This document shows, in pieces, positions 1 to 64,000 of a DNA stretch of 64,000 nt. The DNA comes from an uncultured Spirochaetaceae bacterium (GTDB lineage Bacteria > Spirochaetota > Spirochaetia > Sphaerochaetales > Sphaerochaetaceae): contig CALXLV010000011.1 in the NCBI GenBank assembly GCA_944389295.1, positions 62,001-126,000 on the forward strand, read 5' to 3'. Numbering within the stretch: the stretch's first letter is position 1; every line of letters starts with the position of its first letter. Under the pieces are notes generated by a model. It searched no databases, was not told where the DNA came from, and saw only the letters and a list, made by a program, of their open reading frames with translations. A program made the position numbers and the translations under genes.

Positions 1-1
1 G

Positions 2-427
2 CGCACTCCTATGCAGTGGGACAGTTCCGAGAACGCCGGATTTACAATCGGAAAGCCATGGATTGACGTAAATCCGAACTACAAGACCATAAACGCTGAG
101 GCGGAGCTTGCCGATCCCGATTCAGTTCTCAACTACTACAAGACGATGATCGCGTTCAGGAAAGCGCATTCCGTGATCGTGGACGGTAGCTACAGGGAGT
201 GCTTCGAGGAGAGCGACAGAGTATTCTCCTATGTCCGCGAGAACGATGAGGAGATGCTCTTTGTCGTCCTCAACTACAGCGCCACGAAGTTCACGCTGCA
301 GATTCCCGATGATGTCGATATGGACGGGGCTGAGGTCGCGGTTTCCAATATCGGAAGGAAGTCTTTCTCCGGCAGAGTGCTTGATCTCAGGCCGTATGAG
401 GCTGTCGTATTCCTGAAAAGGAAGTAA
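2..427 (+). CDS. GH13 alpha-glucosidase (oligo-1,6-glucosidase / trehalose-6-P hydrolase type), C-terminal part
   Basis: Only the C-terminal ~141 residues are inside the window; the reading frame is open at the left edge. It begins R-T-P-M-Q-W-D, the conserved motif after the catalytic barrel of GH13 subfamily 29/31 enzymes, followed by NAGFT, PWI-VNPNY and 'DPDSVLNYYK-MIAFRK', then the short C-terminal beta domain ending in 'YEAVVFLKRK'. Family members hydrolyse alpha-1,6 or alpha-1,1 glucosidic bonds of short oligosaccharides or trehalose-6-phosphate in the cytoplasm. The substrate cannot be chosen from this fragment. A good terminator follows 19 nt after the stop. Confidence 0.9.
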   Translation, partial: RTPMQWDSSENAGFTIGKPWIDVNPNYKTINAEAELADPDSVLNYYKTMIAFRKAHSVIVDGSYRECFEESDRVFSYVRENDEEMLFVVLNYSATKFTLQIPDDVDMDGAEVAVSNIGRKSFSGRVLDLRPYEAVVFLKRK

Positions 428-445
428 TCTTATTCCATCAGCTGT

Positions 446-478
446 GAGGGGCGGCTTCTGCTGTCCCTCTTCTTTTTC
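446..478 (+). terminator. Rho-independent terminator after the alpha-glucosidase
   Basis: Ten-base-pair stem GAGGGGCGGC / GCTGTCCCTC (two G-U pairs) around a TTCT loop, followed by the T-rich run TTCTTTTT. It separates the glucosidase from the GntR gene. Confidence 0.8.
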
Positions 479-492
479 TCCTGTTTATTCTG

Positions 493-522
493 GTGATAAA
501 CCCATAACCTGCATCTTATAAT
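493..522 (+). promoter_or_regulatory. Probable leaderless promoter of the GntR regulator
   Basis: A perfect -10 box TATAAT (517-522) lies exactly 6 nt before the ATG at 529, so the predicted transcript begins at the start codon. A weak -35 match GTGATA (493-498) is 18 nt upstream. There is no Shine-Dalgarno sequence. Confidence 0.55.
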
Positions 523-528
523 GTGCTC

Positions 529-1200
529 ATGGGAAACTCGCTTGCAGAGAAGGTGTCAGAGAGAATTTCAGAGGATATACGTTCCGGCCGCTACCGCCCT
601 GGGGAGAAAATCCCCAGCGAGCCTGTTCTCGCGGATGAAGCGGGAGTGGGCAGAAGCACAGTCAGGGAGGCTGTGAAGGAGCTTGTCACAGCCGGAGTGC
701 TTGAGATACGCCGCGGCGAGGGAACTTATGTCTGCGCCGTTCCCGGTATCGGCAGGGACCCGCTGGGTCTGAATTTCATCTCCGACAGGAGAAAGGCCGC
801 GCTCGATCTTTCAGAGATACGACTTCTCATCGAACCGTGGGCTGCCTCAGCAGCGGCTGCGAGAGCGGGAGATGAGGAGATTGCGAGGCTCGATGCCCTG
901 CGCATTGAGACTGAGAAGAAGATAGCGGAAGGGGTGAATCACAGCAGAGAGGATATCGCTTTCCACTCCTTTCTCGCAGAGTGCACGGGAAACTCCGTAA
1001 TGCCCAATCTCATTCCCATCCTGATGCGTGCGATACCCCTTTTCATCGAGGTCACGGAGAGCTCCCTTGCCGGCGAGACTGTACGGACGCACCGCGAAAT
1101 CTGCGCTGCCGTGAGACATCATGATCCGGAATCTGCGGAAAAGGCGATGAGGGAGCATATACTCCTTAACCGCACCATGATACTTTCCCTTGATGAATGA
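529..1200 (+). CDS. GntR-family transcriptional regulator, FadR/FCD subfamily
   Basis: A 223-aa regulator. Residues ~1-70 are a GntR winged helix (SLAEKVSERISEDI, then PGEKIPSE and 'GRSTVREAVKEL', ending EIRRGEGTYV). Residues ~85-220 are an FCD effector domain with the expected metal-binding D-x-x-F-H (DIAFHSF), H of THREI and H of MREHI. Such regulators bind carboxylic or sugar acids and repress catabolic genes. The start is ATG 529; GTG 523 is also in frame but lies at the end of the TATAAT box and would be outside the transcript. The next gene is a sugar-acid-type dehydratase with a 20-bp palindrome in front of it, so that gene is the likely target. The effector is unknown. Confidence 0.9.
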   Translation: MGNSLAEKVSERISEDIRSGRYRPGEKIPSEPVLADEAGVGRSTVREAVKELVTAGVLEIRRGEGTYVCAVPGIGRDPLGLNFISDRRKAALDLSEIRLLIEPWAASAAAARAGDEEIARLDALRIETEKKIAEGVNHSREDIAFHSFLAECTGNSVMPNLIPILMRAIPLFIEVTESSLAGETVRTHREICAAVRHHDPESAEKAMREHILLNRTMILSLDE

Positions 1201-1238
1201 GCTTCCATATTGCTGCGGATGTGTTATCCTTATCTGTG

Positions 1239-1258
1239 GACATCAGACGTCTGATGTC
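1239..1258 (+). promoter_or_regulatory. Perfect 20-bp palindrome, likely GntR operator
   Basis: GACATCAGAC/GTCTGATGTC is a perfect inverted repeat with no spacer, in the 72-nt gap between the FadR-type gene and the dehydratase, 14 nt before the ATG at 1273. Its size and form fit FadR-family operators. A weak -10 (TATCTG, 1231-1236) just upstream would put the operator over the transcription start, consistent with repression. Confidence 0.75.
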
Positions 1259-1272
1259 ATTCTGGAGTGATT

Positions 1273-3003
1273 ATGGAAAAATGCGGACTGAAAAGCGAGA
1301 AGGTGAGGAAGCTGGCGCCGGAGATGGACCCTCTGCGCCTTGGAATGGGGTGGAGCGCCTCTGATCTTGATAAACCGAAGGTGCTCATTGAAAGTACTTT
1401 CGGTGACAGCCATCCCGGCTCAAGCGGTCTTTTCCCTCTTGTCGAGAGAGCCGTGGAGGGTGTTGCCTCCGCAGGAGGAAAGGCTGCCCGATATTTCGTC
1501 ACCGATATCTGCGACGGCCAGGCGCAGGGCCATGACGGAATAAACTACTCGCTTGCAAGCCGCGACATGATCGCGAATATGGTCGAGATACACAACAATG
1601 CCACCCCGTTCGATGCCGGCGTATTCATTGCCAGCTGCGACAAAGGGCTTCCGGGGCTGCTGATGGGAATAGGCAGAACTGATCTTCCCTCAGTGGTCGT
1701 TCCCGGAGGCGTCATGGAGGCCGGCCCTGATCTTCTTACGCTTGAGGAGATAGGCAAGTACAGCGCGCAGTATCAGAGGGGAGAGATAACTGAGAAGGAG
1801 TTCAGCTATTACAAGCACAACGCATGTCCCTCCTGCGGAGCCTGCTCGTTCATGGGCACAGCCTGCACAATGCAGGTCATGAGCGAGGCCCTCGGCCTTG
1901 CTCTTCCCGGCACGGCCCTCCTGCCCGCGGTATGCCCTGAGCTTCCTGATGCGGCGTACAGAGCTGGACAGGCTGCAGCGGCACTTGCCGTGAGCGGCAT
2001 GAGCGCAAGGGATATCATTACTCTGGAGAGCTTTGAGAATGCGATAATCGTCCATGCCGCGATCTCGGGTTCGACGAACGCCATCCTTCATCTCCCCGCG
2101 ATAGCCCATGAGTTCGGAATCTCGATAGATGCCGAGACATTCGAGAGAATACACAGACATGCCCACTATATTCTTAATGTGCGTCCCGCCGGTCACTGGC
2201 CAGCGGAGTATGTATTCTATGCCGGCGGCGTTCCCGCGATCATGGAGGAGGTGAGGAGCCTGCTGCACCTCGATGCGATGACCGTCACAGGAAAGAGCGT
2301 CGGCGAGAACCTTGAGGATATAAAGAAAAGCGATTACTACCGCATCTGCGAGGAGTACAGGAAACGCAAGGGCGTTGAGAAGGAAGATATCCTCAGACCG
2401 TTTGACAGGCCGATAGGAAGCGAGGGGACGATAGCGATACTCAAGGGAAATCTTGCTCCGGAAGGCGCTGTGATAAAACATTCAGCTGTTCCTGCGGAGA
2501 TGTTCCATGCAGTGCTCCGCGCCCGCCCGTTCAACTCTGAGGAGGAGGCCATAGAGGCCGTGCTCTCTCACAGGATAAAGCCGGGTGATGCCGTCATCGT
2601 GCGCTATGAGGGACCGAAGGGTTCCGGAATGCCGGAGCTCTTCTACACGACCGAGGCGATCTCATCGGACCCTGAGCTCGGAAAGAGCATCGCGCTGATA
2701 ACCGACGGACGCTTCTCTGGCGCTTCAAAGGGCCCTGCCGTCGGGCATGTGAGCCCGGAGGCCGCTGACGGAGGTCCGATAGCTCTCGTGGAGGAGGGCG
2801 ATCTCATCGAGCTCGATATTCCCGGAAGAATTCTTGCCGTCATCGGAACGGAGGGAGAGAAGAGAAGCCCTGAGGAGATTGAGAAAATTCTTGCTGAGAG
2901 GAGGCGCCGCTGGAAGCCTGCGGAGCCGCGCTACAAGAGCGGTGTCCTCAAGATATACTCAGAGCATGCCGTAAGCCCGATGAAGGGCGGATATATGGAA
3001 TAA
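1273..3003 (+). CDS. IlvD/Edd-family dehydratase, probably acting on a sugar acid
   Basis: A 576-aa Fe-S dehydratase. The three cysteines expected for the cluster are visible in CDGQAQGHDG, SCDKGLPG and CPSCGACSFMGTACTM, and the C-terminal ITDGRFSGASKGPAVGHVSPEA signature is present in slightly varied form. The family removes water from dihydroxy acids (valine/isoleucine synthesis), 6-phosphogluconate, or aldonates such as xylonate, arabinonate and galactonate. No other ilv genes are nearby and the neighbour is a FadR-type regulator, so an aldonate or similar substrate is more likely than a biosynthetic role. The ATG at 1273 is chosen over GTG 1267 because GGAG at 1263-1266 gives correct spacing. 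The exact substrate is not known. Confidence 0.85.
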   Translation: MEKCGLKSEKVRKLAPEMDPLRLGMGWSASDLDKPKVLIESTFGDSHPGSSGLFPLVERAVEGVASAGGKAARYFVTDICDGQAQGHDGINYSLASRDMIANMVEIHNNATPFDAGVFIASCDKGLPGLLMGIGRTDLPSVVVPGGVMEAGPDLLTLEEIGKYSAQYQRGEITEKEFSYYKHNACPSCGACSFMGTACTMQVMSEALGLALPGTALLPAVCPELPDAAYRAGQAAAALAVSGMSARDIITLESFENAIIVHAAISGSTNAILHLPAIAHEFGISIDAETFERIHRHAHYILNVRPAGHWPAEYVFYAGGVPAIMEEVRSLLHLDAMTVTGKSVGENLEDIKKSDYYRICEEYRKRKGVEKEDILRPFDRPIGSEGTIAILKGNLAPEGAVIKHSAVPAEMFHAVLRARPFNSEEEAIEAVLSHRIKPGDAVIVRYEGPKGSGMPELFYTTEAISSDPELGKSIALITDGRFSGASKGPAVGHVSPEAADGGPIALVEEGDLIELDIPGRILAVIGTEGEKRSPEEIEKILAERRRRWKPAEPRYKSGVLKIYSEHAVSPMKGGYME

Positions 3004-3005
3004 AT

Positions 3006-3028
3006 AAAGGCTCCCGCGGGAACCTTTT
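3006..3028. terminator. Bidirectional terminator between the dehydratase and mscL
   Basis: Stem AAAGG-C-TCC / GGA-A-CCTTT with one mismatch around CGCG, ending TTTT on the plus strand and, read from the minus strand, followed by a T-rich run. It lies between the stops of two convergent genes. Confidence 0.65.
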
Positions 3029-3029
3029 G

Positions 3030-3461
3030 TCATTTTCCGTTCTTGAGAAGATCCCTGATCTCCGTAAGAAGCTGTATATCCGCAGGAGGAGCTGCGGGAG
3101 CCGCGGCCTTTGCCGCTTCCGCCTCTTTCTTCTTTGCGGCTTCCGAGAACTTGTTGAATGCCTTCACCATCAGGAAGAGTGCGAACGAGATGATGAGGAA
3201 CGAGATGATGGCGTTGATGAAGAGGCCGTAGCGTATGGCGACTTCCGGCTGCGTCTCTGTCGCATGCCTGAGCACGATCTGGAGATCGGAGAAATCAACT
3301 CCGCCGATGAGGAGGCCGATGACCGGGTTGATGATGTCGTTGACGAATGAGTTGATGATAGCCGTGAACGCTGCGCCTGCGGCGATTCCTACTGCCATAT
3401 CGAGGACGTTTCCGCGCGATATGAACTTCCTGAACTCTGCAAAGAATCCTTTCTCTTTCAT
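3030..3461 (-). CDS. mscL: Large-conductance mechanosensitive channel MscL
   Basis: A 143-aa inner-membrane channel opened by membrane tension, releasing solutes during osmotic downshock. The N-terminal amphipathic helix and TM1 ([21 protein letters not shown], then [20 protein letters not shown]) are textbook MscL. TM2 is '[24 protein letters not shown]' (about residues 83-106), followed by an alanine/lysine-rich linker and the C-terminal helix LLTEIRDLL. Length matches the family. The start follows AGAAGGAAATGTAA. It has its own transcript, convergent with the dehydratase. Confidence 0.96.
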
Positions 3462-3624
3462 TTACATTTCCTTCTATTTTCTGTGTTTACTGCGGCAGTA
3501 TATATGGATTGCCAGCTTGCGGGAAGCCCCCTTTTCCCGCAATTTGCTCCGTTCTCCCTCCCGGTATCTTGCCTAAGTTGATGAAATGCGTTAACGTGTC
3601 ATACGTTGCTGAAAGGCAGCGGAT

Positions 3625-3698
3625 GATCCTGTAGCTCAGCTGGATAGAGCGTCCGCCTCCTAAGCGGAAGGTCAGCAGTTCGAATCTGCTCAGGATCA
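3625..3698 (+). tRNA. tRNA-Arg, anticodon CCT
   Basis: A 74-nt cloverleaf. The acceptor stem is GATCCTG / CAGGATC with discriminator A; the D-arm is GCTCAGCTGGATAGAGC; the anticodon stem-loop is CCGC-CTCCTAA-GCGG, giving anticodon CCT for the AGG codon; the T-arm is AGCAG-TTCGAAT-CTGCT. The 3' CCA is not encoded. The flanks (3462-3624) hold nothing else I can identify. Confidence 0.95.
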
Positions 3699-3720
3699 TT
3701 AAGACAGAACCTTATTCTTT

Positions 3721-3757
3721 GAGGAGCGGCGTTCCAGAGAGCTGCTCCTTATTTTAT
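3721..3757 (+). terminator. Terminator after tRNA-Arg
   Basis: Ten-base-pair stem GAGGAGCGGC / GCTGCTCCTT with two G-U pairs and a 10-nt loop, followed by ATTTTAT. Confidence 0.7.
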
Positions 3758-3783
3758 GCCCTTTGATTCCATTCTGCAGGCCT

Positions 3784-4005
3784 TCAGATGCCTCCATCCA
3801 TGACAGCAGACAGAGCTTCTCCGATATCAGAGATGATGATTGACCTGTCCTCAATTCCGGCGGGAACTGCCGGCCTGACGTTCATCAGTGAACGCAGCAG
3901 ATGCCATTGACTGTCATCATCATAAGGAATACCGATGCCTGCATATTCAGGATTCTCTTTGAGAAGATATTTGATCAGCCACAGCCGTTTCTCGTCATGT
4001 GTCAT
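3784..4005 (-). CDS. Small protein resembling the N-terminal segment of macrodomain ADP-ribose hydrolases
   Basis: A 73-aa protein with a strong Shine-Dalgarno (AGGAGGAAAGGACT before ATG 4005), so probably expressed. The stretch 'IPYDDDSQWHLLRSLMNVRP' followed by AVPAG recalls the segment LLRALMNVRPP that precedes the macrodomain in one group of protein-ADP-ribose hydrolases (recalled from family knowledge, not searched). The macrodomain itself is absent: the last 25 residues are unrelated and end at a stop. It could be a remnant of a truncated gene or an independent small protein. A different macrodomain gene lies at 41649-42152. Confidence 0.55.
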   Translation of the reverse strand: MTHDEKRLWLIKYLLKENPEYAGIGIPYDDDSQWHLLRSLMNVRPAVPAGIEDRSIIISDIGEALSAVMDGGI

Positions 4006-4113
4006 AGTCCTTTCCTCCTGCCATGAAAGTGCAGGCTGTCTCCATCTCTGGTTATGACGGTGTCACTATCTGCAGCCATATGGATTTTCTGCACAATAAA
4101 GGAAAGGAACTCC

Positions 4114-4557
4114 TCAGCTTCCTTCCTCTCCGATGATCTCGCTGATTCCCTTTCTGATATCCTCAAGCGTGTACTCCTTCATTCTGGATTCCATCGCATC
4201 CTGGATGGAAGAGAGCTTGCCATCCAGAAGCGCATGGATGTTCCTGCCGACAGGGCATTCAGAACTGGGATTCTCATGGAAATGGAAGAGATGTCCGTTC
4301 TCTATAGGCTCTACCGCCTTATAGACATCGAGAAATGTTATATCCCCCAGAGGCCTGGTGATCTCAACTCCGCCTGTTCCCCTCATAACCCTTATGAGCC
4401 CTGCCTTTGACAGCTGTCCGAGTATTCTGCGTATGATGACGGGATTCGTGTTTATGCTTGAAGCAAGAAAGTCGCTCGTGACCTTGCACCTGCCGCTGAA
4501 ATACTCCACGCATGCGAATATGTGCAGTGCCACGGTGAATCTTGATGATATCTGCAT
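4114..4557 (-). CDS. Rrf2-family transcriptional regulator
   Basis: A 147-aa regulator starting MQISSRFTVALHIF, the typical Rrf2 N-terminus, with winged helix 'SSINTNPVIIRRILGQLSKA' and wing 'GLIRVMRGTGGVEI'. Only one cysteine (ECPVG) lies where Fe-S members such as IscR and NsrR have three, so it is unlikely to carry a [2Fe-2S] cluster and is closer to the YwnA type. The start at 4557 is fixed by AGGAGGAATGCA; upstream in-frame codons lack an RBS. It is preceded by an operator-like box (4595-4613) containing a TTGACA -35, suggesting autoregulation, and the same box occurs twice before the adjacent SnoaL-like gene. Confidence 0.9.
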   Translation of the reverse strand: MQISSRFTVALHIFACVEYFSGRCKVTSDFLASSINTNPVIIRRILGQLSKAGLIRVMRGTGGVEITRPLGDITFLDVYKAVEPIENGHLFHFHENPSSECPVGRNIHALLDGKLSSIQDAMESRMKEYTLEDIRKGISEIIGEEGS

Positions 4558-4594
4558 TGCATTCCTCCTGCTGTCATTCTCAGACAAACTGCAG

Positions 4595-4613
4595 TGTAAT
4601 GTCAATGATTACA
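4595..4613 (-). promoter_or_regulatory. Rrf2 box 1, before the Rrf2 gene
   Basis: Perfect inverted repeat TGTAAT-N7-ATTACA directly beside the stop of the SnoaL-like gene. Read on the minus strand it contains TTGACA, followed at 18 nt by GAGAAT, a plausible promoter for the Rrf2 gene. Confidence 0.75.
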
Positions 4614-5384
4614 TCAGAACTTGCCGTTATCGTTCTTCCTTGCTGAAGGATCGATAGTCTCCATCACATCCCAGTGTTCTGCGATCTTTCCGTTCTCAAC
4701 TCTCCAGAGATCATAGTAGCTTGTGGGTTTCCCTCCGAAACTTCCATCTGACACACCGAGTACGAAGTTCCCCTCGGCAAGCACCATATGCGTCCTGTCA
4801 TATATCATCTGTATTCCCTGTTCCGCCATGGCCTCAAGCGCGGCTCCAAGATCTGAAAGACCGTCGGCTATGCCTGTGTTGTGCTGGATGTACTTATCCC
4901 CGTTGAAGTAGGATGCTGTCTTTTCAAGGTGCTTTCCCTGCATGACGTCGGTGAGGAAATTCTCAACAAGTTTCCTGTTTTCCTCTGTCTTATCGATATC
5001 CTCAACCGCAGTATATCCGTCAATCTGAGTATGTCCAGAAAGGTTAGAGGAGGCCAATGGAGCGAGATTATCCCAATGCTCCGCAATCTTTCCGTTCTCA
5101 TCGAAGCGGAAGATATCGAATGCTGCCTGCTCTCCGGCACCAGCGAAGTTGTAGACGCTCTGCAGGAATACCTTGCTGCCGTCCTCGAATGCCCTGATGT
5201 TCCGCACCGTGGTCCTCACCGGGGCAGAGGCAAGATAATCGACGGAAGCGATGAATGCATCGCGCCCTGTTCCGTATGCGAGGTTGTGCTGGATGTATCC
5301 CTCCGCAAGAATCTCCGCCGCTTTCTTTGTGTCTCCCGATGCGAATGTTCCGATCAGCGCAAGTGCTTTCTCTTTGTTTGTCAT
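4614..5384 (-). CDS. Tandem NTF2/SnoaL-like domain protein
   Basis: A 256-aa cytoplasmic protein made of two related NTF2-like folds (about residues 3-120 and 135-250). Each half has the SnoaL-like signatures: YIQHNLAYGTGRDAF / YIQHNTGIADGLSDL, and later 'FRFDENGKIAEHWD' / 'WRVENGKIAEHWD'. Such proteins are annotated as predicted aldol-condensation or ester-cyclase-like, but the catalytic role is not established. The start at 5384 follows CAGGAGGACCAT. Two Rrf2-type boxes lie upstream, one over the -35, so expression is probably under the neighbouring Rrf2 regulator, perhaps as a stress or xenobiotic response. The in-frame duplication is the unusual feature. Confidence 0.85.
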   Translation of the reverse strand: MTNKEKALALIGTFASGDTKKAAEILAEGYIQHNLAYGTGRDAFIASVDYLASAPVRTTVRNIRAFEDGSKVFLQSVYNFAGAGEQAAFDIFRFDENGKIAEHWDNLAPLASSNLSGHTQIDGYTAVEDIDKTEENRKLVENFLTDVMQGKHLEKTASYFNGDKYIQHNTGIADGLSDLGAALEAMAEQGIQMIYDRTHMVLAEGNFVLGVSDGSFGGKPTSYYDLWRVENGKIAEHWDVMETIDPSARKNDNGKF

Positions 5385-5404
5385 ATGGTCCTCCTGAAAT
5401 ATGA

Positions 5405-5423
5405 TGTAACTATATCTATTACA
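5405..5423 (-). promoter_or_regulatory. Rrf2 box 2
   Basis: TGTAAC-N7-ATTACA (one mismatch between the arms), 20 nt upstream of the SnoaL-like start and downstream of its predicted promoter, within the untranslated leader. Confidence 0.7.
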
Positions 5424-5454
5424 TCTACTGCCGTGAATATAGTACGCCCCATGT

Positions 5455-5473
5455 TGTAATGTCAATAGTTACA
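5455..5473 (-). promoter_or_regulatory. Rrf2 box 3 overlapping the promoter of the SnoaL-like gene
   Basis: TGTAAT-N7-GTTACA (one mismatch). On the minus strand the spacer and right arm supply TTGACA as -35, with TATATT 18 nt downstream as -10. Box 2 and box 3 are centred 50 bp apart, close to five helical turns. Confidence 0.75.
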
Positions 5474-5481
5474 ATTAAAAA

Positions 5482-5515
5482 TTTTCAGTTATTTTTTTGC
5501 GGGCTTAACTGAAAA
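5482..5515. repeat. Inverted repeat with 10-bp arms between the Rrf2 regulon and the thi leader
   Basis: TTTTCAGTTA ... TAACTGAAAA are perfect complements separated by 14 nt containing seven Ts. No gene ends here on either strand, so it is not an obvious terminator. It may be an operator or insulator. The rest of the 371-nt gap (5385-5755) holds the Rrf2 boxes, a probable thi promoter (TATCAT, 5615-5620) and the riboswitch. Confidence 0.5.
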
Positions 5516-5628
5516 AAGGAGAAGGGCGCTGAACAGGAGAATTCTTAGTTTATCCCTGCAAGTGATGGAAAGCATTATTTTCACGTATTTTCTTCCATGC
5601 TGCATTAACTGTGCTATCATCAAATCAT

Positions 5629-5712
5629 CGATGCGGGGGAACTCTGCTGAGTTGAGAAGGTTGAACCTGACCCTTGGAACCTGTTGGTTAATACCATCGT
5701 AGGGAGCAGTCG
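5629..5712 (+). promoter_or_regulatory. TPP riboswitch (THI element)
   Basis: The conserved thi-box elements appear in order: GCGGGG, CTGAG-TTGAGA, ACCTGACCCTTGGAACCTG, TTGGTTAATACCA and CGTAGGGA. It binds thiamine pyrophosphate and lies 44 nt before thiD, heading the thiamine-salvage operon. The predicted promoter TATCAT (5615-5620) would start the RNA just before the aptamer. Confidence 0.95.
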
Positions 5713-5723
5713 TCAGAGAGATT

Positions 5724-5751
5724 CCTCCTTACGGGCATATCAGTAAGGAGG
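5724..5751 (+). promoter_or_regulatory. Ribosome-binding-site sequestering hairpin of the TPP riboswitch
   Basis: CCTCCTTAC pairs perfectly with GTAAGGAGG, the thiD Shine-Dalgarno, across a 10-nt loop. There is no T-run after it, so control is most likely at translation initiation and not by termination. Confidence 0.8.
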
Positions 5752-5755
5752 AGGA

Positions 5756-6544
5756 ATGAGGAAAAGAGCACTTGCAATCGCCGGTTCGGACTGCAGCGGA
5801 GGAGCCGGCATTCAGGCTGACATCAAGACGATGTCCGCACTCGGCGTATTCGCCATGTCCGCGATCGTCTCGGTCGTGGCAGAGAACACAAGCCGCGTCA
5901 TATCGATTCATGATGTACCGCCGGAGATGATCCGCGACCAGATCGATGCTGTCTATGAGGATATAGGAACGGATGCGGTGAAGATCGGGATGCTCTCATC
6001 TCCTGAGTGCATGGAAGCCGTTGCGGAGCGCCTGGAGCGCTATGCGCCTGAAAATGTCGTCATCGACCCTGTAATGTACGCCAAGAACGGATGTCCCCTG
6101 ATGCATGAGGACTCCATCGATGCGCTGATCTCCACAATCATCCCGCGTGCGATGCTCCTGACACCCAATATTCCCGAGGCAGAGAAAATCGCTGGCATGG
6201 AGATAAGGACAATCGGCGATATGAAGAGGGCGGCAGAAAAGATATGCTCCCTCGGATCATATGCCGTTCTGGTGAAGGGCGGTCACTATATGGGAGATGC
6301 GGAGGACGTACTGCTCTCTCCGTCTGGATTCCGCACATATACCACCAGGCGCATTGAAACCAAGAACACGCACGGAACTGGATGCACCCTTTCCAGCGCG
6401 ATCGCATCGTATCTCGCGCTGGGAGAGAGCCTTGAGGATGCCGTCGGCAGAGCCAAGGAGTATGTTACGGGTGCGATTGAGCACGCGCTTGAGCTGGGAA
6501 AGGGCAATGGCCCCACAGATCATTTCTACAGGTTTTTCGGATAA
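5756..6544 (+). CDS. thiD: Hydroxymethylpyrimidine/phosphomethylpyrimidine kinase
   Basis: A 262-aa ribokinase-fold enzyme that phosphorylates HMP and HMP-P to HMP-PP for thiamine synthesis. Clear signatures: 'ALAIAGSDCSGGAGIQADIK' at the N-terminus, VVIDPVMYAKNG, LLTPNIPEAE, VLVKGGH, and the C-terminal anion hole and catalytic region NTHGTGCTLSSAIAS. Length is normal. It is the first gene of the operon, translated from GGAGGAGGAATG, which is occluded by the riboswitch hairpin when TPP is bound. Confidence 0.97.
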   Translation: MRKRALAIAGSDCSGGAGIQADIKTMSALGVFAMSAIVSVVAENTSRVISIHDVPPEMIRDQIDAVYEDIGTDAVKIGMLSSPECMEAVAERLERYAPENVVIDPVMYAKNGCPLMHEDSIDALISTIIPRAMLLTPNIPEAEKIAGMEIRTIGDMKRAAEKICSLGSYAVLVKGGHYMGDAEDVLLSPSGFRTYTTRRIETKNTHGTGCTLSSAIASYLALGESLEDAVGRAKEYVTGAIEHALELGKGNGPTDHFYRFFG

Positions 6545-6555
6545 GGAGGAGAAGA

Positions 6556-7212
6556 ATGGGCTTCATGGATTCAGTGATAGCGGATTCAATGGATCTCTGG
6601 GAGGCGGCGGCCGACGAGCCGTTCCTCGCCAGGATGGGCGACGGCACTCTTGATAAAGCGATGTTCTATGATTACATCGTTCAGGACAGCATCTATCTGA
6701 GGTACTACCTCAGGGCATTTGCCATGGGAATGTTCAGAGCAGAGACGCTCAGGGACATGCAGTTCTTCTACTCTGTGCTGGGATTCGTCAACGACAGCGA
6801 GAATGCCACTAGGCTGGCTTATCTCAAGGATGCGGGGCTTACGGATGATGATGTCGAGAAGATAGAGAGAAAGCCTGTCTGCGTCGCATATACCGACTTC
6901 CTCATCAAGGAGGCGCTTGAGGATGATTCCGAGGGGCTTCTGATGGCAGTCATGCCGTGCATGCTCGGATATGAGTATGTGTTCAGAAAGACGCTGGAGA
7001 GAAATCCGGGTGTGACCAGTACATACTTCGGGCCGCTTGTCGCCGATTATACGCGTCCAGAGTACGGGGAGTGCTGCCACATCTGGACAGATTACTGCGA
7101 CAGGGTATGCAGCGGTGCGGATGAGAAGAGACGGAAGGAACTGAGTGATGTATTCAGGGAGGCAAGCCTCCATGAGCTGAGATTCTGGCAGATGGCCGGC
7201 GGAAGAGCCTGA
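6556..7212 (+). CDS. tenA: TenA-family thiaminase II / aminopyrimidine aminohydrolase
   Basis: A 218-aa TenA (TenA_C class). The catalytic cysteine is in AVMPCMLGYEYV and the C-terminal glutamate in SLHELRFWQMA. TenA hydrolyses degraded thiamine pyrimidines (aminomethyl-HMP) to HMP. It starts 11 nt after thiD, following GGAGGAGAAG. With ThiD, ThiM and ThiE it forms a salvage route recycling pyrimidine and thiazole; no ThiC or ThiG is present here. Confidence 0.94.
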   Translation: MGFMDSVIADSMDLWEAAADEPFLARMGDGTLDKAMFYDYIVQDSIYLRYYLRAFAMGMFRAETLRDMQFFYSVLGFVNDSENATRLAYLKDAGLTDDDVEKIERKPVCVAYTDFLIKEALEDDSEGLLMAVMPCMLGYEYVFRKTLERNPGVTSTYFGPLVADYTRPEYGECCHIWTDYCDRVCSGADEKRRKELSDVFREASLHELRFWQMAGGRA

Positions 7213-7222
7213 GGAGGATGCT

Positions 7223-8026
7223 ATGGACAACGCTGTTTCACTGCTGAGGGCTGAGTGCCCTCTCGTGCACTGCATAACCAACTATGTGACTGTGAATGAT
7301 GTCGCCAATGCCATCCTTGCGATCGGAGGCTCTCCGATAATGGCCGATGACATCGCGGAGGCGGGGGAGATTGCCGCGGTGAGCCGTGCCCTTGTGATAA
7401 ACATAGGAACACTCAACGCCCGTACCGTGGAATCGATGGCTGCGGCGGGAAAAGCCGCGAACGAGCATGGCGTTCCAGTCGTTCTCGACCCTGTCGGGGC
7501 CGGGGCATCTGCTCTGCGCTGTCAGTGCGTGGACAGGCTTCTCAGGGAGGTGAAGTTCTCTATCATCAGAGGAAATCTCTCTGAGGTCTCATATATCGCA
7601 GGATACGAGTCGAGGACGAAGGGTGTGGATTCCGGGCTTACCGCCGCAGATGCCGATCCTGTGCGCGTGGCGTCTGCTGTCGCCGACAGGTTCGGTGCTG
7701 TCACTGTGATCACAGGAGCTGTCGATACCGTTGTTGGCAGCGGAAGAATTGCGAGAATCAAGGCAGGATGCGCCGAGATGGGAAAGGTGACGGGAACCGG
7801 ATGCATGCTCTCCGGCATAACGGGCGCATTCGCGGGCGCGGTCTCCGATCCCTTTGAGGCTGCTGTCGCAGCAGCAGTTTCGATGGGAATTGCGGGAGAA
7901 ATGGCTTACGAGCGGACGAAAGATATCGGAACAGGGAGCCTCAGGACCGCGATAATCGATGCCCTCAGCCGTATGGATGACGCTGTCATCAGAGCTCACG
8001 GAGGCATAAGCTATGAGGAAAGATGA
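7223..8026 (+). CDS. thiM: Hydroxyethylthiazole kinase
   Basis: A 267-aa ribokinase-like kinase phosphorylating hydroxyethylthiazole to THZ-P. Signatures: 'PLVHCITNYVTVNDVANAIL', GGSPIMADD, VVLDPVGAGAS, RGNLSEV, 'GKVTGTGCMLSGITGAF' with the catalytic GTGC motif. Preceded by GAGGATGCT 10 nt after tenA. Marks the pathway as salvage of preformed thiazole. Confidence 0.97.
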   Translation: MDNAVSLLRAECPLVHCITNYVTVNDVANAILAIGGSPIMADDIAEAGEIAAVSRALVINIGTLNARTVESMAAAGKAANEHGVPVVLDPVGAGASALRCQCVDRLLREVKFSIIRGNLSEVSYIAGYESRTKGVDSGLTAADADPVRVASAVADRFGAVTVITGAVDTVVGSGRIARIKAGCAEMGKVTGTGCMLSGITGAFAGAVSDPFEAAVAAAVSMGIAGEMAYERTKDIGTGSLRTAIIDALSRMDDAVIRAHGGISYEER

Positions 8027-8642
8027 GGTAGATTATACTCTCTATGTCTGCACCGACAGAGGGCTGATGAGCTCCCCGACGGTGGAGGAGAGCGTCGAGA
8101 TGGCGATCGAGGGAGGCGCGGGAGTGATACAGCTGAGGGAAAAGGATATCTCAGGCATCGATTTCTACCGCACCGCGCTCTCAGTCCATGAGATCACACG
8201 GAGCCGCGGCGTTCCGCTCATAATAAACGACAGGGTGGATATTGCGCTGGCGGTAGGGGCTGAGGGAGTGCATGTCGGACAGAGCGACATGCCTTGTCAG
8301 GTCGTCAGGCGCATCACAGGGAAGGAGATGATAATAGGGGTTTCGGCATCGACCGTGGAGGAGGCGCTGCAGGCAGCTGCAGACGGTGCGGATTACCTCG
8401 GAGTGGGGGCGATGAATCCTACGGGAACGAAGCGCGATGCCGACGACGTGAGCATTGAGACTCTTCTGGAGATCAGGAAAGCGGTCTCTGTTCCCATCGT
8501 GATAATAGGCGGAATAAACATGAATACCGCGCCGCGCTACAAGGGTATGGGGATAGACGGAATAGCTGTCGTCTCGGCTGTTGTCTCCGCCCCCGATCCG
8601 TGCAGGGCCGCAGAGGAACTCAAGGCTCTATGGCTTTCATAG
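8013..8642 (+). CDS. thiE: Thiamine-phosphate synthase
   Basis: A 209-aa TIM-barrel enzyme joining HMP-PP and THZ-P to thiamine monophosphate. Signatures: YVCTDRGL, VIQLREKD, LIINDRVDIAL, GVHVGQSDMP, 'DYLGVGAMNPTGTKRDA', IVIIGGI. Usual members have P-T-x-T-K; here it is P-T-G-T-K. It overlaps the end of thiM by 14 nt, with GGAGG at 7999-8003 as the RBS inside thiM. Confidence 0.96.
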   Translation: MRKDEVDYTLYVCTDRGLMSSPTVEESVEMAIEGGAGVIQLREKDISGIDFYRTALSVHEITRSRGVPLIINDRVDIALAVGAEGVHVGQSDMPCQVVRRITGKEMIIGVSASTVEEALQAAADGADYLGVGAMNPTGTKRDADDVSIETLLEIRKAVSVPIVIIGGINMNTAPRYKGMGIDGIAVVSAVVSAPDPCRAAEELKALWLS

Positions 8643-9295
8643 ACGGATGCATCTTCGATCTCGACGGCACCCTCCTGGATTCAATGGGAATCTGGGAGGA
8701 TATCGACAGGGAGTTTCTTGCGGAGAGAGGATTAGCGGTGCCTCCTGACTATATAGATGCGCTGAATACGATGAGCTTCCGCGAAGCGGCGGAATATACG
8801 ATCAGGTGCTTCTCGCTCAATGACACCCCTGATGATCTTCTCCGCATATGGAGGGAGATGTCGGAGCATGCTTACGGCTGCAGCGTGAAGCTGAAGGACG
8901 GAGCCGCGGAGCTTCTGGAGAAGATGCGGACGAACGGCATAAAACTTGCGGCCGCCACCGATCTTGATCCCCGCCTTGCATTTCTTGCGCTGGATGGAAA
9001 CGGAATATCCGGATACTTCGATGCCGTGCTGACGACGAAGGAGACTGGAAGAGACAAGAGCTCTCCCGATATCTTCCTTGCCGCAGCAGCATCTCTTTCC
9101 GTTCATCCATCTGCGGCAGCCGTATTCGAGGATATGCTTGTCCCCATTGAGACTGCAGGAAAGGCGGGGTTTGTCACCGTCGGTGTTTATGACACTTCAT
9201 GCCCTGTTCCGGAGGAGAGGATGAGGAGCGCATCATGCCTCTACATCCGTTCGTTCAGGGAAGTGCAGCTCTGCGGACATGAGCTCTCGCTCTGA
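8630..9295 (+). CDS. HAD-superfamily (subfamily IA) phosphatase in the thiamine operon
   Basis: A 221-aa HAD hydrolase starting MAFIDGCIFDLDGTLLDS (motif I DLDGT). Motif II is AAATD, motif III the lysine of GRDKSSPDIF, and motif IV 'VFEDMLVPIETAGKAGF'. A helical cap (residues ~20-85) is present. The ATG at 8630 is inside thiE (13-nt overlap), so the gene is translationally coupled. Its place after thiE suggests it acts on a thiamine intermediate, for instance dephosphorylating thiamine monophosphate before pyrophosphorylation; this is inference. A general sugar-phosphate phosphatase is the alternative. Confidence 0.88.
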   Translation: MAFIDGCIFDLDGTLLDSMGIWEDIDREFLAERGLAVPPDYIDALNTMSFREAAEYTIRCFSLNDTPDDLLRIWREMSEHAYGCSVKLKDGAAELLEKMRTNGIKLAAATDLDPRLAFLALDGNGISGYFDAVLTTKETGRDKSSPDIFLAAAASLSVHPSAAAVFEDMLVPIETAGKAGFVTVGVYDTSCPVPEERMRSASCLYIRSFREVQLCGHELSL

Positions 9296-9303
9296 TTTTG
9301 GAT

Positions 9304-9332
9304 TTGAAAGGCCTCCGGGCGCGTAGTATCAT
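9304..9332 (+). promoter_or_regulatory. Leaderless promoter of the hydantoinase-like gene
   Basis: TTGAAA (9304-9309), a 17-nt spacer, TATCAT (9327-9332), then exactly 6 nt to ATG 9339. No Shine-Dalgarno is present. Confidence 0.75.
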
Positions 9333-9338
9333 TCAGTT

Positions 9339-10706
9339 ATGGATGTACTCATAAAGAACGGACTTCTTGTCGATACGGAATGGACGCGCCATTCTGATAT
9401 ATTCATTTCAGGGTCAAAGATAAGCCGCATAGCGCCTTCTATTGACCCCTCTGAGCTTCCCGCCAGTACGACTGTCGTCTACGCCGACGGGCTCTGCGTG
9501 CTCCCCGGCATCATCGATGCCCATACTCACTATCATCTCGTATCCCGCGGAACGGTCACTGCCGATTCGTTTGAGGAAGGCTCGAGGCTCGCCGCCTACG
9601 GCGGTGTCACAACCGTCGTCGATTTCGCCGATGACCGCAGGCCGCTTCTGATCGATTCGTTCCACGACCGCAGGAAGGAGATGGCCCCGATGGCCATAGA
9701 CTACGCTCTCCATCAGGGGGTCTACAGATACCGCGAAGGAATAAGGAAGGAGCTTGAGTCAATCAGGAGGGCGGGAATAGGCGCCATCAAGATATTCACC
9801 ACATACAAGGATGTGGGCTACCTCATTGATGACAGGGATGAACTCAAATCAATCTTCCGCGATGCCCGTGACCTCGGGCTGATGGTCTGCGTGCACGCTG
9901 AGGATGACAAGATCATCACGGAGATCGCTGCATCGTGGAAAGGCGGATACACTCCCGCAGATCATGCCAGGCTGCGCCCCGCTGAGGCTGAGGCCGCGGC
10001 GATAAGGTACGTAGGAGGAATCGCAGGCGAACTTGACATGCCTGTCTACATAGTCCACCTCTCATCCCGTGCGGGACTTGAGGCTGTGCGTGAGCTGAGA
10101 GGCCACGGCGTCAAAGTCATCGCGGAGACGACGCCGCACTATCTCTTCCTCGACAGTTCTCTCCTCGATCGTCCTGACGGTCCGCTGTATGTGATGACGC
10201 CCCCTCTCAGGAGCCGTGATGACAACAAGGCTCTGCAGGAGGCTCTGATCAACGGAGAGATACAGGTCGTCGCAACGGATCACTGCTCGTTCACATATGA
10301 GCAGAAGCTGGAGAGCAATGACTGCCGCAGAATATATCCGGGCATTCCGGGAACAGAGGAGATGCTCCCGCTTCTCCATACATTCGGGATTTCGAGCGGC
10401 GCGCTGACGCTGCAGCAGATAGTCAACCTTGTCTCAACAGGCCCGGCGAAGTGCTTCGGTCTCTATCCTGAGAAGGGCTCGCTGCTGGAAGGAACCGACG
10501 CCGATATCGTGCTCTTTGATCCCGCAGCATCGTGGACGATATCCAGGGAGACGACGCACTCCGCATCCGGCTATACCGCATACGAGGGAACCGAGGTCAC
10601 AGGCAAGGTTCTGATGACGTACCTCCGCGGCCGCCTTGTCATGGGCGACGGCATCTATCTTGGAATGAAGGGCGACGGACGTTTCCTGAGGGCGAGAAAA
10701 TGCTGA
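9339..10706 (+). CDS. Dihydropyrimidinase / D-hydantoinase-family amidohydrolase
   Basis: A 455-aa cytoplasmic zinc amidohydrolase opening cyclic amides such as dihydropyrimidines or hydantoins. Visible metal-site features: IDAHTHYH, the carboxylated lysine of GAIKIFTTYK, VCVHAEDD, IVHLSS, and the aspartate of VVATDHCSF. Length is typical. The following overlapping gene is a HAD-cytidine deaminase fusion, so pyrimidine breakdown is the natural context. Phenylhydantoinase or allantoinase-like activity cannot be excluded. The start has no RBS and an ideally placed promoter, indicating a leaderless mRNA. Confidence 0.92.
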   Translation: MDVLIKNGLLVDTEWTRHSDIFISGSKISRIAPSIDPSELPASTTVVYADGLCVLPGIIDAHTHYHLVSRGTVTADSFEEGSRLAAYGGVTTVVDFADDRRPLLIDSFHDRRKEMAPMAIDYALHQGVYRYREGIRKELESIRRAGIGAIKIFTTYKDVGYLIDDRDELKSIFRDARDLGLMVCVHAEDDKIITEIAASWKGGYTPADHARLRPAEAEAAAIRYVGGIAGELDMPVYIVHLSSRAGLEAVRELRGHGVKVIAETTPHYLFLDSSLLDRPDGPLYVMTPPLRSRDDNKALQEALINGEIQVVATDHCSFTYEQKLESNDCRRIYPGIPGTEEMLPLLHTFGISSGALTLQQIVNLVSTGPAKCFGLYPEKGSLLEGTDADIVLFDPAASWTISRETTHSASGYTAYEGTEVTGKVLMTYLRGRLVMGDGIYLGMKGDGRFLRARKC

Positions 10707-11860
10707 GAGCGTTCATATTCGACATGGACGGAGTTCTCGTAGACAGCGAGGATATCTCGATGCAGGTTGGCATCGCCTATTTCGCCTCAATAGGGGTGAA
10801 AGCGGTGCGCGATGATTTCCGTTCTTCGCTTGGAAAGGGGGAGAGGGGATTCTTCGACGGAGCTGCTGCGGAGCTGGGAGTTAAAGAGCCGTATTCCTAT
10901 GATGAAGCCTCCGCTTTCTTCCGTTCCCGCTATCCTGAGATGATCAAAGGCGTGAGCATAGCGCTTCCGGGAGCCGTTTCAATCGTAAAAAAGGCAAGAG
11001 AGTGCGGTATCCTCACAGCAGTGGCATCCTCTGCTCCCGCATGGAAGGTCAGGGCCAACATTGCCGCCGCAGGACTTTCTGAGAGCGACTTCAATTTCAT
11101 CGCATCCGGCGAGGATATAATCCGCAACAAGCCGGAGAAGGATATCTACGAGCTTGCGATGATAAAGCTGGGCGTCGGATCGTCGGAAGCAGTCATCTTC
11201 GAGGATTCGGCCGCAGGCATAGAGAGCGGAAAGAGAGCGGGATGCAGGGTTGTCGCGCTGATGACTACAATAGACGGGGAGAGTGCGGCAGCCGCAGGAG
11301 CCGATGCCGTGGTCACAGATCTCTCCGTTCTCTCGAACTTCTCCTCCGCAGAGGAAGCGGAGAGGATGATAGAGGAAGTTTCATCATCCGAGGCATCAGG
11401 CGCTGTACGCTATGGAGCGAATCTTGTGGTTCCGCTCTCGAGAAAAATGCCCTGGAGTTTCACCGAGAAGAGAGCCGTTGAGGCGGCAAGGAAGGCGATG
11501 GAGAACGCATATGCTCCCTATTCCGGTTTCAGGGTAGGGGCGGCAGTGGTCTCCGCAGCCACGGGAAGGATATATGCCGGGTGCAATGTTGAGAACTCCT
11601 CATACGGCGCTGCCATCTGCGCTGAGCGCAATGCGATCACGACGGCGGTTGCGAACGAGGGTGTTTTCGGCCTCGATCTCCTCGTAGTTTTCTCAGAGGA
11701 TGATCCCCCTGCGCCGCCATGTGCGCTCTGCCTCCAGGTGGCCGCTGAGTTCGCACGTCCGGAGAGCGCAGTCCTGCTTGTATCGGCTGACGGAAAGACG
11801 CGCCGGCACACCTTCTCCGAGCTGTTGCCGATGCCCTTTATTTTTCCTACAATGCGCTGA
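10700..11860 (+). CDS. HAD phosphatase - cytidine deaminase fusion
   Basis: A 386-aa two-domain protein. Residues 1-215 are a beta-phosphoglucomutase-like HAD hydrolase (FDMDGVLVDSE, SSAPAWKVR, NKPEKDIYE, 'VIFEDSAAGIESGKRAGCRV'). Residues ~250-386 are cytidine deaminase: YAPYSGFRVGAAV, NVENSSYGAAICAERNAI with C307 and E309, and PPCALC supplying C341 and C344 for zinc. The usual PCGxCRQ is altered to PCALCLQ. The ATG at 10700 overlaps the hydantoinase by 7 nt. A natural reading is phosphatase acting on CMP, or another pyrimidine phosphate, coupled to cytidine-to-uridine deamination; the pairing is seen directly, the joint pathway is inferred. Confidence 0.9.
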   Translation: MLRAFIFDMDGVLVDSEDISMQVGIAYFASIGVKAVRDDFRSSLGKGERGFFDGAAAELGVKEPYSYDEASAFFRSRYPEMIKGVSIALPGAVSIVKKARECGILTAVASSAPAWKVRANIAAAGLSESDFNFIASGEDIIRNKPEKDIYELAMIKLGVGSSEAVIFEDSAAGIESGKRAGCRVVALMTTIDGESAAAAGADAVVTDLSVLSNFSSAEEAERMIEEVSSSEASGAVRYGANLVVPLSRKMPWSFTEKRAVEAARKAMENAYAPYSGFRVGAAVVSAATGRIYAGCNVENSSYGAAICAERNAITTAVANEGVFGLDLLVVFSEDDPPAPPCALCLQVAAEFARPESAVLLVSADGKTRRHTFSELLPMPFIFPTMR

Positions 11861-11861
11861 G

Positions 11862-13136
11862 ATGAGACGATTTATCCTGCTGGCATCGACACTTCTTGTT
11901 CTTCTGCTGTCATGCCAGACGACTACAGATGATTATATTTCCCCTTTGGCGCTCTCCGATGCGCCTCTTGAGGAGAAGCTGGAGGCGTTCGGGGGAATTC
12001 CCGTGGACGTCCCGATGCCTGAGATGTATTTCGACGGCACGGAGTGGCTGTCGCGTCTTACAGAGGAGTTCAGCAGCGCCGGCGACTACATCTTGATATC
12101 CACATTCCTCGGCTCCAGCTCGTCTGCCCTTGAGCCGATGTACCGTGCTCTGATGGATGCGGCGGAGCGCGGGGTTGATGTCTACCTCCTGATAGACGGT
12201 GTCTCCAGCTACGATATGACGGAGACGAGCAAGTACATGACGCCGCTCTACTTTCTCCGTGACAGCGGCGTCCATCTTGTCGAGTACGCGCCTGTCTCGG
12301 CAATGAGGCTGATGAATCCTGCCGCTCTCATCATCCGCGACCACAGGAAACTCGTCGTCATTGACGGCGACACCGCTGTGATCGGGGGAATGAACATGAA
12401 TTTCATCTCGATGGGAGCGGGCGAGGGAAAGACCCAGCGCGACAGCATGTATCTCTTCCATTCAGCCTCGCTCTCCGATGCCCTCATGCATGAGTTCGTC
12501 GATATCTGGAACGCGGCGAGCGTCGAGAAGCTGGATTATGACGATTTCCCAATCGCTATGGATGACGGAGGGGAGTACAGGGCATATCTCTTCAACCGCG
12601 GTTCCGGGAGCGAGGCAAGCATCTCCGGCATGTACGCATCTCTTCTCGGAAGCGCCCAGAGCGGTATCCTGATGTTCCCCTATCTTCCCGTTCTCGATAA
12701 GAACATGAAGGCGGGCGTCAGAGCCGCTGTGGAGAGGGGTGTTGATGTGACGATGGTGATGCCCGTTGATCTCAGAGGATATGCCGCGAGCGGAGTTTAC
12801 TACTTTCTTCCCGAGCTGATCGAATCGACAGGCGCCGATATCTACACATCGATCTACGATGAGAATGGAGAGCTTCTGCCGCTGCTGCACGAGAAGCTCG
12901 TGATCGTCGACTCACGCTACGTCGTCATAGGCTCATCGAACTTCAACTACAGATCGATGGAGCTCTCGCATGAGCTCGCACTGGTGATAGACAGTCCTGA
13001 TCTGGCGGCCCGGCTTGAGAAGCATGCGGAGACGATAAAGGCCTCAGCTGAGCATGTGACGCTGGAAGAGGCACGGCGCCTCAAGGATGAGGAGGGCAGC
13101 TTCTTCTCCTATCTTTTCATGTATTTCGGAGGCTGA
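11862..13136 (+). CDS. Phospholipase D-family lipoprotein (cardiolipin synthase-like)
   Basis: A 424-aa protein with a lipoprotein signal (MRRFILLASTLLVLLLSC, Cys18), so probably membrane-anchored outside the cytoplasm. It carries two HKD motifs: DHRKLVVIDGDTAVIGGMN (~residue 160) and HEKLVIVDSRYVVIGSSNF (~residue 345). This gives a complete PLD active site, as in cardiolipin synthases or phosphatidyl-transferases, but without the N-terminal transmembrane helices usual for ClsA. It starts one base after the preceding stop, and the two exported proteins downstream follow without gaps, so the group looks like an envelope operon. Confidence 0.9.
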   Translation: MRRFILLASTLLVLLLSCQTTTDDYISPLALSDAPLEEKLEAFGGIPVDVPMPEMYFDGTEWLSRLTEEFSSAGDYILISTFLGSSSSALEPMYRALMDAAERGVDVYLLIDGVSSYDMTETSKYMTPLYFLRDSGVHLVEYAPVSAMRLMNPAALIIRDHRKLVVIDGDTAVIGGMNMNFISMGAGEGKTQRDSMYLFHSASLSDALMHEFVDIWNAASVEKLDYDDFPIAMDDGGEYRAYLFNRGSGSEASISGMYASLLGSAQSGILMFPYLPVLDKNMKAGVRAAVERGVDVTMVMPVDLRGYAASGVYYFLPELIESTGADIYTSIYDENGELLPLLHEKLVIVDSRYVVIGSSNFNYRSMELSHELALVIDSPDLAARLEKHAETIKASAEHVTLEEARRLKDEEGSFFSYLFMYFGG

Positions 13137-13137
13137 G

Positions 13138-13632
13138 ATGAGAAAAACCGCTGTCCTTCTCCTTCTTGCGCTGCTGTCGCTTCCAATTGCCGCGGAGCCT
13201 TCATTCGGCTACTCGCTCGCGCCTGTCGGCTCGTTCATGGAATCACGGAGCTACGGCGCTCTGACTCTCTCTGCGATCTTCTCCCCTGACAAGGAGCTTC
13301 ATGCAGGCGACGTGGAGCTCTCTGTGGATATCTCTCCCGTATTCCCGTTCTTCGAGGGAGCTTCTCTCAAGGTCTCGACGCCGCTTTTCCAGACCACCGG
13401 CCATCCCTTCGGATGGGCATTTGCAAACACTGTGCTCTGGGCGCCGTCCGTGAATGTCGGCGTGCGCTACCGTCTGGACAATGAGTGGGATGCAGTGGTG
13501 GGGTGCGCCCCGTTCGCTTTCGAGGATACCCAGTTCATCTATGAGTTCTTCTCACCCTATGCTGTCTACTCCCTGACGGAGGAGAGCTGGGGATGGGGAA
13601 TGTACGTCCTGAGATTCTCGTATTTCTTCTGA
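13138..13632 (+). CDS. Exported protein of unknown function
   Basis: A 164-aa protein with a cleavable signal peptide (MRKTAVLLLLALLSLPIAAE). The mature part is rich in alternating hydrophobic/aromatic residues and ends in ...YVLRFSYFF, with a terminal phenylalanine as in outer-membrane beta-barrels. I do not recognise a family. It starts 1 nt after the PLD gene stop, so it is translationally coupled to it. Possibly a small outer-membrane or periplasmic beta protein; this is inference from pattern only. Confidence 0.75.
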   Translation: MRKTAVLLLLALLSLPIAAEPSFGYSLAPVGSFMESRSYGALTLSAIFSPDKELHAGDVELSVDISPVFPFFEGASLKVSTPLFQTTGHPFGWAFANTVLWAPSVNVGVRYRLDNEWDAVVGCAPFAFEDTQFIYEFFSPYAVYSLTEESWGWGMYVLRFSYFF

Positions 13633-13642
13633 GGTGGATCAT

Positions 13643-14164
13643 ATGAGGAAAGTTCTTCTGGCCATTATGATAATCCTTCCCCTTGCGTTCCTTAATGCCG
13701 GGGATTACCACGATATAGCGCTTTCGATAGGCCACAGCACATACAAGTGGCCGGAGAAAGGCATCAGCTTCTCCTATGGAATCAATATAGGGCTCACGGA
13801 ACGCATGGAGCTGGATGTCTGGGGCGTATCGGAACTCGTTCCGAGGCCGTTTGAATCGAACATCGTGGGAGCCGAGCTCTCATTTGCCGTTATGGGGCCG
13901 AGATCCACGGCATCGAAGATAGCCGGAACGGGAATCAACACGCTTGTTTCCGTCGGAGGGTTTTACCGTACAGACAACAACGGCGCCGGCCCGATAGTCT
14001 CTGTCACGCCTCTTACCGTCGGAAGCCCTATCACGGGACGCAGGGAGAGACTTCTGAGAACCGGCGTCGGCTATGATGCGGTGAACAACGAGGTTGTGAT
14101 TATGTTCTCCCTGCTTTCCCTCGACTACTATGTGCGGGGAACATACAGGGATTACACTTTCTGA
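13643..14164 (+). CDS. Exported protein of unknown function
   Basis: A 173-aa protein with signal peptide (MRKVLLAIMIILPLAFLNAG) and a mature part of beta-like alternation ending ...DYTF, again a terminal aromatic residue. It follows the previous exported protein after 10 nt, with GAGGTGG as RBS. The two proteins share layout and terminal signature and may be distant paralogues, but I cannot show sequence homology. Function unknown. Confidence 0.75.
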   Translation: MRKVLLAIMIILPLAFLNAGDYHDIALSIGHSTYKWPEKGISFSYGINIGLTERMELDVWGVSELVPRPFESNIVGAELSFAVMGPRSTASKIAGTGINTLVSVGGFYRTDNNGAGPIVSVTPLTVGSPITGRRERLLRTGVGYDAVNNEVVIMFSLLSLDYYVRGTYRDYTF

Positions 14165-14177
14165 CAAAGGGGTCTTC

Positions 14178-14624
14178 TTATTTTCCCTCGAGCGCCATCA
14201 TCTTCTCGATGCGCCGCGCATGCCTGCCTCCCTCGAAAGATGCATCGATGTAGGCATCGAGTATCTCAGTGACTGGCTGCGGATACTCTATTCTTCCTCC
14301 GAACGCTATGAAGTTCGCATCATTGTGCCTCTTGGTCATCTCCGCAGCGTACTTCGTCTGAGGCAGCGCGCATCTGACGCCCTTCATCTTGTTTGCAGAG
14401 ACTGATATACCAATGCCTGTTCCGCAGAGGAGCACTCCGAATTCATAGCCTCCCTTTCTGTATTCATTAACCGCTTCTTCGGCCTTGTCGGGATAATCAA
14501 CGCTCTCCTCATGGTCAATGCCGAGATATTTCACCTCGAAGCCCCTTTCCTCGAGATGCCTCTTTACCTCCGCTGCAAGCTCGACCGCACCGTGGTCATT
14601 GGCGAGAACGACTTTTCCTTTCAT
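14178..14624 (-). CDS. rpiB: Ribose-5-phosphate isomerase B
   Basis: A 148-aa LacA/RpiB-family isomerase interconverting ribose-5-P and ribulose-5-P (or related allose/galactose phosphates). Signatures: VVLANDHGAVELA, DYPDKAEEA, 'GVLLCGTGIGISVSANKMKG' with the catalytic cysteine, and RHNDANFIAFGGR. The start at 14624 follows GAAGGAGGAAGAAAAG. It diverges from ppaC across only 36 nt. Confidence 0.95.
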   Translation of the reverse strand: MKGKVVLANDHGAVELAAEVKRHLEERGFEVKYLGIDHEESVDYPDKAEEAVNEYRKGGYEFGVLLCGTGIGISVSANKMKGVRCALPQTKYAAEMTKRHNDANFIAFGGRIEYPQPVTEILDAYIDASFEGGRHARRIEKMMALEGK

Positions 14625-14648
14625 CTTTTCTTCCTCCTTCAAACAGTC

Positions 14649-14654
14649 TAGCAT
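14649..14654 (+). promoter_or_regulatory. -10 box of a probable leaderless ppaC promoter
   Basis: TAGCAT ends exactly 6 nt before ATG 14661; there is no Shine-Dalgarno. The -35 region (TTTTCT, 14626-14631) is weak and lies over the rpiB ribosome-binding site on the other strand. Confidence 0.5.
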
Positions 14655-14660
14655 TATCCT

Positions 14661-16292
14661 ATGAGAGTTTACATAACAGGTCACAGAAATCCTGATATGG
14701 ATTCAGTCTGTTCCGCCTATGCCTATGCCCGTCTCAAGAGCAGCATCGATCCCGGCAATGAGTATGTGCCGGTGATGCTGGGCGCGCCGAACAGGATGAC
14801 GAAGAGGACGTTCCGCGCTCTCGGAATAGAGCTTCCGCGCCTTCTGCATGATGTAAGAACAAGAGTTTGGGAGGTTCAGAAGCAGCCTGTTACGACAGTG
14901 CGTTCTTCCGATCCTCTCTATCTGCTGATGGATATTTTTCTCAGGAAGAGACCATCCGTCGTGCCTGTGATCGATGACGGCGTCTACAGGGGACTTCTCT
15001 CTGCGGATGATATCAACGCCTTCTTTCTCCGCGAGAACAGCGGAACGGAGCGCCAGAGCTATCTCCTTTCCGAGGAGAACATCGGGAGAGTGATAGACGG
15101 CGCGTACATAAAGAGGGGAGAGAGCGGCATTGTGCGGGCGCCTTATATGATCGGGGCGATGGAGTACAATGTCTATCTGCAGCGTCTGGACAAATGCCGT
15201 GAGAAGCCGGTGCTCGTCACGGGAAACAGAGAGCGGCATCTCATCTCAGCGGTGGAGAGGCAACTTCCCGGCATAGTCCTCACCGGCATTGATGACCCGT
15301 CGTCCCTCGATATCGATTTCTCATCGTTCCGCGGTTTTGTCTATCTTTCCCGTCTCGACACTGCGGAGACTCTGCGCCTTCTGCGTCTTTCCACGCCCAT
15401 TTCTGATATCCTTCCTGAAAACGGAGGGGATGCCGATATCGACAGCGGGATGCTCTTCGATGATGCGAAGAAGAAGCTGCAGGAGAGCGAGTACAGAGGC
15501 CTTTCCGTATTCACCGGCGGCAGATGGACGGGCTTCGTTACAAGGAGATGTTTCCTCGACAGACCTCGCCAGAAGGTCATACTGATGGATCACAATGAGG
15601 CAGAGCAGAGCGTACCAGGCATAGAAGATGCCGAAATCCTCGAGATTCTCGACCATCACCGTCTGGCGGCCCCGCGCATGCGGAATCCTATCTACATCTC
15701 ATCAGAGCCCCTCGGCTCGACATGCACCATCGTCTATGAGCAGTTCAGGAAGTGGGGAGCAGAGATAGATTCCCTGACGGCCAGAGTGCTTTTGTCCGGG
15801 CTTGTTTCCGACACTGTGATGCTCAAGAGCCCGACGACGACAGATTATGACAGACACGTTGCCCGGAGGCTTGCGGAGATCGGGAAAGTGGAGGCCTTCG
15901 ATGCTTTCTGCAGCGATCTCTTCTCCGACGAGTCCACGCTTGCCGAACAGGACCCGAAAACCGTGATAGAGAGCGACATGAAAACCTACACCGAGAGCGG
16001 CGTGAAGTTTGCGATAGGTCAGGCTGAGGTCATGGGGCTGGGGCAGGTTAAGGAGATCGCGGGAAGGTATCTGGAAAGCCTCGAATCTGAGCGGAAGGAG
16101 AAAGGACTGGACTGGTGCATGCTCCTTATAACGGATGTGAAGGAGGAGAGCTCGGTGCTCCTCTCGACGCCGTTTGAGAAGGAACGGCTGCTCTCATATG
16201 AGCGAATCGGAGAGGGATGCTACAGCCTGCCGGGCGTGCTTTCAAGGAAGAAGCAGCTCCTGCCTGAGGTGCTGGGAATCCTCGCTGAATGA
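14661..16292 (+). CDS. ppaC: Manganese-dependent inorganic pyrophosphatase with CBS and DRTGG domains
   Basis: A 543-aa family II pyrophosphatase. The N-terminal DHH half begins ITGHRNPDMDSVCSA (usual GHxNPDxDS) and resumes after an insertion with LMDHNE and ILDHHR. The insertion (residues ~70-300) contains CBS halves ('PVTTVRSSDPLYLLMDIFL', 'SVVPVIDDGVYRGLLSADDI') and a DRTGG-like segment, which bind adenine nucleotides and regulate activity in homologues. The DHHA2 end contains the catalytic SRKKQLLP. It hydrolyses PPi to phosphate. The stop abuts the relA stop with no intergenic base (TGA|TCA). Confidence 0.95.
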   Translation: MRVYITGHRNPDMDSVCSAYAYARLKSSIDPGNEYVPVMLGAPNRMTKRTFRALGIELPRLLHDVRTRVWEVQKQPVTTVRSSDPLYLLMDIFLRKRPSVVPVIDDGVYRGLLSADDINAFFLRENSGTERQSYLLSEENIGRVIDGAYIKRGESGIVRAPYMIGAMEYNVYLQRLDKCREKPVLVTGNRERHLISAVERQLPGIVLTGIDDPSSLDIDFSSFRGFVYLSRLDTAETLRLLRLSTPISDILPENGGDADIDSGMLFDDAKKKLQESEYRGLSVFTGGRWTGFVTRRCFLDRPRQKVILMDHNEAEQSVPGIEDAEILEILDHHRLAAPRMRNPIYISSEPLGSTCTIVYEQFRKWGAEIDSLTARVLLSGLVSDTVMLKSPTTTDYDRHVARRLAEIGKVEAFDAFCSDLFSDESTLAEQDPKTVIESDMKTYTESGVKFAIGQAEVMGLGQVKEIAGRYLESLESERKEKGLDWCMLLITDVKEESSVLLSTPFEKERLLSYERIGEGCYSLPGVLSRKKQLLPEVLGILAE

Positions 16293-18326
16293 TCAGACTC
16301 CCTGCACCTTGATGATCGACGGCACCGCCCTTATCGCGGCGGTGGTTTTCTTCATCGCCTCCTCGCTGTCCGCGCTTATCGTGAACGTGCCTACGAGCCC
16401 TTCCGGAGCTACATCCAAAGAGCCCTGTATCAGATGGCTGTTGTGCTTCCGCACCGCGTTGTCTATCTCGCTGAAAAGCTCGGAGTTGAACTTGGCGACC
16501 ACGGAAAAGCGCCTCACGAGCTCCTGGCTGTCCCACTCGACAGGGACTATTCTCTCCTCCGCTTCGGGCATGTTCGCCAGATTGGGGCAGTCCCTTCTGT
16601 GTATGACATACCCGCGTCCGCGCGTTATGTAGGCGACTATGTCATCGCCGTGGACAGGATTGCAGCATTTTGCGAAGTCGAAGAGTATGTTGCTGTTCTC
16701 TCCTATGATTACTGTACCCTTCTTCTCGTGGGAAGTGAATCTCAGTCCCTGCAGAGAGGGGATGCGCTTCTTCGCGCTCTCCATCGCCGCTGCCTGCGCC
16801 TGCTGCTGCGCCGTCGGCTTCTTCGGAGCCTGCGGAGCCGCTATAGGCAGGTTCGTTGACTCATTCTTGTTGAGCCATGCCCTTATCTTCTTCTTCGCGG
16901 ACGTAGTCTGGGCATACTCAAGCCACTGCTGGTTCGGATGGGCGCTGGGGCTGGTCATTATCTCGACTATCTGCGTGTTGCCGAGAGGACGGTTCAGCGG
17001 GATGATTGAGCCGTCGGCCCTCGCGCCTGAACAGTGATTGCCGATCTCCGTATGGACTTTATACGCGAAGTCCAGCGCAGTGGAGCCCACAGGCAGCTCT
17101 ATCACATGGCCCTGAGGAGTGAAGACGACGATCGAGTCTTTCAGGAGCTCGTTCTTTATCTCGTCCATGAAATCCTCGCTCTGGGCGATCTCCTTGGACC
17201 ATGTCTTTATCTTCCTGATTATCTTCTGGTAGTTGATGGAGTCGACGGTCTTCCAGATTCCGGATTCAGAGCCTGAGGCGGCCTTGTACGCCCAGTGCGC
17301 GGCAACTCCTTCCTCAGCGGTCTTGTGCATCTCGAATGTGCGTATCTGTATTTCGAGATGCCTGTTCTGCGGGCCGAGGACGGTCGTGTGAAGGGACTGG
17401 TAGTTGTTCGCCTTGGGCATTGCGATGTAGTCCTTGAAGCGGCCCTCTATAGGTATCCACATCGAGTGGATCACTCCCAGTATCGTGTAGCATTCGACAG
17501 TGGTCTGGCAGATCACCCTTATGCCGAGGATGTCATATATCTCGTCTATCTCCTTCTTCCTCTTCTTGATCTTCTGGTAGATGGAGTAGGCGTGCTTCAC
17601 CCTTCCCGTGATCTCTATGTCCTTTATCCCCGCCTTGCCGCACGCTTCGGCGATGGCTTTCGACACCTGCTTGATATAAGCGGTGTACTCTCCCTTCTTC
17701 TCGAGGAGGTATCCGTTGATGTAATCGTAGGATTCAGGCTTCAGCGCCTTGAGCGAGAGGTCCTCCAGCTCGCTCTTTATCGTCTGCATTCCGAGGCTGT
17801 CGGCGATGGGGGCGAAGATATCTAGGCAGTCCTCCGCGAATGCTCTCCTCCTTTCAGGGGAGAGGCCGTCTATCGTCCTCATGTTGTGGAGCTTGTCGGC
17901 GAGTTTTATAAGGATGACGCGGAGATCCTTCGACATTGCGAAGAACATCTTCTTTATCGTCTCCGCTTCCTGTATCGACTTCTCGTCGGTTATCCTCGAT
18001 ATCTTGGTGACAGCCTGTACCATCTCTCCGACTTCCCTGCCGAAGAATGTCGCGATCTCCTCCTCGGTTGTGTCGGTGTCCTCGAGCGTGTCATGCAGAA
18101 GCCCGGCGGAGACTGTGTCGGCATCCATGCCTATCTGCATGAGAATCTCCGCAACTGCTATCGGGTGGGTGATGTACGGCTCTCCTGTCTTCCTCTTCTG
18201 ATCCCCGTGCTTCTTCGCGGCAAAGACAGCCGCCGAGGCGATCTTGTCCTTATCCTCCTCGGAGTAGCGGATAATCTTCTTTACGAATCTGTCTATCAGG
18301 TCCTTATTGGGGAAGTCCTCTGCCAT
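16293..18326 (-). CDS. relA: Bifunctional (p)ppGpp synthetase/hydrolase
   Basis: A 677-aa RelA/SpoT homologue with all domains in order: HD hydrolase (ITHPIAVAEIL, LLHDTLEDT, LADKLHNMRT) with metal residues intact; synthetase (YDILGIRVI, 'GRFKDYIAMPKANNYQSLHT'); TGS (VVFTPQGHVIELPVGSTALDFAY); zinc-finger-like region with CCNPV and HRRDCPN; C-terminal ACT. An intact HD suggests both synthesis and breakdown of the stringent alarmone. It overlaps prmC by 23 nt and is the last gene of sbcB-prfA-prmC-relA. Confidence 0.95.
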   Translation of the reverse strand: MAEDFPNKDLIDRFVKKIIRYSEEDKDKIASAAVFAAKKHGDQKRKTGEPYITHPIAVAEILMQIGMDADTVSAGLLHDTLEDTDTTEEEIATFFGREVGEMVQAVTKISRITDEKSIQEAETIKKMFFAMSKDLRVILIKLADKLHNMRTIDGLSPERRRAFAEDCLDIFAPIADSLGMQTIKSELEDLSLKALKPESYDYINGYLLEKKGEYTAYIKQVSKAIAEACGKAGIKDIEITGRVKHAYSIYQKIKKRKKEIDEIYDILGIRVICQTTVECYTILGVIHSMWIPIEGRFKDYIAMPKANNYQSLHTTVLGPQNRHLEIQIRTFEMHKTAEEGVAAHWAYKAASGSESGIWKTVDSINYQKIIRKIKTWSKEIAQSEDFMDEIKNELLKDSIVVFTPQGHVIELPVGSTALDFAYKVHTEIGNHCSGARADGSIIPLNRPLGNTQIVEIMTSPSAHPNQQWLEYAQTTSAKKKIRAWLNKNESTNLPIAAPQAPKKPTAQQQAQAAAMESAKKRIPSLQGLRFTSHEKKGTVIIGENSNILFDFAKCCNPVHGDDIVAYITRGRGYVIHRRDCPNLANMPEAEERIVPVEWDSQELVRRFSVVAKFNSELFSEIDNAVRKHNSHLIQGSLDVAPEGLVGTFTISADSEEAMKKTTAAIRAVPSIIKVQGV

Positions 18327-19128
18327 ATACCACTCTTTCCTTGCCGGCGAGGTCTCTGAGAACAGTCACATCCCCGAATCCTGCCTTTCTGAGAAGAGTA
18401 CCACATATTTCCGTCTGCCGGTAGTCGCATTCAAGTACCAGCCAGCCGCCCGGGGAGAGACAGCTGCGTGATTCCGCGATTATCTTTCTGATGAGCTCAA
18501 GCCCGTCACTGCCGCCGCCTATGAAGGCAAGAGAGGGCTCAGCTTTGACATCCTTATCTGTCTCTTCATACCACTCTTCCGTCAGATACGGGGGATTAGA
18601 GGCTATTATATCGAACTTTCTCCCTTTCCACGGCTCCAGAAGATCTCCCTCCCTCCACTCGGGTTCCTGTCCTGTTATCCTCCTGTAGTTCTCCCTCGCG
18701 ACTGCGAGTGCAGGCGCGGAGATGTCGGAGAGTGCTGCAGGGCGGGAGATTGCGGCTGCCACGGATGCTGCCACCGCACCGCTTCCTGTACAGAGGTCAA
18801 GGATGGAAGGATTGCTGAAGCGGCGGGAGAGCGCTATCACCGCATCGACGAGGGTTTCGGTGTCGGGGCGGGGAATAAGGGTATCTTCCGTCACTTTGAA
18901 TGTGTGGCCGTAAAACTCCTTCTCTCCCGTGATGTAAGCCATCGGGATGCCGGAGAGCCTTCTCTCCAGCGTCTCCGCAGCCAGTGCCTCGGCTTCTGCG
19001 CTCACCTCGCTCTGGCTTTCTGTTATCTGGTGGATATCATCAAGGCCGGTTGCAAGACGCAGAATGATCCTGACATCGACAGGATCGATGCGCTCAAGGA
19101 GTTTTCTCCGCAGTTCAGACAGCTTCAC
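18304..19128 (-). CDS. prmC: Peptide chain release factor N5-glutamine methyltransferase
   Basis: A 274-aa HemK/PrmC methyltransferase that methylates the GGQ glutamine of release factors. Signatures: [27 protein letters not shown], '[19 protein letters not shown]' (SAM site) and the catalytic NPPY in IIASNPPYL. It overlaps its substrate gene prfA by 4 nt, the classical gene pair. Confidence 0.96.
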
Positions 19129-20195
19129 GCTTCCTTCAGCGCCTCTTCGCCTGCAGCGAGCTTGAGAGCATCGATGAGCTCGTCGAGATCTCCCTCCATA
19201 ATCGAGTCGAGTTTATAGAGTGTGAGGTTTATGCGGTGGTCGGTGACCCTGTTCTGGGGGAAGTTGTATGTACGTATGCGTTCCGAGCGGTCGCCGCTTC
19301 CGACCTGACTCCTTCTCGCATCCGCTCTTTCCTTCTGCTTCTTAGCCTCCTCAAGCTCATAAAGCCTCGAGCGGAGCACCCTCAGCGCCTTCGCCCTGTT
19401 TTTTATCTGCGACTTCTCATCCTGGCAGATGACGACAAGTCCGGTAGGAATGTGTGTCATCCTGACGGCGGAGTCGGTGGTGTTGACGCACTGCCCGCCG
19501 GGGCCGCCTGCCCTCATGACATCTATCCTCAGGTCCTCAGGCTTTATCTCTATGTCGGTCTCCTCGGCCTCGGGCAGCACCGCAACGGTTATCGCGGAGG
19601 TGTGTATCCTTCCTCCTGACTCCGTCTCGGGAACCCTCTGCACTCTGTGCACTCCCGACTCGAACCTCAGAGAGCCGTAGACATCCTTTCCTGAGATCGA
19701 GAGCACTATCTCCTTGTATCCGCCGATTCCTGTCTCATTGGAGGACATCAGCTCTATCTTCCAGTGCTTCTTCTCGGCATAGTGGGTGTACATGCGGAAG
19801 ATATCAGCCGCAAAGAGCGCGGCCTCATCGCCGCCGGTTCCGGCCCTTATCTCCATGATTATGTTCTTGCCTTCGAGGGGATCTGGGGGAATGAGGAGGA
19901 TTCGGCACTCCTTCTCCGCTTTCCTGTACTTCTCCTCAAGCTCTCCCAGCTCCTCCTTCGCCATTTCGGCGAGGTCCGGATCGCTCTCGGTTCGCATCAT
20001 CTCCCTTGACTCATCCATCTCCCTCTCAAGCGCCGACATCTCCTCCAGCTTCTCGACCACAGGCGCAAGGTGCGAGCGCTCCTGCATCAGGGTTTTATAG
20101 AGTTTCATGTCATTGAGGGCTTCTCCCGCCAGCCTGACATCAAGTTCCTCAAGCTGCCTGCGGAAACCTTCGAGCTTATCTGTTAATGCGGACAT
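19125..20195 (-). CDS. prfA: Peptide chain release factor 1
   Basis: A 356-aa RF1 recognising UAA and UAG. The GGQ peptidyl-hydrolysis motif is in [17 protein letters not shown] (usual GGQHVN; here Cys replaces His), and the codon-recognition region '[20 protein letters not shown]' is present with the PxT-type tripeptide replaced by P-E-T. Length and C-terminal '[20 protein letters not shown]' are normal. It starts 13 nt after sbcB and is followed by prmC. Confidence 0.95.
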
Positions 20196-20208
20196 GGCTA
20201 TTCTTCTA

Positions 20209-21603
20209 TCACTTTATGACTTTATCGTGAAGCTCCCTGCCGTAAGCCTCTAGTTTCAGGAGTATCTCCTTCTGACGGTAATCAGTGTCGACACTCTCTA
20301 TCTTTTCCCTCAGCACCCTCATGTAGAGCTCATAGGACGGCGTTCCCTCGACGGGAGGGTTTATCAGACGGAGAGCGCAGAAGTTCCTCCAGCTTTCCCT
20401 GTCCTTCTCCGGCAGTGCCTCTGGCCAGTTGCGCGCCACCTGCCTCCACAGCAGCTTGTGGTACTTGTCATCCTCGAAGAGATGCTCTCCCTTTGTCAGC
20501 TTCTCCTCAGGCTTCATTGCCCTGATGCTAGCCATCACTCCCTTGTCGTGGTCGGAAGGGAAGCTGGAGTACATTGTCAGGTCAGGGTCCTGCGGTCCCT
20601 CTGCAAAAGGCTCCTTCGCGGCAAGTATCGCCTCCTTGGAGAACACAGGTGATGCGATCGCCTTGGATGCTTTATCGAAAATCTCTCCGCGCGTGAATCC
20701 CAGTCTTTTCTCGCATTCCGGAGTGAGGACTGATATCGGGGCGATGAACGGGGAGCGGTTTATCATCAGCCGCATTATCCCTGTCTCCTGATAAGGCCCC
20801 TCGACGCTTTCCGGCACAGGGAAAGTCAGATCGAAACAGTAGAGCGCCGATGATTTCTCCGCCTCGAAGAAGAGCGGGAGCAGGGGATGGGTGTTGCCTC
20901 TCTCTGATGCAAAGAGGGGACATGTATGGAGGAAAGGTATGTGGTTCAATACCTTTATCTCCGCCGCTATTTCCCTCTTCGAGCGGTGGCTGAGCGCCCA
21001 TGAGAAGAGCTTCGGCTGCTTCTCCTTTATCAGTCTCGCAACCGCTATCGTCGCCCTGACATCGACGAGGGCATCGTGCGCTCCTTCCTGGTTTATCCCG
21101 TTCTCCTCCGTAAGATCGGTGAGCCTGAACGAGCATGTGCCCGTCTCCGGATTCTTCGTCTCGAATACGATTCCCTCAGGGCGGAGATCACGGGTGGCCC
21201 TTACGAGGTTTATGATGTCCCACCGCGAGCATCTGTTGCGGTATTCGCGCTCAAAGGGATCGTAGAGATTGCGGTAGAGCGTCGTTCTTATGACCTCGTC
21301 GTCGAAATTGATGCTGTTGTATCCGACAGCTATCGTATCTGGAACCATGAACTCGGACCGCAGGCGTTCTATCAGTTCCGCCTCCGGTATTCCCTTGCTG
21401 TTGACCTCATCCGGAGTGATTCCGGTGACAAGACATGAGTCGGGCGAGGGCAGATAGTCGGGAGAGAGCTTTGCATAGAGCACCTCCGGCTCTCCGACCT
21501 CCCTGAGTTCCATGTCGGTGCGGATGAAAGCCGCTTGGGCTATCCTGTCATAGTGGGGATTCAGGCCGAATGTCTCGAGATCATACCAGAGAAAAGTCTT
21601 CAT
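20209..21603 (-). CDS. sbcB: Exodeoxyribonuclease I
   Basis: A 464-aa DEDDh 3'-5' single-strand DNA exonuclease, close to the E. coli length (475). Motifs: [13 protein letters not shown] (Exo I), [14 protein letters not shown] (Exo II), '[18 protein letters not shown]' (Exo III), followed by the SH3-like and C-terminal helical parts. It acts in recombination and mismatch repair. The gene starts 7 nt after the CoA-disulfide reductase stop; a TANNNT box 6 nt before the ATG may also give a leaderless transcript. Confidence 0.94.
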
Positions 21604-21609
21604 ACTCCG

Positions 21610-21615
21610 ACTATA
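21610..21615 (-). promoter_or_regulatory. -10 box of a possible leaderless sbcB promoter
   Basis: On the minus strand, TATAGT then 6 nt (CGGAGT) then ATG 21603. The box overlaps the stop codon of the upstream gene. GGAG is present but only 1 nt from ATG, too close for an RBS. The -35 is weak, and co-transcription is also possible. Confidence 0.4.
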
Positions 21616-23275
21616 CCACTTTTCCGCCGGCTCTTCCTCCGGCTGCGATGGTGTAGAAGAGATAGCCTCCCGAGAGGCTCTTTGCCCTGAATCCGTTAGC
21701 CTTGAGTATCCTCATCCCTATATAGCTTCTCTGCCCGCTGCGGCAGTAGACGTAGATGGTCTTTGTCCTGTCGAGTTTCCCGAGATTGTCGCGCAGTGAG
21801 TCGAGCGGGATGTTTACGGCGCCTTCTATCATGCCGCTTGCCGTCTCCGCCTCAGTCCTGAGGTCAACGAGCATCGATTCGTTCATATCGAGAGAGGGGA
21901 TGTCCTTGTAGCTGAACTCCTCAAGTATTCCTCTTTCCCTGTTCCCGATTATGTATCCGGCGATGTTGACAGGGTCCTTCGCCGATGAGAAAGGAGGTGC
22001 GTATGCGGGGTCAAGCGATGCAAGGTCGTCGCCGGTGAGGCCAAGCGATACCGCCATTGACATCTTCTCTATGAATTTGTCCGTTCCCTCGCGGCCTACA
22101 GCTTCCGCCCCCAGTATCCTTCCCGTTCCCTTCTCATAGAGCACTTTGATGAGTATTCCTTCCGCTCCGGGGTAGTAGCCTGCGTGGCTGCCGGGATATG
22201 CGACTATGCATTCGCAGGGAATGCCCGCTCTCGCAGCGCTTTCTTCGCTGAGTCCGGCGGATGCCGCCGTGAGCGAGAAGCATTTCAGGATTGAGGCCGC
22301 ACTTGTGCCTCGGAACCTGCTTTCAATTCCTGCTATGCTGTCGGCGGCGGTTCTGCCTTCCCTGTTCGCAGGTCCTGCCAGAGCCGCCATGCCCATCTGT
22401 CCGGATGCTGTGTTTCTCACCGAGACGGCATCGCCCGCGGCGTAGATGTCGGGATCAGAGGTGCGCATTGAGGCGTCTGTGATTATCGAACCGCGGCTGT
22501 CCGTCTCCAGTCCGCACTCCGCGGCAAGCGATGAGTCAGGGCGGACGCCTATGGCCATCACTGCGAAATCGGCTGTGAATGAACCTTTGTTTGTGATGAC
22601 TTCGAGTTTTCCGTCTTTCTCGCTGAACGCTTCCACCGCCGTCCCGAGATGGAGATCAATACCGTTCCTTCTCAGCTCTGCGTGGAGGGGTTCGGCCATA
22701 TCCCTGTCGAATGTGGACATAACATGGTCAGTCAGCTGAATGAGTGCAACGCCAAGCCCCATGTGCCTCAGGTTCTCCGCTGTCTCAAGCCCTATGAATC
22801 CTCCTCCGATCACGACTGCGTTTCCGTTCCTGTTCTTCTCCGCATATTCTCTTATCGCGAAGGCATCCTCTGTGTGGCGGAGCGTGAAGATTCTCCTGTC
22901 ATCAACGCCGGGAAATGGCGGAACGATGGCCTCTGCGCCGGGGGAGAGTATCAGTTTGTCGTAGGATTCGCTGTATTCGCGTCCTGTTCTGTTGTCGCGG
23001 ATGAGGACTTCCTTTTTCTTCCTGTCGATTCTGAGCGCCTCGGATGACACTCTGGCATCTATCCGGAACCGGGCGCGGAAACTCTCCGGCGTCTGCAGCG
23101 TCAGAGCGCTCTTTTCCCTGATCACTCCGCCGATGTAGTACGGCAGTCCGCAGTTCGCATATGAGATGTATCCGCTTTTCTCGATGACGATTATCTCCGC
23201 TTCCTCATCGAGCCTTCTGAGCCTCGCGGCCGCTGTCGCGCCTCCGGCAACGCCTCCTATGATTATGACTTTCAT
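21611..23275 (-). CDS. CoA-disulfide reductase with C-terminal rhodanese domain
   Basis: A 554-aa FAD/NAD-dependent oxidoreductase of the CoA-disulfide reductase/NADH oxidase group. Residues 1-~450: VIIIGGVAGGATAAARLRR (FAD), active cysteine in SYANCGLPYYIGG, second Rossmann VVIGGGFIGLETAENLR, IYAAGDAV, dimerisation domain. Residues ~470-554 are a rhodanese domain with VYCRSGQRSY. The fused form reduces CoA disulfide or CoA/glutathione persulfides, linked to thiol or sulfur stress. Preceded by AAGGACCAGAGA. Confidence 0.92.
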   Translation of the reverse strand: MKVIIIGGVAGGATAAARLRRLDEEAEIIVIEKSGYISYANCGLPYYIGGVIREKSALTLQTPESFRARFRIDARVSSEALRIDRKKKEVLIRDNRTGREYSESYDKLILSPGAEAIVPPFPGVDDRRIFTLRHTEDAFAIREYAEKNRNGNAVVIGGGFIGLETAENLRHMGLGVALIQLTDHVMSTFDRDMAEPLHAELRRNGIDLHLGTAVEAFSEKDGKLEVITNKGSFTADFAVMAIGVRPDSSLAAECGLETDSRGSIITDASMRTSDPDIYAAGDAVSVRNTASGQMGMAALAGPANREGRTAADSIAGIESRFRGTSAASILKCFSLTAASAGLSEESAARAGIPCECIVAYPGSHAGYYPGAEGILIKVLYEKGTGRILGAEAVGREGTDKFIEKMSMAVSLGLTGDDLASLDPAYAPPFSSAKDPVNIAGYIIGNRERGILEEFSYKDIPSLDMNESMLVDLRTEAETASGMIEGAVNIPLDSLRDNLGKLDRTKTIYVYCRSGQRSYIGMRILKANGFRAKSLSGGYLFYTIAAGGRAGGKVV

Positions 23276-23394
23276 TCTCTGGTCCTTTTTTGTCTGCCTT
23301 TGATATGGAACGCCGGGGAGTCGGACCCCGCAGAGAGACTTTCCCTTCCGGGCTTTGAGCCTCCCTGATACCGGATGCGCCCCACTTGCTGTGA

Positions 23395-23814
23395 TCAGCA
23401 GCAGCTGTGTCCTTCATGATGACCGCAGCCGCCGTTGCCGCCGTGGTGAGCGCAGCTGTGTCCCTCTTCGTGGTCATGGTGATGGCATGTGGCCGAAGGA
23501 TCGAACGAGAGGCGGCCTTCCGCGAACGCTTTCGCCGCTTCATCAGCGCTTCCCGAGACTCCCGGATAGACCTCGATTCCGTAAGATGCGAGAGCCGCTC
23601 TCGCGCCTCCTCCGATTCCTCCTGCGATGAGAGCCTCTACTCCGCGTTCCTTCAGAAACGGTGCCAGTGCCGAGTGTCCGCCTGTCTTTGATGAGTCGGC
23701 ATCCTCATGCGCTGTGATCTTCCCGTCCTCGATCGTGTAGATTCTGAATATCTCCGTCCTGCCGAAATGCTGGAATACCGAACCGTTCCCGTCATATGTG
23801 ACCGCTATCTTCAT
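23395..23814 (-). CDS. NifX/NifB-C-terminal-like protein with a metal-binding His/Cys tail
   Basis: A 139-aa protein of the dinitrogenase iron-molybdenum cofactor biosynthesis family. Residues 1-~105 show the fold signatures (KIAVTYDGNGSVFQHFGR, EALIAGGIGGGARAAL, 'GIEVYPGVSGSADEAAKAF'). The last ~30 residues are almost only His, Cys, Gly, Asp and Glu (HHHDHEEGHSC, AHHGGNGGCGHHEGHSCC), a likely metal-binding tail. There are no nitrogenase genes here; such proteins often serve unknown Fe-S or metal tasks. The start follows GGGAGGAAAAG; AGTTA-N4-TAACT (23840-23853) overlaps a possible -10 TATATT. The 119 nt between this gene and the reductase show no feature I can name. Confidence 0.88.
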   Translation of the reverse strand: MKIAVTYDGNGSVFQHFGRTEIFRIYTIEDGKITAHEDADSSKTGGHSALAPFLKERGVEALIAGGIGGGARAALASYGIEVYPGVSGSADEAAKAFAEGRLSFDPSATCHHHDHEEGHSCAHHGGNGGCGHHEGHSCC

Positions 23815-23981
23815 CTTTTCCTCCCTTGTGGTCCTTTTTAGTTAAATATAACTGTCCTCGGCGGCACAGGAAAGCCGCGGCAATGATCCTTCTTTTCCCG
23901 TCAGCTGTCTTTTTCCGCAGATTTAAAGTTGCAGATGCCTTTCTGCATTGCTAGAATCTCTATCGTTGGAGGACTGGGAGA

Positions 23982-24617
23982 ATGAGAAAAGCGTGGGCTT
24001 CTTTCATCTTGTTTCTTGTCTTCTGTTGCTCTCTCTCCGCCGCAGGTGCGGAGAATATGGCCATAGCTGTCGAAGGGGTGTATGACGGCGTGGTTTCCGC
24101 AATGGCATCGTATCTGGCGGTGCCGCGCGTTGCATTGCAGGGTGTGACTGTCGTGAGCGGCAAGGGGCTGATACCTTCCCGCATCTCGTTCGTGCGTTCG
24201 GATGTTTCGACATATGCCGACTCTCTGTCGTTCTTCTCCGGGGATGTCTCTTTCTCCTCCGATGACGGAACGCCTGAGTCGCTGCCGATGAAGGTTGTGT
24301 CCGACCGTGTCGTGGAGAGGCTCAGGCGCGAGGGATTCTCTGCAGGAGAGGTCATTCTTGACGGTTCTGTGCGTGTTGTTGAGACGCCGGAGCTTGATGC
24401 CTTATCTCTTCTGGAGGATGATGACTGGAGCGACTGCATCTATGTCCGCTGCTCGCTTTCAATGCTTGTCACAGGAACTCTTGCCGGGCAGGGCGAGATT
24501 GTAGAGGGTATTTTCACTGTGAAAGGCGGCCCGGGATGCACGATCGTGATTGAAACTGAGGAACTTGCCGTGAACAAGGAGCTGGTCGATACAGTGCCGA
24601 TACAGCTTTCGTTCTGA
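23982..24617 (+). CDS. Exported protein of unknown function
   Basis: A 211-aa protein with a signal peptide (MRKAWASFILFLVFCCSLSAAG). The mature part is mixed alpha/beta with a serine/acidic stretch around residue 80; I do not recognise a domain. It starts after TTGGAGGACTGGGAGA, with a -10-like TAGAAT at 23952-23957. It is 16 nt upstream of the hexokinase gene, so probably co-transcribed. Function unknown. Confidence 0.75.
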   Translation: MRKAWASFILFLVFCCSLSAAGAENMAIAVEGVYDGVVSAMASYLAVPRVALQGVTVVSGKGLIPSRISFVRSDVSTYADSLSFFSGDVSFSSDDGTPESLPMKVVSDRVVERLRREGFSAGEVILDGSVRVVETPELDALSLLEDDDWSDCIYVRCSLSMLVTGTLAGQGEIVEGIFTVKGGPGCTIVIETEELAVNKELVDTVPIQLSF

Positions 24618-24633
24618 TTTCAGGAGGCTGAAG

Positions 24634-25932
24634 ATGGAAAAGACTGAGGATTTCCTGCGGAGGCACATGCTTCTCGCAGAGTCGATAGATGATGATGAGC
24701 TGCTCTCATTCATCCTCTCCGAGATGGAGAAGGGACTTGCTGCGGACGGCGGAAGCTCCCTGCAGATGATACCGACATATGTCTCTCCCGATGCGGAGAT
24801 CGTGCCGGGGAAGTCTGTGATAGTGATGGATGCGGGAGGAACCAATTTCCGCACATGCCTTGTGACGTTCGGCGAGGACGGCAGGCCGGAGATATCGGAG
24901 TTCAGAAAGACGGGTATGCCGGGAGTGAAGTCCCTTGTTTCCGCCTCCGAGTTCTTCTCAATCCTTGCTGACGGCATCGAGCACCTCGTGGATAAGAGCG
25001 ACAGGATAGGTTTCTGCTTCTCATATGCCGCTTCGATCACGGAGGATCATGACGGAATACCTCTCATGTTCTCCAAGGAGATAAAGGCTCCCGAAGTCAT
25101 CGGCATGAAGCTGGGAGAGAACCTGCTGAAAGAGCTTGAGAGAAGAGGCCATGATGTCTCCGGCAAGAAAGTCTCCGTCGTCAACGACACAGTTGCAACG
25201 CTCCTTGCGGCAAAGGCCGGATACCCGGCGGGAGCCTCATCCTATGTCGGATTCATCCTCGGAACAGGCACCAATACGGCGTATGTTGAGAAGAACAGCT
25301 TGATCGGCAAACTCGGATATGACGGCAGGGACGGCCGTCAGATAATAAATGTCGAGTCAGGCTGCCTCGCGCTCTCTCTGGGAGACCTTGACAAGGAGTT
25401 CGTAAGCGGGACTGAGAATCCTGATAACTACTGGTTTGAGAAGAAGATAAGCGGCGCTTATCTTGGGCCGTTCTCCGCACTTGTCATCAGGACGGCGATT
25501 AAGGAAGGCATCCTTAGCAAACGCTTTGCGGAGCGCTATGAGAAGATAGCTCCGCTCGATACCACGAGAATGAGCCACTACCTCGAGATGTGCCATAACA
25601 CCGACTACGATCTTGTCAGATGCGTCGAAGGCTGTGAGGAGGATGCGGCGGCTCTCTACAGAATACTCAAGAGCATAATAGAGAGAGCGGGAAAGCTGAC
25701 TGCGATAAACATTGCAGCCGCGGTCATACGCTCCGGAGAGGGACTTAATCCTCGTTATCCTGTTGTCATAAACGCTGACGGAACGACCTTCTACAAGACG
25801 GAGTTTCTGGAGTTCTATACAAGGCTCTATCTCGACAGGATACTCGAGAAGAAGCATGGCAGAAGCTATGAGATCGTCAGGATAGACAACTCTCCGACGC
25901 TCGGAGCGGCGATAGCCGGTCTTTGTCTCTGA
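24634..25932 (+). CDS. Hexokinase (eukaryote-like family)
   Basis: A 432-aa hexokinase of the type known from eukaryotes and spirochaetes. Motifs in order: VIVMDAGGTNFRTCLV (phosphate 1), GFCFSYAASITEDHDG with sugar-binding region, VSVVNDTVATLLAAKAG (phosphate 2/catalytic Asp), FILGTGTNTAYVE, and 'SPTLGAAIAGL' at the end. It phosphorylates glucose and related hexoses with ATP. RBS GGAGG. It overlaps the next kinase by 1 nt (TGATG). Confidence 0.93.
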   Translation: MEKTEDFLRRHMLLAESIDDDELLSFILSEMEKGLAADGGSSLQMIPTYVSPDAEIVPGKSVIVMDAGGTNFRTCLVTFGEDGRPEISEFRKTGMPGVKSLVSASEFFSILADGIEHLVDKSDRIGFCFSYAASITEDHDGIPLMFSKEIKAPEVIGMKLGENLLKELERRGHDVSGKKVSVVNDTVATLLAAKAGYPAGASSYVGFILGTGTNTAYVEKNSLIGKLGYDGRDGRQIINVESGCLALSLGDLDKEFVSGTENPDNYWFEKKISGAYLGPFSALVIRTAIKEGILSKRFAERYEKIAPLDTTRMSHYLEMCHNTDYDLVRCVEGCEEDAAALYRILKSIIERAGKLTAINIAAAVIRSGEGLNPRYPVVINADGTTFYKTEFLEFYTRLYLDRILEKKHGRSYEIVRIDNSPTLGAAIAGLCL

Positions 25933-26753
25933 TGGCTGTACTCGCCATACACGATCTCTCCTGCTACTCGAAGTCCTCGCTGACAGTTGTCCTTCCTGTT
26001 CTGGAGGCGCTGTCGGTGGAGACTGCCGTGCTTCCTACTGCTATCCTCTCCACTCAGACAGACGGATTCGAGGATATCTACTTCGAGGACAAGAGCGCTG
26101 CGATGAGGGAGATTCTTAAAAGGCTGCGCTCTCTCGGCGCTGTTTTCTCAGGAATCTACTCCGGATTCCTCGGTTCTGCCGAGGAGATAGGCATCGTCGG
26201 CGATGTGATCAGGGATTTTCCGGATGCGCTCGCTCTCGTCGATCCGGTGCTCGGCGACAACGGCGAGCTTTATCAGACAGTTACGGACGAGATGGCAGAT
26301 GCGATGCGCCGTCTTGTCAGGAAGGCGGAGATAATCACGCCGAACATCACGGAGGCGATGATCCTCACGGAAATGGATGACGGACTGAGAAAGTTCGGAC
26401 AGCGTGCGATCTCCGAGCAGGTAGAGGTACTCAGATCGCTGGGCCCCTCGCGCGGCGTGATCACGGGAATACCGCTTGAGGCGGGCGGACTCGGCAACGC
26501 TGCATGGGACGGACGCGAGATAAGACTTTTCCAGTATGAGGATCTCGGCGTCTCTTATCCCGGCTCAGGCGATCTCTTCGCCTCCGTCCTCTTCGGCCTT
26601 GTTGTCAGGGGAGAGAGCTTCTTCGGCTCCGCAGGACATGCCACCGCCGTGGCGACTGCCGCCGTCGCAGGCTCTCTGAAAAGCGGAAGGGAAAGGCGTA
26701 TGGGGATTTCCCTTGCTCCGGCGCTTTCCGAGATCAGGCGGAGGATGCTGTGA
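25932..26753 (+). CDS. Pyridoxal/pyridoxamine kinase-like protein
   Basis: A 273-aa ribokinase-fold protein like PdxY/PdxK: MAVLAIHDLSCYSKSSLTVVLP, 'VLPTAILSTQTDGFEDIYFED', LVDPVLGDNGELY, ITPNITEAMILT, and the C-terminal YPGSGDLFASVLFG with the catalytic aspartate (usual GTGD; here GSGD). It makes pyridoxal phosphate. The ATG at 25932 shares a base with the hexokinase stop. Annotated specificity for pyridoxamine in relatives is not certain. Confidence 0.88.
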   Translation: MAVLAIHDLSCYSKSSLTVVLPVLEALSVETAVLPTAILSTQTDGFEDIYFEDKSAAMREILKRLRSLGAVFSGIYSGFLGSAEEIGIVGDVIRDFPDALALVDPVLGDNGELYQTVTDEMADAMRRLVRKAEIITPNITEAMILTEMDDGLRKFGQRAISEQVEVLRSLGPSRGVITGIPLEAGGLGNAAWDGREIRLFQYEDLGVSYPGSGDLFASVLFGLVVRGESFFGSAGHATAVATAAVAGSLKSGRERRMGISLAPALSEIRRRML

Positions 26754-27337
26754 ATGTTCTCCTCGTGGCTTCATCGAAGGCAGAGCTCGCTCCGTTTCCT
26801 TCTGAGGCCTGCGGCCATGACTTCGTTAAATGCGTCTGCGGCGTCGGCCCAGTGCTTGCCGCCGCTTCTGCGGCAGCCGCAATAGCGGCAAACCATCCTG
26901 ATGCGGTATTCTCCGTCGGAAGCGCCGGAAGCTATGGTACTCTCCGCGTAGGGGATGCAGTATCTTTCGGAAGCGTGGTATCTCCCGATAATGATCTCAC
27001 CGCTTTTCATATGAAGCGCGGAGCCGCTCTTCTTCCGTCAGGAGCGACTCTCTCAAGCGTGACGCTGGACAGGAACTCAGCCTATCTTCTCTCCTCATCG
27101 GGAACGTTCGCATCCCTGCCGCACTCTCCGTTCATTGATTCTGTTCCGGATGCCGCAGATATGGAAGCGTACGGTGTTGCCGCCGCCTCGCTTCTTGCTG
27201 CGGTTCCGTGCCGTGCTGTAAAGATAATCACAGACATCATTGGGGACGGAATGAAGCTCTCGGAATACGGCTTTCGCCTCAGGGAACTCAGGAAGAGACT
27301 TCCCGAGAAGGTTCTGGAAGTGCTGTCGGCTTTCTGA
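26750..27337 (+). CDS. PNP/MTA-nucleosidase-family nucleosidase
   Basis: A 195-aa protein, short for the family (MTA/SAH nucleosidase ~230 aa). It keeps VFSVGSAGSYGTLRVGDAV, the ribose-binding glutamate in ADMEAYGVA, and the catalytic aspartate in KIITDIIGD. It likely cleaves an N-glycosidic bond of a purine nucleoside (MTA, SAH or futalosine); the substrate is open. GTG start overlapping the kinase by 4 nt (GTGA). The 3' end overlaps the convergent patatin gene by 50 nt. Confidence 0.8.
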   Translation: MNVLLVASSKAELAPFPSEACGHDFVKCVCGVGPVLAAASAAAAIAANHPDAVFSVGSAGSYGTLRVGDAVSFGSVVSPDNDLTAFHMKRGAALLPSGATLSSVTLDRNSAYLLSSSGTFASLPHSPFIDSVPDAADMEAYGVAAASLLAAVPCRAVKIITDIIGDGMKLSEYGFRLRELRKRLPEKVLEVLSAF

Positions 27338-28439
27338 GCCTGACTCTGTCCGGCGTCTCCGCCTCCGCTATCATGCGGCAGAAGCGCTCTATGCTTTCCC
27401 TGTTCTCCTCATACATCCGCTCTCCCGCTTCCCCAAGCATGTCCAGTGACTGCGGTGAAGTGTCGTCAAGCCTTATCCTCTTTCTGAGTACCGGAGACCA
27501 TATCCTTGTGTATTCAACTCCGGCTATTGCCGCAGCTGCCATATCTGTATGCAGCAGGGATGCGCTCTGGAAGATGCGCGGCAGCGAGCCTGCCCATTCA
27601 GTGAGGCCTCTGAGAGGGACGCCCGTGCTGTGCGTGGCCGCCGTCTCTCCTGTCGAGAGACTGAGTATCGAGAATTCCTTTGCCTCGGGATAGAGCTTCC
27701 TCGCAGCGGCATATGCGACGAGGGAGGGATTGTTGGCGGCGACGCCTCCGTCTATCAGGAAGATTTCATTTCCATCTCCGTTCCTGTATCTGAAAGGCGA
27801 AAAGTAGAGCGGTGCGGCGGAACTTGCCCTTGCTGCTTCCCATACCTTGAATTCACCGTTTTTCCAGCTTGTTATTGGATATAATATTCCGTTGTCGGCA
27901 GAGTATGCTACCATTACAGTAGGAACAAGGAGATCGGACATAGTTTTCGTCCCGTAGAGTTTCTTCAGAAATGCCTCATATGTTCCTGCGTTATATTTGT
28001 CTGTGAAAAGCGGGCCGAAGAGTGCCGATACGCTTTTCTGCGGAAATATCTCCCTGCCGTGTTCCCTGTAGAGCCGTGTGAATGCGGCGGGGTCCGCAGT
28101 ACGTTCTATCCATCCCTGAAGTGTTCTCTCTGTGTGTTTCCAGAAGAGCTTCCTCCTTGTCTCTGTGCGGAATACCGGAGTTTCCTCTCCGTTTTCTTCA
28201 GGCAGTGATGTACCGGCTGTGGGAAGGGAGAGTGCTGCTGCGGTAAGTGCTCCGCTGCTTGTGCCTGCGATCATGTCGAAGTGGGCGTAGAGCGGGCGGG
28301 CATCGCCCATCTCGATGAGAAGCTCAGCCATATGCGAGAGGATTACGGACGGAATGATTCCCCTCATTCCTCCTCCGTCTATGGAGAGGATGAAACGTTT
28401 TCTGACGCTCTCTTCAACGCTTCTGCCGAAAAAGCCCAT
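27288..28439 (-). CDS. Patatin-like phospholipase
   Basis: A 383-aa patatin-fold acyl hydrolase. It has the oxyanion loop ILSIDGGGMRGIIP, the nucleophile elbow IAGTSSGALTA (GxSxG-type, G-T-S-S-G), and the catalytic aspartate in LIDGGVAANNPSLVAYA. It probably hydrolyses membrane lipids or lysophospholipids; no signal peptide, so cytoplasmic. The start at 28439 is chosen by GGGAGGAGAATCACGTC; the longer upstream frame lacks an RBS. Confidence 0.92.
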   Translation of the reverse strand: MGFFGRSVEESVRKRFILSIDGGGMRGIIPSVILSHMAELLIEMGDARPLYAHFDMIAGTSSGALTAAALSLPTAGTSLPEENGEETPVFRTETRRKLFWKHTERTLQGWIERTADPAAFTRLYREHGREIFPQKSVSALFGPLFTDKYNAGTYEAFLKKLYGTKTMSDLLVPTVMVAYSADNGILYPITSWKNGEFKVWEAARASSAAPLYFSPFRYRNGDGNEIFLIDGGVAANNPSLVAYAAARKLYPEAKEFSILSLSTGETAATHSTGVPLRGLTEWAGSLPRIFQSASLLHTDMAAAAIAGVEYTRIWSPVLRKRIRLDDTSPQSLDMLGEAGERMYEENRESIERFCRMIAEAETPDRVRLRKPTALPEPSREVSS

Positions 28440-28507
28440 GACGTGATTCTCCTCCCTCGCTCCGTGTTGGTCAACCGGACGGCGTTTCACCGATCTGCAT
28501 AAGATGC

Positions 28508-28513
28508 TATCAT
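28508..28513 (+). promoter_or_regulatory. -10 box of a probable leaderless promoter for the radical SAM gene
   Basis: TATCAT ends exactly 6 nt before the GTG at 28520; no Shine-Dalgarno at usable distance. The -35 is poor. Confidence 0.45.
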
Positions 28514-28519
28514 CCAGGT

Positions 28520-29458
28520 GTGGAAGCGAAGGAATACAGGAGATGCGTTCTCTGCCCCAATATGTGCGGTGTCGACAGATACAGTTCTGAAGGTGTCTGC
28601 CGCCAGAGTGCGTCTGTGAGGATCGCCTGGTCAGGTCTGCACAGGGGAGAGGAGCCGCCCGTTACCGGAGAGAAGGGCTCTGGGATGATATTCTTCACAG
28701 GATGCCCTCTGCACTGCCAGTTCTGCCAGAACAGGCAGATATCGGGATCGGACGGACTTAACTACGGTATTGATGTCACGGAGGAGGAGCTTGCCTCTCT
28801 GATGCTCTCGCTCCAGAGCAGCGGCGCCGCGACGCTGAATCTCGTGACCGGCACTCACTTTATTCCTTCGATAATAAAGGCGCTGCAGATGGCGAAGAGC
28901 AGGGGGTTCTCGCTTCCTGTCGTGTGGAACAGCTCCGGATATGAGAGGCGGGAGGCTCTTTCGCTCATCGATCCTTATATAGATATCTACCTTCTCGACT
29001 GCAAGACGCTCTCTCCTGCGACAGCTGGACGTTTCTGCGGCCGCAGCGGATATGCCGATGTGATCATCCCGGTCATGGATGCCGTCAAAGAGTGGCATCC
29101 CCGCACAGACATGGAAAAGATGAAGGGGACGATACTCCGCCACCTTGTATTCCCCGGCGAGCTCGAGTCGACTTACTCATTCCTCCGCTTCTTTGCCCGG
29201 AACTACAAGGACAGTTTCTTTCTTTCGCTGATGACACAGTTCGTTCCCCCTCTCGGCGAGAGATACTTTCCGCCTCTCACGGAGGAGGAGTATGACAGTC
29301 TTGTCGATATGATGGACGAGCTCGGGATAGACGACGGTTTCATCCAGGACCCTTCCGAGGATGATATCCTCTGGATTCCCGATTTCACCCGCGATGTGCC
29401 GTTTCCGGCCTCATTCGCGGATGCCGATCCATATTTCCTTTCGCTCAAGCACCGATGA
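28520..29458 (+). CDS. PflX-type radical SAM protein (COG1313-like)
   Basis: A 312-aa radical SAM protein. Near the N-terminus is a CVLCPNMCGVDR cluster typical of the PflX group, then the radical SAM motif GCPLHCQFCQN (CxxxCxxC) at ~residue 62, 'NLVTGTHFIPSIIKALQMA' and WNSSGYE. Related to pyruvate formate-lyase activases but of unknown substrate. GTG start. Its last 14 nt overlap the convergent pyrH gene. Confidence 0.88.
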   Translation: MEAKEYRRCVLCPNMCGVDRYSSEGVCRQSASVRIAWSGLHRGEEPPVTGEKGSGMIFFTGCPLHCQFCQNRQISGSDGLNYGIDVTEEELASLMLSLQSSGAATLNLVTGTHFIPSIIKALQMAKSRGFSLPVVWNSSGYERREALSLIDPYIDIYLLDCKTLSPATAGRFCGRSGYADVIIPVMDAVKEWHPRTDMEKMKGTILRHLVFPGELESTYSFLRFFARNYKDSFFLSLMTQFVPPLGERYFPPLTEEEYDSLVDMMDELGIDDGFIQDPSEDDILWIPDFTRDVPFPASFADADPYFLSLKHR

Positions 29459-30137
29459 CGGTGCCTGTGAATGGCTTTCCCTCGAGTATCGCCCTTGTGT
29501 TCTCTATGTCCCTGCCGTCGGCGCAGATAACGGTCATTCCCTCTTCCTCGGCGATGGCTGATGCGATCGGGTCGAAGGGGGCGTTGAGTCCGGGGTTCCA
29601 CTCGCTTCCGACCATCTTTCTGAAATCATGCCAGGAGATTGAGTCGATCGGCTCTGCATCGGGATTCTTCTTGGGATCGTCGGTGTAGACTTTCCGTATG
29701 TTGGAGAGGTTTATCACGGTCTTTCCGCCGAAGCGCCTCGCAAGATAGACGGCATCCGTATCTGTCGAGAATCCGGGCTTCCAACCGCCTGCGGTGAGTA
29801 TTCTGCCGCTGAATGTGATGTTCTCTGCAGTCGGGTCGGTCACGAGATCATCGGAGCACCACTCGCCGAATACTGCGCGGAGGAGCATTCCGTTGAGGTG
29901 CGTCGCCTTGATTCCCAGCCAGTCCTGAAGAGATGGGGCAGCATCTGGCGTTACCTGCCTCAGCGCATTCTGATATATCCTTGCGGGAGCGCCGCCTCCT
30001 GCGACGAACACGAGCTTCGCTTCGGGCTCATTCTCAAGATATGACGCTATCATTGCACGGAATCCTGCGAGGAAGCCGCAGTCCGGCTTCTCAGGGGCTA
30101 TTATCGAGCCGCCTACGGAAATCACAGTGAGTTTCAT
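29445..30137 (-). CDS. pyrH: UMP kinase (archaeal/spirochaete type)
   Basis: A 230-aa amino-acid-kinase-fold protein: TVISVGGSIIAPE, LVFVAGGGAPARIYQNAL, 'GGWKPGFSTDTDAVYLARR', VYTDDPKKNPDAEPID, and 'NPGLNAPFDPIASAIAEE'. This short form matches the PyrH group in which UMP is converted to UDP with ATP. RBS AAGGAGGCTGAG before ATG 30137. Confidence 0.9.
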   Translation of the reverse strand: MKLTVISVGGSIIAPEKPDCGFLAGFRAMIASYLENEPEAKLVFVAGGGAPARIYQNALRQVTPDAAPSLQDWLGIKATHLNGMLLRAVFGEWCSDDLVTDPTAENITFSGRILTAGGWKPGFSTDTDAVYLARRFGGKTVINLSNIRKVYTDDPKKNPDAEPIDSISWHDFRKMVGSEWNPGLNAPFDPIASAIAEEEGMTVICADGRDIENTRAILEGKPFTGTVIGA

Positions 30138-30235
30138 CTCAGCCTCCTTGGATATCCTAACAGAAGTTGGCGGAAACCTCCACGCGGAGCGTATAGCAGA
30201 GTGAAGCCTGCATGAAAAGGCTTGGAGGAGGATGT

Positions 30236-30667
30236 ATGAATCACCTGAACAGTGTGCTCATTGAGGGCGTTATCGTCGATGATCCCAGAGAGGTCCAGCT
30301 TGCGGATGCCTCAAGAGGTTCCTCTCTGGTCAAATTCGATGTCGCAAGTGATCGTTTCTATATGGATAAAGACGGAAAGAAGGCTGTTGAGACCGTTTTT
30401 GTGCCGGTCCAGTGCTGGGGACAGCTGGGCGTGCGCTGCCTTGAGAAGATGAAGAGAGGAATGACATGCCGTACTGTCGGAAGGCTGAGGCTCTGCAGGT
30501 GGAAGGGTGCTGACGGAGCGCCGAGAAGGTCTATAGAGATCGTTGCCCAGCATCTCGAGTTCAGGGTTCCCCGCGGTCTTGGCGTGAAGCCGTCTGTAGA
30601 GATACTGGAAGAGGAGAACCATGAGAGTGACAGTACGGGAGAGCCGGAGGTTGTGTACGGTTTCTGA
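30236..30667 (+). CDS. ssb: Single-stranded DNA-binding protein
   Basis: A 143-aa OB-fold SSB starting MNHLNSVLIEGVIVDDPRE, followed by 'SSLVKFDVASDRFYMDKDGK', VFVPVQCWGQLG and RTVGRLRLCRW. The C-terminal acidic tail (EILEEENHESDSTGEPEVVYGF) ends in an aromatic residue but lacks the exact DDDIPF tip. The start follows GGAGGAGGATGT. Spirochaete SSBs share this N-terminus, which is one reason for the taxonomic guess. Confidence 0.88.
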   Translation: MNHLNSVLIEGVIVDDPREVQLADASRGSSLVKFDVASDRFYMDKDGKKAVETVFVPVQCWGQLGVRCLEKMKRGMTCRTVGRLRLCRWKGADGAPRRSIEIVAQHLEFRVPRGLGVKPSVEILEEENHESDSTGEPEVVYGF

Positions 30668-30677
30668 AAGCATATGC

Positions 30678-30735
30678 AAGGTGCTTATTCCTTGTCCGGA
30701 AGGGTGAGAATGAATAAGTACCTTTCTCTTTTTTT
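30678..30735 (+). terminator. Strong terminator after ssb
   Basis: Thirteen-base-pair stem AAGGTGCTTATTC / GAATAAGTACCTT (one G-U) followed by TCTCTTTTTTT. Confidence 0.9.
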
Positions 30736-30805
30736 ACATTAATAACTCATTTTCTGTACATGAGTTGCCTTTTTCATACTGGTTTTGTGCTGCTGGCTGC
30801 CATGT

Positions 30806-30828
30806 TTGCATATTGTATGATTATGCAA
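30806..30828 (+). promoter_or_regulatory. Palindrome before livJ, possible operator
   Basis: Perfect arms TTGCATA / TATGCAA separated by 9 nt; the spacer contains TATGAT (30816-30821), a good -10. The element lies 52 nt upstream of livJ in an AT-rich leader, so a regulator bound here would block the promoter. The regulator is unknown. Confidence 0.55.
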
Positions 30829-30879
30829 TTTGCTGTATATCTAAGGAAAATCTTTCCTTTGCACTATGGAGGTGGCAAA

Positions 30880-32067
30880 ATGAGAAAGGCAATAGCATTG
30901 CTTCTGGTGGCTTTCATCTGCATTGCCGGCGCTGCAGCCGGCGGTTCCGGAGAAAGCGGTTCTGGCGACACATATAAGATAGGATTCATCGGCCCCCTCA
31001 CGGGCGATAATGCCAATTACGGCATAAGATGCTCCAATGCGGCAAAGCTCGCCATCAGCGAGATAAACGCGGCCGGCGGAATCGACGGCAAGCAGCTTGA
31101 GCTCATCGCAGAAGACAGCGAAGGTACAGTTGACAAGGCTCTCGCGGCATATGAGAAGCTCGCCTATATGGACGAGGTATGCGCTATCATCGGACCTGTG
31201 TTCACATCACCGGCGCTTGCAGTTGCACAGCGCTGCCAGGAGGACGGAATCGTGATGATCTCTCCCTCCGCCACGCACAAGGACGTGACTGCACAGCCGG
31301 CGACAAACCCCGACGGACTTAACTATGTATTCAGGACAGTTCCCTCCGACGCGCTCCAGTCTGATGTCGCAGGACACTACTTCTATGAGGTGCTCGGCTA
31401 CAGGAAGCTCGCATCCCTCTATGCGATGAACGACTACAGCCAGGGTCTTGCCCTCGGCATGAAGGAGACGTTCGAGTCGCTCGGCGGCGAGGTTGTCGCA
31501 GAGGAGACATGCATGGTCGGAGATAAGGACTTCAGAACACAGCTGACGCAGATCAAGGCTGCAGCTCCCGAGGCCATCTACATCCCGAACTACACAGTTG
31601 AGGATGCTCAGATACTCGAGCAGGCCGCACAGCTCGGAATCAATGTAAGGTTCCTCTCCAGCGACGGCTTCTCCGATCCTGAGATCTACAACCTTGCCCC
31701 CGATTTCACGGACGGCGTCATTTATGTCGGACCTGCACAGGCTGAGGCTTCCACTATCCTCTCCGATTTCCAGGCGGCATATGCGGAGATGTACAACGGA
31801 GATGCTCCCGATTCGTTCGCTACCAACAGCTATGATGCGACATACATCATCGCAGGAGCTCTTGACCGCGCCGGTTCTGCCGATACAACTGCGATCCGCA
31901 ACGAAGTAGCTGCTACAAAGGATTTCCAGGGCGCCAACGGTACGATGAACTTCGCTCCCAACGGTGACCTCGTTGCAAGCCAGGGCGTATATGAGGTTGA
32001 TGGAACCACACCTGTATATATCGGTTCGTTCCAGATTGTTGACAACCACATCGTTCAGGTTGACTGA
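30880..32067 (+). CDS. livJ: Branched-chain amino acid ABC transporter, substrate-binding protein
   Basis: A 395-aa periplasmic binding protein (type I fold). Signal peptide MRKAIALLLVAFICIAGAAAG without a lipobox cysteine, then 'YKIGFIGPLTGDNANYGIRC', AAKLAISEINAAGGI, 'CAIIGPVFTSPALAVAQRCQ', 'FRTVPSDALQSDVAGHYFYE'. It captures Leu/Ile/Val or similar amino acids for LivHMGF. The ATG at 30880 follows GGAGGTGGCAAA; an upstream in-frame ATG at 30760 would delete the signal-peptide logic and has no RBS. Confidence 0.94.
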   Translation: MRKAIALLLVAFICIAGAAAGGSGESGSGDTYKIGFIGPLTGDNANYGIRCSNAAKLAISEINAAGGIDGKQLELIAEDSEGTVDKALAAYEKLAYMDEVCAIIGPVFTSPALAVAQRCQEDGIVMISPSATHKDVTAQPATNPDGLNYVFRTVPSDALQSDVAGHYFYEVLGYRKLASLYAMNDYSQGLALGMKETFESLGGEVVAEETCMVGDKDFRTQLTQIKAAAPEAIYIPNYTVEDAQILEQAAQLGINVRFLSSDGFSDPEIYNLAPDFTDGVIYVGPAQAEASTILSDFQAAYAEMYNGDAPDSFATNSYDATYIIAGALDRAGSADTTAIRNEVAATKDFQGANGTMNFAPNGDLVASQGVYEVDGTTPVYIGSFQIVDNHIVQVD

Positions 32068-32090
32068 TTCAGTCAGATAATGGACATTTA

Positions 32091-32118
32091 CTGTCGGGAG
32101 GCTGCGGTTTCCCGGCAG
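32091..32118 (+). promoter_or_regulatory. Intercistronic hairpin between livJ and livH
   Basis: Stem CTGTCGGGA / TCCCGGCAG (one G-U pair) with a 10-nt loop; a weak T-run (CGTTTTTTC) lies 17 nt further on. It probably stabilises livJ mRNA or gives partial termination, allowing more binding protein than permease. Confidence 0.6.
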
Positions 32119-32151
32119 TTTGCTGTTTAAAGCGTTTTTTCGGAGTAGGAA

Positions 32152-33072
32152 GTGAGCACATTAACACTCTACATGCAGTATATCGTGAACGGTCTGACGC
32201 TCGGCGCGATCTATTCGCTGATCGCTCTCGGCTACACGATGGTGTACGGCATTCTCAAGTTCATCAATTTCGCCCATGGCGATATCCTCATGGTAGGCGC
32301 GTTCATCGGACTTCTCGTCTACACGGCACTTACCGGCGATGCCAGCCCGAGCGCATGGACGCTTACGGCATTCTTCATCTCCATGCTGGTGAGCATGGTG
32401 GCATGCGCGATTCTGGGAATGCTGATCGAGCGCGTCGCGTACAAGCCGCTGAGAAACGCAAACAGACTGGCTCCGCTTCTTTCGGCAATCGGAGTCTCTT
32501 TCATACTCTCCAACGGTGCGGCATGGATATTCGGCACACAGTCCAGACGCTTCCCGTATCCGTTCGAGAACGAGCCGATGCACATTGGTTCCATCTCGAT
32601 CACACCTCATCAGATTGTAGTCATAGCGGTCTCTGTCATCATGATGGTTCTCCTGACCTTCTTCGTGAACAAGACGAGGATGGGAAAGGCCATGAGGGCC
32701 ACATCGCTCGACCAGCCGACCAGTCAGCTGATGGGAATAAACGTCAACAGGGTGATATCCCTGACATTCGCGATCGGCAGCGCGCTCGCCGCGGTAGGCG
32801 GCATCCTTGCGGCTTTCGACTTCCGCGTATATCCCTCCATGGGAACGATGACTGGCCTGAAGGCATTCGTCGCGGCGGTAATCGGGGGCATCGGAAACAT
32901 ACAGGGCGCAATGATCGGAGGAGTTCTTCTTGGAATCCTCGAAGCTGTCGGCGCTCCGCTTCTGCATATTCCGAACGGAATGAAGGACACAGTCGCCTTC
33001 GCCGTTCTCATCATAGTCCTTCTGGTGAAACCGGACGGCATACTCGGCAAGAACGAGAGGGAGAAAATCTGA
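32152..33072 (+). CDS. livH: Branched-chain amino acid ABC transporter permease LivH
   Basis: A 306-aa inner-membrane permease with about eight hydrophobic segments. Family motifs: VNGLTLGAIYSLIALGYTMVYGI, INFAHGDILMVGAF, 'RVISLTFAIGSALAAVGGIL', and 'GLKAFVAAVIGGIGNIQGAM' (the EAA-like loop contacting the ATPases). GTG start with GGAGTAGGAA upstream. Followed 1 nt later by livM. Confidence 0.95.
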   Translation: MSTLTLYMQYIVNGLTLGAIYSLIALGYTMVYGILKFINFAHGDILMVGAFIGLLVYTALTGDASPSAWTLTAFFISMLVSMVACAILGMLIERVAYKPLRNANRLAPLLSAIGVSFILSNGAAWIFGTQSRRFPYPFENEPMHIGSISITPHQIVVIAVSVIMMVLLTFFVNKTRMGKAMRATSLDQPTSQLMGINVNRVISLTFAIGSALAAVGGILAAFDFRVYPSMGTMTGLKAFVAAVIGGIGNIQGAMIGGVLLGILEAVGAPLLHIPNGMKDTVAFAVLIIVLLVKPDGILGKNEREKI

Positions 33073-33073
33073 T

Positions 33074-34024
33074 ATGCTTAACTTCTTCCAGCTTATTCTT
33101 ATCTACGCGGGCATCTACGCCCTTATGGCCATAGGCCAGAACTGCATCACCGGATACACCGGCATGCTCTCGCTCTGCCATGCCGGCTTCTTCTGCATCG
33201 GCAGCTATGCCACCGCGATAATCTGCAAGACATTCGGACTGAGCTTCTGGCTCTCTCTTCCTGTTGCGGCTGTCGCCACAGGACTTGTCGGCCTCATAAT
33301 CGGAATACCGACGCTCCGCCTCAAGGGTGACTATCTCTGCATAGCGACGCTGGGGCTGGGTGAGATAATCAGGAACGTTGCGACGAACTTCAATCCTGTC
33401 GGCTACAACAGCATCCCCCGTGCTTCTCTCTTCGGCTATCAGTTCGCATCGCGCAACAAGCTCGCGTTCATCTTCCTCATCTGGGCATTCGTCCTGATCT
33501 TCTACATTCTCTTCCAGCAGCTTGCTCACAGCCGCCTCGGAAGGGCTATGATCGCAGTGCGCGAGGATGAGGTCGCGGCGCAGTCAAACGGGATCAACGT
33601 CACTAAGTACAAGATAAGCTCATTCGTGCTCGGTGCGGCTATGGGCGGAATTGCGGGATGCCTGCAGACTGCATATACGCTCACAGTTCAGCCTGGATCA
33701 TTCACGTTCATGGTCTCGGTAATGGTTCTCTGCACGGTTGTTCTCGGAGGAATGGGCAACGGCAAGGCTGTAATCCTCGGTGCGTTCATCATCCAGTTCA
33801 TCTCATACCTGCCGCAGCTTACAGGACTTACCAACGTCATTCCGGCTCAGGCTAAGCAGATCATCTACGGACTTCTCCTTGTAGTGATGATGCTCTGGAG
33901 ACCGCAGGGAATCCTCGGACGCGACAAGTACCGCTATGGCGATCCGCGCACGAGGATGGAGAAGCTCTCAGATTTCTTCCGCAGGGATAAGAAGGGCTCA
34001 AGGGCCAAGGGAGGTGCTGTATGA
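33074..34024 (+). CDS. livM: Branched-chain amino acid ABC transporter permease LivM
   Basis: A 316-aa permease partner: GYTGMLSLCHAGFFCIGSYA, LGLGEIIRNVATN, GRAMIAVREDEVAAQSNGIN (cytoplasmic coupling loop), 'AMGGIAGCLQTAYTLTVQPG', VLGGMGNGKAVILGAF. A charged cytoplasmic tail follows the last helix. It overlaps livG by 4 nt (ATGA). Confidence 0.95.
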   Translation: MLNFFQLILIYAGIYALMAIGQNCITGYTGMLSLCHAGFFCIGSYATAIICKTFGLSFWLSLPVAAVATGLVGLIIGIPTLRLKGDYLCIATLGLGEIIRNVATNFNPVGYNSIPRASLFGYQFASRNKLAFIFLIWAFVLIFYILFQQLAHSRLGRAMIAVREDEVAAQSNGINVTKYKISSFVLGAAMGGIAGCLQTAYTLTVQPGSFTFMVSVMVLCTVVLGGMGNGKAVILGAFIIQFISYLPQLTGLTNVIPAQAKQIIYGLLLVVMMLWRPQGILGRDKYRYGDPRTRMEKLSDFFRRDKKGSRAKGGAV

Positions 34025-34803
34025 GAATTCTCGAGACAGAGCATCTTACCCGTGAGTTCGGCGGCGTCATCGCAGTCAACGATGTCGATTTCCACGTCGA
34101 GAAGGGCCTTGTCACAGGTCTTATCGGGCCTAACGGAGCAGGAAAGACCACGCTTTTCAATCAGATCACGGGAATGGACAGGCCCACGTCCGGCAAAGTG
34201 ATCTTTGACGGCAAGGATATCACAGGATTGCCTGCATGGAAGATAAGCCGCCTCGGCATTGCCAGGACATTCCAGAACATCAGGCTCTACAAGGAGCTTA
34301 CCGTTGTCGAGAATGTCATGATGGGTCTGCATTTCAAAGTCGGAAAGGACCCGTTCCACCACCGCTTTGCCCAGGCTGTGAAGAGCTATGTGTTCGCATC
34401 GCGGGAGAACAGGGAAGTCTATCATAAGGCGATGGAATGGCTCTCGTTCTTCGAGCTTGAGGAACATGCGCAGGATTTCGCAGGAAGCCTTCCGTACGGC
34501 AAGCAGAGGGAGCTTGAGATCGCGCGCGCCCTTGCAGCGGAGCCAAAACTCCTCTTTCTCGACGAGCCGGCTGCCGGAATGAATCCCTCCGAGACTGCTC
34601 ACCTGATGCATGTCGTGGACAAGATAAGGAATCTCGGCGTCACTGTCGTCCTGATCGAGCACGACATGAAGCTGGTCATGAACATCTGCGACAACATCAC
34701 CGTGCTCAACTTCGGCATCAAGATCGCTGAGGGTACTCCCAACGAGATAAAGAAGGACAAGGGCGTCATAGAGGCGTACCTCGGAAGAGAGGAGGAAGAG
34801 TGA
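34021..34803 (+). CDS. livG: Branched-chain amino acid ABC transporter ATPase LivG
   Basis: A 260-aa ABC ATPase: Walker A GPNGAGKTT, long insertion typical of LivG (residues ~95-140), signature LPYGKQRELEIARAL (variant of LSGGQ as in other LivG), Walker B LLFLDEPAAGMNP, and H-loop LIEHDM. ARTFQNIRLYKELTVVENVM is the standard Q-loop region. Confidence 0.96.
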   Translation: MRILETEHLTREFGGVIAVNDVDFHVEKGLVTGLIGPNGAGKTTLFNQITGMDRPTSGKVIFDGKDITGLPAWKISRLGIARTFQNIRLYKELTVVENVMMGLHFKVGKDPFHHRFAQAVKSYVFASRENREVYHKAMEWLSFFELEEHAQDFAGSLPYGKQRELEIARALAAEPKLLFLDEPAAGMNPSETAHLMHVVDKIRNLGVTVVLIEHDMKLVMNICDNITVLNFGIKIAEGTPNEIKKDKGVIEAYLGREEEE

Positions 34804-35534
34804 TGGGCGAGATACTCAGAATAGACAATATCTCCGTATCGTATGGAAGCATCAGGGCTCTTTCAGATGTCTCAATGAGCGTTGATGAGGGTGATATCGT
34901 CTCCCTGATAGGAGCCAATGGAGCCGGCAAGTCCACGCTCCTCAAGGCTATTGTCGGTCAGGAGCCGCTTAAAAAGGGCACGATATCATTTGCAGGCGAG
35001 ACGATCTGCCAGACAAAGCATCACAGCCTCACCACCGATCTCATCGCCCGCCGCGGCATTGCCCTTGTTCCTGAGGGACGTCATGTCTTTGCCGATATGA
35101 CCGTAGAGGAGAATCTCGATATGGGCGCCTTCATGGTGCGTGACCAGAGCCTCATAGAGAAGAGGAAGGCAGAGATGTATGATTTCTTCCCGATCCTTGG
35201 CGCGAGGAAGAAGCAGAAGACGCGCTCCCTCTCCGGAGGCGAGCAGCAGATGATGGCGATAGCACGCGCCCTTATGTCATCTCCGCGCCTCCTCCTTCTT
35301 GATGAGCCGGGCCTTGGTCTTGCTCCTCTTGTCGTTCAGGACATATTCAGCAAGATAAAGATCATCAACGAGGAGAACAAGGTTACGGTATTCCTCGTCG
35401 AGCAGAACGCCCGCCTCGCTCTCAGAACCTCAAGCTACGGCTATGTTCTAGAGAACGGAAGGATAGTCCTCGAGGACAAGGGCGAAGCTCTCCTCAGCAA
35501 CGAGAAGGTTCAGAAAGCCTATCTCGGCGCATGA
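34803..35534 (+). CDS. livF: Branched-chain amino acid ABC transporter ATPase LivF
   Basis: A 243-aa ABC ATPase: Walker A GANGAGKSTLLKAI, VPEGRHVFADMTVEENLDMGAF, signature RSLSGGEQQMMAIARAL, Walker B LLLLDEPGLGLAP, and VEQNA in place of the H-loop histidine region as in LivF. The start is placed at ATG 34803, sharing a base with the livG stop (TGATG). It ends the operon; a hairpin follows. Confidence 0.95.
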   Translation: MGEILRIDNISVSYGSIRALSDVSMSVDEGDIVSLIGANGAGKSTLLKAIVGQEPLKKGTISFAGETICQTKHHSLTTDLIARRGIALVPEGRHVFADMTVEENLDMGAFMVRDQSLIEKRKAEMYDFFPILGARKKQKTRSLSGGEQQMMAIARALMSSPRLLLLDEPGLGLAPLVVQDIFSKIKIINEENKVTVFLVEQNARLALRTSSYGYVLENGRIVLEDKGEALLSNEKVQKAYLGA

Positions 35535-35549
35535 ATCATGGAAGCAGCA

Positions 35550-35576
35550 ATCCCTCTGGGCGCCGCTCAGAGGGAT
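35550..35576. terminator. Hairpin between livF and the convergent GH2 gene
   Basis: Nine-base-pair stem ATCCCTCTG / CAGAGGGAT with a 9-nt loop; the T-tract is weak on both sides. Its location between convergent stops fits a bidirectional terminator. Confidence 0.6.
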
Positions 35577-35580
35577 ATCT

Positions 35581-37632
35581 TTAATGCATTGCGCTGTAGA
35601 GATCGCTGAGTGTGAAGTTCTTCCTGAAAAGCTCTTCGTCGGCATCCTCTTCACAGCGGAATACTATGCTCTTCTCCGCCGAGGGACGCACCGAGATGAT
35701 ATTGTCAGAGAAGATTCCCCTGACGCTTCCGGAATCGAGGACGACGGAGAAGGCAGGTTTCTCTGCCCTCAGCTTGATTGCAATGCTCCTTTGACCGCTC
35801 TTCGCTATCTCATATGTGAGCCGGGGATCTTCGAGTTTCAGCTTTTTCGGTCTGTCGAGAAGAAGCGTTCTCTCTCTCAGAATATCCTTAGTGGACATCT
35901 TTACATAGAGGAAGCACTCACTGCGCTTTATGCGGGAGAGGGGGACCTCCGCAACTTTCACGACGGAGAACGGCTCCGAGTGTATGCCGTACTCTCTTGT
36001 CTCCTTCTTGCTGCCTGAGAATGTCCTTATCTTCACGGAAAGTTCCGCGTTCTCTGCCTCCGGAGTATCGTTCACGAGGTATATTCCGACATTTTCCCCA
36101 CTGCATATGAGTATTGGCGCGAGAGGGGAGAAGAAGAGTCTTGCGCCGTACTGCAGGAGCTTCCATCTTCCTTTCCAGTCAAGTGCCGACGGCGATATCG
36201 CGGGCCACCTGTCGGCAAGGGAGGAGAGGAATGCCCCATGGCATCTCCCCTCGATTCTCTGCCTTCCGAAAAACGCGGAGGCGTGTTCTGCAGCTGAGAG
36301 CTGCGAAAGATATATAAGGTTATCCAGAGTTTTGGGGAAGAGGTAGTCTCCGGCCACGGCAGATAGCACAGCCGCGGTTCCTCCGCCTTTTCCGGAGGCA
36401 TCTCCGCCGTGCGCATCGGATGCGGCGGATGAGATGTTGAACGGAGCATCAGAGAATGAGAGAAGGATGTCGCGTCCGGGGAGAGATGGAATTCCGAATG
36501 CAGCGGTTCCGCTCTCATTTCCGGATACTGCCAGCAGCGAGGGATGATGGCGCAGTGCTGAGACCTGCTCTTCTGCGCCTTCCATATCCTCCTGGATTAT
36601 AATGATTCCCTCACGGTCGGCGATGCCGCAGATGTAGTCGGGAACAATGCACCCCTCTATCCATATGGCGTTCATGCCGGCCTCCGCCGCGCTTCTCATC
36701 ACGCTCTCGTTCCTTGTTCTTGATGTCCTTGAGGGAAGTCTGTCGAGAGGGTTCCAGCGTGCGCCTTTGAGGAAGATATTCCTGCCGTTTATGACTGTGC
36801 CGGAGGAGGAGAATCCGGCTGTCCTGAAAGCAGTCTCCATCTCCCACGAATCATCATTCACGCTGACTGTCAGAGGGTATATCGGCTGCGCTCCTGTGCC
36901 CCGCGGCCACCAGAGAGCGACTTCTCCAGGATCTGCATCGAAGGAGAAGCTGAACGCTCCTTTCTTCAGGATTATGTCTTTCTCCGTTCTTCTGTGGTTT
37001 ATCTCTGCGGAGAGGTGAGCTTCCGTATCGCTGAATACATCTGCCGCCAGCGATACCCGGAGAATCCACCTGCCGTCCTCCTGCACAGCTTCCGCCGTGA
37101 CTGAGTTCACTATGTAAGCACTGCCGCTTATGATTTCGGTGCTTCCCAGTATTCCCACGGATTCCAGTGCGCCGCTCTCCGTTTTCCGGCCATCTTCTCC
37201 TGCTGACGGTTCAGTCCATTCATTCATGCTTCCGGGGAAGAGCAGCGAGAGTGTGTTCTCTCCGTCGTTCACGAAGCCGGTCACATCCACAGACTCTATT
37301 CCCCATCCGGGATGTATCTCTCCCGCTTTCCTTCCGTTCACAGCGACTTCGGCGTAGCGCTCCGGGGCTGTGATGCGCAGTACGGCGTGAGTGCCGGCGG
37401 TCTTTCTCAGCGTGAACTTCCGCGATACCTCCCAGCCTGAGAGCGCTATCCATCCGGCATCGTTCTCACCTGCTCCCCTGTAGGGATCTCCGATTAGTCC
37501 TGAATCCATCAGCGCGGCGTGTACCGAGCCGGGTATCTTCATATCTGCAGAAAGCCCCTGTGCGATGCCGCTCCCCTTTCTCGGAGAGACGGCCCTCAGC
37601 ATCCATTGGCCGTCGAGTACTGTCCTTTCCAT
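35581..37632 (-). CDS. Glycoside hydrolase family 2 (beta-mannosidase-like) protein, active site altered
   Basis: A 683-aa protein with the beta-mannosidase layout: N-terminal jelly-roll (WMLR... IPGSVHAALMDSGLIGDPYRG, WEVSRKFTL), Ig-like domain, a barrel starting 'NGRNIFLKGARWNPLDRLP', and the end signature 'RWPAISPSALDWKGRWKLLQ'. The region that should hold the acid/base reads AVSGNESG (usual W-x-G-N-N-E). Between it and the end signature no SE[FY]G nucleophile motif exists; the equivalent place reads VLSAVAGDYLFP. It may be catalytically dead, or differ in mechanism. No signal peptide. The start 37632 is chosen by LDGQW homology and a -10 TATACT nearby. Confidence 0.8.
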   Translation of the reverse strand: MERTVLDGQWMLRAVSPRKGSGIAQGLSADMKIPGSVHAALMDSGLIGDPYRGAGENDAGWIALSGWEVSRKFTLRKTAGTHAVLRITAPERYAEVAVNGRKAGEIHPGWGIESVDVTGFVNDGENTLSLLFPGSMNEWTEPSAGEDGRKTESGALESVGILGSTEIISGSAYIVNSVTAEAVQEDGRWILRVSLAADVFSDTEAHLSAEINHRRTEKDIILKKGAFSFSFDADPGEVALWWPRGTGAQPIYPLTVSVNDDSWEMETAFRTAGFSSSGTVINGRNIFLKGARWNPLDRLPSRTSRTRNESVMRSAAEAGMNAIWIEGCIVPDYICGIADREGIIIIQEDMEGAEEQVSALRHHPSLLAVSGNESGTAAFGIPSLPGRDILLSFSDAPFNISSAASDAHGGDASGKGGGTAAVLSAVAGDYLFPKTLDNLIYLSQLSAAEHASAFFGRQRIEGRCHGAFLSSLADRWPAISPSALDWKGRWKLLQYGARLFFSPLAPILICSGENVGIYLVNDTPEAENAELSVKIRTFSGSKKETREYGIHSEPFSVVKVAEVPLSRIKRSECFLYVKMSTKDILRERTLLLDRPKKLKLEDPRLTYEIAKSGQRSIAIKLRAEKPAFSVVLDSGSVRGIFSDNIISVRPSAEKSIVFRCEEDADEELFRKNFTLSDLYSAMH

Positions 37633-37800
37633 ATTTTCCCCTGAAGATGAGTATAGCATGGCTGCGGCGCCGGATGGGGTGCAATGTGATGCGGGCTTCA
37701 GGCAGCCGCGGAGAGATAAAAACCCGTACTCAGGCCTTTCCTGTCTTTTAATTCGCACCGTCAATGATTATTATTGTATTATTGGATAGGAGGGCATGAA

Positions 37801-38448
37801 ATGATTATAGCGAGAAGAATGACCCGCAACCCTGTTACGGCCTCGCCCGATATGTCAATTGGAGAGGCATCCGATCTGATGAAGAGGGAGAAGGTTCACC
37901 GCCTTCCCGTTCTGGACAAGGACAAGAACCTTGTCGGCGTCATAACCGAGAAGGATATACTTCACGCCTCGCCGTCTCCGGCATCGAGCCTCTCGATTCA
38001 TGAGATGGCCTATCTGCTCTCCCGTCTCACAGTCAAGAAGCTGATGACCCGTGATCCAGTGACGATATCAGAGGATACGCCTGTCGAAGAGGCTGCCAGG
38101 CTGATGAGTGATCAGGATCTCTCGTGCCTTCCCGTAGTGAAGGAGGGAAACAAGCTGGTCGGAATCGTGACAAAGAGCGATATGTTCCGCATCCTCCTTG
38201 AGCTCTTCGGCGCACGCCACTATGGAGTGAGGCTCTCATTCCTCGTCGAGGACAAGCCGGGGACGATCGCCCGCATAAGCGCGGCGCTTGCCGACAAGGG
38301 CCTTGATATCATCTCGTTCGGCACATTCGCGGGAACGGATGCCACAAACGCCATATGCACGATCAAGGTGCAGGGCTGCACTCAGCAGGAACTCGTTGAG
38401 ATAATGAAGCCGCTTGTCGCAGAGATTCTTGACGTCAGGGAAGTATAG
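37801..38448 (+). CDS. CBS-CBS-ACT domain protein (AcuB-like)
   Basis: A 215-aa protein with two CBS motifs (residues ~7-55 'MTRNPVTASPDMSIGEASDL', and ~80-130 'MTRDPVTISEDTPVEEAARL') and a C-terminal ACT domain (VRLSFLVEDKPGTIARISAAL). Such proteins sense adenine nucleotides and a small ligand, often an amino acid. The target is unknown. RBS GGAGGGCATGAA. The Smr-domain gene follows after 2 nt. Confidence 0.9.
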   Translation: MIIARRMTRNPVTASPDMSIGEASDLMKREKVHRLPVLDKDKNLVGVITEKDILHASPSPASSLSIHEMAYLLSRLTVKKLMTRDPVTISEDTPVEEAARLMSDQDLSCLPVVKEGNKLVGIVTKSDMFRILLELFGARHYGVRLSFLVEDKPGTIARISAALADKGLDIISFGTFAGTDATNAICTIKVQGCTQQELVEIMKPLVAEILDVREV

Positions 38449-38450
38449 TC

Positions 38451-39806
38451 TTGGCACGCGGCGCGAAGAAGACAAGGGCGGCGGATATAAGACGCCGCCT
38501 TATTGATGATGACAAGCCTGTCTCTCCATTCGCTTCGATAAAGCTGGTGGAGAAGAAGGAGGAGGCAAAGAAGAAGCCTCCGGTGAAGATAGCAGCGAAG
38601 AGGCCCTCAGAGATAGTGCAGGGCTATGATCCTTCATCATCCTTTGCAGATATCCTCTACGCCTATGAGCATACAGGCAATCCTTATGCGCTTCCGTCAA
38701 AGACGAAGAAAAACAGGATCGCATCTTCGCATACGGATTTCGGCGCGATACTCGATAAGTGGGAGGGAAGGACTGCAGCTGCGAAACCGCAGAAGAAGGT
38801 TCAGGCAGAGGAGAGGAAGAGCGTCTACACTCCCTCGAAGTCTTTCGGCGAGATTCTCTCGGAGTTTGAGGGAAAGCCTGCCGCGGCTGCACGAAGTCAG
38901 GAAAATGGCCTGAGCGCTGCTGCGGGAAAGGAAGAGGATATTCCCGATGATTCGCCGCTTTTCCGCCAGGAAAGCGATGATGAGAAGCGTTCTCCGGAGG
39001 CTTCCTGGTCAATATTCGGCGGCCGCAACGAGAGCTTCGTGAGGAAAGAGGAACCGGCTGCGGAGAAAAAGGAAGAGGAGAAGCCTTCTCCTGATGCAAA
39101 GCGTTCTTCCGCTCCTTACAAGGCGACCAGATCATTTGCGGACATACTCTTGGCATATGAGGGAAAGCAGGAAAAGAAGGCTATTGCGGTTCCTCCTGTG
39201 ACAGAGACTCCGGCGGTCAGAGCAGAGGAGGATAAGCCTCTATCTGAAACTCTTTTCCGCCGCGAGAGCGGGGATGAGAAGCGTTCTCCGGAGGCGGTAT
39301 GGTCCGTGTTCGGCAACAACCATCCCGTAGAGCGTGTGAAGGAGACTCCTGCGGAAGATACCGAGGCTGAGAGCACTGACGGGAGAGTTTCGCCGCATTA
39401 TCAGCCATCGTCTGATTTTTCAGGCATACTCTCGCGCTATGAGAAGAAAAGCGGGAGGACATTTGATGAAATACTCAAGGAGAAGGGCGAGAAGGAAGGC
39501 GGCAGGCCGCAGCTGACGATATCGAAGCTGCGCGCGATGCTTCCGCAGGCGACTCTTGATCTCCACGGATACACTGTGAGGGAAGCTGAGAGCCGCGTGA
39601 AGGATTTTCTTGCGGAGTGTGCGGATAACGGAATCAGGAAGATTTCGATAATAACAGGAAAAGGACTCCACAGCGAGGATGGCGTCGGAGTCCTCCGTGA
39701 TGCGGTTGCGGCTGTCCTTGACGGTTCCGGGATGGTGAGCGAGAAGGGAAACGCCCCCGTTTCTGCCGGAGGTTCCGGCGCGCTCTGGATAATCCTTAAG
39801 GCTTAG
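38451..39806 (+). CDS. Smr-domain protein with repeated F-x-x-I-L-x-x-[YWF]-E motifs
   Basis: A 451-aa protein. The C-terminus (~356-451) is a stand-alone Smr nuclease-like domain ([13 protein letters not shown] at 368-380, ITGKGLHS at 401-408). The N-terminal ~350 residues are charged and low-complexity but contain five short copies of [SD]-F-x-x-I-L-x-x-[YWF]-E at 65-73, 98-105, 132-140, 229-237 and 323-331, and two near-identical blocks [21 protein letters not shown] at 170-190 and 268-288. The repeats look like docking motifs on a disordered arm. Smr domains act on DNA or on stalled-ribosome mRNA. TTG start at 38451, 2 nt after the CBS gene. Confidence 0.88.
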
Positions 39807-40021
39807 CGTTCCCTGTAGACAATTCTTCCCTTTGTGAGATCATACGGTGAAAGCTCCACTTTCACTGTGTCTCCGGGAACGATTCTGATGTAGTGCTTCC
39901 TCATCTTTCCTGAGAGATGAGCGAGAATTACGAGCTTGTTCGTCAGCTCTACGCGGAACATCGTGTTAGGCAGGGCTTCTCTGACAACTCCCTCTACCTC
40001 GATTGCTTCTTCCTTTGCCAT
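39803..40021 (-). CDS. infA: Translation initiation factor IF-1
   Basis: A 72-aa S1/OB-fold factor: [40 protein letters not shown], '[19 protein letters not shown]', TKGRIVYR. It binds the 30S A site during initiation. The start at 40021 follows TTAGGAGAACAA; upstream frame is noncoding. Its last 4 nt overlap the convergent Smr gene. Confidence 0.97.
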
Positions 40022-40164
40022 TTGTTCTCCTAAATTCGTGAGGTTTATGTCTAAAACCTTTTGAAGTTTAGAGATATAGGCGGAAGCTGTCAATCTGTGG
40101 CCGGAGTGCCGCCTTTCCTTGCATAATTCGTGTCAAAAGAGCATCCTTTCAGTAGGAGACTGAA

Positions 40165-41679
40165 ATGGGAGCATTGGAAGAGTATCTTGTAAGCGGCAGG
40201 CCCGTGACGCCTGAAATGTGTATGTATCTGTCCTCCCTCGAGCTTGTCGGGAGGGTTTCTCCGGCGGTTGCCGGCAGGATAGTCCATGAGCTTGCTGATC
40301 AGCGGAGATATCTCAAGCTGATAGCCAGCGAGAACTACTCCTCGCTTTCCGTGCAGGCCGCAATGGGCAATCTGCTGACGGACAAGTATTCCGAGGGTTA
40401 TCCGTATCACAGGTTCTATGCCGGCTGCGATAATGTCGATGCCGTCGAGACGGAGGCTGCGGAGAGTGCCAGGAGGCTTTTCGGTGCGGATCACGCCTAT
40501 GTTCAGCCCCACTCGGGAGCGGATGCCAATCTCTGTGCCTACTGGGCGATACTCAATGCGAAGGTCGAGGTTCCCTCTCTTGAGGCGATGGGCGTTAAGA
40601 ATCCCTCCTCGATGAGCCGTGATGACTGGAACAGAATAAGGGAGGCGCTGCACAGTCAGAGGCTTCTTGGTCTTGACTACTACTCCGGCGGGCATTTGAC
40701 GCACGGCTACAGGCAGAATGTCTCAGCGCAGATGTTCGATGCGTATTCATATACCGTGGATAATGAGACAGGCCTTCTCGACTATGATGAGATAGACCGC
40801 CTGACGGGAGAGATAAAGCCCCTGATCCTCCTTGCCGGTTATTCCGCATATCCGAGGAAGATAGATTTCCGCCGCATGTCTGAGATAGCCCACAAGCATG
40901 GCGCGGTCCTGATGGTTGATATGGCTCATTTCGCGGGGCTTGTGGCCGGAAAGGTATTCACCGGCGACTATGATCCTGTAAGGTGGGCCGATGTGGTCAC
41001 ATCAACGACGCATAAGACACTCCGCGGTCCGAGGGGAGGTCTCATCCTCTGCAAGGAGGAGTTTGCGGAGTCTGTGGACAAGGGCTGCCCGCTTGTGATC
41101 GGGGGACCGCTTCCTCATGTGATGGCTGCGAAAGCAGTTGCCTTTGAGGAGGCTGAAAAACCTGAGTTCTCCGTTTATGCATCCAGAATAGTAAGCAATG
41201 CGGAAGCTCTTGCCGCGGCGTGCATGGCAGAGGGGATTCCTGTTGCCACAGGCGGAACTGACAACCATCTTATGCTTCTCGATGTGCGTCCGTTCGGTCT
41301 CAACGGCAGACAGGCAGAGAGCCTTCTCCGTGAGTGCGGAATAACCCTGAACCGCAATGCGCTTCCGTTCGATACCAACGGTCCCTGGTACACGTCTGGT
41401 CTCAGGCTCGGTACTCCCGCTCTCACTACGCTTGGAATGGGGGAGGATGAGATGAAGGAGATAGCCTCCGTCATCGCTCTTGTGCTGAAAAACGCCAGAC
41501 CGGTGAAGCTGACCAAGGGTGAGAGGGCAGGAGAGCTCTCGAAGAACAAGGCAAAGGCTCCGGAGAGCATCATGGAGGAGGCTAAGAGCAGAGTTGCGGC
41601 GCTCCTCTCTCGCTTCGTGCTCTATCCCGAGCTTGACCTTGAGTTCCTTCAGGAGCGCTTCCCGCTCATCGAGAGCTGA
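40165..41679 (+). CDS. glyA: Serine hydroxymethyltransferase, long form
   Basis: A 504-aa PLP enzyme converting serine and THF to glycine and methylene-THF. Key sites: LIASENYSS, '[20 protein letters not shown]', [20 protein letters not shown], and the PLP lysine in [15 protein letters not shown]. It is ~80 residues longer than usual, with an insertion around residues 130-185 (between ILNAKVEVP and GGHLTHGY) and a longer C-terminus. I associate this long form with spirochaetes and chlamydiae. RBS AGGAGACTGAA. Confidence 0.95.
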
Positions 41680-42152
41680 ATATCCTCGGCCCTCTTCCTG
41701 TCGCTTTCTGTGTAGCAGCAGAGGATGGCCTCCATTCTGGTCTTTTCCAGTTCTTCAAGCGCTGTCCTGATGGCATCTGCCTTGGGATAGCCGTAGACGC
41801 CGGCGCTTATCAGCGGGAAGGCTATTGTCCTGAGTCCTTTTTCTTCCGCGATTTCGAGTGAGCGCCGGTAGCAGGAGCGCAGAAGGTTTTCCTCATTGTG
41901 TCCTCCGCCTCTCCATACAGGGCCTGGCGTGTGTATCACATAGCGTGCGGGCAGATTGTATCCTCCTGTGATTCTCGCATCACCTGTTGGACATCCGCCT
42001 AAAGTCCTGCACTCTGCAAGAAGTCCGGGGCCGGCTGCCCTGTGGATCGCGCCGTCTACGCCGCCTCCTCCGAGGAGCGTGGTGTTTGCGGCGTTTACGA
42101 TCGCATCGACGCTGAGTTTCGTTATATCTCCCTGTATTATCCTGACCACCAT
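41649..42152 (-). CDS. Macrodomain ADP-ribose hydrolase (YmdB/MacroD-like)
   Basis: A 167-aa stand-alone macrodomain: [30 protein letters not shown], then [30 protein letters not shown], '[13 protein letters not shown]'. MacroD-type proteins deacetylate O-acetyl-ADP-ribose and remove ADP-ribose from proteins. The adenine-binding GDIT, the catalytic-loop NAAN and [10 protein letters not shown] are intact. RBS GGAAGGAGGACGT. It overlaps the glyA end by 31 nt, convergent. The next gene upstream on its strand is an ART-related polyvalent fragment. Confidence 0.95.
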
Positions 42153-42282
42153 ACGTCCTCCTTCCGCTATTCTATTACTTCATGCTGCAGGGGGAAAGCT
42201 GAGAACAATCAGCCGCATCTAGCTGATTGTCTGTGATCATGGATTCTTGGAGAATGCCGCAGACAGATTTCTTCATGGGATA

Positions 42283-43365
42283 TCATCTGACGCAGAGACT
42301 GTCTGCGCTCATTATCTGGTCAGAATTGAGAACAATGTATTTCCTTTCTCCTGTTCTTCTGTCAATGGTGATTGCACCATCATATTTCCTATCAGCAAAT
42401 ATGTCCCGCATGGAGGAGAGCCCTCCATCCGCGGCAGTGTTATTCCGGACCGGATGCCTCAGATTCAGGAATGCATCAGCATGGATATCTTCCATATTCA
42501 CTCTGCTGTGGCTGTTATCGAGCAGACTGAAATGATGGACAACTTCAGGTTCGCCGTTTTCATCGGCAGCCTGTGAAACGTCATCGTTGACAGATTTGAG
42601 GAACGATGTTAGCTTCAGATCAGAAGCAACGGTTGTCTCTGCCCACACAGATAAAGTGGATACATTGGCAAGGTTGCTTATTTTTATCTTCGTGATCTGC
42701 TGAGAATGCAGCTGATGGGCGCCTTCTCCTCTCCGGGATTTGAGGTTCTGAACGGTATATCTGATAAGATAAGTTTGTTCATCCATCTGCAGTGTGTTGA
42801 TGAAATGAGAGAAACTTTTGATGCTGTTTCTCCGTTTATGCACCGTACCGTCAGCTCTTGGGGTATCAAAATCCGGCATTTCTACATTCATGAGAACTGC
42901 TGATTCAAAAAGTTCTTTCATGGCCCATATCAGTCTCGGATTGTATTCCTTATGCCTTATGATCTTCCCATAAGCAGAATTGACAAAATCAACATTAATA
43001 TTTGTTTCTTTGTTCCTTGCGGTACCTATTGATCTGTAAACTTCTTTTGTGTTAGACGGCGTGATTTCATAATTGGAAATATCAGCAACATGATGGTTTA
43101 TAAGATTCTCAATTATTGCTCTGTGTTCCCACTCTCCAAACCATTCTTTGAATGCCTGAGTTCTTGCTGCCAGCCACAGCTCATAGGGAAGGTTGGATAC
43201 TTTTCCGTTTGGGGCAAGATGACGTCCAGCGGAATCAAAGCTGGTGGGGTTTCTCCTGAGAGCTGCCTCTGTGTCAGAAAGCTGCGAGTTAACAGCATTA
43301 TGAATATCCAGACTGGTACATAGCTCCGGGTTCATGAGGAAAGGCGTTATTATGATCTGCTTCAT
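42283..43365 (-). CDS. Phage-type 'polyvalent protein' fragment with LPD3-like and degenerate ART-like segments
   Basis: A 360-aa protein, visibly AT-richer than its neighbours. Residues ~59-80 (LPYELWLAARTQAFKEWFGE) match the 'RTPxFKxWFGDWE' linker of large polyvalent proteins of phages and conjugative elements. Residues ~124-231 (VNSAYGKIIRHK, 'FSHFINTLQMDEQTYLIRYT') resemble the LPD3 / RelE-barnase-like associated domain. Residues 268-355 (DENGEPEVVHHFS, ADAFLNLRHPV, YDGAITI, YIVLNSDQIMSA) follow the layout of the ART-PolyVal ADP-ribosyltransferase, but YHGT is replaced by HHFS and the middle is missing. Normally these domains sit in proteins of thousands of residues. Probably a horizontally acquired remnant or a reduced effector. 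No clear RBS. Confidence 0.7.
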   Translation of the reverse strand: MKQIIITPFLMNPELCTSLDIHNAVNSQLSDTEAALRRNPTSFDSAGRHLAPNGKVSNLPYELWLAARTQAFKEWFGEWEHRAIIENLINHHVADISNYEITPSNTKEVYRSIGTARNKETNINVDFVNSAYGKIIRHKEYNPRLIWAMKELFESAVLMNVEMPDFDTPRADGTVHKRRNSIKSFSHFINTLQMDEQTYLIRYTVQNLKSRRGEGAHQLHSQQITKIKISNLANVSTLSVWAETTVASDLKLTSFLKSVNDDVSQAADENGEPEVVHHFSLLDNSHSRVNMEDIHADAFLNLRHPVRNNTAADGGLSSMRDIFADRKYDGAITIDRRTGERKYIVLNSDQIMSADSLCVR

Positions 43366-43455
43366 CCGGCAAAATTCAATGAGTTTCTTTCAGCGGCTTC
43401 CTGTTTCCGCAGTGCAGTGAAGGCAGACCGCAGCCATTTCAGAGCTCTCCTGCGT

Positions 43456-44406
43456 TCACTCCTCTTCATAGGGCAGGTATTCATTGAGCGTGCCGAATGT
43501 AGAACAGCTGGTGTCCGTGATGAAGAAGTCGGAGGCTGTGTCCGTATCTACTCCTCCTGGAAGTCTTGCGATGACGCGGCTTGCCGTGACGGATAAGGAT
43601 GATACCGCATCCCCCTCCCATCCGCCGAAGAGCATGAGATATTCCGCGGCCTTCTCCGTCCTGACGTTTCCCCATCCTCCTGCAAGGGTGCTCTCTCCTG
43701 TTGAATAGAGCAGGCCGTCGATGATTTCTCCTCCAGATTCGTCGTAAAGAAGCACCGCGCCGTTGGTTCCGGAGAGTGTTGTATCGCTGTTTCCGTTGAC
43801 GAAATAGCCGAAATTCCCGTTCTGGAATACAGGTTCAAGGCTCTCCGCCTCCCTGTCCCAGTATATGACTATCAGATCATAGGGATTTACCTCTATGTCA
43901 GGAAGAATGACTGAGTGCTGGGCGTCCTCCGGCAGTCCGTCTGAGACAACCATTCCCGCAGCGCTCCCTTCCTCCAGAAAGAGCAGCTCCACCCTGTCCG
44001 GAGAGGCTGCTGTTCCCTTTATTGAGACTTCGTTTATCAGGGCGGCGGGAATGTCTGTGTTTCTGCCTGTGAAATGAACTGAGGCGCGTGAAGTGTTCCC
44101 ATGGGTGTCCTCTGCCGTCACGGAGAAGAGTATTGTCTCTCCGCGGTTTATCGTCCTTCCGAGCGGAATGATGAATACTGTGCCGGACGGGGAGTATGAG
44201 AGCTTTCTGCCGTCTATCTCCATATCTATCAGGGTAACATCCTCATCATAGACCAGCCTTACGTTCCTGTTCTCCTCAAGAGTGAAGGATAAGAGCACAG
44301 GCATCGACTTGTCCTTTCCCTGAAAGGCGTCGTATATCCTTCCTCCCGAAGCTGGGCATGCGGAGAGGAGCACCAGTATAAGAGCCGCTGCTGTCATCTG
44401 TTTCAT
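43456..44406 (-). CDS. Lipoprotein with a lamin-tail-like domain
   Basis: A 316-aa exported protein with lipobox MKQMTAAALILVLLSAC (Cys17). After a short beta-rich region (~35-115), residues ~118-300 start 'AALINEVSIKGTAASPDRVE' then LLFLEEGSAAGMVVSDG, the pattern of an LTD (lamin-tail) domain: I-N-E-I, D-x-x-E-L, G-x-x-L-x-D. Such domains are common in exported bacterial proteins of unknown role. Upstream lies a short gap shared with argH. Confidence 0.75.
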   Translation of the reverse strand: MKQMTAAALILVLLSACPASGGRIYDAFQGKDKSMPVLLSFTLEENRNVRLVYDEDVTLIDMEIDGRKLSYSPSGTVFIIPLGRTINRGETILFSVTAEDTHGNTSRASVHFTGRNTDIPAALINEVSIKGTAASPDRVELLFLEEGSAAGMVVSDGLPEDAQHSVILPDIEVNPYDLIVIYWDREAESLEPVFQNGNFGYFVNGNSDTTLSGTNGAVLLYDESGGEIIDGLLYSTGESTLAGGWGNVRTEKAAEYLMLFGGWEGDAVSSLSVTASRVIARLPGGVDTDTASDFFITDTSCSTFGTLNEYLPYEEE

Positions 44407-44458
44407 ATCTTTATCTGCGCGCTTTCCCGGGTATTCCGTCCATTTCGCTTCCGCTATA

Positions 44459-44487
44459 TGGAAATTCCTCTCTCTCTGGGGTAGATT
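44459..44487 (+). promoter_or_regulatory. Leaderless promoter of argH
   Basis: TGGAAA (44459-44464), 17-nt spacer, TAGATT (44482-44487), exactly 6 nt, ATG 44494. No Shine-Dalgarno. Confidence 0.6.
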
Positions 44488-44493
44488 ATCGCT

Positions 44494-45861
44494 ATGGCAA
44501 AACTCTGGCAGAAGAACTACACGCTCGATTCAATGATGGAGCATTTCACGGTACGCAATGACTATATATATGACGAGGAGCTTGTTATCTCCGATGTGAT
44601 CGGCTCGGCGGCGCAGGCCAAGGGACTGAGGAAGATCGGGATACTTACGGAGAAGGAGTGCAGCGATCTCCTTAAAGGACTTGAGGAGATTGCGGCGCTG
44701 AGGCTGAAGGACAGCTTCCCGATAACGCTCGCGGACGAGGACTGTCACACAGCCATCGAAGGATATCTTACTGAACGTTTCGGAGAGGCGGGAAAGAAGA
44801 TCCATACAGGGCGCAGCCGCAACGATCAGGTTCAGACAGCACTGAGAATATACATGAGGGAAGGGCTTCTGAAGCTCTCATCCGCATCGCTTTCCTTCGC
44901 ATCCGCCCTCATCGCTCTGGCTGAGAAGAACACCTCCGTTCCCATGCCGGGGCGGACGCACATGCAGATAGCAATGCCGTCATCGGTGGCGCTGTGGGCA
45001 CTCTCGTTCGCAGAGGAGCTTCTGGAGGAGACAGGCATGATGCTTGATCTCTATCACGTGTTCAACCAGAGCCCGCTCGGCTCCGCGGCATCATACGGTG
45101 TCACGCTTCCTCTCGACAGGGAGTACACGGCTCTTCTGATGGGATTTGAGAAGGTGCAGAACAATGTCCTCTACGCCAATAATTCACGCGGGAAGTTTGA
45201 GGCGTTCTTCCTTGATCACGCGGAGTATCTGGCCCTCACGGCATCAAAGCTCGCACAGGACCTGATGCTCTTCACGCTTCCGGAATTCGGGTACTTCTCG
45301 CTTCCGAGAGAGCTGTGCACAGGCTCATCCATAATGCCGCAGAAGAAGAATCCTGACGGGCTGGAGCTCGCCCGCTCGCGTACTGCTCTCATCGGATCAT
45401 GCTCGATGAGGGTCAAGTCGATAATCAAGGCGCTTCCGTCGGGATACAACAGGGATTTTCAGGATACTAAGGAGCCGCTGATCGAAGGCTTCAGGGCCGC
45501 AGAGGAGCTTATGCTGATAATGGCCGAGATGGTCGCAAAGCTGGAGGTCCATCCTGAGGCGCTCGCAGCGGCATGCGTGCCCGAGCTCTATGCCACCGAC
45601 AGGGTGATGGAGAAAGTCCTCTCCGGAGGCAATTTCCGCGACAGCTACAGGAATGTGGGACTCAATCTCGACAAGGTGGAGAGCGAGGACCCTGTCTCGT
45701 CGCTTGGGAAGAGAACTTCGCAGGGAACTACCGGAAATCTCGGTCTTGAGAAGGACAGGGTATGGCTTGAGGAGCTTGAGAAGAGGGCGGAGACGGAGAG
45801 CGGCAGACTTTCAGAAGTATATGCGAACCTGATACCGGGAATCACCGAGGCGGTGCTCTGA
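44494..45861 (+). CDS. argH: Argininosuccinate lyase
   Basis: A 455-aa fumarase/aspartase-superfamily enzyme splitting argininosuccinate to arginine and fumarate. Signatures: 'EDCHTAIEGYLTERFGEAGK', IHTGRSRNDQVQTALR, PGRTHMQIAMP (usual PGYTHLQ), 'GSSIMPQKKNPDGLELAR'. Most other arg genes are absent here. The start codon has no RBS but a matched promoter. Confidence 0.93.
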   Translation: MAKLWQKNYTLDSMMEHFTVRNDYIYDEELVISDVIGSAAQAKGLRKIGILTEKECSDLLKGLEEIAALRLKDSFPITLADEDCHTAIEGYLTERFGEAGKKIHTGRSRNDQVQTALRIYMREGLLKLSSASLSFASALIALAEKNTSVPMPGRTHMQIAMPSSVALWALSFAEELLEETGMMLDLYHVFNQSPLGSAASYGVTLPLDREYTALLMGFEKVQNNVLYANNSRGKFEAFFLDHAEYLALTASKLAQDLMLFTLPEFGYFSLPRELCTGSSIMPQKKNPDGLELARSRTALIGSCSMRVKSIIKALPSGYNRDFQDTKEPLIEGFRAAEELMLIMAEMVAKLEVHPEALAAACVPELYATDRVMEKVLSGGNFRDSYRNVGLNLDKVESEDPVSSLGKRTSQGTTGNLGLEKDRVWLEELEKRAETESGRLSEVYANLIPGITEAVL

Positions 45862-45902
45862 GAGACGGCGGAGGCTCCTCCGTTCCTCAGATGTTATCTG
45901 CC

Positions 45903-45931
45903 TTGAAAAGCCAACATTATTGTAATAGAGT
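45903..45931 (+). promoter_or_regulatory. Leaderless promoter of prs
   Basis: TTGAAA (45903-45908), 17-nt spacer, TAGAGT (45926-45931), exactly 6 nt, ATG 45938. No Shine-Dalgarno. Confidence 0.65.
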
Positions 45932-45937
45932 GACGTT

Positions 45938-47218
45938 ATGAGTATCGTCAAACCACATAAGCTCGGCGTCATAGCCGGACCGGGCTCCGAGTATTTCACA
46001 GGCAAGGTAGTCAAGCATCTGAGGCGTCTCTACATCGACAGATACGAGAAACTTTCCGAGGCGCTGACCAAGCGCCATGGCATGACAGCCGAGGAGCTCC
46101 TCAAGGCGGTTACGCTTATGGACGATCTCGATAGCCGCAAGATTCCCACGGGAAAGCTGCCTACATCGTTTCACTGTCCTGATCTCACCATCAATGTGAA
46201 GTACACGCGCTTCGCCAACGGCGAGGAGAAGGCCGAGATCATCGATCCGGTGCGCGGACTGAATGTGTATATAGTACATGATGTCTCCAATTCCGCTCCG
46301 ATAAAGGTCGCAGGACTCGATGAACCGCAGCCGATGAGTATAAACGATCATCTGATGTTCCTCTTCACGACCATCAACGCGGTGAAGCTGGCCGGAGCGC
46401 TTTCGGTGACGCTTGTACTCCCGACCTATCCGTATGCGCGCCAGCACAAGAAAGCGGGAAGGGAAGCTCTGACTGCATCGCTTTTCGCACGCTTCTGCGA
46501 GGAGCTCGGCGTGGAGCGCATAATCACTCTCGACATACACTCTCGCGAGATAGAGAACGCATTCACGACATGCCATCTTGAGAATCTCCACGGCTCGTAC
46601 CAGACGCTGATAGCGCTGAGGAAGCTGATAGACTTCTCAGATCCCGATATCGTTGTCGTATCTCCTGATACTGGCGCAGTCTCGAGGAATAAATTCTATG
46701 CGCAGGGACTTCACCGTCCTCTCGCCATGCTCTACAAGGAGCGCGACTATTCAATAGTCTCAAAGGACGCGAAGAACTCGAACATCAAGAGCATCAACCT
46801 CCTCGGTGATGTGAAGGGCAAGACAGTGCTGATGGCAGATGACATGATAGCCACCGGAGGCACAATGATCATCGCCATGCGCGAACTCATGAACAGGGGA
46901 GCAAAGAAGATAATCTGCATAGTCTCTCTCCCGTTCTTCAACGGCAACGCGATCGAGAACTTCGATGCCGCATACAGGGAAGGAGTGTTCTGGCGCATCA
47001 TCGGAACAAACGCTGTGTATCAGGGCAAGGGACTTCTTGAGAAGGAGTGGTTCGTTCAGGCCGATGTCACCGAGCTTTTCGCCCGCGTTATCTCACGTCT
47101 GCACCACGGACGCTCAATATCGCCGCTTCTTGACAACAGGCGCTTCATCCAGAAACTGATCGACACGTCGCAGGCCAATCCGGATGCTCCTCTGATTCAG
47201 GAAGTGAATCAGGACTGA
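45938..47218 (+). CDS. prs: Ribose-phosphate pyrophosphokinase (PRPP synthetase), long form
   Basis: A 426-aa PRPP synthetase, about 110 residues longer than the standard ~315. An N-terminal extension (residues ~20-70) separates GVIAGPGSEYFTGKV from 'YTRFANGEEKAEI'. It retains LVLPTYPYARQHKKAGREALTA, ITLDIHSREIENAF (metal site), VVSPDTGAVSRNKFYA and the PRPP loop VLMADDMIATGGTM. It makes PRPP from ribose-5-P and ATP. An aminotransferase gene follows after 11 nt. Confidence 0.92.
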   Translation: MSIVKPHKLGVIAGPGSEYFTGKVVKHLRRLYIDRYEKLSEALTKRHGMTAEELLKAVTLMDDLDSRKIPTGKLPTSFHCPDLTINVKYTRFANGEEKAEIIDPVRGLNVYIVHDVSNSAPIKVAGLDEPQPMSINDHLMFLFTTINAVKLAGALSVTLVLPTYPYARQHKKAGREALTASLFARFCEELGVERIITLDIHSREIENAFTTCHLENLHGSYQTLIALRKLIDFSDPDIVVVSPDTGAVSRNKFYAQGLHRPLAMLYKERDYSIVSKDAKNSNIKSINLLGDVKGKTVLMADDMIATGGTMIIAMRELMNRGAKKIICIVSLPFFNGNAIENFDAAYREGVFWRIIGTNAVYQGKGLLEKEWFVQADVTELFARVISRLHHGRSISPLLDNRRFIQKLIDTSQANPDAPLIQEVNQD

Positions 47219-47229
47219 GGGGGCTTCCC

Positions 47230-48432
47230 ATGCAGATGTCGAACAGGATAACAGGATTCCAGTGCTCTCCGATCCGCCGCCTCGTGCCTTTCTCGCGGCT
47301 TGCGGAGGAGAAGGGGATACACGTCATACATCTGAATATCGGGCAGCCCGATATAAAGACGCCCAGAGAGGCGATCGAGGCCATCAGGGGCTATGACAAG
47401 GATATAATCGAGTACGGAATCTCAGAGGGTGAGGTTTTTCTCAGGCGCAGCCTTGTCGGGTACTATAAGAAATACGGTCTTTCGGTGAATGAGGAGGATA
47501 TCCTCATAACGACAGGAGGATCGGAGGCCATCCAGTTCGTGCTGATGACGCTCTGCGATCCCTTTGATGAGTTCATCATCCCTGAGCCTTTCTATACGAA
47601 TGTATCCACGTTCGCGAACATCGCGATGGTTACGCTTCGCCCGGTGACATCGTCTTCGGATGACAACTTCGTCCTTCCGTCGATAGATGCCTTCGAGAAG
47701 TGCATCAACAAGAAGACGATGGGCATACTTCTCTGTTCTCCAAACAATCCCACAGGGCATGTATATACGCGTGAGGAGCTGAGGGCGCTTCTTGAGCTCT
47801 GCCGCCGCCATGATATCTTCCTTGTTGTCGATGAGGTCTACAGGGAGTTCTGCTATGACGGAAAGCACTTCACGTCTGTGCTCTCTTTCCCTGAGTATCA
47901 GGACAGGGTTATCTGCATCGATTCATTCTCCAAGCGCTTCTCGATGTGCGGCGCGCGCGTAGGTGCCATCGTCTCCCGCAACCGTGATGTCATCGATTCT
48001 GCGATGAAGCTGGCACAGGCCCGTCTCTGTCCTCCTGCCGTCGAGCAGGTTGCCGCAGCTGCTGCGCTCACTGCGCCGGATGAGTATGTTGAGAATGTCA
48101 GGGCTGAGTATGAGAGACGCCGCAATGTGCTGATACACCATATGCAGAGGATTCCGGGAGTGCGCTGCAGCCTTCCGAAAGGTGCTTTCTACTTCGTCGT
48201 TGATCTTCCTGTCGATGATGCCGAGAAGTTCGCAATCTTCATGCTGCGCGACTTCACATACGATGGATGCACCGTGATGATAGCTCCTGCCGAGGGTTTT
48301 TATGTCACTCCAGGACTGGGACACAATCAGGCGAGAATCGCCTATGTCCTCAAGGAGAGTGAGCTGATAAAAGCCGCGAAATGCCTGGAGGAAGGACTTA
48401 AAGCGTACAGACGCGACGTGATGAAAGTCTGA
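47230..48432 (+). CDS. Class I/II pyridoxal-phosphate aminotransferase (aspartate aminotransferase-like)
   Basis: A 400-aa fold-type I aminotransferase: HLNIGQPDIKTP, 'YGISEGEVFLRRSLVGYYKK', ITTGGSEAIQF, SPNNPTGHVYTREEL, VVDEVYREF, and the PLP lysine in SFSKRFSMCGARVGA. Likely transaminates aspartate or a related amino acid; substrate not fixed. Starts ATG 47230 after GGGGGC, probably co-transcribed with prs. Followed by a terminator. Confidence 0.88.
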   Translation: MQMSNRITGFQCSPIRRLVPFSRLAEEKGIHVIHLNIGQPDIKTPREAIEAIRGYDKDIIEYGISEGEVFLRRSLVGYYKKYGLSVNEEDILITTGGSEAIQFVLMTLCDPFDEFIIPEPFYTNVSTFANIAMVTLRPVTSSSDDNFVLPSIDAFEKCINKKTMGILLCSPNNPTGHVYTREELRALLELCRRHDIFLVVDEVYREFCYDGKHFTSVLSFPEYQDRVICIDSFSKRFSMCGARVGAIVSRNRDVIDSAMKLAQARLCPPAVEQVAAAAALTAPDEYVENVRAEYERRRNVLIHHMQRIPGVRCSLPKGAFYFVVDLPVDDAEKFAIFMLRDFTYDGCTVMIAPAEGFYVTPGLGHNQARIAYVLKESELIKAAKCLEEGLKAYRRDVMKV

Positions 48433-48452
48433 ATTGTTTACTGCTGCAAGAG

Positions 48453-48482
48453 GGAGCGCCGTGAAAGCGGCGTTCTTTTTTA
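48453..48482 (+). terminator. Terminator after the aminotransferase
   Basis: Nine-base-pair stem GGAGCGCCG / CGGCGTTCT with two G-U pairs, loop TGAAAG, followed by TTTTT. Confidence 0.88.
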
Positions 48483-48516
48483 CCGCAGAAAGAACCATAT
48501 TCTGAATCTTCTATGA

Positions 48517-48540
48517 TTTTCTGACTTCCAATTCAGAAAA
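48517..48540. repeat. Inverted repeat upstream of the DUF4143 ATPase
   Basis: Perfect arms TTTTCTGA / TCAGAAAA with an 8-nt spacer in an AT-rich stretch containing further TTCTGA/TCTGA copies (48500, 48542, 48596). It may be an operator; it lies 43 nt before the -35. Confidence 0.45.
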
Positions 48541-48582
48541 GTCTGATTTTATTAAAGTTTTCGACTTTGATTTCCAAAAGTT

Positions 48583-48610
48583 TTGACATTTCGATATTCT
48601 GACTTATAAT
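48583..48610 (+). promoter_or_regulatory. Consensus sigma-70 promoter of the DUF4143 ATPase
   Basis: TTGACA (48583-48588), 16-nt spacer, TATAAT (48605-48610): both hexamers are perfect. Followed by a normal leader with AAAGGAG. Confidence 0.88.
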
Positions 48611-48638
48611 AAGCAGTGAGCGTAAAGGAGCACCTTTT

Positions 48639-49871
48639 ATGGCAGAACTGATCAACAGGCCTGAGTATCTTAATCAGCTGATACAGCATAAGGATACCGA
48701 TCTGGTCAAAATTATTACAGGAATACGCAGATGCGGAAAATCCTCTCTGCTTGATTTGTTTCATCAGCATCTGCTGTCTTCCGGAATAAATGATGACCAG
48801 ATCATTCATATGAATCTGGAATCCATGAAATACAGGGAGCTTTCTGACTATGCCGCTTTCTATGATTATGTGAGCCGGAAGATTCCTTCCGGGAGAAAGT
48901 GCTATTTGATTTTTGATGAAATGCAGACTGTTGAATACTGGGAGAAAGCGGTTGAATCATTCCGAATTGATTTTGATGTGGACATCTATATCACAGGATC
49001 AAATGCGTATTTGCTTTCAGGGGAGTTCGCGACACTTCTTTCCGGCAGATATGTGGAAATCCGTATGCTGCCCCTTTCTTTCAGTGAGTTCCTGAGTTTC
49101 TATGATTTCGAGCCGGATGTGGTACTGGAAGAAAAATTCCAAAAATATCTGCAGTTCGGGGGTATGCCAGTTCTGCATGAATATAAATTTAATGAACCGA
49201 GAAGCATTGAAGTGCTTGAGGGGATTTACTCGACTGTTATCCTGAGGGATGTTCTTGAGCGGAACAATATTTCCGATCAGAGACTTCTGAACAAGATAGT
49301 CCTTTTCCTGTGCTCAAACATAGGAAGCATGACATCTCCGAACAATATAGGCAATGTGCTGGTCAGTGATGGCGCGCTTGCCGACAGAAGAACGATAGCG
49401 GGAAAAACCGTTGATAAGTACATCGCAATGCTTGAGGAAGCGTTCATCTTTTACCATGTCGGACGGTATGATATCAAAGGAAAGCAGCTGCTCAAGACGC
49501 TTGAGAAGCACTACATAATTGATATGGGATTCCGGAATATGCTGCTTGGATACAGGGATGCTGATCGCGGTCATATCTATGAGAATATAGTGTTCCTGGA
49601 ACTCATGCGCCGTGAGTATCGCGTATATGTCGGCAAGATAGGTGAGAATGAAGTTGATTTTATTGCTGAACGGCCCAACGACAGACTATACATTCAGGTG
49701 ACGGAATCATTGGCGTCTGAGGAGACACGGGAGAGAGAGCTTCGTCCGCTCAGGATGATAAACGATAATTATGAGAAAATCGTATTATCAATGGACCGTA
49801 GCTATATAACCTCGTATGAGGGAATCAAGGTTATCAATCTGATGGACTGGCTGCTTTCAGCTTCCGCATGA
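48639..49871 (+). CDS. AAA (AAA_14) ATPase with DUF4143 domain
   Basis: A 410-aa P-loop ATPase: Walker A ITGIRRCGKSSLLD (~residues 27-40), Walker B CYLIFDEMQ, sensor ITGSNAYLLSGE; then the DUF4143 C-terminal region with a nuclease-like core (ENEVDFIAE and LYIQV, as in PD-(D/E)xK folds). These common proteins vary in gene content between strains and are of unknown role, sometimes linked to defence or toxin-antitoxin systems. The gene is AT-richer than its surroundings and has a perfect sigma-70 promoter, indicating horizontal origin. Confidence 0.9.
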   Translation: MAELINRPEYLNQLIQHKDTDLVKIITGIRRCGKSSLLDLFHQHLLSSGINDDQIIHMNLESMKYRELSDYAAFYDYVSRKIPSGRKCYLIFDEMQTVEYWEKAVESFRIDFDVDIYITGSNAYLLSGEFATLLSGRYVEIRMLPLSFSEFLSFYDFEPDVVLEEKFQKYLQFGGMPVLHEYKFNEPRSIEVLEGIYSTVILRDVLERNNISDQRLLNKIVLFLCSNIGSMTSPNNIGNVLVSDGALADRRTIAGKTVDKYIAMLEEAFIFYHVGRYDIKGKQLLKTLEKHYIIDMGFRNMLLGYRDADRGHIYENIVFLELMRREYRVYVGKIGENEVDFIAERPNDRLYIQVTESLASEETRERELRPLRMINDNYEKIVLSMDRSYITSYEGIKVINLMDWLLSASA

Positions 49872-49974
49872 TCCGGCCGCTTCAAAATGAACACAGGGGC
49901 CATCTGCTGACCCCTGCGCTGCCTTCGTGCTGTAATACTTACCTGTTTTTAGGCAAATATGCTGCAGGTTTTTT

Positions 49975-50964
49975 TCATTCAAGCTCGCTTCCCAGCTTTA
50001 TTCCCCAAACATCACGCATTGCATCACAGAGGCGGAGCACTCTCAGCGTTTCTCTCCATGGCATTGCCTCAGGTTCCGTGCGTCCTGCTGCTATTGCCTT
50101 GTCTGCAGCCTCAAGCTCATACTCATAGCCGCTGACTTTATGGAAGATGGGAATTGTCTCCATCAGAACGGGAGGTCTGTCCGCGGAGTAGACGTTGATG
50201 CGCTCGGGATTGTTGACGTTGATTACCTCTATCGAACCATCTGTTCCGTATATCATTCCCTTGCGGTCTGAGACGCATTCGCTGTCTGAGAAGATTGTCG
50301 CGACTGCCCCCGATGAGAATGTCAGGTTTATCGTGTTTCTCAGATCGATGCCGCTCTCGCTCTTTACCGCCAGTCCCGATACCGATTCGATCGTGTCATT
50401 TCCCGCACCCATCAGAACGAAGTTGAGAGGGTAGACGCCGATATCGAGAAGGGCACCTCCTCCCAGCGCGGGGTCGGCTATTCTCGCCTTGTGGATGATC
50501 TTGTAGCCGAGGTTCGCCGTCATCGATGTGACGCGGCCGATGCGGCCCGAAGCGATTATATCGTCTATGATCTTCCTTGAGGGCATATAGCGCGTCCATA
50601 TGGCCTCTGCGACGTACAGCTTCTTCTCCGCGGCAAGGGCAAAGACTTCCTCAGCCTCGCCGGCATTTATGCAGAACGCCTTCTCGGCAAGTATGTTCTT
50701 CCCGTGATTGAGCGCATCGATCATCTGCTCCTTATGGAAAGCGTGCGGGGTAGCCACATAGATGAGATCGACATTCTCATCGCTGTAGAGCTCCTCGTAT
50801 GAGCCGTAGGCCTTCCCGATTCCGAAGCGTGATGCGAATTCCTTCGCCTTCTCAAGACTGCGGCTTGCCGCCGCCTCTATATGTATTGTCTCCGGCATCG
50901 CGAGCATCGTCTCTGCCAGTGTAGCCGCGATCGTTCCGCAGCCGAGTATTCCGATTCTTAGCAT
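49975..50964 (-). CDS. Gfo/Idh/MocA-family oxidoreductase
   Basis: A 329-aa NAD(P)-dependent dehydrogenase: Rossmann start MLRIGILGCGTIAATLAETM, VDLIYVATPHAFHKEQ, NILAEKAFCINAGEA (catalytic K in EKAFC, usual EKP), 'DPALGGGALLDIGVYPLNFV'. Resembles trans-1,2-dihydrobenzenediol or sugar dehydrogenases. The start 50964 follows GCAGGAGGAGACAACG. Substrate unknown. Confidence 0.9.
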   Translation of the reverse strand: MLRIGILGCGTIAATLAETMLAMPETIHIEAAASRSLEKAKEFASRFGIGKAYGSYEELYSDENVDLIYVATPHAFHKEQMIDALNHGKNILAEKAFCINAGEAEEVFALAAEKKLYVAEAIWTRYMPSRKIIDDIIASGRIGRVTSMTANLGYKIIHKARIADPALGGGALLDIGVYPLNFVLMGAGNDTIESVSGLAVKSESGIDLRNTINLTFSSGAVATIFSDSECVSDRKGMIYGTDGSIEVINVNNPERINVYSADRPPVLMETIPIFHKVSGYEYELEAADKAIAAGRTEPEAMPWRETLRVLRLCDAMRDVWGIKLGSELE

Positions 50965-51036
50965 CGTTGTCTCCTCCTGCCGCTGATTATACCCCATTAA
51001 AGAGGAGCTTGTGATGCAGAACATCTGTTTTTACTA

Positions 51037-51042
51037 TATACT
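51037..51042 (+). promoter_or_regulatory. -10 box before the acidic protein gene, with a three-codon leader ORF
   Basis: TATACT lies exactly 6 nt before an ATG (51049) that opens ATG-AGG-AGA-TAG. The same 12 bases contain the AGGAG ribosome-binding site for the GTG at 51063. The predicted transcript would start with the mini-ORF. Confidence 0.45.
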
Positions 51043-51062
51043 CCCATCATGAGGAGATAGCT

Positions 51063-54000
51063 GTGGAGCTTTTTGCAGGATTTGACTCTCTCTCGTCGAT
51101 GTCGAAGGAGAAGGCGGATAAGAACATCCATGAAGCGCTGAATTATCTCAGGCTTGATTTCCGTAATCTGGGGGAACTCATAGGCCCCTATCATCCGCTG
51201 GAGGTCCTGAAGCTCGCTTCCTGGGAAGAGCGCAGGATAGTGCGGACAAAGGCGAAGGACCCTCTCGCATCCGCTTCCGGACGTCTTCTTCCTGTTCTGC
51301 TCCAGTCGGTAATCCAGAGCACATATTACAAAGTTGAGAACGGGATATCATCAAACCGGAACATCAAAGAGAAGGACTGGAACAGGATAAGAAGCGTTGT
51401 CGATGATGTCGCGAAGCGGCTTATCAGGCTGATTGAGTGCTATACAGTATCAAATGTGCGCTCGTCGCTGATAAAGGAAGAGGATGCGGAGCTGTACCGT
51501 GACACTCTCTTTGAGGAGGTATTCCCGCCTCTTGAGGATACGGATAAGCTGAAAAAGCTCTCATATCTTGCCTATGGGATGCTTGAGGCATCCGGCGGAA
51601 TTGCGGAGGAGAAATTCGGCACGTCATCCGAGGCCCTTGTCCATGGCCTTTACAATATCGCTCTGCGTGGAGTGGAAGGCATAGATAGGCTGACGGAGGA
51701 AATCGCGGTCTACAAAAGTGAGATGGAGACCATGATGGCCCAGAAGAGGGCTGCTGATCCTTCCCGTGTGATAACCGAGGATGATCTGAGAAATGAGATC
51801 GTCAGGGAGAACGGCTGGGAGAGCAGGGTCAACAGACTTGCTGGGGAGAGGGACGGCTACGATCTTTACCGTCCCGATTTTGTCTCCGATCTTCCCTCGT
51901 CAGCATATGAGACGCTCTCCGCTTATCCCGGTACGCTGGACTTTGACCAGATGTTCCTCAAGGGACTGTTCCCTGCGACAATCTATCCATTCCTCCATTT
52001 CGGAGATATGTATTTCTCCTTTGTCTCAAGCCACCTTCCGTCCTACAGCCTCAGGACACTGCAGGAGATCGCGGGGCTTACGCTGCGCTATACCGCGGCG
52101 GCAGATACGGCATGCCGCATGATATTCCATGAGACCGACGAGGATGATGTCTACTCATTTGACGGAAACAAGGTTGATGTCTCGCTCCTTTCATCGCTTA
52201 CGGAGGTGAATGCCTTCATCTCCCCGGCTCTTTTCCAGTCGAGAATAGCGAGGCGCGGCGAGGAGAAGGAGAAAAAGCCCAGAATAGGGCATAAGGGTCT
52301 CATTCTTGATCCTGACAGCTTCGATGAGCTTCATGAAGTGTCTGACGGAGTGTTCGCCTCGTCGCTTTATTTCCTTATAAGCTCCTCGGAGACTCCGGAG
52401 AGCCGCAGGAATTTCTACCGCACTGTATTCGGCCAGCTTGAGATGCCTGACCGCACCGAGTTTGACGAGATAATGGACGGCGAAGAGGAGGCGCAGGATG
52501 ACAAGCCCCACGATGCCGATGATGTCCTATCCGACAGCACTACGGATGAATATGAGTACGACAGTGAGGATGATGACGAGAAAGCGAGGGAGATAGAGGA
52601 GAAAGAGAAGGCTCTTGAGAGTGATGTGCCTGAGGAGTTCCCCTCATCCTATGAAAGAAGCGCTGAGATAGAGAAGCTCAGGGACAAGTATGCGCTCACG
52701 AAGGAACTCATAGAGAAAGACGAGAAATCTGAAGCTGAGGCGGATGAGTACGAGAAGGCTCTCGATGACGACGAGTATCTTGAGGAGGATTATCCTGACG
52801 AGAGTGATTCCGTTGATGACGAGAAGCCTGAGGACGAAGCTCTCTATGATGAGGACGAGAAAGAGGACGAGTATGCGGACGACAGCGCAGACGATCCTGA
52901 CCAGCTCACATTCCTCGATGATCTTTTCCCGGACAGGGAAGAAGAGGAAGAGAACAGGCTTGAGGAGGATGAGTTTGCCGAAGAGGAGGAGGCTGAATTC
53001 GAGAAGAGCGAGGAAGAGGCCGAGGCCTTCGCAGTCTCAAACAGGGAACCGCTGCTTGATTCCACCATACAGGAAGTTACAGGAGATGTTCCTTTAGCAG
53101 ACGACAGCTGTGCTGAGGATGAGGACTCCACGGATGAATCTATCCCGGCAGAAGATATTCCTGCCGAGGATGATGTTCCCGCTGAGGATGATGTTCCCGC
53201 TGAGGAGAATATCCCCGCTGAATCTGAGACAGACGATGCTGAGAAAACTGACGCTGCCATTTCCTCCGGTGAGAACGCTGAAATGCCTGAGCCTTCTTCT
53301 GCAGGAAATGAATCTGAGAGTTCTCTGCATGATGAGGCAGAGAAAGAGCATTCATCTGATGATTCATCCTCAGTAAAGGATGAAGATTCCTATTCCGGTG
53401 ATCTGCTTTCCGGTATCGGTTCAGGTGATGACAGCGGAGAACCGGAAGAGAGCAGTCATGCAGAAGATGAGAGTGAAACGCTTCTGGCAGAAGATAATTC
53501 TCCTGAGTCTGCTGACGGTGAGAAAGTATCAGAGCAGCCTGGCGTGGAAAAATCTGGAGAGAGTGAGGAGACAGCCGAATCCCTGATAGAGAAAGGTATT
53601 GTTCATCCTGTAGAGCTTGCCGGAGGCGGGAAGGTATTCGTTATGTCCGATGCTCCGGAGGCTTTTGCCGATCTCAGGGAAGAAAAAAAGAAGGAAGAGG
53701 AGCTTCCTGAACTTCACGGGATACTTCGTGAGATAGCTCTCCGCGTGCCCCGTGACGGCGTTTTCATGCGCTTTGTCTCATCGTCTGATCCTGAGATGAC
53801 CGATTATCTTGAGAAGGTGATCAGATCAAGCTGGGAGAGACAGAGAAGCGATGGAAAGGACAAGATGTTCTCAATTTATGACTGCTCGCTCTCTGTCCTC
53901 ATCGCCGCTGCGAAAGTCAATGATGATCTGAGAAAAGAGGAACTCCTGAACAACGCCGGTGCCGTTATGTACTCAAAGCACAAGAAGGAGTGGAACGCGC

Positions 54001-54134
54001 TCGTGCTCTCGATAGACAGCGACTTCCATATCTCGGATGCCTATGAGAAGGTTATAACTCCCTCGTCTTTCTCTCCTTCAAACTGGAAGATATGCACGAT
54101 AATAGGCGAGCAGCTGATAGCAAGGGGCAGATGA
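51063..54134 (+). CDS. Large acidic protein of unknown function
   Basis: A 1023-aa protein with no signal peptide or membrane segment. Residues 1-~465 look folded and mostly helical (for example 'LLPVLLQSVIQSTYYKVENG', and a hydrophobic 'GLFPATIYPFLHFGDMYFSF' around 300-325). Residues ~466-860 are extremely rich in Glu, Asp and Ser, clearly disordered, with tandem six-residue repeats P-A-E-[DE]-[DN]-[VI] at about 695-721. Residues ~861-1023 are folded again. I recognise no family. GTG start with AGGAG 6 nt upstream. It overlaps the IMPase gene by 4 nt and is thus coupled to a HAD-RidA metabolic pair. Confidence 0.8.
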   Translation: MELFAGFDSLSSMSKEKADKNIHEALNYLRLDFRNLGELIGPYHPLEVLKLASWEERRIVRTKAKDPLASASGRLLPVLLQSVIQSTYYKVENGISSNRNIKEKDWNRIRSVVDDVAKRLIRLIECYTVSNVRSSLIKEEDAELYRDTLFEEVFPPLEDTDKLKKLSYLAYGMLEASGGIAEEKFGTSSEALVHGLYNIALRGVEGIDRLTEEIAVYKSEMETMMAQKRAADPSRVITEDDLRNEIVRENGWESRVNRLAGERDGYDLYRPDFVSDLPSSAYETLSAYPGTLDFDQMFLKGLFPATIYPFLHFGDMYFSFVSSHLPSYSLRTLQEIAGLTLRYTAAADTACRMIFHETDEDDVYSFDGNKVDVSLLSSLTEVNAFISPALFQSRIARRGEEKEKKPRIGHKGLILDPDSFDELHEVSDGVFASSLYFLISSSETPESRRNFYRTVFGQLEMPDRTEFDEIMDGEEEAQDDKPHDADDVLSDSTTDEYEYDSEDDDEKAREIEEKEKALESDVPEEFPSSYERSAEIEKLRDKYALTKELIEKDEKSEAEADEYEKALDDDEYLEEDYPDESDSVDDEKPEDEALYDEDEKEDEYADDSADDPDQLTFLDDLFPDREEEEENRLEEDEFAEEEEAEFEKSEEEAEAFAVSNREPLLDSTIQEVTGDVPLADDSCAEDEDSTDESIPAEDIPAEDDVPAEDDVPAEENIPAESETDDAEKTDAAISSGENAEMPEPSSAGNESESSLHDEAEKEHSSDDSSSVKDEDSYSGDLLSGIGSGDDSGEPEESSHAEDESETLLAEDNSPESADGEKVSEQPGVEKSGESEETAESLIEKGIVHPVELAGGGKVFVMSDAPEAFADLREEKKKEEELPELHGILREIALRVPRDGVFMRFVSSSDPEMTDYLEKVIRSSWERQRSDGKDKMFSIYDCSLSVLIAAAKVNDDLRKEELLNNAGAVMYSKHKKEWNALVLSIDSDFHISDAYEKVITPSSFSPSNWKICTIIGEQLIARGR
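53146..53223 (+). repeat. Short tandem repeats encoding PAED(D/N)(V/I)
   Basis: Units of about 18 nt, CCNGCNGAGGATGATGTT-like, repeated in frame within the acidic protein; two consecutive units encode identical residues (PAEDDV). Confidence 0.75.
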
Positions 54135-54907
54135 TGGAGAGCGAAGCGCTGAGACAGAGGTTTGAGGCGGCCAAGGAGATAGCTGATGCCGCATCCGCGT
54201 TCCTTCTTTCTCATGAGGATATGCGCTCCATGAGCGAGACGAAGGCTGAGAACGACTATGTCACCTCCGCCGACAGGGAGTGCGAGCGTCTGATAATCTC
54301 CTCTGTGATGAGAAAATTTCCCGATGATGCGGTCTACGGAGAGGAGAGCGGGGAAAGCGGCGGCGGAGGCGTCCGGTGGATAATCGATCCGATTGACGGC
54401 ACCGTTGATTTCATGGCCTCTTTTCCCGACTACACCGTCTCGATAGCGTTTGAGGACGAGGAGGGGATAGCCTTCGGCGTCGTCGCAGTGCCAAGACAGG
54501 GAGAGGTGTTCAGCGCCATGAGGGGCTGCGGGGCGTTCCTCAACGGCAGGAGGATCATGACGGATGAAACCACGCCGCTCGGAAAGACGCTTGCAATCCT
54601 CGTTCCTCCTCACAGGCATCACAGATATCTCCATGATTACATCGAGAGGATGGAGAGATTCTACTACCGTGTCTCCGACATGCGTTCGCTGGGATCGGCC
54701 GCAGTATCGCTCTGCTATGTGGCCTGCGGAAGATGCTCCATGTACTATGAGATAGGACTTCATCTCTATGATATCGCCGCCGGCATCGTTATTCTCAGCG
54801 AAGCTGGCGGACGTGTGACATTCCTTGACGCCAGAGAGGATTGGATAGAGATCGCAGCCTCCTCGGCTGCCGCCCATGAGGCGATGATGGAGTGCATCAA
54901 TGGTTAA
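54131..54907 (+). CDS. Inositol monophosphatase / CysQ-family phosphatase
   Basis: A 258-aa magnesium-dependent phosphatase: VYGEESGES (Glu ligand), 'WIIDPIDGTVDFMASFPDYT' (DPxDGTxxF), GAFLNGRRI, and LGSAAVSLCYVACG... LYDIAAG (usual WDxAAG). Substrate could be inositol phosphate, fructose-1,6-bisphosphate or PAP. The start may be ATG 54131 (overlap ATGA with the acidic protein) or 54134. Confidence 0.9.
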   Translation: MMESEALRQRFEAAKEIADAASAFLLSHEDMRSMSETKAENDYVTSADRECERLIISSVMRKFPDDAVYGEESGESGGGGVRWIIDPIDGTVDFMASFPDYTVSIAFEDEEGIAFGVVAVPRQGEVFSAMRGCGAFLNGRRIMTDETTPLGKTLAILVPPHRHHRYLHDYIERMERFYYRVSDMRSLGSAAVSLCYVACGRCSMYYEIGLHLYDIAAGIVILSEAGGRVTFLDAREDWIEIAASSAAAHEAMMECING

Positions 54908-55934
54908 GGCGGTGCTTTTTGATTTCGACGGCACTCTTGCCGATTCCTCCGCCGGAATATTCCACACGGCTCTTTATACAGTGAGGAAGATGGGGATAGA
55001 GCGCGAGTACAGCGATGATGAGCTCCGGCGCTTTGTCGGACCGCCTCTCAGGCGCTGTTTCGTTGAGGCTTTCGGCATGGATGAATCCCTTCTGGATGAA
55101 GCCGTGAGAATCTACAGGGAGGAGTACACTGCGCGTGGAATGCGCATGATGCATCTCTATCCGGGTATGAAGGAGCTTCTTGAGGCGCTGAGAGGAATGG
55201 GAATAAAGACTGGAGTGGCCTCGTTCAAGGCTGAGACGCTTGTGATCTCCTGCCTTGATGGACTTGGCGTGCATGACCTCTTTTCTGCCATCCATGGCTC
55301 CGATCTCGCTGGAACACTCACCAAAGGCGATATAATAGAGCTTGCGATCAAAGACCTCGGCGTGGACAGAGAGTGCGTGCTGATGGTCGGAGATACCGAG
55401 AACGACCGTCTCGGAGCGGAAGCTGCCGGTGTTCAATTCCTTGCTGTTACATACGGATTCGGATACCGGAGCGCATCCGATGTATGCGGATTTTCTGCAT
55501 CCTCTGCCGGTGAGATACTTTCTCTGGTGAAGAGGATGAATGGAGGAGATATGATAGAGAAAGTCGAGACAAAGTCGGCACCGGCCGCGATAGGGCCGTA
55601 CAGCCAGGCAGTAAAGGCAAATGGCATGGTGTTTGCTTCCGGACAGATACCCATTGATCCCGCGACAGGCGAGATCAGCGGAAAGACGGCCGCAGAGCAG
55701 GCCAGACAGGTGTTCTCAAACGTTAAGGCCGTCCTTGCCGCTGCCGGAACAGATATTGCAAAAGTCGTCAAGGCGACGGTGTTTCTTGCTGATATGGCGG
55801 ACTTCGGCGCAGTGAATGAGGTCTATGCCGAAGCGTTCAAAGATGCTCCTGTGCTTCCGGCGCGTTCCGCAGTGGCTGTTAAGACACTTCCGAAGAACGT
55901 GCAGGTAGAAGTTGAGGTCATCGCCCTGCAGTAA
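54900..55934 (+). CDS. HAD phosphatase - RidA (enamine/imine deaminase) fusion with an internal start
   Basis: A 344-aa reading frame. Residues 1-~212 are a phosphoglycolate-phosphatase-like HAD (LFDFDGTLADSS, GVASFKAETL, KGDIIELAI, 'LMVGDTENDRLGAEAAGV'). Residues 218-344 are a complete RidA starting MIEKVETKSAPAAIGPYSQAV with VFASGQIPIDPATG, KATVFLADMADF and catalytic-site Arg in LPARSAV. Directly before M218 (ATG 55551) stands TGGAGGAGAT, a full ribosome-binding site. So free RidA is probably also made. RidA removes reactive 2-aminoacrylate from PLP enzymes. Whether the join is real or hides a lost stop/frameshift cannot be settled here. Confidence 0.88.
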   Translation: MVKAVLFDFDGTLADSSAGIFHTALYTVRKMGIEREYSDDELRRFVGPPLRRCFVEAFGMDESLLDEAVRIYREEYTARGMRMMHLYPGMKELLEALRGMGIKTGVASFKAETLVISCLDGLGVHDLFSAIHGSDLAGTLTKGDIIELAIKDLGVDRECVLMVGDTENDRLGAEAAGVQFLAVTYGFGYRSASDVCGFSASSAGEILSLVKRMNGGDMIEKVETKSAPAAIGPYSQAVKANGMVFASGQIPIDPATGEISGKTAAEQARQVFSNVKAVLAAAGTDIAKVVKATVFLADMADFGAVNEVYAEAFKDAPVLPARSAVAVKTLPKNVQVEVEVIALQ

Positions 55935-55947
55935 TGCATTCTGATGG

Positions 55948-55975
55948 TTTCTCCGGTGCTTTCATGCCGGAGAAA
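55948..55975. terminator. Hairpin between the HAD-RidA and YczE-like genes
   Basis: Perfect nine-base-pair stem TTTCTCCGG / CCGGAGAAA with a 10-nt loop, ending at the stop of the convergent gene. T-tract weak. Confidence 0.65.
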
Positions 55976-56617
55976 TCACAGATATTTCTCCCTCAGCGGC
56001 AGCACTGCGGCATTGAGCTTTCTGGCGATTGTCCCGACAAGAAGGGCCGCTGCGACCGTTCCTTCCCTTACGCCTCCCAGATTTCCGAGGAATATAACCG
56101 AGAGGATCAGCGATATTGTGACAAGCGATGAGTCGGTGACCACCTTCGCTGTGCCGAATTTCAGCCCTGATACACTGGAAAGGGCAAGCGCGAAGCCCTC
56201 TCCCGCGAGAGGAACCGTATCTGAATTCACCTCGGCGCTCACTCCGGCCGCGACGAGGATTATTCCCGCGATGCAGCAGAGACAGGACTCTGCGTACCCC
56301 GACGGCTCAAGCGGCTCCAGAAGGGAGAGAGCTGCATCCGTGAGCGCGCCGAAAACCAGCGCCACAGGAAGCTGAAAAAGCTGCAGCGGATTGTATTTTC
56401 TCCTCAGCAGGATTATCTGGAGGAGTATGAATGCGCAGTGCATTATTATCGTGGCGGTGCCGACGCTCAGAGGTGCGAACATGCTGACTGTATATGGGAC
56501 GCTCGATATTGGCGATGTCCCCATATCGGCCTTAATGGAGAATGCGACACCGAGCGCCATTATGCATAGCCCGGCTGTAAGTACTGTTATTCTTCTTGCA
56601 AGATGCTCCGTTCTCAT
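55976..56617 (-). CDS. YczE/YitT-like integral membrane protein
   Basis: A 213-aa protein with five or six hydrophobic segments. The first, 'VLTAGLCIMALGVAFSIKAD' followed by MGTSPISSVPY, is characteristic of the YczE (DUF6198-like) group; later VPLAGEGFALALS and 'GTAKVVTDSSLVTISLIL' are repeats of the same theme. No transport substrate is known for the family. Confidence 0.82.
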   Translation of the reverse strand: MRTEHLARRITVLTAGLCIMALGVAFSIKADMGTSPISSVPYTVSMFAPLSVGTATIIMHCAFILLQIILLRRKYNPLQLFQLPVALVFGALTDAALSLLEPLEPSGYAESCLCCIAGIILVAAGVSAEVNSDTVPLAGEGFALALSSVSGLKFGTAKVVTDSSLVTISLILSVIFLGNLGGVREGTVAAALLVGTIARKLNAAVLPLREKYL

Positions 56618-56642
56618 TCCTCTCCCCGCGTCATCTGATCAA

Positions 56643-56668
56643 TAAAAAACTCCCGGTTCTCCCGGGAG
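56643..56668 (-). terminator. Rho-independent terminator of epmA-efp
   Basis: On the minus strand: CTCCCGG-GAGAA-CCGGGAG followed by TTTTTTATT. It lies 22 nt after the efp stop. Confidence 0.92.
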
Positions 56669-56689
56669 CTCTGACTGCAGCCGATAATG

Positions 56690-57253
56690 TCAGCTGTTGA
56701 CCCTTTCAAGGTATTCCTTAGTCTCGGTGTTCACCCTGATCTTCTCGCCCTGCTTGATGAAGATAGGCACTCTCACGCGGAGGCCGGTCTCTGTAGTGAC
56801 ATACTTCGTGGCGCCCTGTACGGTATCGCCCTTGACGGCTTCCTCAGCCTCGGCGACGGTGAATACGATCTTTGAGGGGATGATGATGTCGAGCACCTGA
56901 TCCTCCCAGAAAGTAGCCCTGTAGGTCTCTCCTTCCTTCATGAAGTACTCGTAGTCGGGGAAGGACTTCATCGGGACATCGATCTGGTCGAATGTCTCCG
57001 CGTTCTGGAAGTAGAAGTTCTCGCCATCATTGTAGAGATACTGGAGGTCCTTGTCCTCGACCGTGATATCCTCAGCATTGTCCTGGCTCTTCATTGTCTC
57101 TGAGAGCACCTGTCCTGTAGCGGGGCTCTTGAGCTTGAGGCGGACGAAAGCGGAACCCTTGCCGGGATTCACGAACTCGCGTTCGATGCATACGAACGGC
57201 TGTCCTTTTATCAGAAGAGCCGTACCCTTGTCGATCTGACCTGCTTTAATCAT
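56690..57253 (-). CDS. efp: Elongation factor P
   Basis: A 187-aa EF-P that rescues ribosomes stalled at polyproline. Modification loop is NPGKGSAF with Lys32 at the tip; 'RLKLKSPATGQVLSETMKSQ', IPSKIVFTVAEAE, and C-terminal 'LRVRVPIFIKQGEKIRVNT' are conserved. EpmA is encoded directly upstream (18-nt gap), so Lys32 is probably beta-lysylated. RBS AGAGGTAGAAAAT. Confidence 0.97.
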   Translation of the reverse strand: MIKAGQIDKGTALLIKGQPFVCIEREFVNPGKGSAFVRLKLKSPATGQVLSETMKSQDNAEDITVEDKDLQYLYNDGENFYFQNAETFDQIDVPMKSFPDYEYFMKEGETYRATFWEDQVLDIIIPSKIVFTVAEAEEAVKGDTVQGATKYVTTETGLRVRVPIFIKQGEKIRVNTETKEYLERVNS

Positions 57254-57271
57254 ATTTTCTACCTCTGTTTA

Positions 57272-58270
57272 TCAGACTGTTTCCGGTTTTTCCGGACGTA
57301 GCATATCAGAAAGAGGGAATAAAAGTAAAGGTGCAATGCAATTAAGTCCGAGATGGACGGCAAGGAGCCTGTCAAGTCCCATGGCGCCTCCGGATGACTG
57401 GGGAATGTCCAGCGACGGGAATGACGGATCGGCGGGGGGAATGACATCTCCCGTTCCCTGTCTTTCTCTCACAAGTCTCGCTTCCTCCTCCTCGAAGTAC
57501 TTCCTTGTCTCCTCCCTGTCCGTCTCCTCATCGTAGCAGTTCGCGATCTCTATCCCGGATATATACATCTCCCAGCGTTTCCTGCACGGTCTGTCCCCAT
57601 CCTTTTTCGCAAGGCATCTGATTCTGTCCGGGTATTGGGTGAGATAGACTTCCCTGTCCTTCGGAAGCGAAGGCTCGGTGTAGGTGAGGAATATCCTGTT
57701 GAATGTGTCATCCCAGCTCTCGCCGTCTCCAGGATGGAGCCCCAGCCTTACCGCCTCCTTCCTGAGGTAGCTGATGTCCTCCGCCCTGTCCATATCAACG
57801 CCTGCATATTTCATCATCGCCTCATGCATCGTTATGACAAGAGGCTTCTCGTCCATCCACGGTGCCCTTATTCCTTTGAGCGCTGTCTTTTCTATCATCT
57901 CGATGGTGATTCCGATTGAATCCTTCTCATCGGCGCCTGCAGTGTAGTACTCAAGCATCGTGAACTCGGGATTGTGCACATCCCCCAGCTGTTCGGCGTT
58001 GCGGAAGCACTGGGAAATCTGGAATATCGATCCGGAACCTGCCGCGAGGAGCTTTTTCATGAAGATTTCGGGGGAGGGAATAAGATAGAGGTCGCGGCAT
58101 CCCTCGAACTCGTTGATGAATCTGGTTCCGAACGCCTTTATCGTAGGCTCCGGAATAAGATACGGCGAGAGTGTCGGCGTCGATACCTCGAGATAGCCTT
58201 TAGAGATGAAATGAGTTCTTATGTTCATGAGAAGCTCGGAACGCTTCCTTGCGGCGTTGAAATCGTACAT
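57272..58270 (-). CDS. epmA: EF-P--(R)-beta-lysine ligase EpmA
   Basis: A 332-aa class II lysyl-tRNA-synthetase-like protein lacking the anticodon-binding domain (PoxA/GenX type). Visible: 'HFISKGYLEVSTPTLSPYLI', YLIPSPEIFMKKLLAAGSG, QISQCFRNAEQLGDVHNPEFTMLEYY (motif 2), and GGAMGLDRLLAVHLG (motif 3). It attaches beta-lysine to EF-P, encoded next. EpmB (beta-lysine maker) is not in this window. The start 58270 has no RBS and is placed 6 nt from TACAAT. Confidence 0.94.
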   Translation of the reverse strand: MYDFNAARKRSELLMNIRTHFISKGYLEVSTPTLSPYLIPEPTIKAFGTRFINEFEGCRDLYLIPSPEIFMKKLLAAGSGSIFQISQCFRNAEQLGDVHNPEFTMLEYYTAGADEKDSIGITIEMIEKTALKGIRAPWMDEKPLVITMHEAMMKYAGVDMDRAEDISYLRKEAVRLGLHPGDGESWDDTFNRIFLTYTEPSLPKDREVYLTQYPDRIRCLAKKDGDRPCRKRWEMYISGIEIANCYDEETDREETRKYFEEEEARLVRERQGTGDVIPPADPSFPSLDIPQSSGGAMGLDRLLAVHLGLNCIAPLLLFPLSDMLRPEKPETV

Positions 58271-58276
58271 GCCGCG

Positions 58277-58305
58277 ATTGTATTGCCCCTTGCCGCCAGT
58301 TTCAA
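58277..58305 (-). promoter_or_regulatory. Leaderless promoter of epmA
   Basis: On the minus strand: TTGAAA (58305-58300), 17-nt spacer, TACAAT (58282-58277), 6 nt, ATG 58270. It occupies the same DNA as the mnmE promoter in the opposite direction. Confidence 0.8.
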
Positions 58306-58311
58306 TACTAT
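58283..58311 (+). promoter_or_regulatory. Leaderless promoter of mnmE
   Basis: TTGCCC (58283-58288), 17-nt spacer, TACTAT (58306-58311), 6 nt, ATG 58318. Each -35 adjoins the -10 of the opposite promoter. Confidence 0.78.
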
Positions 58312-58317
58312 CTCGGT

Positions 58318-59634
58318 ATGGCACATTACGCTACAGACGAGCCGGTCTACGCGCTCGCGACTCCATACTCCCCCTCGGCTCTTGCGGTCATAAGGGCTTC
58401 CGGCGAGGGAGTGCTGTCAATTTTCCAGCCTTATTTCACCGGCAGGATAACGGATGCACCATCCGGGAAAGCCGTCCACGGATATGTAAAGGATGAGTGC
58501 GGCGAGCGGATTGACGAGGTCATGACAGTGGTCTACAGAAAGGGTCACGGCTACACCTCGGAGGAGGCTTTTGAGATCATGTGCCATGGTTCGCTTCCCG
58601 TTATACGTTCTCTTTCTGCGCTGCTTGAGCGTGCGGGAATAAGGGAGGCTGAACGCGGTGAGTTCACTTACCGCGCATTCATGCACGGACGCATGGACCT
58701 GACGGAAGCGGAAGCTGTCGAGGAGATCGTCAAAGCCCGGACGGAGAGGGCTGGATCGGATGCGCTCTCACGCCTCACAGGCTCGATCTACAGGGAGGCG
58801 GAGGCAATTAAGGATTCCGTTTTAAATATTCTCGCATCCCTTGAGGTCCAGCTTGATTACGGCGAGGACGAGATTCCCGAGGAGTGGGTGTTCCCTCATG
58901 AAGAGGTGCGCGCGATCATAACGCGCCTGCGGAGCATCGCAGCCACATTTGCCTCCTCCCGGCTCTACAGCGAGGGTGCCTCCGTCGTCATAGCCGGACG
59001 CACCAATGCCGGAAAAAGCTCTCTTTTCAACGCGCTTTTAAAGGAGAACAGGGCAATCGTATCCTCAGAGGAGGGGACGACCAGAGATTACATTGAGACA
59101 GAGGCGGTGATCCGAGGCATTCCCGTACGCCTCTTTGACACTGCGGGATTCAGGGAAACCGACGGAAGCATCGAGCTGGAAGGAATAAGAAGGACCGAAG
59201 AGCTTATGGAGAAGGCCGATCTCATCATATATGTCTCCGATCCCTCCTCCGGAGATGATCCTCACCCCGATGATGATTCCCGTACGCTGACGGTGAGCTC
59301 TAAGCGCGACATCACAGGCAGAGATGCGCCTCTCTCATTTTCATCGGTGACGGGAGAGGGACTCGATGAGGTCATAGATGCCATTGCGGAGAGACTTTCC
59401 CGCGGGACAGAGGCGCCTGAGGGTGTGCCGAGGATAGACTCGCTGCGCCAGAAGGAGAAGCTGGAGGAGACCGCAGAGGCTCTCGAGAGTGCGGAGCTGT
59501 CATCTTTCGCGGGTTTCGATATAATAGCAATGTACCTCCAGAGCGCGCTTTCATCGCTCGGAGAGCTTACAGGTGAGATAACAGGAGATGATATCCTCGA
59601 CCGTCTCTTCTCATCATTCTGCCTGGGGAAATGA
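58318..59634 (+). CDS. mnmE: tRNA modification GTPase MnmE
   Basis: A 438-aa GTPase acting with MnmG on U34 of tRNAs. N-terminal folate domain ('ALATPYSPSALAVIRASG'), helical domain, and G domain with P-loop AGRTNAGKSSLFN, G2 EGTTRDYIE, G3 DTAG. The G4 motif reads SSKRD instead of NKxD. C-terminal catalytic FCLGK is present (FCIGK). No RBS; leaderless promoter. It ends 1 nt before mnmG. Confidence 0.95.
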   Translation: MAHYATDEPVYALATPYSPSALAVIRASGEGVLSIFQPYFTGRITDAPSGKAVHGYVKDECGERIDEVMTVVYRKGHGYTSEEAFEIMCHGSLPVIRSLSALLERAGIREAERGEFTYRAFMHGRMDLTEAEAVEEIVKARTERAGSDALSRLTGSIYREAEAIKDSVLNILASLEVQLDYGEDEIPEEWVFPHEEVRAIITRLRSIAATFASSRLYSEGASVVIAGRTNAGKSSLFNALLKENRAIVSSEEGTTRDYIETEAVIRGIPVRLFDTAGFRETDGSIELEGIRRTEELMEKADLIIYVSDPSSGDDPHPDDDSRTLTVSSKRDITGRDAPLSFSSVTGEGLDEVIDAIAERLSRGTEAPEGVPRIDSLRQKEKLEETAEALESAELSSFAGFDIIAMYLQSALSSLGELTGEITGDDILDRLFSSFCLGK

Positions 59635-59635
59635 T

Positions 59636-61435
59636 ATGCGTGATTACGATGCGATAGTCATAGGGGGAGGTCATGCCGGCATAGAGGCATCCCTCTCGCT
59701 TGCCAGAGAGGGCTTTGACACACTCCTCATCACTCAATCTCTGGACGCGATAGGGCGCATGAGCTGCAATCCGTCAATCGGGGGACTTGCAAAGGGAAAC
59801 CTTGTCCGCGAGATAGATGCTCTCGGGGGTGAGATGGGACATCTGATAGACCGCACTATGATACAGATGAGGATTCTCAACAGACGCCGCGGTCCTGCAG
59901 TCCAGGCCCCGCGCGCACAGGCTGACAAGTTCAGCTACTCCAGGCTAGCCAAGGAGACGCTTGAGAAGGAGCACCATCTCTTCCTATTCATGGACACAGT
60001 CGTTGATTTCATTGTCGAGCAGGGGAGAATCGCAGGGGTAGTTACCGAGCGCGGCTGGAAGATATCCTCCCGCACAGCAGTGCTTACGACCGGCACGTTC
60101 ATGAACGGGAAGATATTCATAGGGGAGTATGAAGCTCCCTGCGGACGCCTGGGAGAGAGCGCGGCTGCAGGGCTCGGGGACAGGCTCCGGGAGAAGGGTT
60201 TCCGCGTGGGAAGGATGAAAACAGGAACTCCCGCCAGAGTCAGGAAGAGCTCCCTCGATTTCAGCGAGATGGAGCTGCAGGAGGGGGACGACCCGATGGA
60301 GCCTTTCTCCTTTGAGACAGAGCATGTTGATCGTCCGTCGCTTCCCTGCTATGTCACATACACCACGGAGGAGACGCACCGCATAATACGCAGCAATATC
60401 TCGCGCTCCCCGCTTTACGGCGGGAAGATAGTGGGACGCGGACCGAGATACTGTCCGTCGATAGAGGACAAGGTCGTCCGTTTCCCCGACAGGGAACGCC
60501 ATCAGATCTTCGTGGAGCCAGAGGGAGAAGGAACGGAGGAGATGTATCTCAACGGCCTTTCGTCATCGCTCCCGGAGGATGTCCAGCACAGTTTCATCCA
60601 CTCCGTTCCGGGACTGAGGCACGCTGAGATAATGCGTCCGGCATATGCTGTCGAGTATGATTACCTCAATCCGCTTGATCTCTTTCCGTCGCTTGAGAGC
60701 AAGCTCATCGGCGGACTTTTCATAGCAGGACAGACCAACGGCACCTCCGGCTACGAGGAGGCCGCAGCACAGGGAGTGATGGCGGGAATCAACGCCGCAC
60801 AGCTTCTGAAAGGGGAGAAGCCTCTGATCCTTTCCCGCACCGAAGCATACATCGGCGTACTCATCGACGATCTTGTCACGAAGGGTACGGAGGAGCCGTA
60901 CAGGATGTTCACATCCCGAGCGGAGCACAGGCTCTCGCTCCGCCACGACACTGCGGACCAGCGTCTCACTCCAAAAGGATTCGCGGCAGGACTTGCATCT
61001 CCTGAGCGTATGGAAAGGCTGAGGAAGAAGAGCGCTGAGATAGAGAGCGTGAAGATGCTTCTGCGTTCGGCGCGTGCCGGGAGCAAGAGTGCCTACGATG
61101 TTCTCAAAGAGCCTGAGGCGGACATATTTTCACTTCATATTGACGGGCTGGACAGTTATTCCGCGTCCGTTCTCCGCGAGGTGGAGCTTGATATAAAGTA
61201 TTCAGGCTATCTTCTGAGGCAGGAAAGAGAAATAGAGAAGGCAAAGCGTCTTGACAATATGGAGATTCCCGCCGATTTTGATTATGATTCAATAGATGGA
61301 ATCTCTTCCGAGTCGCGGGAGAAGTTCAAGGCCGTCAGGCCTGTTTCCATCGGGCAGGCGAGAAGGATATCGGGTGTCAGGGTTTCCGATATCGCTGTTC
61401 TCAGCGTTGCCGTAAGGAGCAGGGAGCGTGGATAA
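59636..61435 (+). CDS. mnmG: tRNA uridine 5-carboxymethylaminomethyl modification enzyme MnmG
   Basis: A 599-aa FAD protein: 'YDAIVIGGGHAGIEASLSLA', RMSCNPSIGGLAKGNLVREIDALGG, 'RRGPAVQAPRAQADKFSYS', 'LFIAGQTNGTSGYEEAAAQG', and 'RMFTSRAEHRLSLRHDTADQ'. Start ATG 59636 after GGGGAAATGAT; the longer upstream in-frame extension lies in mnmE. Forms the classic mnmE-mnmG-rsmG cluster. Confidence 0.96.
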   Translation: MRDYDAIVIGGGHAGIEASLSLAREGFDTLLITQSLDAIGRMSCNPSIGGLAKGNLVREIDALGGEMGHLIDRTMIQMRILNRRRGPAVQAPRAQADKFSYSRLAKETLEKEHHLFLFMDTVVDFIVEQGRIAGVVTERGWKISSRTAVLTTGTFMNGKIFIGEYEAPCGRLGESAAAGLGDRLREKGFRVGRMKTGTPARVRKSSLDFSEMELQEGDDPMEPFSFETEHVDRPSLPCYVTYTTEETHRIIRSNISRSPLYGGKIVGRGPRYCPSIEDKVVRFPDRERHQIFVEPEGEGTEEMYLNGLSSSLPEDVQHSFIHSVPGLRHAEIMRPAYAVEYDYLNPLDLFPSLESKLIGGLFIAGQTNGTSGYEEAAAQGVMAGINAAQLLKGEKPLILSRTEAYIGVLIDDLVTKGTEEPYRMFTSRAEHRLSLRHDTADQRLTPKGFAAGLASPERMERLRKKSAEIESVKMLLRSARAGSKSAYDVLKEPEADIFSLHIDGLDSYSASVLREVELDIKYSGYLLRQEREIEKAKRLDNMEIPADFDYDSIDGISSESREKFKAVRPVSIGQARRISGVRVSDIAVLSVAVRSRERG

Positions 61436-62078
61436 GGAACTCCTTTTATCAGGACTGGAGAGAACAGGGGCTCCGCATGGCGGAAGGGAGATCGGGATGA
61501 TCTCGACGTTCGTCAGCGAGATAATGCTCTTCAATCCCGCTCTCAAACTCGTCGGGGACAAGGACCCCGATGAGATAATCATCAGGCATGTGCTGGATTC
61601 CGCTGCAGCTTATCCGGTATTTGCCGAAGAGACAGAGGCCGGATGCACGATTGCTGATCTGGGATCGGGGGCGGGGTTCCCCGGAGTGGTTCTTGCCATT
61701 CTCTTCCCTGACAGGCATTTCGTGCTGGTGGAGCGTATGCAGAGGCGTTCACAGTTCCTCAAGGGAGTCCTTCTTAGGACGGGACTGGAGAATGCGGAGG
61801 TCGACGAGTGCGATCTCAGGACGGAGAAGAGAAGATTCGATGCCGTCACATGCAGGGCTTTCCATCCGGTCTATGACATCGCCGGCGATGCAGTGCGCAT
61901 CCTCTCCGGTGATGCCCCCCTCATACTCTATAAGGGGCAGCACGGAAATGTGCTTTCGGAGCTTGAAGTCCTGAGAGGGGAGGGCTACAGCTTTGAAAGC
62001 AGGATCGAGAACCTGAGGGTTCCCTATCTTGACGAACAGAGAACGGCTGCGGTAATCCGCGGTCTGAAGAAAGCGTAG
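61428..62078 (+). CDS. rsmG: 16S rRNA (guanine527-N7)-methyltransferase RsmG
   Basis: A 216-aa SAM methyltransferase: IIIRHVLDSAAAYPVF, 'IADLGSGAGFPGVVLAILFP', LVERMQRRSQFLKGVL, VTCRAFHP. GTG start overlapping mnmG by 8 nt, with AGGAGCAGGGAGC upstream. Confidence 0.94.
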   Translation: MDKELLLSGLERTGAPHGGREIGMISTFVSEIMLFNPALKLVGDKDPDEIIIRHVLDSAAAYPVFAEETEAGCTIADLGSGAGFPGVVLAILFPDRHFVLVERMQRRSQFLKGVLLRTGLENAEVDECDLRTEKRRFDAVTCRAFHPVYDIAGDAVRILSGDAPLILYKGQHGNVLSELEVLRGEGYSFESRIENLRVPYLDEQRTAAVIRGLKKA

Positions 62079-62100
62079 AAGATTTCTTCGGAGTTCCATT

Positions 62101-64000
62101 ATGAAGATAAGAAAACACAGGCTTTCCCTGGCGGTGGGTATTATCGTAATGCTTCTCGGTCTTGCATCGGGAGCGGCTTCCTTCATTGCACTCAGAGGCA
62201 TGGGCGGCGAAAAGCTGCCGTCGCTGATCTCCTCAATAGGATATTATGCTGGATTCCCCGAAGGAACGGCATCGCTTGTTGCGCTTTCCGCATTCCTCTT
62301 TTTCGGAGGACTTTTAATACTTGCGTTCAGAAAGAAGAAGAGGGTCTCGATGGTATTCTCCATCCTCTTCCTTGCCGTCATATATATCACCGTACTCGCA
62401 TACTCGCATCTCGGAAGCGGCAATCCCCACCCTGAGTTCCTCATTTCAAGAATAGATGCGGAGAGAAGAGGACTTCTCCTTATCTGCACCGTTCTCGAGG
62501 TACTCCTCTCCGCCCTGATCCTCTCGGTCACAGGGAAGGCCGACAGCAGGCTCGTAGAGAGGGAGGAGAAACGCCTGAGGCGCATGGAACTTGCTGAGGC
62601 CAAGATGAAGGAGGAGGCGGGAGAAGCATCTTCCGGAGAGAATGACGGAGAGGAACCCGTTCCCGCGGCTGCTCCGAATGAGAAAGAGGACAGGCGCTAT
62701 CAGAAGATGAAGGAGAAGATGGACCGGAAGCAGCAGCGCAGGGAGGAGAAGCTCGTAAAGAAGGACGAGAAGAAGGCTGCCAGGCTCCAGAAGAAGATAG
62801 ACAAACAGAACGCCGCCGAGGAGAGCAGGCTTGAAAAAGCCCGCGAGAAGGAAGAGAGGAAAGCGGCGAAGGCAGAATCCTCCGGAAAGGATGAAGGCGA
62901 CGGAGAGAATGAATTCGTTACGAGAGGGGCTGAGACGCCCCGCAGAAACGCCGATCCTTCCGCGCCTGTTGATATCCCGGAAGTTGGCGATCTGCCGCAT
63001 CTGAAGAAGATAAGGACGCCGGAGGGTGTCGCCGCATCGTCAAAGCGTTCCCGTACTCATGAAGCTGCAGCGGCAGCAGCTGAGAGCCCTGCAAAAAAGA
63101 CGGCTGAGGCATCAGAGAGACAGATGCCCCCCGAGTCCGATGTGTTCTCAGCAATAAAAGGGGAGATAGAGAGAGAAGAGGAGGAGAAGAAACGTCCTGC
63201 AAAGAGCGCGCGCACTTCCTCTTCCGTACTGCGTCCGCAGTCGTTCCGCAAGGGAGGCATGCTTGAGGCGACTCTTGAGTCCTTAATGGGAAATAATAAT
63301 AATGAGTCAGGCGATGAAAAGCAGAAAAGTTCGGACAGCGGCACCTCTGACAGACGCCCGATAATAGGCTTCGAGGAGAAACGGAACAGCAAGAAAGAGA
63401 AGAAGAACAATTCATCTTTCGCTCCCTCAGGGCTTTCTCCAGACCATCCGCGCTACAAGATGTTCGAGGCTCTCGCAGGTCAGAACAGCGTGTCATCATT
63501 CCCTTCAAAGAGCTTTGAGCCTGCGGAGGAGGCCCCTGCTCCGGCAGTGCAGGCGGTCCATGTCCCCGAGAACAGAACTGAAAAGCATCACAGCGTGCGC
63601 AGGATACCCGGACAGTCAGGCTTTCTAAAGGAGGATGATAGCTCCTCTGACGATCATTCACCGGAAGTGAACGATTCCGCAGCCGAGGAACCATCTTCCT
63701 TTGAGATCGAGGAGGCTGCGGTGAAGCCGGCATCCCCGAAGAGAAAGCCGGCAGTTCATCATGAAGAGGAAGAGAGTGCCGCAGAGGCTGAGATATTGCA
63801 TGAGGAGTCCCGCCATCCGGCGAAGAGCGCTGCCGAAGCTCCTGCGAAGGCTTCAAAAAGCGTTGCACAGGATGAGGCGGAGGTTTCTGACATGCCTCAG
63901 CAGGAACATGAGTTTCTCCTCTCTGTCGGTGTCGGCGGACTGCAGAGCAATGAGCTGGGATATGCCGGAATCTCGCAGAGAAGCCGGAAGAAATACAGTC
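62101..64000 (+). CDS. Membrane protein with a long charged cytoplasmic region, incomplete (possibly FtsK-like)
   Basis: The frame is open for 633 codons to the right edge. Residues 1-~145 hold four hydrophobic segments (~9-30, 55-77, 82-102, 124-144). The rest is highly charged: a Lys/Glu/Arg-rich helical or coiled-coil stretch (~165-265), then a low-complexity, Ser/Pro/Glu/Ala-rich linker (~280-615), ending 'GISQRSRKKYS'. Four N-terminal TM helices followed by a long linker fits DNA translocase FtsK, whose motor would lie beyond the window; this is only a suggestion, since no motor motif is visible. RBS GGAG 7 nt before ATG. Confidence 0.75.
   Translation, partial: MKIRKHRLSLAVGIIVMLLGLASGAASFIALRGMGGEKLPSLISSIGYYAGFPEGTASLVALSAFLFFGGLLILAFRKKKRVSMVFSILFLAVIYITVLAYSHLGSGNPHPEFLISRIDAERRGLLLICTVLEVLLSALILSVTGKADSRLVEREEKRLRRMELAEAKMKEEAGEASSGENDGEEPVPAAAPNEKEDRRYQKMKEKMDRKQQRREEKLVKKDEKKAARLQKKIDKQNAAEESRLEKAREKEERKAAKAESSGKDEGDGENEFVTRGAETPRRNADPSAPVDIPEVGDLPHLKKIRTPEGVAASSKRSRTHEAAAAAAESPAKKTAEASERQMPPESDVFSAIKGEIEREEEEKKRPAKSARTSSSVLRPQSFRKGGMLEATLESLMGNNNNESGDEKQKSSDSGTSDRRPIIGFEEKRNSKKEKKNNSSFAPSGLSPDHPRYKMFEALAGQNSVSSFPSKSFEPAEEAPAPAVQAVHVPENRTEKHHSVRRIPGQSGFLKEDDSSSDDHSPEVNDSAAEEPSSFEIEEAAVKPASPKRKPAVHHEEEESAAEAEILHEESRHPAKSAAEAPAKASKSVAQDEAEVSDMPQQEHEFLLSVGVGGLQSNELGYAGISQRSRKKYS

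Follow-up and report, generated by a model that had tools for sequence, protein, structure and literature searches.

A conserved pair of predicted overlapping, leaderless promoters between the divergent epmA and mnmE genes of an uncultured spirochaete

The efp-epmA/mnmE-mnmG locus and its putative promoters

The window, i.e., the whole stretch of 64,000 nucleotides of an uncultured Spirochaetaceae bacterium that was analyzed, contains the divergent genes epmA (minus strand) and mnmE (plus strand), whose starts are separated by a 47-bp gap (Table 1). The MnmE identity was above the cut-off of TIGR00450 (NCBIfam), and EpmA/GenX was the top NCBIfam match of the minus-strand gene, yet below its cut-off. 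Probably, the epmA unit has efp as its second gene and would carry EF-P itself plus the modifying enzyme. The four-gene arrangement efp-epmA/mnmE-mnmG was present in every near relative with a long enough flanking stretch. These near relatives are uncultured Spirochaetaceae/Spirochaetales genomes and Candidatus Ornithospirochaeta stercoripullorum, with one Sphaerochaetaceae genome more distant.

The loop of EF-P carries the PGKGSA lysine. The best match to EpmB (TIGR03821) in the genome, at G000:C7:25532-26320 (L215), reached 193 bits versus a cut-off of 369 bits, which leaves this step of EF-P modification without a clear assignment. A further observation in the window was a single ORF of 344 aa (54900-55934, plus strand) that fuses a HAD phosphatase domain (residues 5-183) to a RidA/L-PSP domain (residues 224-343).

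Table 1. Features of the epmA/mnmE gap and of the flanking genes (positions in the window)
Feature	Position	Strand	Remarks
efp (EF-P)	56690-57253	-	18 bp downstream of epmA; own SD-like AGAGG
epmA/genX (EF-P lysine ligase)	57272-58270	-	ATG at 58270; start conserved in 15 relatives
epmA leader	58271-58276	-	6 nt between -10 and ATG; without Shine-Dalgarno; expected +1 at the A of ATG
epmA -10	58277-58282	-	ATTGTA on plus, TACAAT on minus; invariant in 15 gap sequences (15/15)
mnmE -35	58283-58288	+	TTGCCC; invariant in the interlocked clade (15/15); TTACTC in a sister clade not needing an mnmE -35 there
Central 11 bp	58289-58299		Common to both 17-bp spacers; varies freely
epmA -35	58300-58305	-	TTTCAA on plus, TTGAAA on minus (8/15); TTGCAA in 7/15
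mnmE -10	58306-58311	+	TACTAT (13/15); TAGTAT in 2/15
mnmE leader	58312-58317	+	6 nt between -10 and ATG; 6 or 7 in relatives
mnmE (tRNA U34 modification GTPase)	58318-59634	+	ATG at 58318
mnmG	59636-61435	+	SD-like GGGGA; separated from mnmE by 1 bp, as second gene of its unit

The gap can be read as two opposing promoters of sigma70 type, TTGAAA-17-TACAAT-6-ATG on the minus strand, which would drive epmA(-efp), and TTGCCC-17-TACTAT-6-ATG on the plus strand, which would drive mnmE-mnmG. Both have a spacer of 17 and a leader of 6, and each -10 adjoins the opposite -35. The original prediction, which had placed these hexamers, spacers and leaders at 58271-58317, was correct to the base. Given the leader offset, 47 bp is the minimum gap for four crossed, non-overlapping hexamers (6+6+6+11+6+6+6), so that each -10 has to abut the opposite -35. 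As in overlapping divergent promoters of the pLS20/EcoRV type, the recognition elements of the two promoters lie on the same DNA; here, each -35 sits between the elements of the other promoter and the spacers overlap.

Concerning the leaders, both genes display the -10 arrangement of the leaderless definition of Zheng 2011 (TANNNT about 12 bp before the start, with +1 on the start codon), and neither leader contains a Shine-Dalgarno, which is the second sequence criterion of that definition. With a -10 so near the ATG, the expected first base of the transcript is the A of the ATG itself, and the predicted starts, 58270 and 58318, are 48 bp apart. A consensus scanner detected the epmA promoter (10/12) and missed the mnmE promoter (8/12, below threshold), the -35 (TTGCCC) and -10 of which match the E. 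coli consensus weakly.

Conservation of the layout and the leaderless signal of the genome

In the clade of the window, 15 different gap sequences share the layout, with MnmE identity down to 69%, and it is kept in at least 15 related species. The epmA spacer is 17 in all of them, the mnmE spacer is 17 in 14 and 18 in one, and the leaders are of 6–8. Conservation of the 47-bp layout had been proposed as a check, with loss of the spacing in close relatives counting against the prediction; in these relatives, the spacing was kept. The mean frequency of the commonest base in the 15 sequences was 1.00 for the epmA -10 and the mnmE -35, 0.98 for the mnmE -10 and 0.92 for the epmA -35, compared to 0.59 for the central spacer, 0.77 and 0.51 for the epmA and mnmE leaders, respectively, and 0.53 for the third codon positions of mnmE. 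The central spacer drifts like third codon positions while the hexamers are kept, which indicates that the layout is not due to chance. The epmA -35 has one variable base, giving TTGCAA or TTTCAA on the plus strand; this alternation preserves TTG on the minus strand only, and so the box appears to be read in the epmA direction.

A chance origin was also evaluated with dinucleotide shuffles of the gap, keeping the ATG fixed and counting those with a TANNNT -10 at 6–8 nt plus a TTG -35 at a spacer of 16–18. Shuffles of the 47-bp gap satisfied this on the mnmE side in 0.4%, on the epmA side in 0.05% and on both sides in 0/20,000. Among 70 gaps (window plus relatives), both sides did so in 35 versus 0.0 expected from shuffles, a result that is supportive only, since the 70 loci are phylogenetically dependent and the two-box criterion was set after the pattern had been seen. 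Together, shuffles and hexamer footprint rule out a chance origin of the layout.

The occurrence of the same promoter style elsewhere was analyzed in stretches totalling 1.11 of the 1.98 Mb of the genome (L057-L116 plus the window; G000), using home-made gene calls and considering the 442 first-of-unit genes, i.e., those divergent from, or far from, their upstream neighbour. A sharp peak of TANNNT 6–8 nt before the start was found in 99 of them, versus a background of about 28 (24–33 at control offsets; binomial P about 3e-28). A Shine-Dalgarno motif was present in 5% of these 99 genes versus 59% of the remaining first-of-unit genes, and in the leaderless-type set a TTG precedes the -10 by 17 nt (T 73%, T 51%, G 46%). 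Hence, putative leaderless promoters of sigma70 type occur widely in the genome, and the epmA/mnmE pair follows this general style, which rules out that leaderlessness is special to this pair. Among 122 divergent pairs, at least one side was leaderless in 61, and both sides in 11 versus 10.6 expected under independence, so double-leaderless pairs find no support as a selected architecture. One genome of the separate family genus g3 (G055) gave a weak leaderless excess (8 at 6 nt versus a background of 4.3).

In Spirochaetes, leaderless genes that carry TANNNT at about 12 bp from the start were already known (PMC3160421), and they were reported in a TSS map of Leptospira (PMC5243855). Like epmA and mnmE, the bacterial leaderless genes of both studies have the -10 directly before the start codon and no Shine-Dalgarno. 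The earlier survey gave an average of 3.9% leaderless genes in 6/18 spirochaete genomes (PMC3160421); the excess is larger here, about one fifth, with a different denominator (first-of-unit genes only). Three other compact divergent gaps, of 48–57 bp, also had a leaderless -10 on both sides: L099:14947-14995 (unknown protein/Y-family polymerase), L086:4443-4496 (NIF3/LonB-like protease) and L060:10335-10392 (AI-2E transporter/SpoU methylase).

The strongest evidence for the promoter pair is the footprint in the 15 sequences together with the genome-wide leaderless signal. These, with the hexamers and their spacing, support the earlier proposal of two opposing, interlocked, leaderless promoters. 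One or both genes could instead be expressed with a leader from an upstream promoter located inside the opposite gene, considering that the starts in the gap are predicted and that the mnmE promoter fell below the scanner threshold. However, no Shine-Dalgarno precedes either ATG, the hexamers are nearly invariant over 15 sequences and the same leaderless pattern is seen genome-wide, which makes such an arrangement very improbable.

Packing of the two promoters in relatives

In most family genomes that were read, epmA and mnmE are divergent, and in most of them a leaderless promoter can be recognised on either side, the assignment in distant rows being the best of several candidates and less certain. 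Four kinds of packing were distinguished. The interlocked one, with gaps of 47–50, occurs in the window's clade, and looser crossed forms, with gaps of 50–57, in genus g12. In the shared packing (gaps 64–68), one palindromic -35 TTGCAA serves both promoters. In the half-overlap packing (gaps 62–64), the -35s share three bases. Finally, the promoters lie apart in gaps of 75–159, the overlap being abandoned in relatives with gaps of 123, 131 and 159. Outside the family, none of 14 mnmE-upstream stretches from other families in the phylum gave an EpmA match; 3 of them were also without MnmE match and hence uninformative.

In the MnmE tree, the 15 interlocked rows group in a single clade (SH-aLRT 94), beside five shared (99, starred) and four overlapping (97, starred) rows; all these rows and L140 (shared) make up one starred clade of 25. 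The shared TTGCAA was also found in genus g3 (L038-L046). The gaps of 64/65 (shared) and 47/48 (interlocked) differ by 17, and the comparison of TTGCAATA...ACAATCGCGGT (shared) with TTGCAATACTAT (interlocked) can be read as the loss of roughly one spacer by deletion. The interlocked form is thus probably derived from the shared one by loss of about 17 bp. The occurrence of the shared form outside the clade as well (L150, genus g3) points to it as ancestral, a state deduced by parsimony with deep branches partly open and a repeated origin of the shared form possible. In such an ancestor, as suggested by the relatives, both promoters most likely used a single -35, the palindrome TTGCAA, and the gap measured about 64 bp; the loss of about 17 bp would have placed the mnmE -10 beside the TTGCAA box, and a new mnmE -35 TTGCCC would have arisen beside the epmA -10, taking over from TTACTC. 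The same offset of -17 in L037 (genus g12), which belongs to a separate clade (96, starred), indicates that the interlock appears to have arisen twice.

The near-palindromic halves of the gap (ATTGTATTGC ... GCAATACTAT), and the recurrence in the family of TTGCAA, itself a palindrome, raise the alternative that the conserved inverted repeat is the operator of a regulator, its likeness to promoters being secondary. Against it, the halves are exactly -10 plus -35 hexamers with 17-bp spacing and a fixed distance to ATG, the change of TTGCAA to TTTCAA destroys the symmetry yet preserves the minus-strand -35, and TTGCCC is replaced by TTACTC in the shared -35 sister clade, where no -35 is needed at that place. 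It seems reasonable to give an operator of this kind little credence. As a separate observation, in the shared -35 clade (L015, L020, L021, L022 and L138) conservation extends to the mnmE spacer, ATAAGMGCTTATGATGCA, with its inverted repeat ATAAG-CTTAT, which could be either an operator or the outcome of recent common descent.

Mutual exclusion and its possible consequences

An RNA polymerase covers about -55 to +20 of a promoter. With predicted starts 48 bp apart, mutual exclusion of two polymerases is likely; in agreement with the original prediction, the geometry implies that only one polymerase would be bound at a time.

Several known systems resemble this arrangement. In pLS20, the Pc and Pr promoters are also sigma70-type and lie on opposite strands of the same DNA, and with the regulator present they are part of a switch (PMC4207663). 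There, the -10/-35 boxes coincide with the opposite -35/-10 and a dedicated regulator and DNA looping take part (PMC4207663), whereas the boxes of the epmA/mnmE gap abut and serve two leaderless housekeeping genes with no known regulator. The EcoRV and CfrBI restriction-modification promoters are likewise divergent with overlapping RNA polymerase sites, and the transcription of their two sides is coupled, but EcoRV is under C protein control and its C transcript is not leaderless (PMC5333194). Mutual exclusion of opposing polymerases on one short sequence is also a trait of the bidirectional promoters of Warman/Grainger, which share a -10 element and have starts 7–25 bp apart (PMC12825309, PMC10268837); the epmA/mnmE pair, whose predicted starts are separated by 48 bp and which shares no hexamer, is not a bidirectional promoter in that sense. 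A literature search on divergent mnmE plus epmA found nothing.

The original prediction went further, in that the interlock would hard-wire a competition between EF-P modification and tRNA wobble modification. Put in terms of selection, the interlock would be favoured for the shutting of one promoter by the firing of the other, and it would trade EF-P function against wobble modification. The exclusive geometry kept over 15 gap sequences, the overlapping or shared -35 of sister clades, the second, apparently independent interlock with equal offset in L037, the switch of pLS20 (PMC4207663) and the described coupling of the EcoRV pair (PMC5333194) are consistent with it. On the other hand, the gaps of 123–159 bp show the overlap lost in some relatives, double-leaderless pairs match chance pairing in frequency, no regulator or activator site was identified at the pair, and antagonism is without evident benefit when EF-P and tRNA modification both support translation. 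In addition, the basal activity of E. coli bidirectional promoters is too weak for competition; strong activation of one side represses the other, and interference lowers noise (PMC12825309). Any competition between epmA and mnmE for RNA polymerase may well be minor. A selected competition is considered unlikely, and the hard-wired trade-off between EF-P and tRNA modification stays unproven and is not favoured. It is similarly doubtful that selection in Sphaerochaetaceae holds the promoters of both operons within one polymerase footprint, be it through the shared palindromic -35, the half-overlapping -35s or the interlock, and so ties the output ratio or noise of the two translation-quality systems without a regulator.

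We judge from sequence that these are real, conserved overlapping divergent promoters, both leaderless, and that the genome-wide leaderless habit plus compact packing explain the layout. In our opinion, a quite likely explanation is that epmA(-efp) and mnmE-mnmG are driven by two compactly paired, divergent and leaderless housekeeping-sigma promoters, with the ancestry proposed above and the working mode that follows. Both units would likely be expressed constitutively and interfere little at basal rates, mutual damping being possible only under strong activation of one side.

The relatives provide a natural series for one operon pair in related species (shared palindromic -35, half-overlap, interlock and apart), by which the consequences of RNA polymerase exclusion are testable by comparison. 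Moreover, leaderless transcription is indicated as common in an uncultured (gut-type) spirochaete genus, which bears on the prediction of gene starts there.
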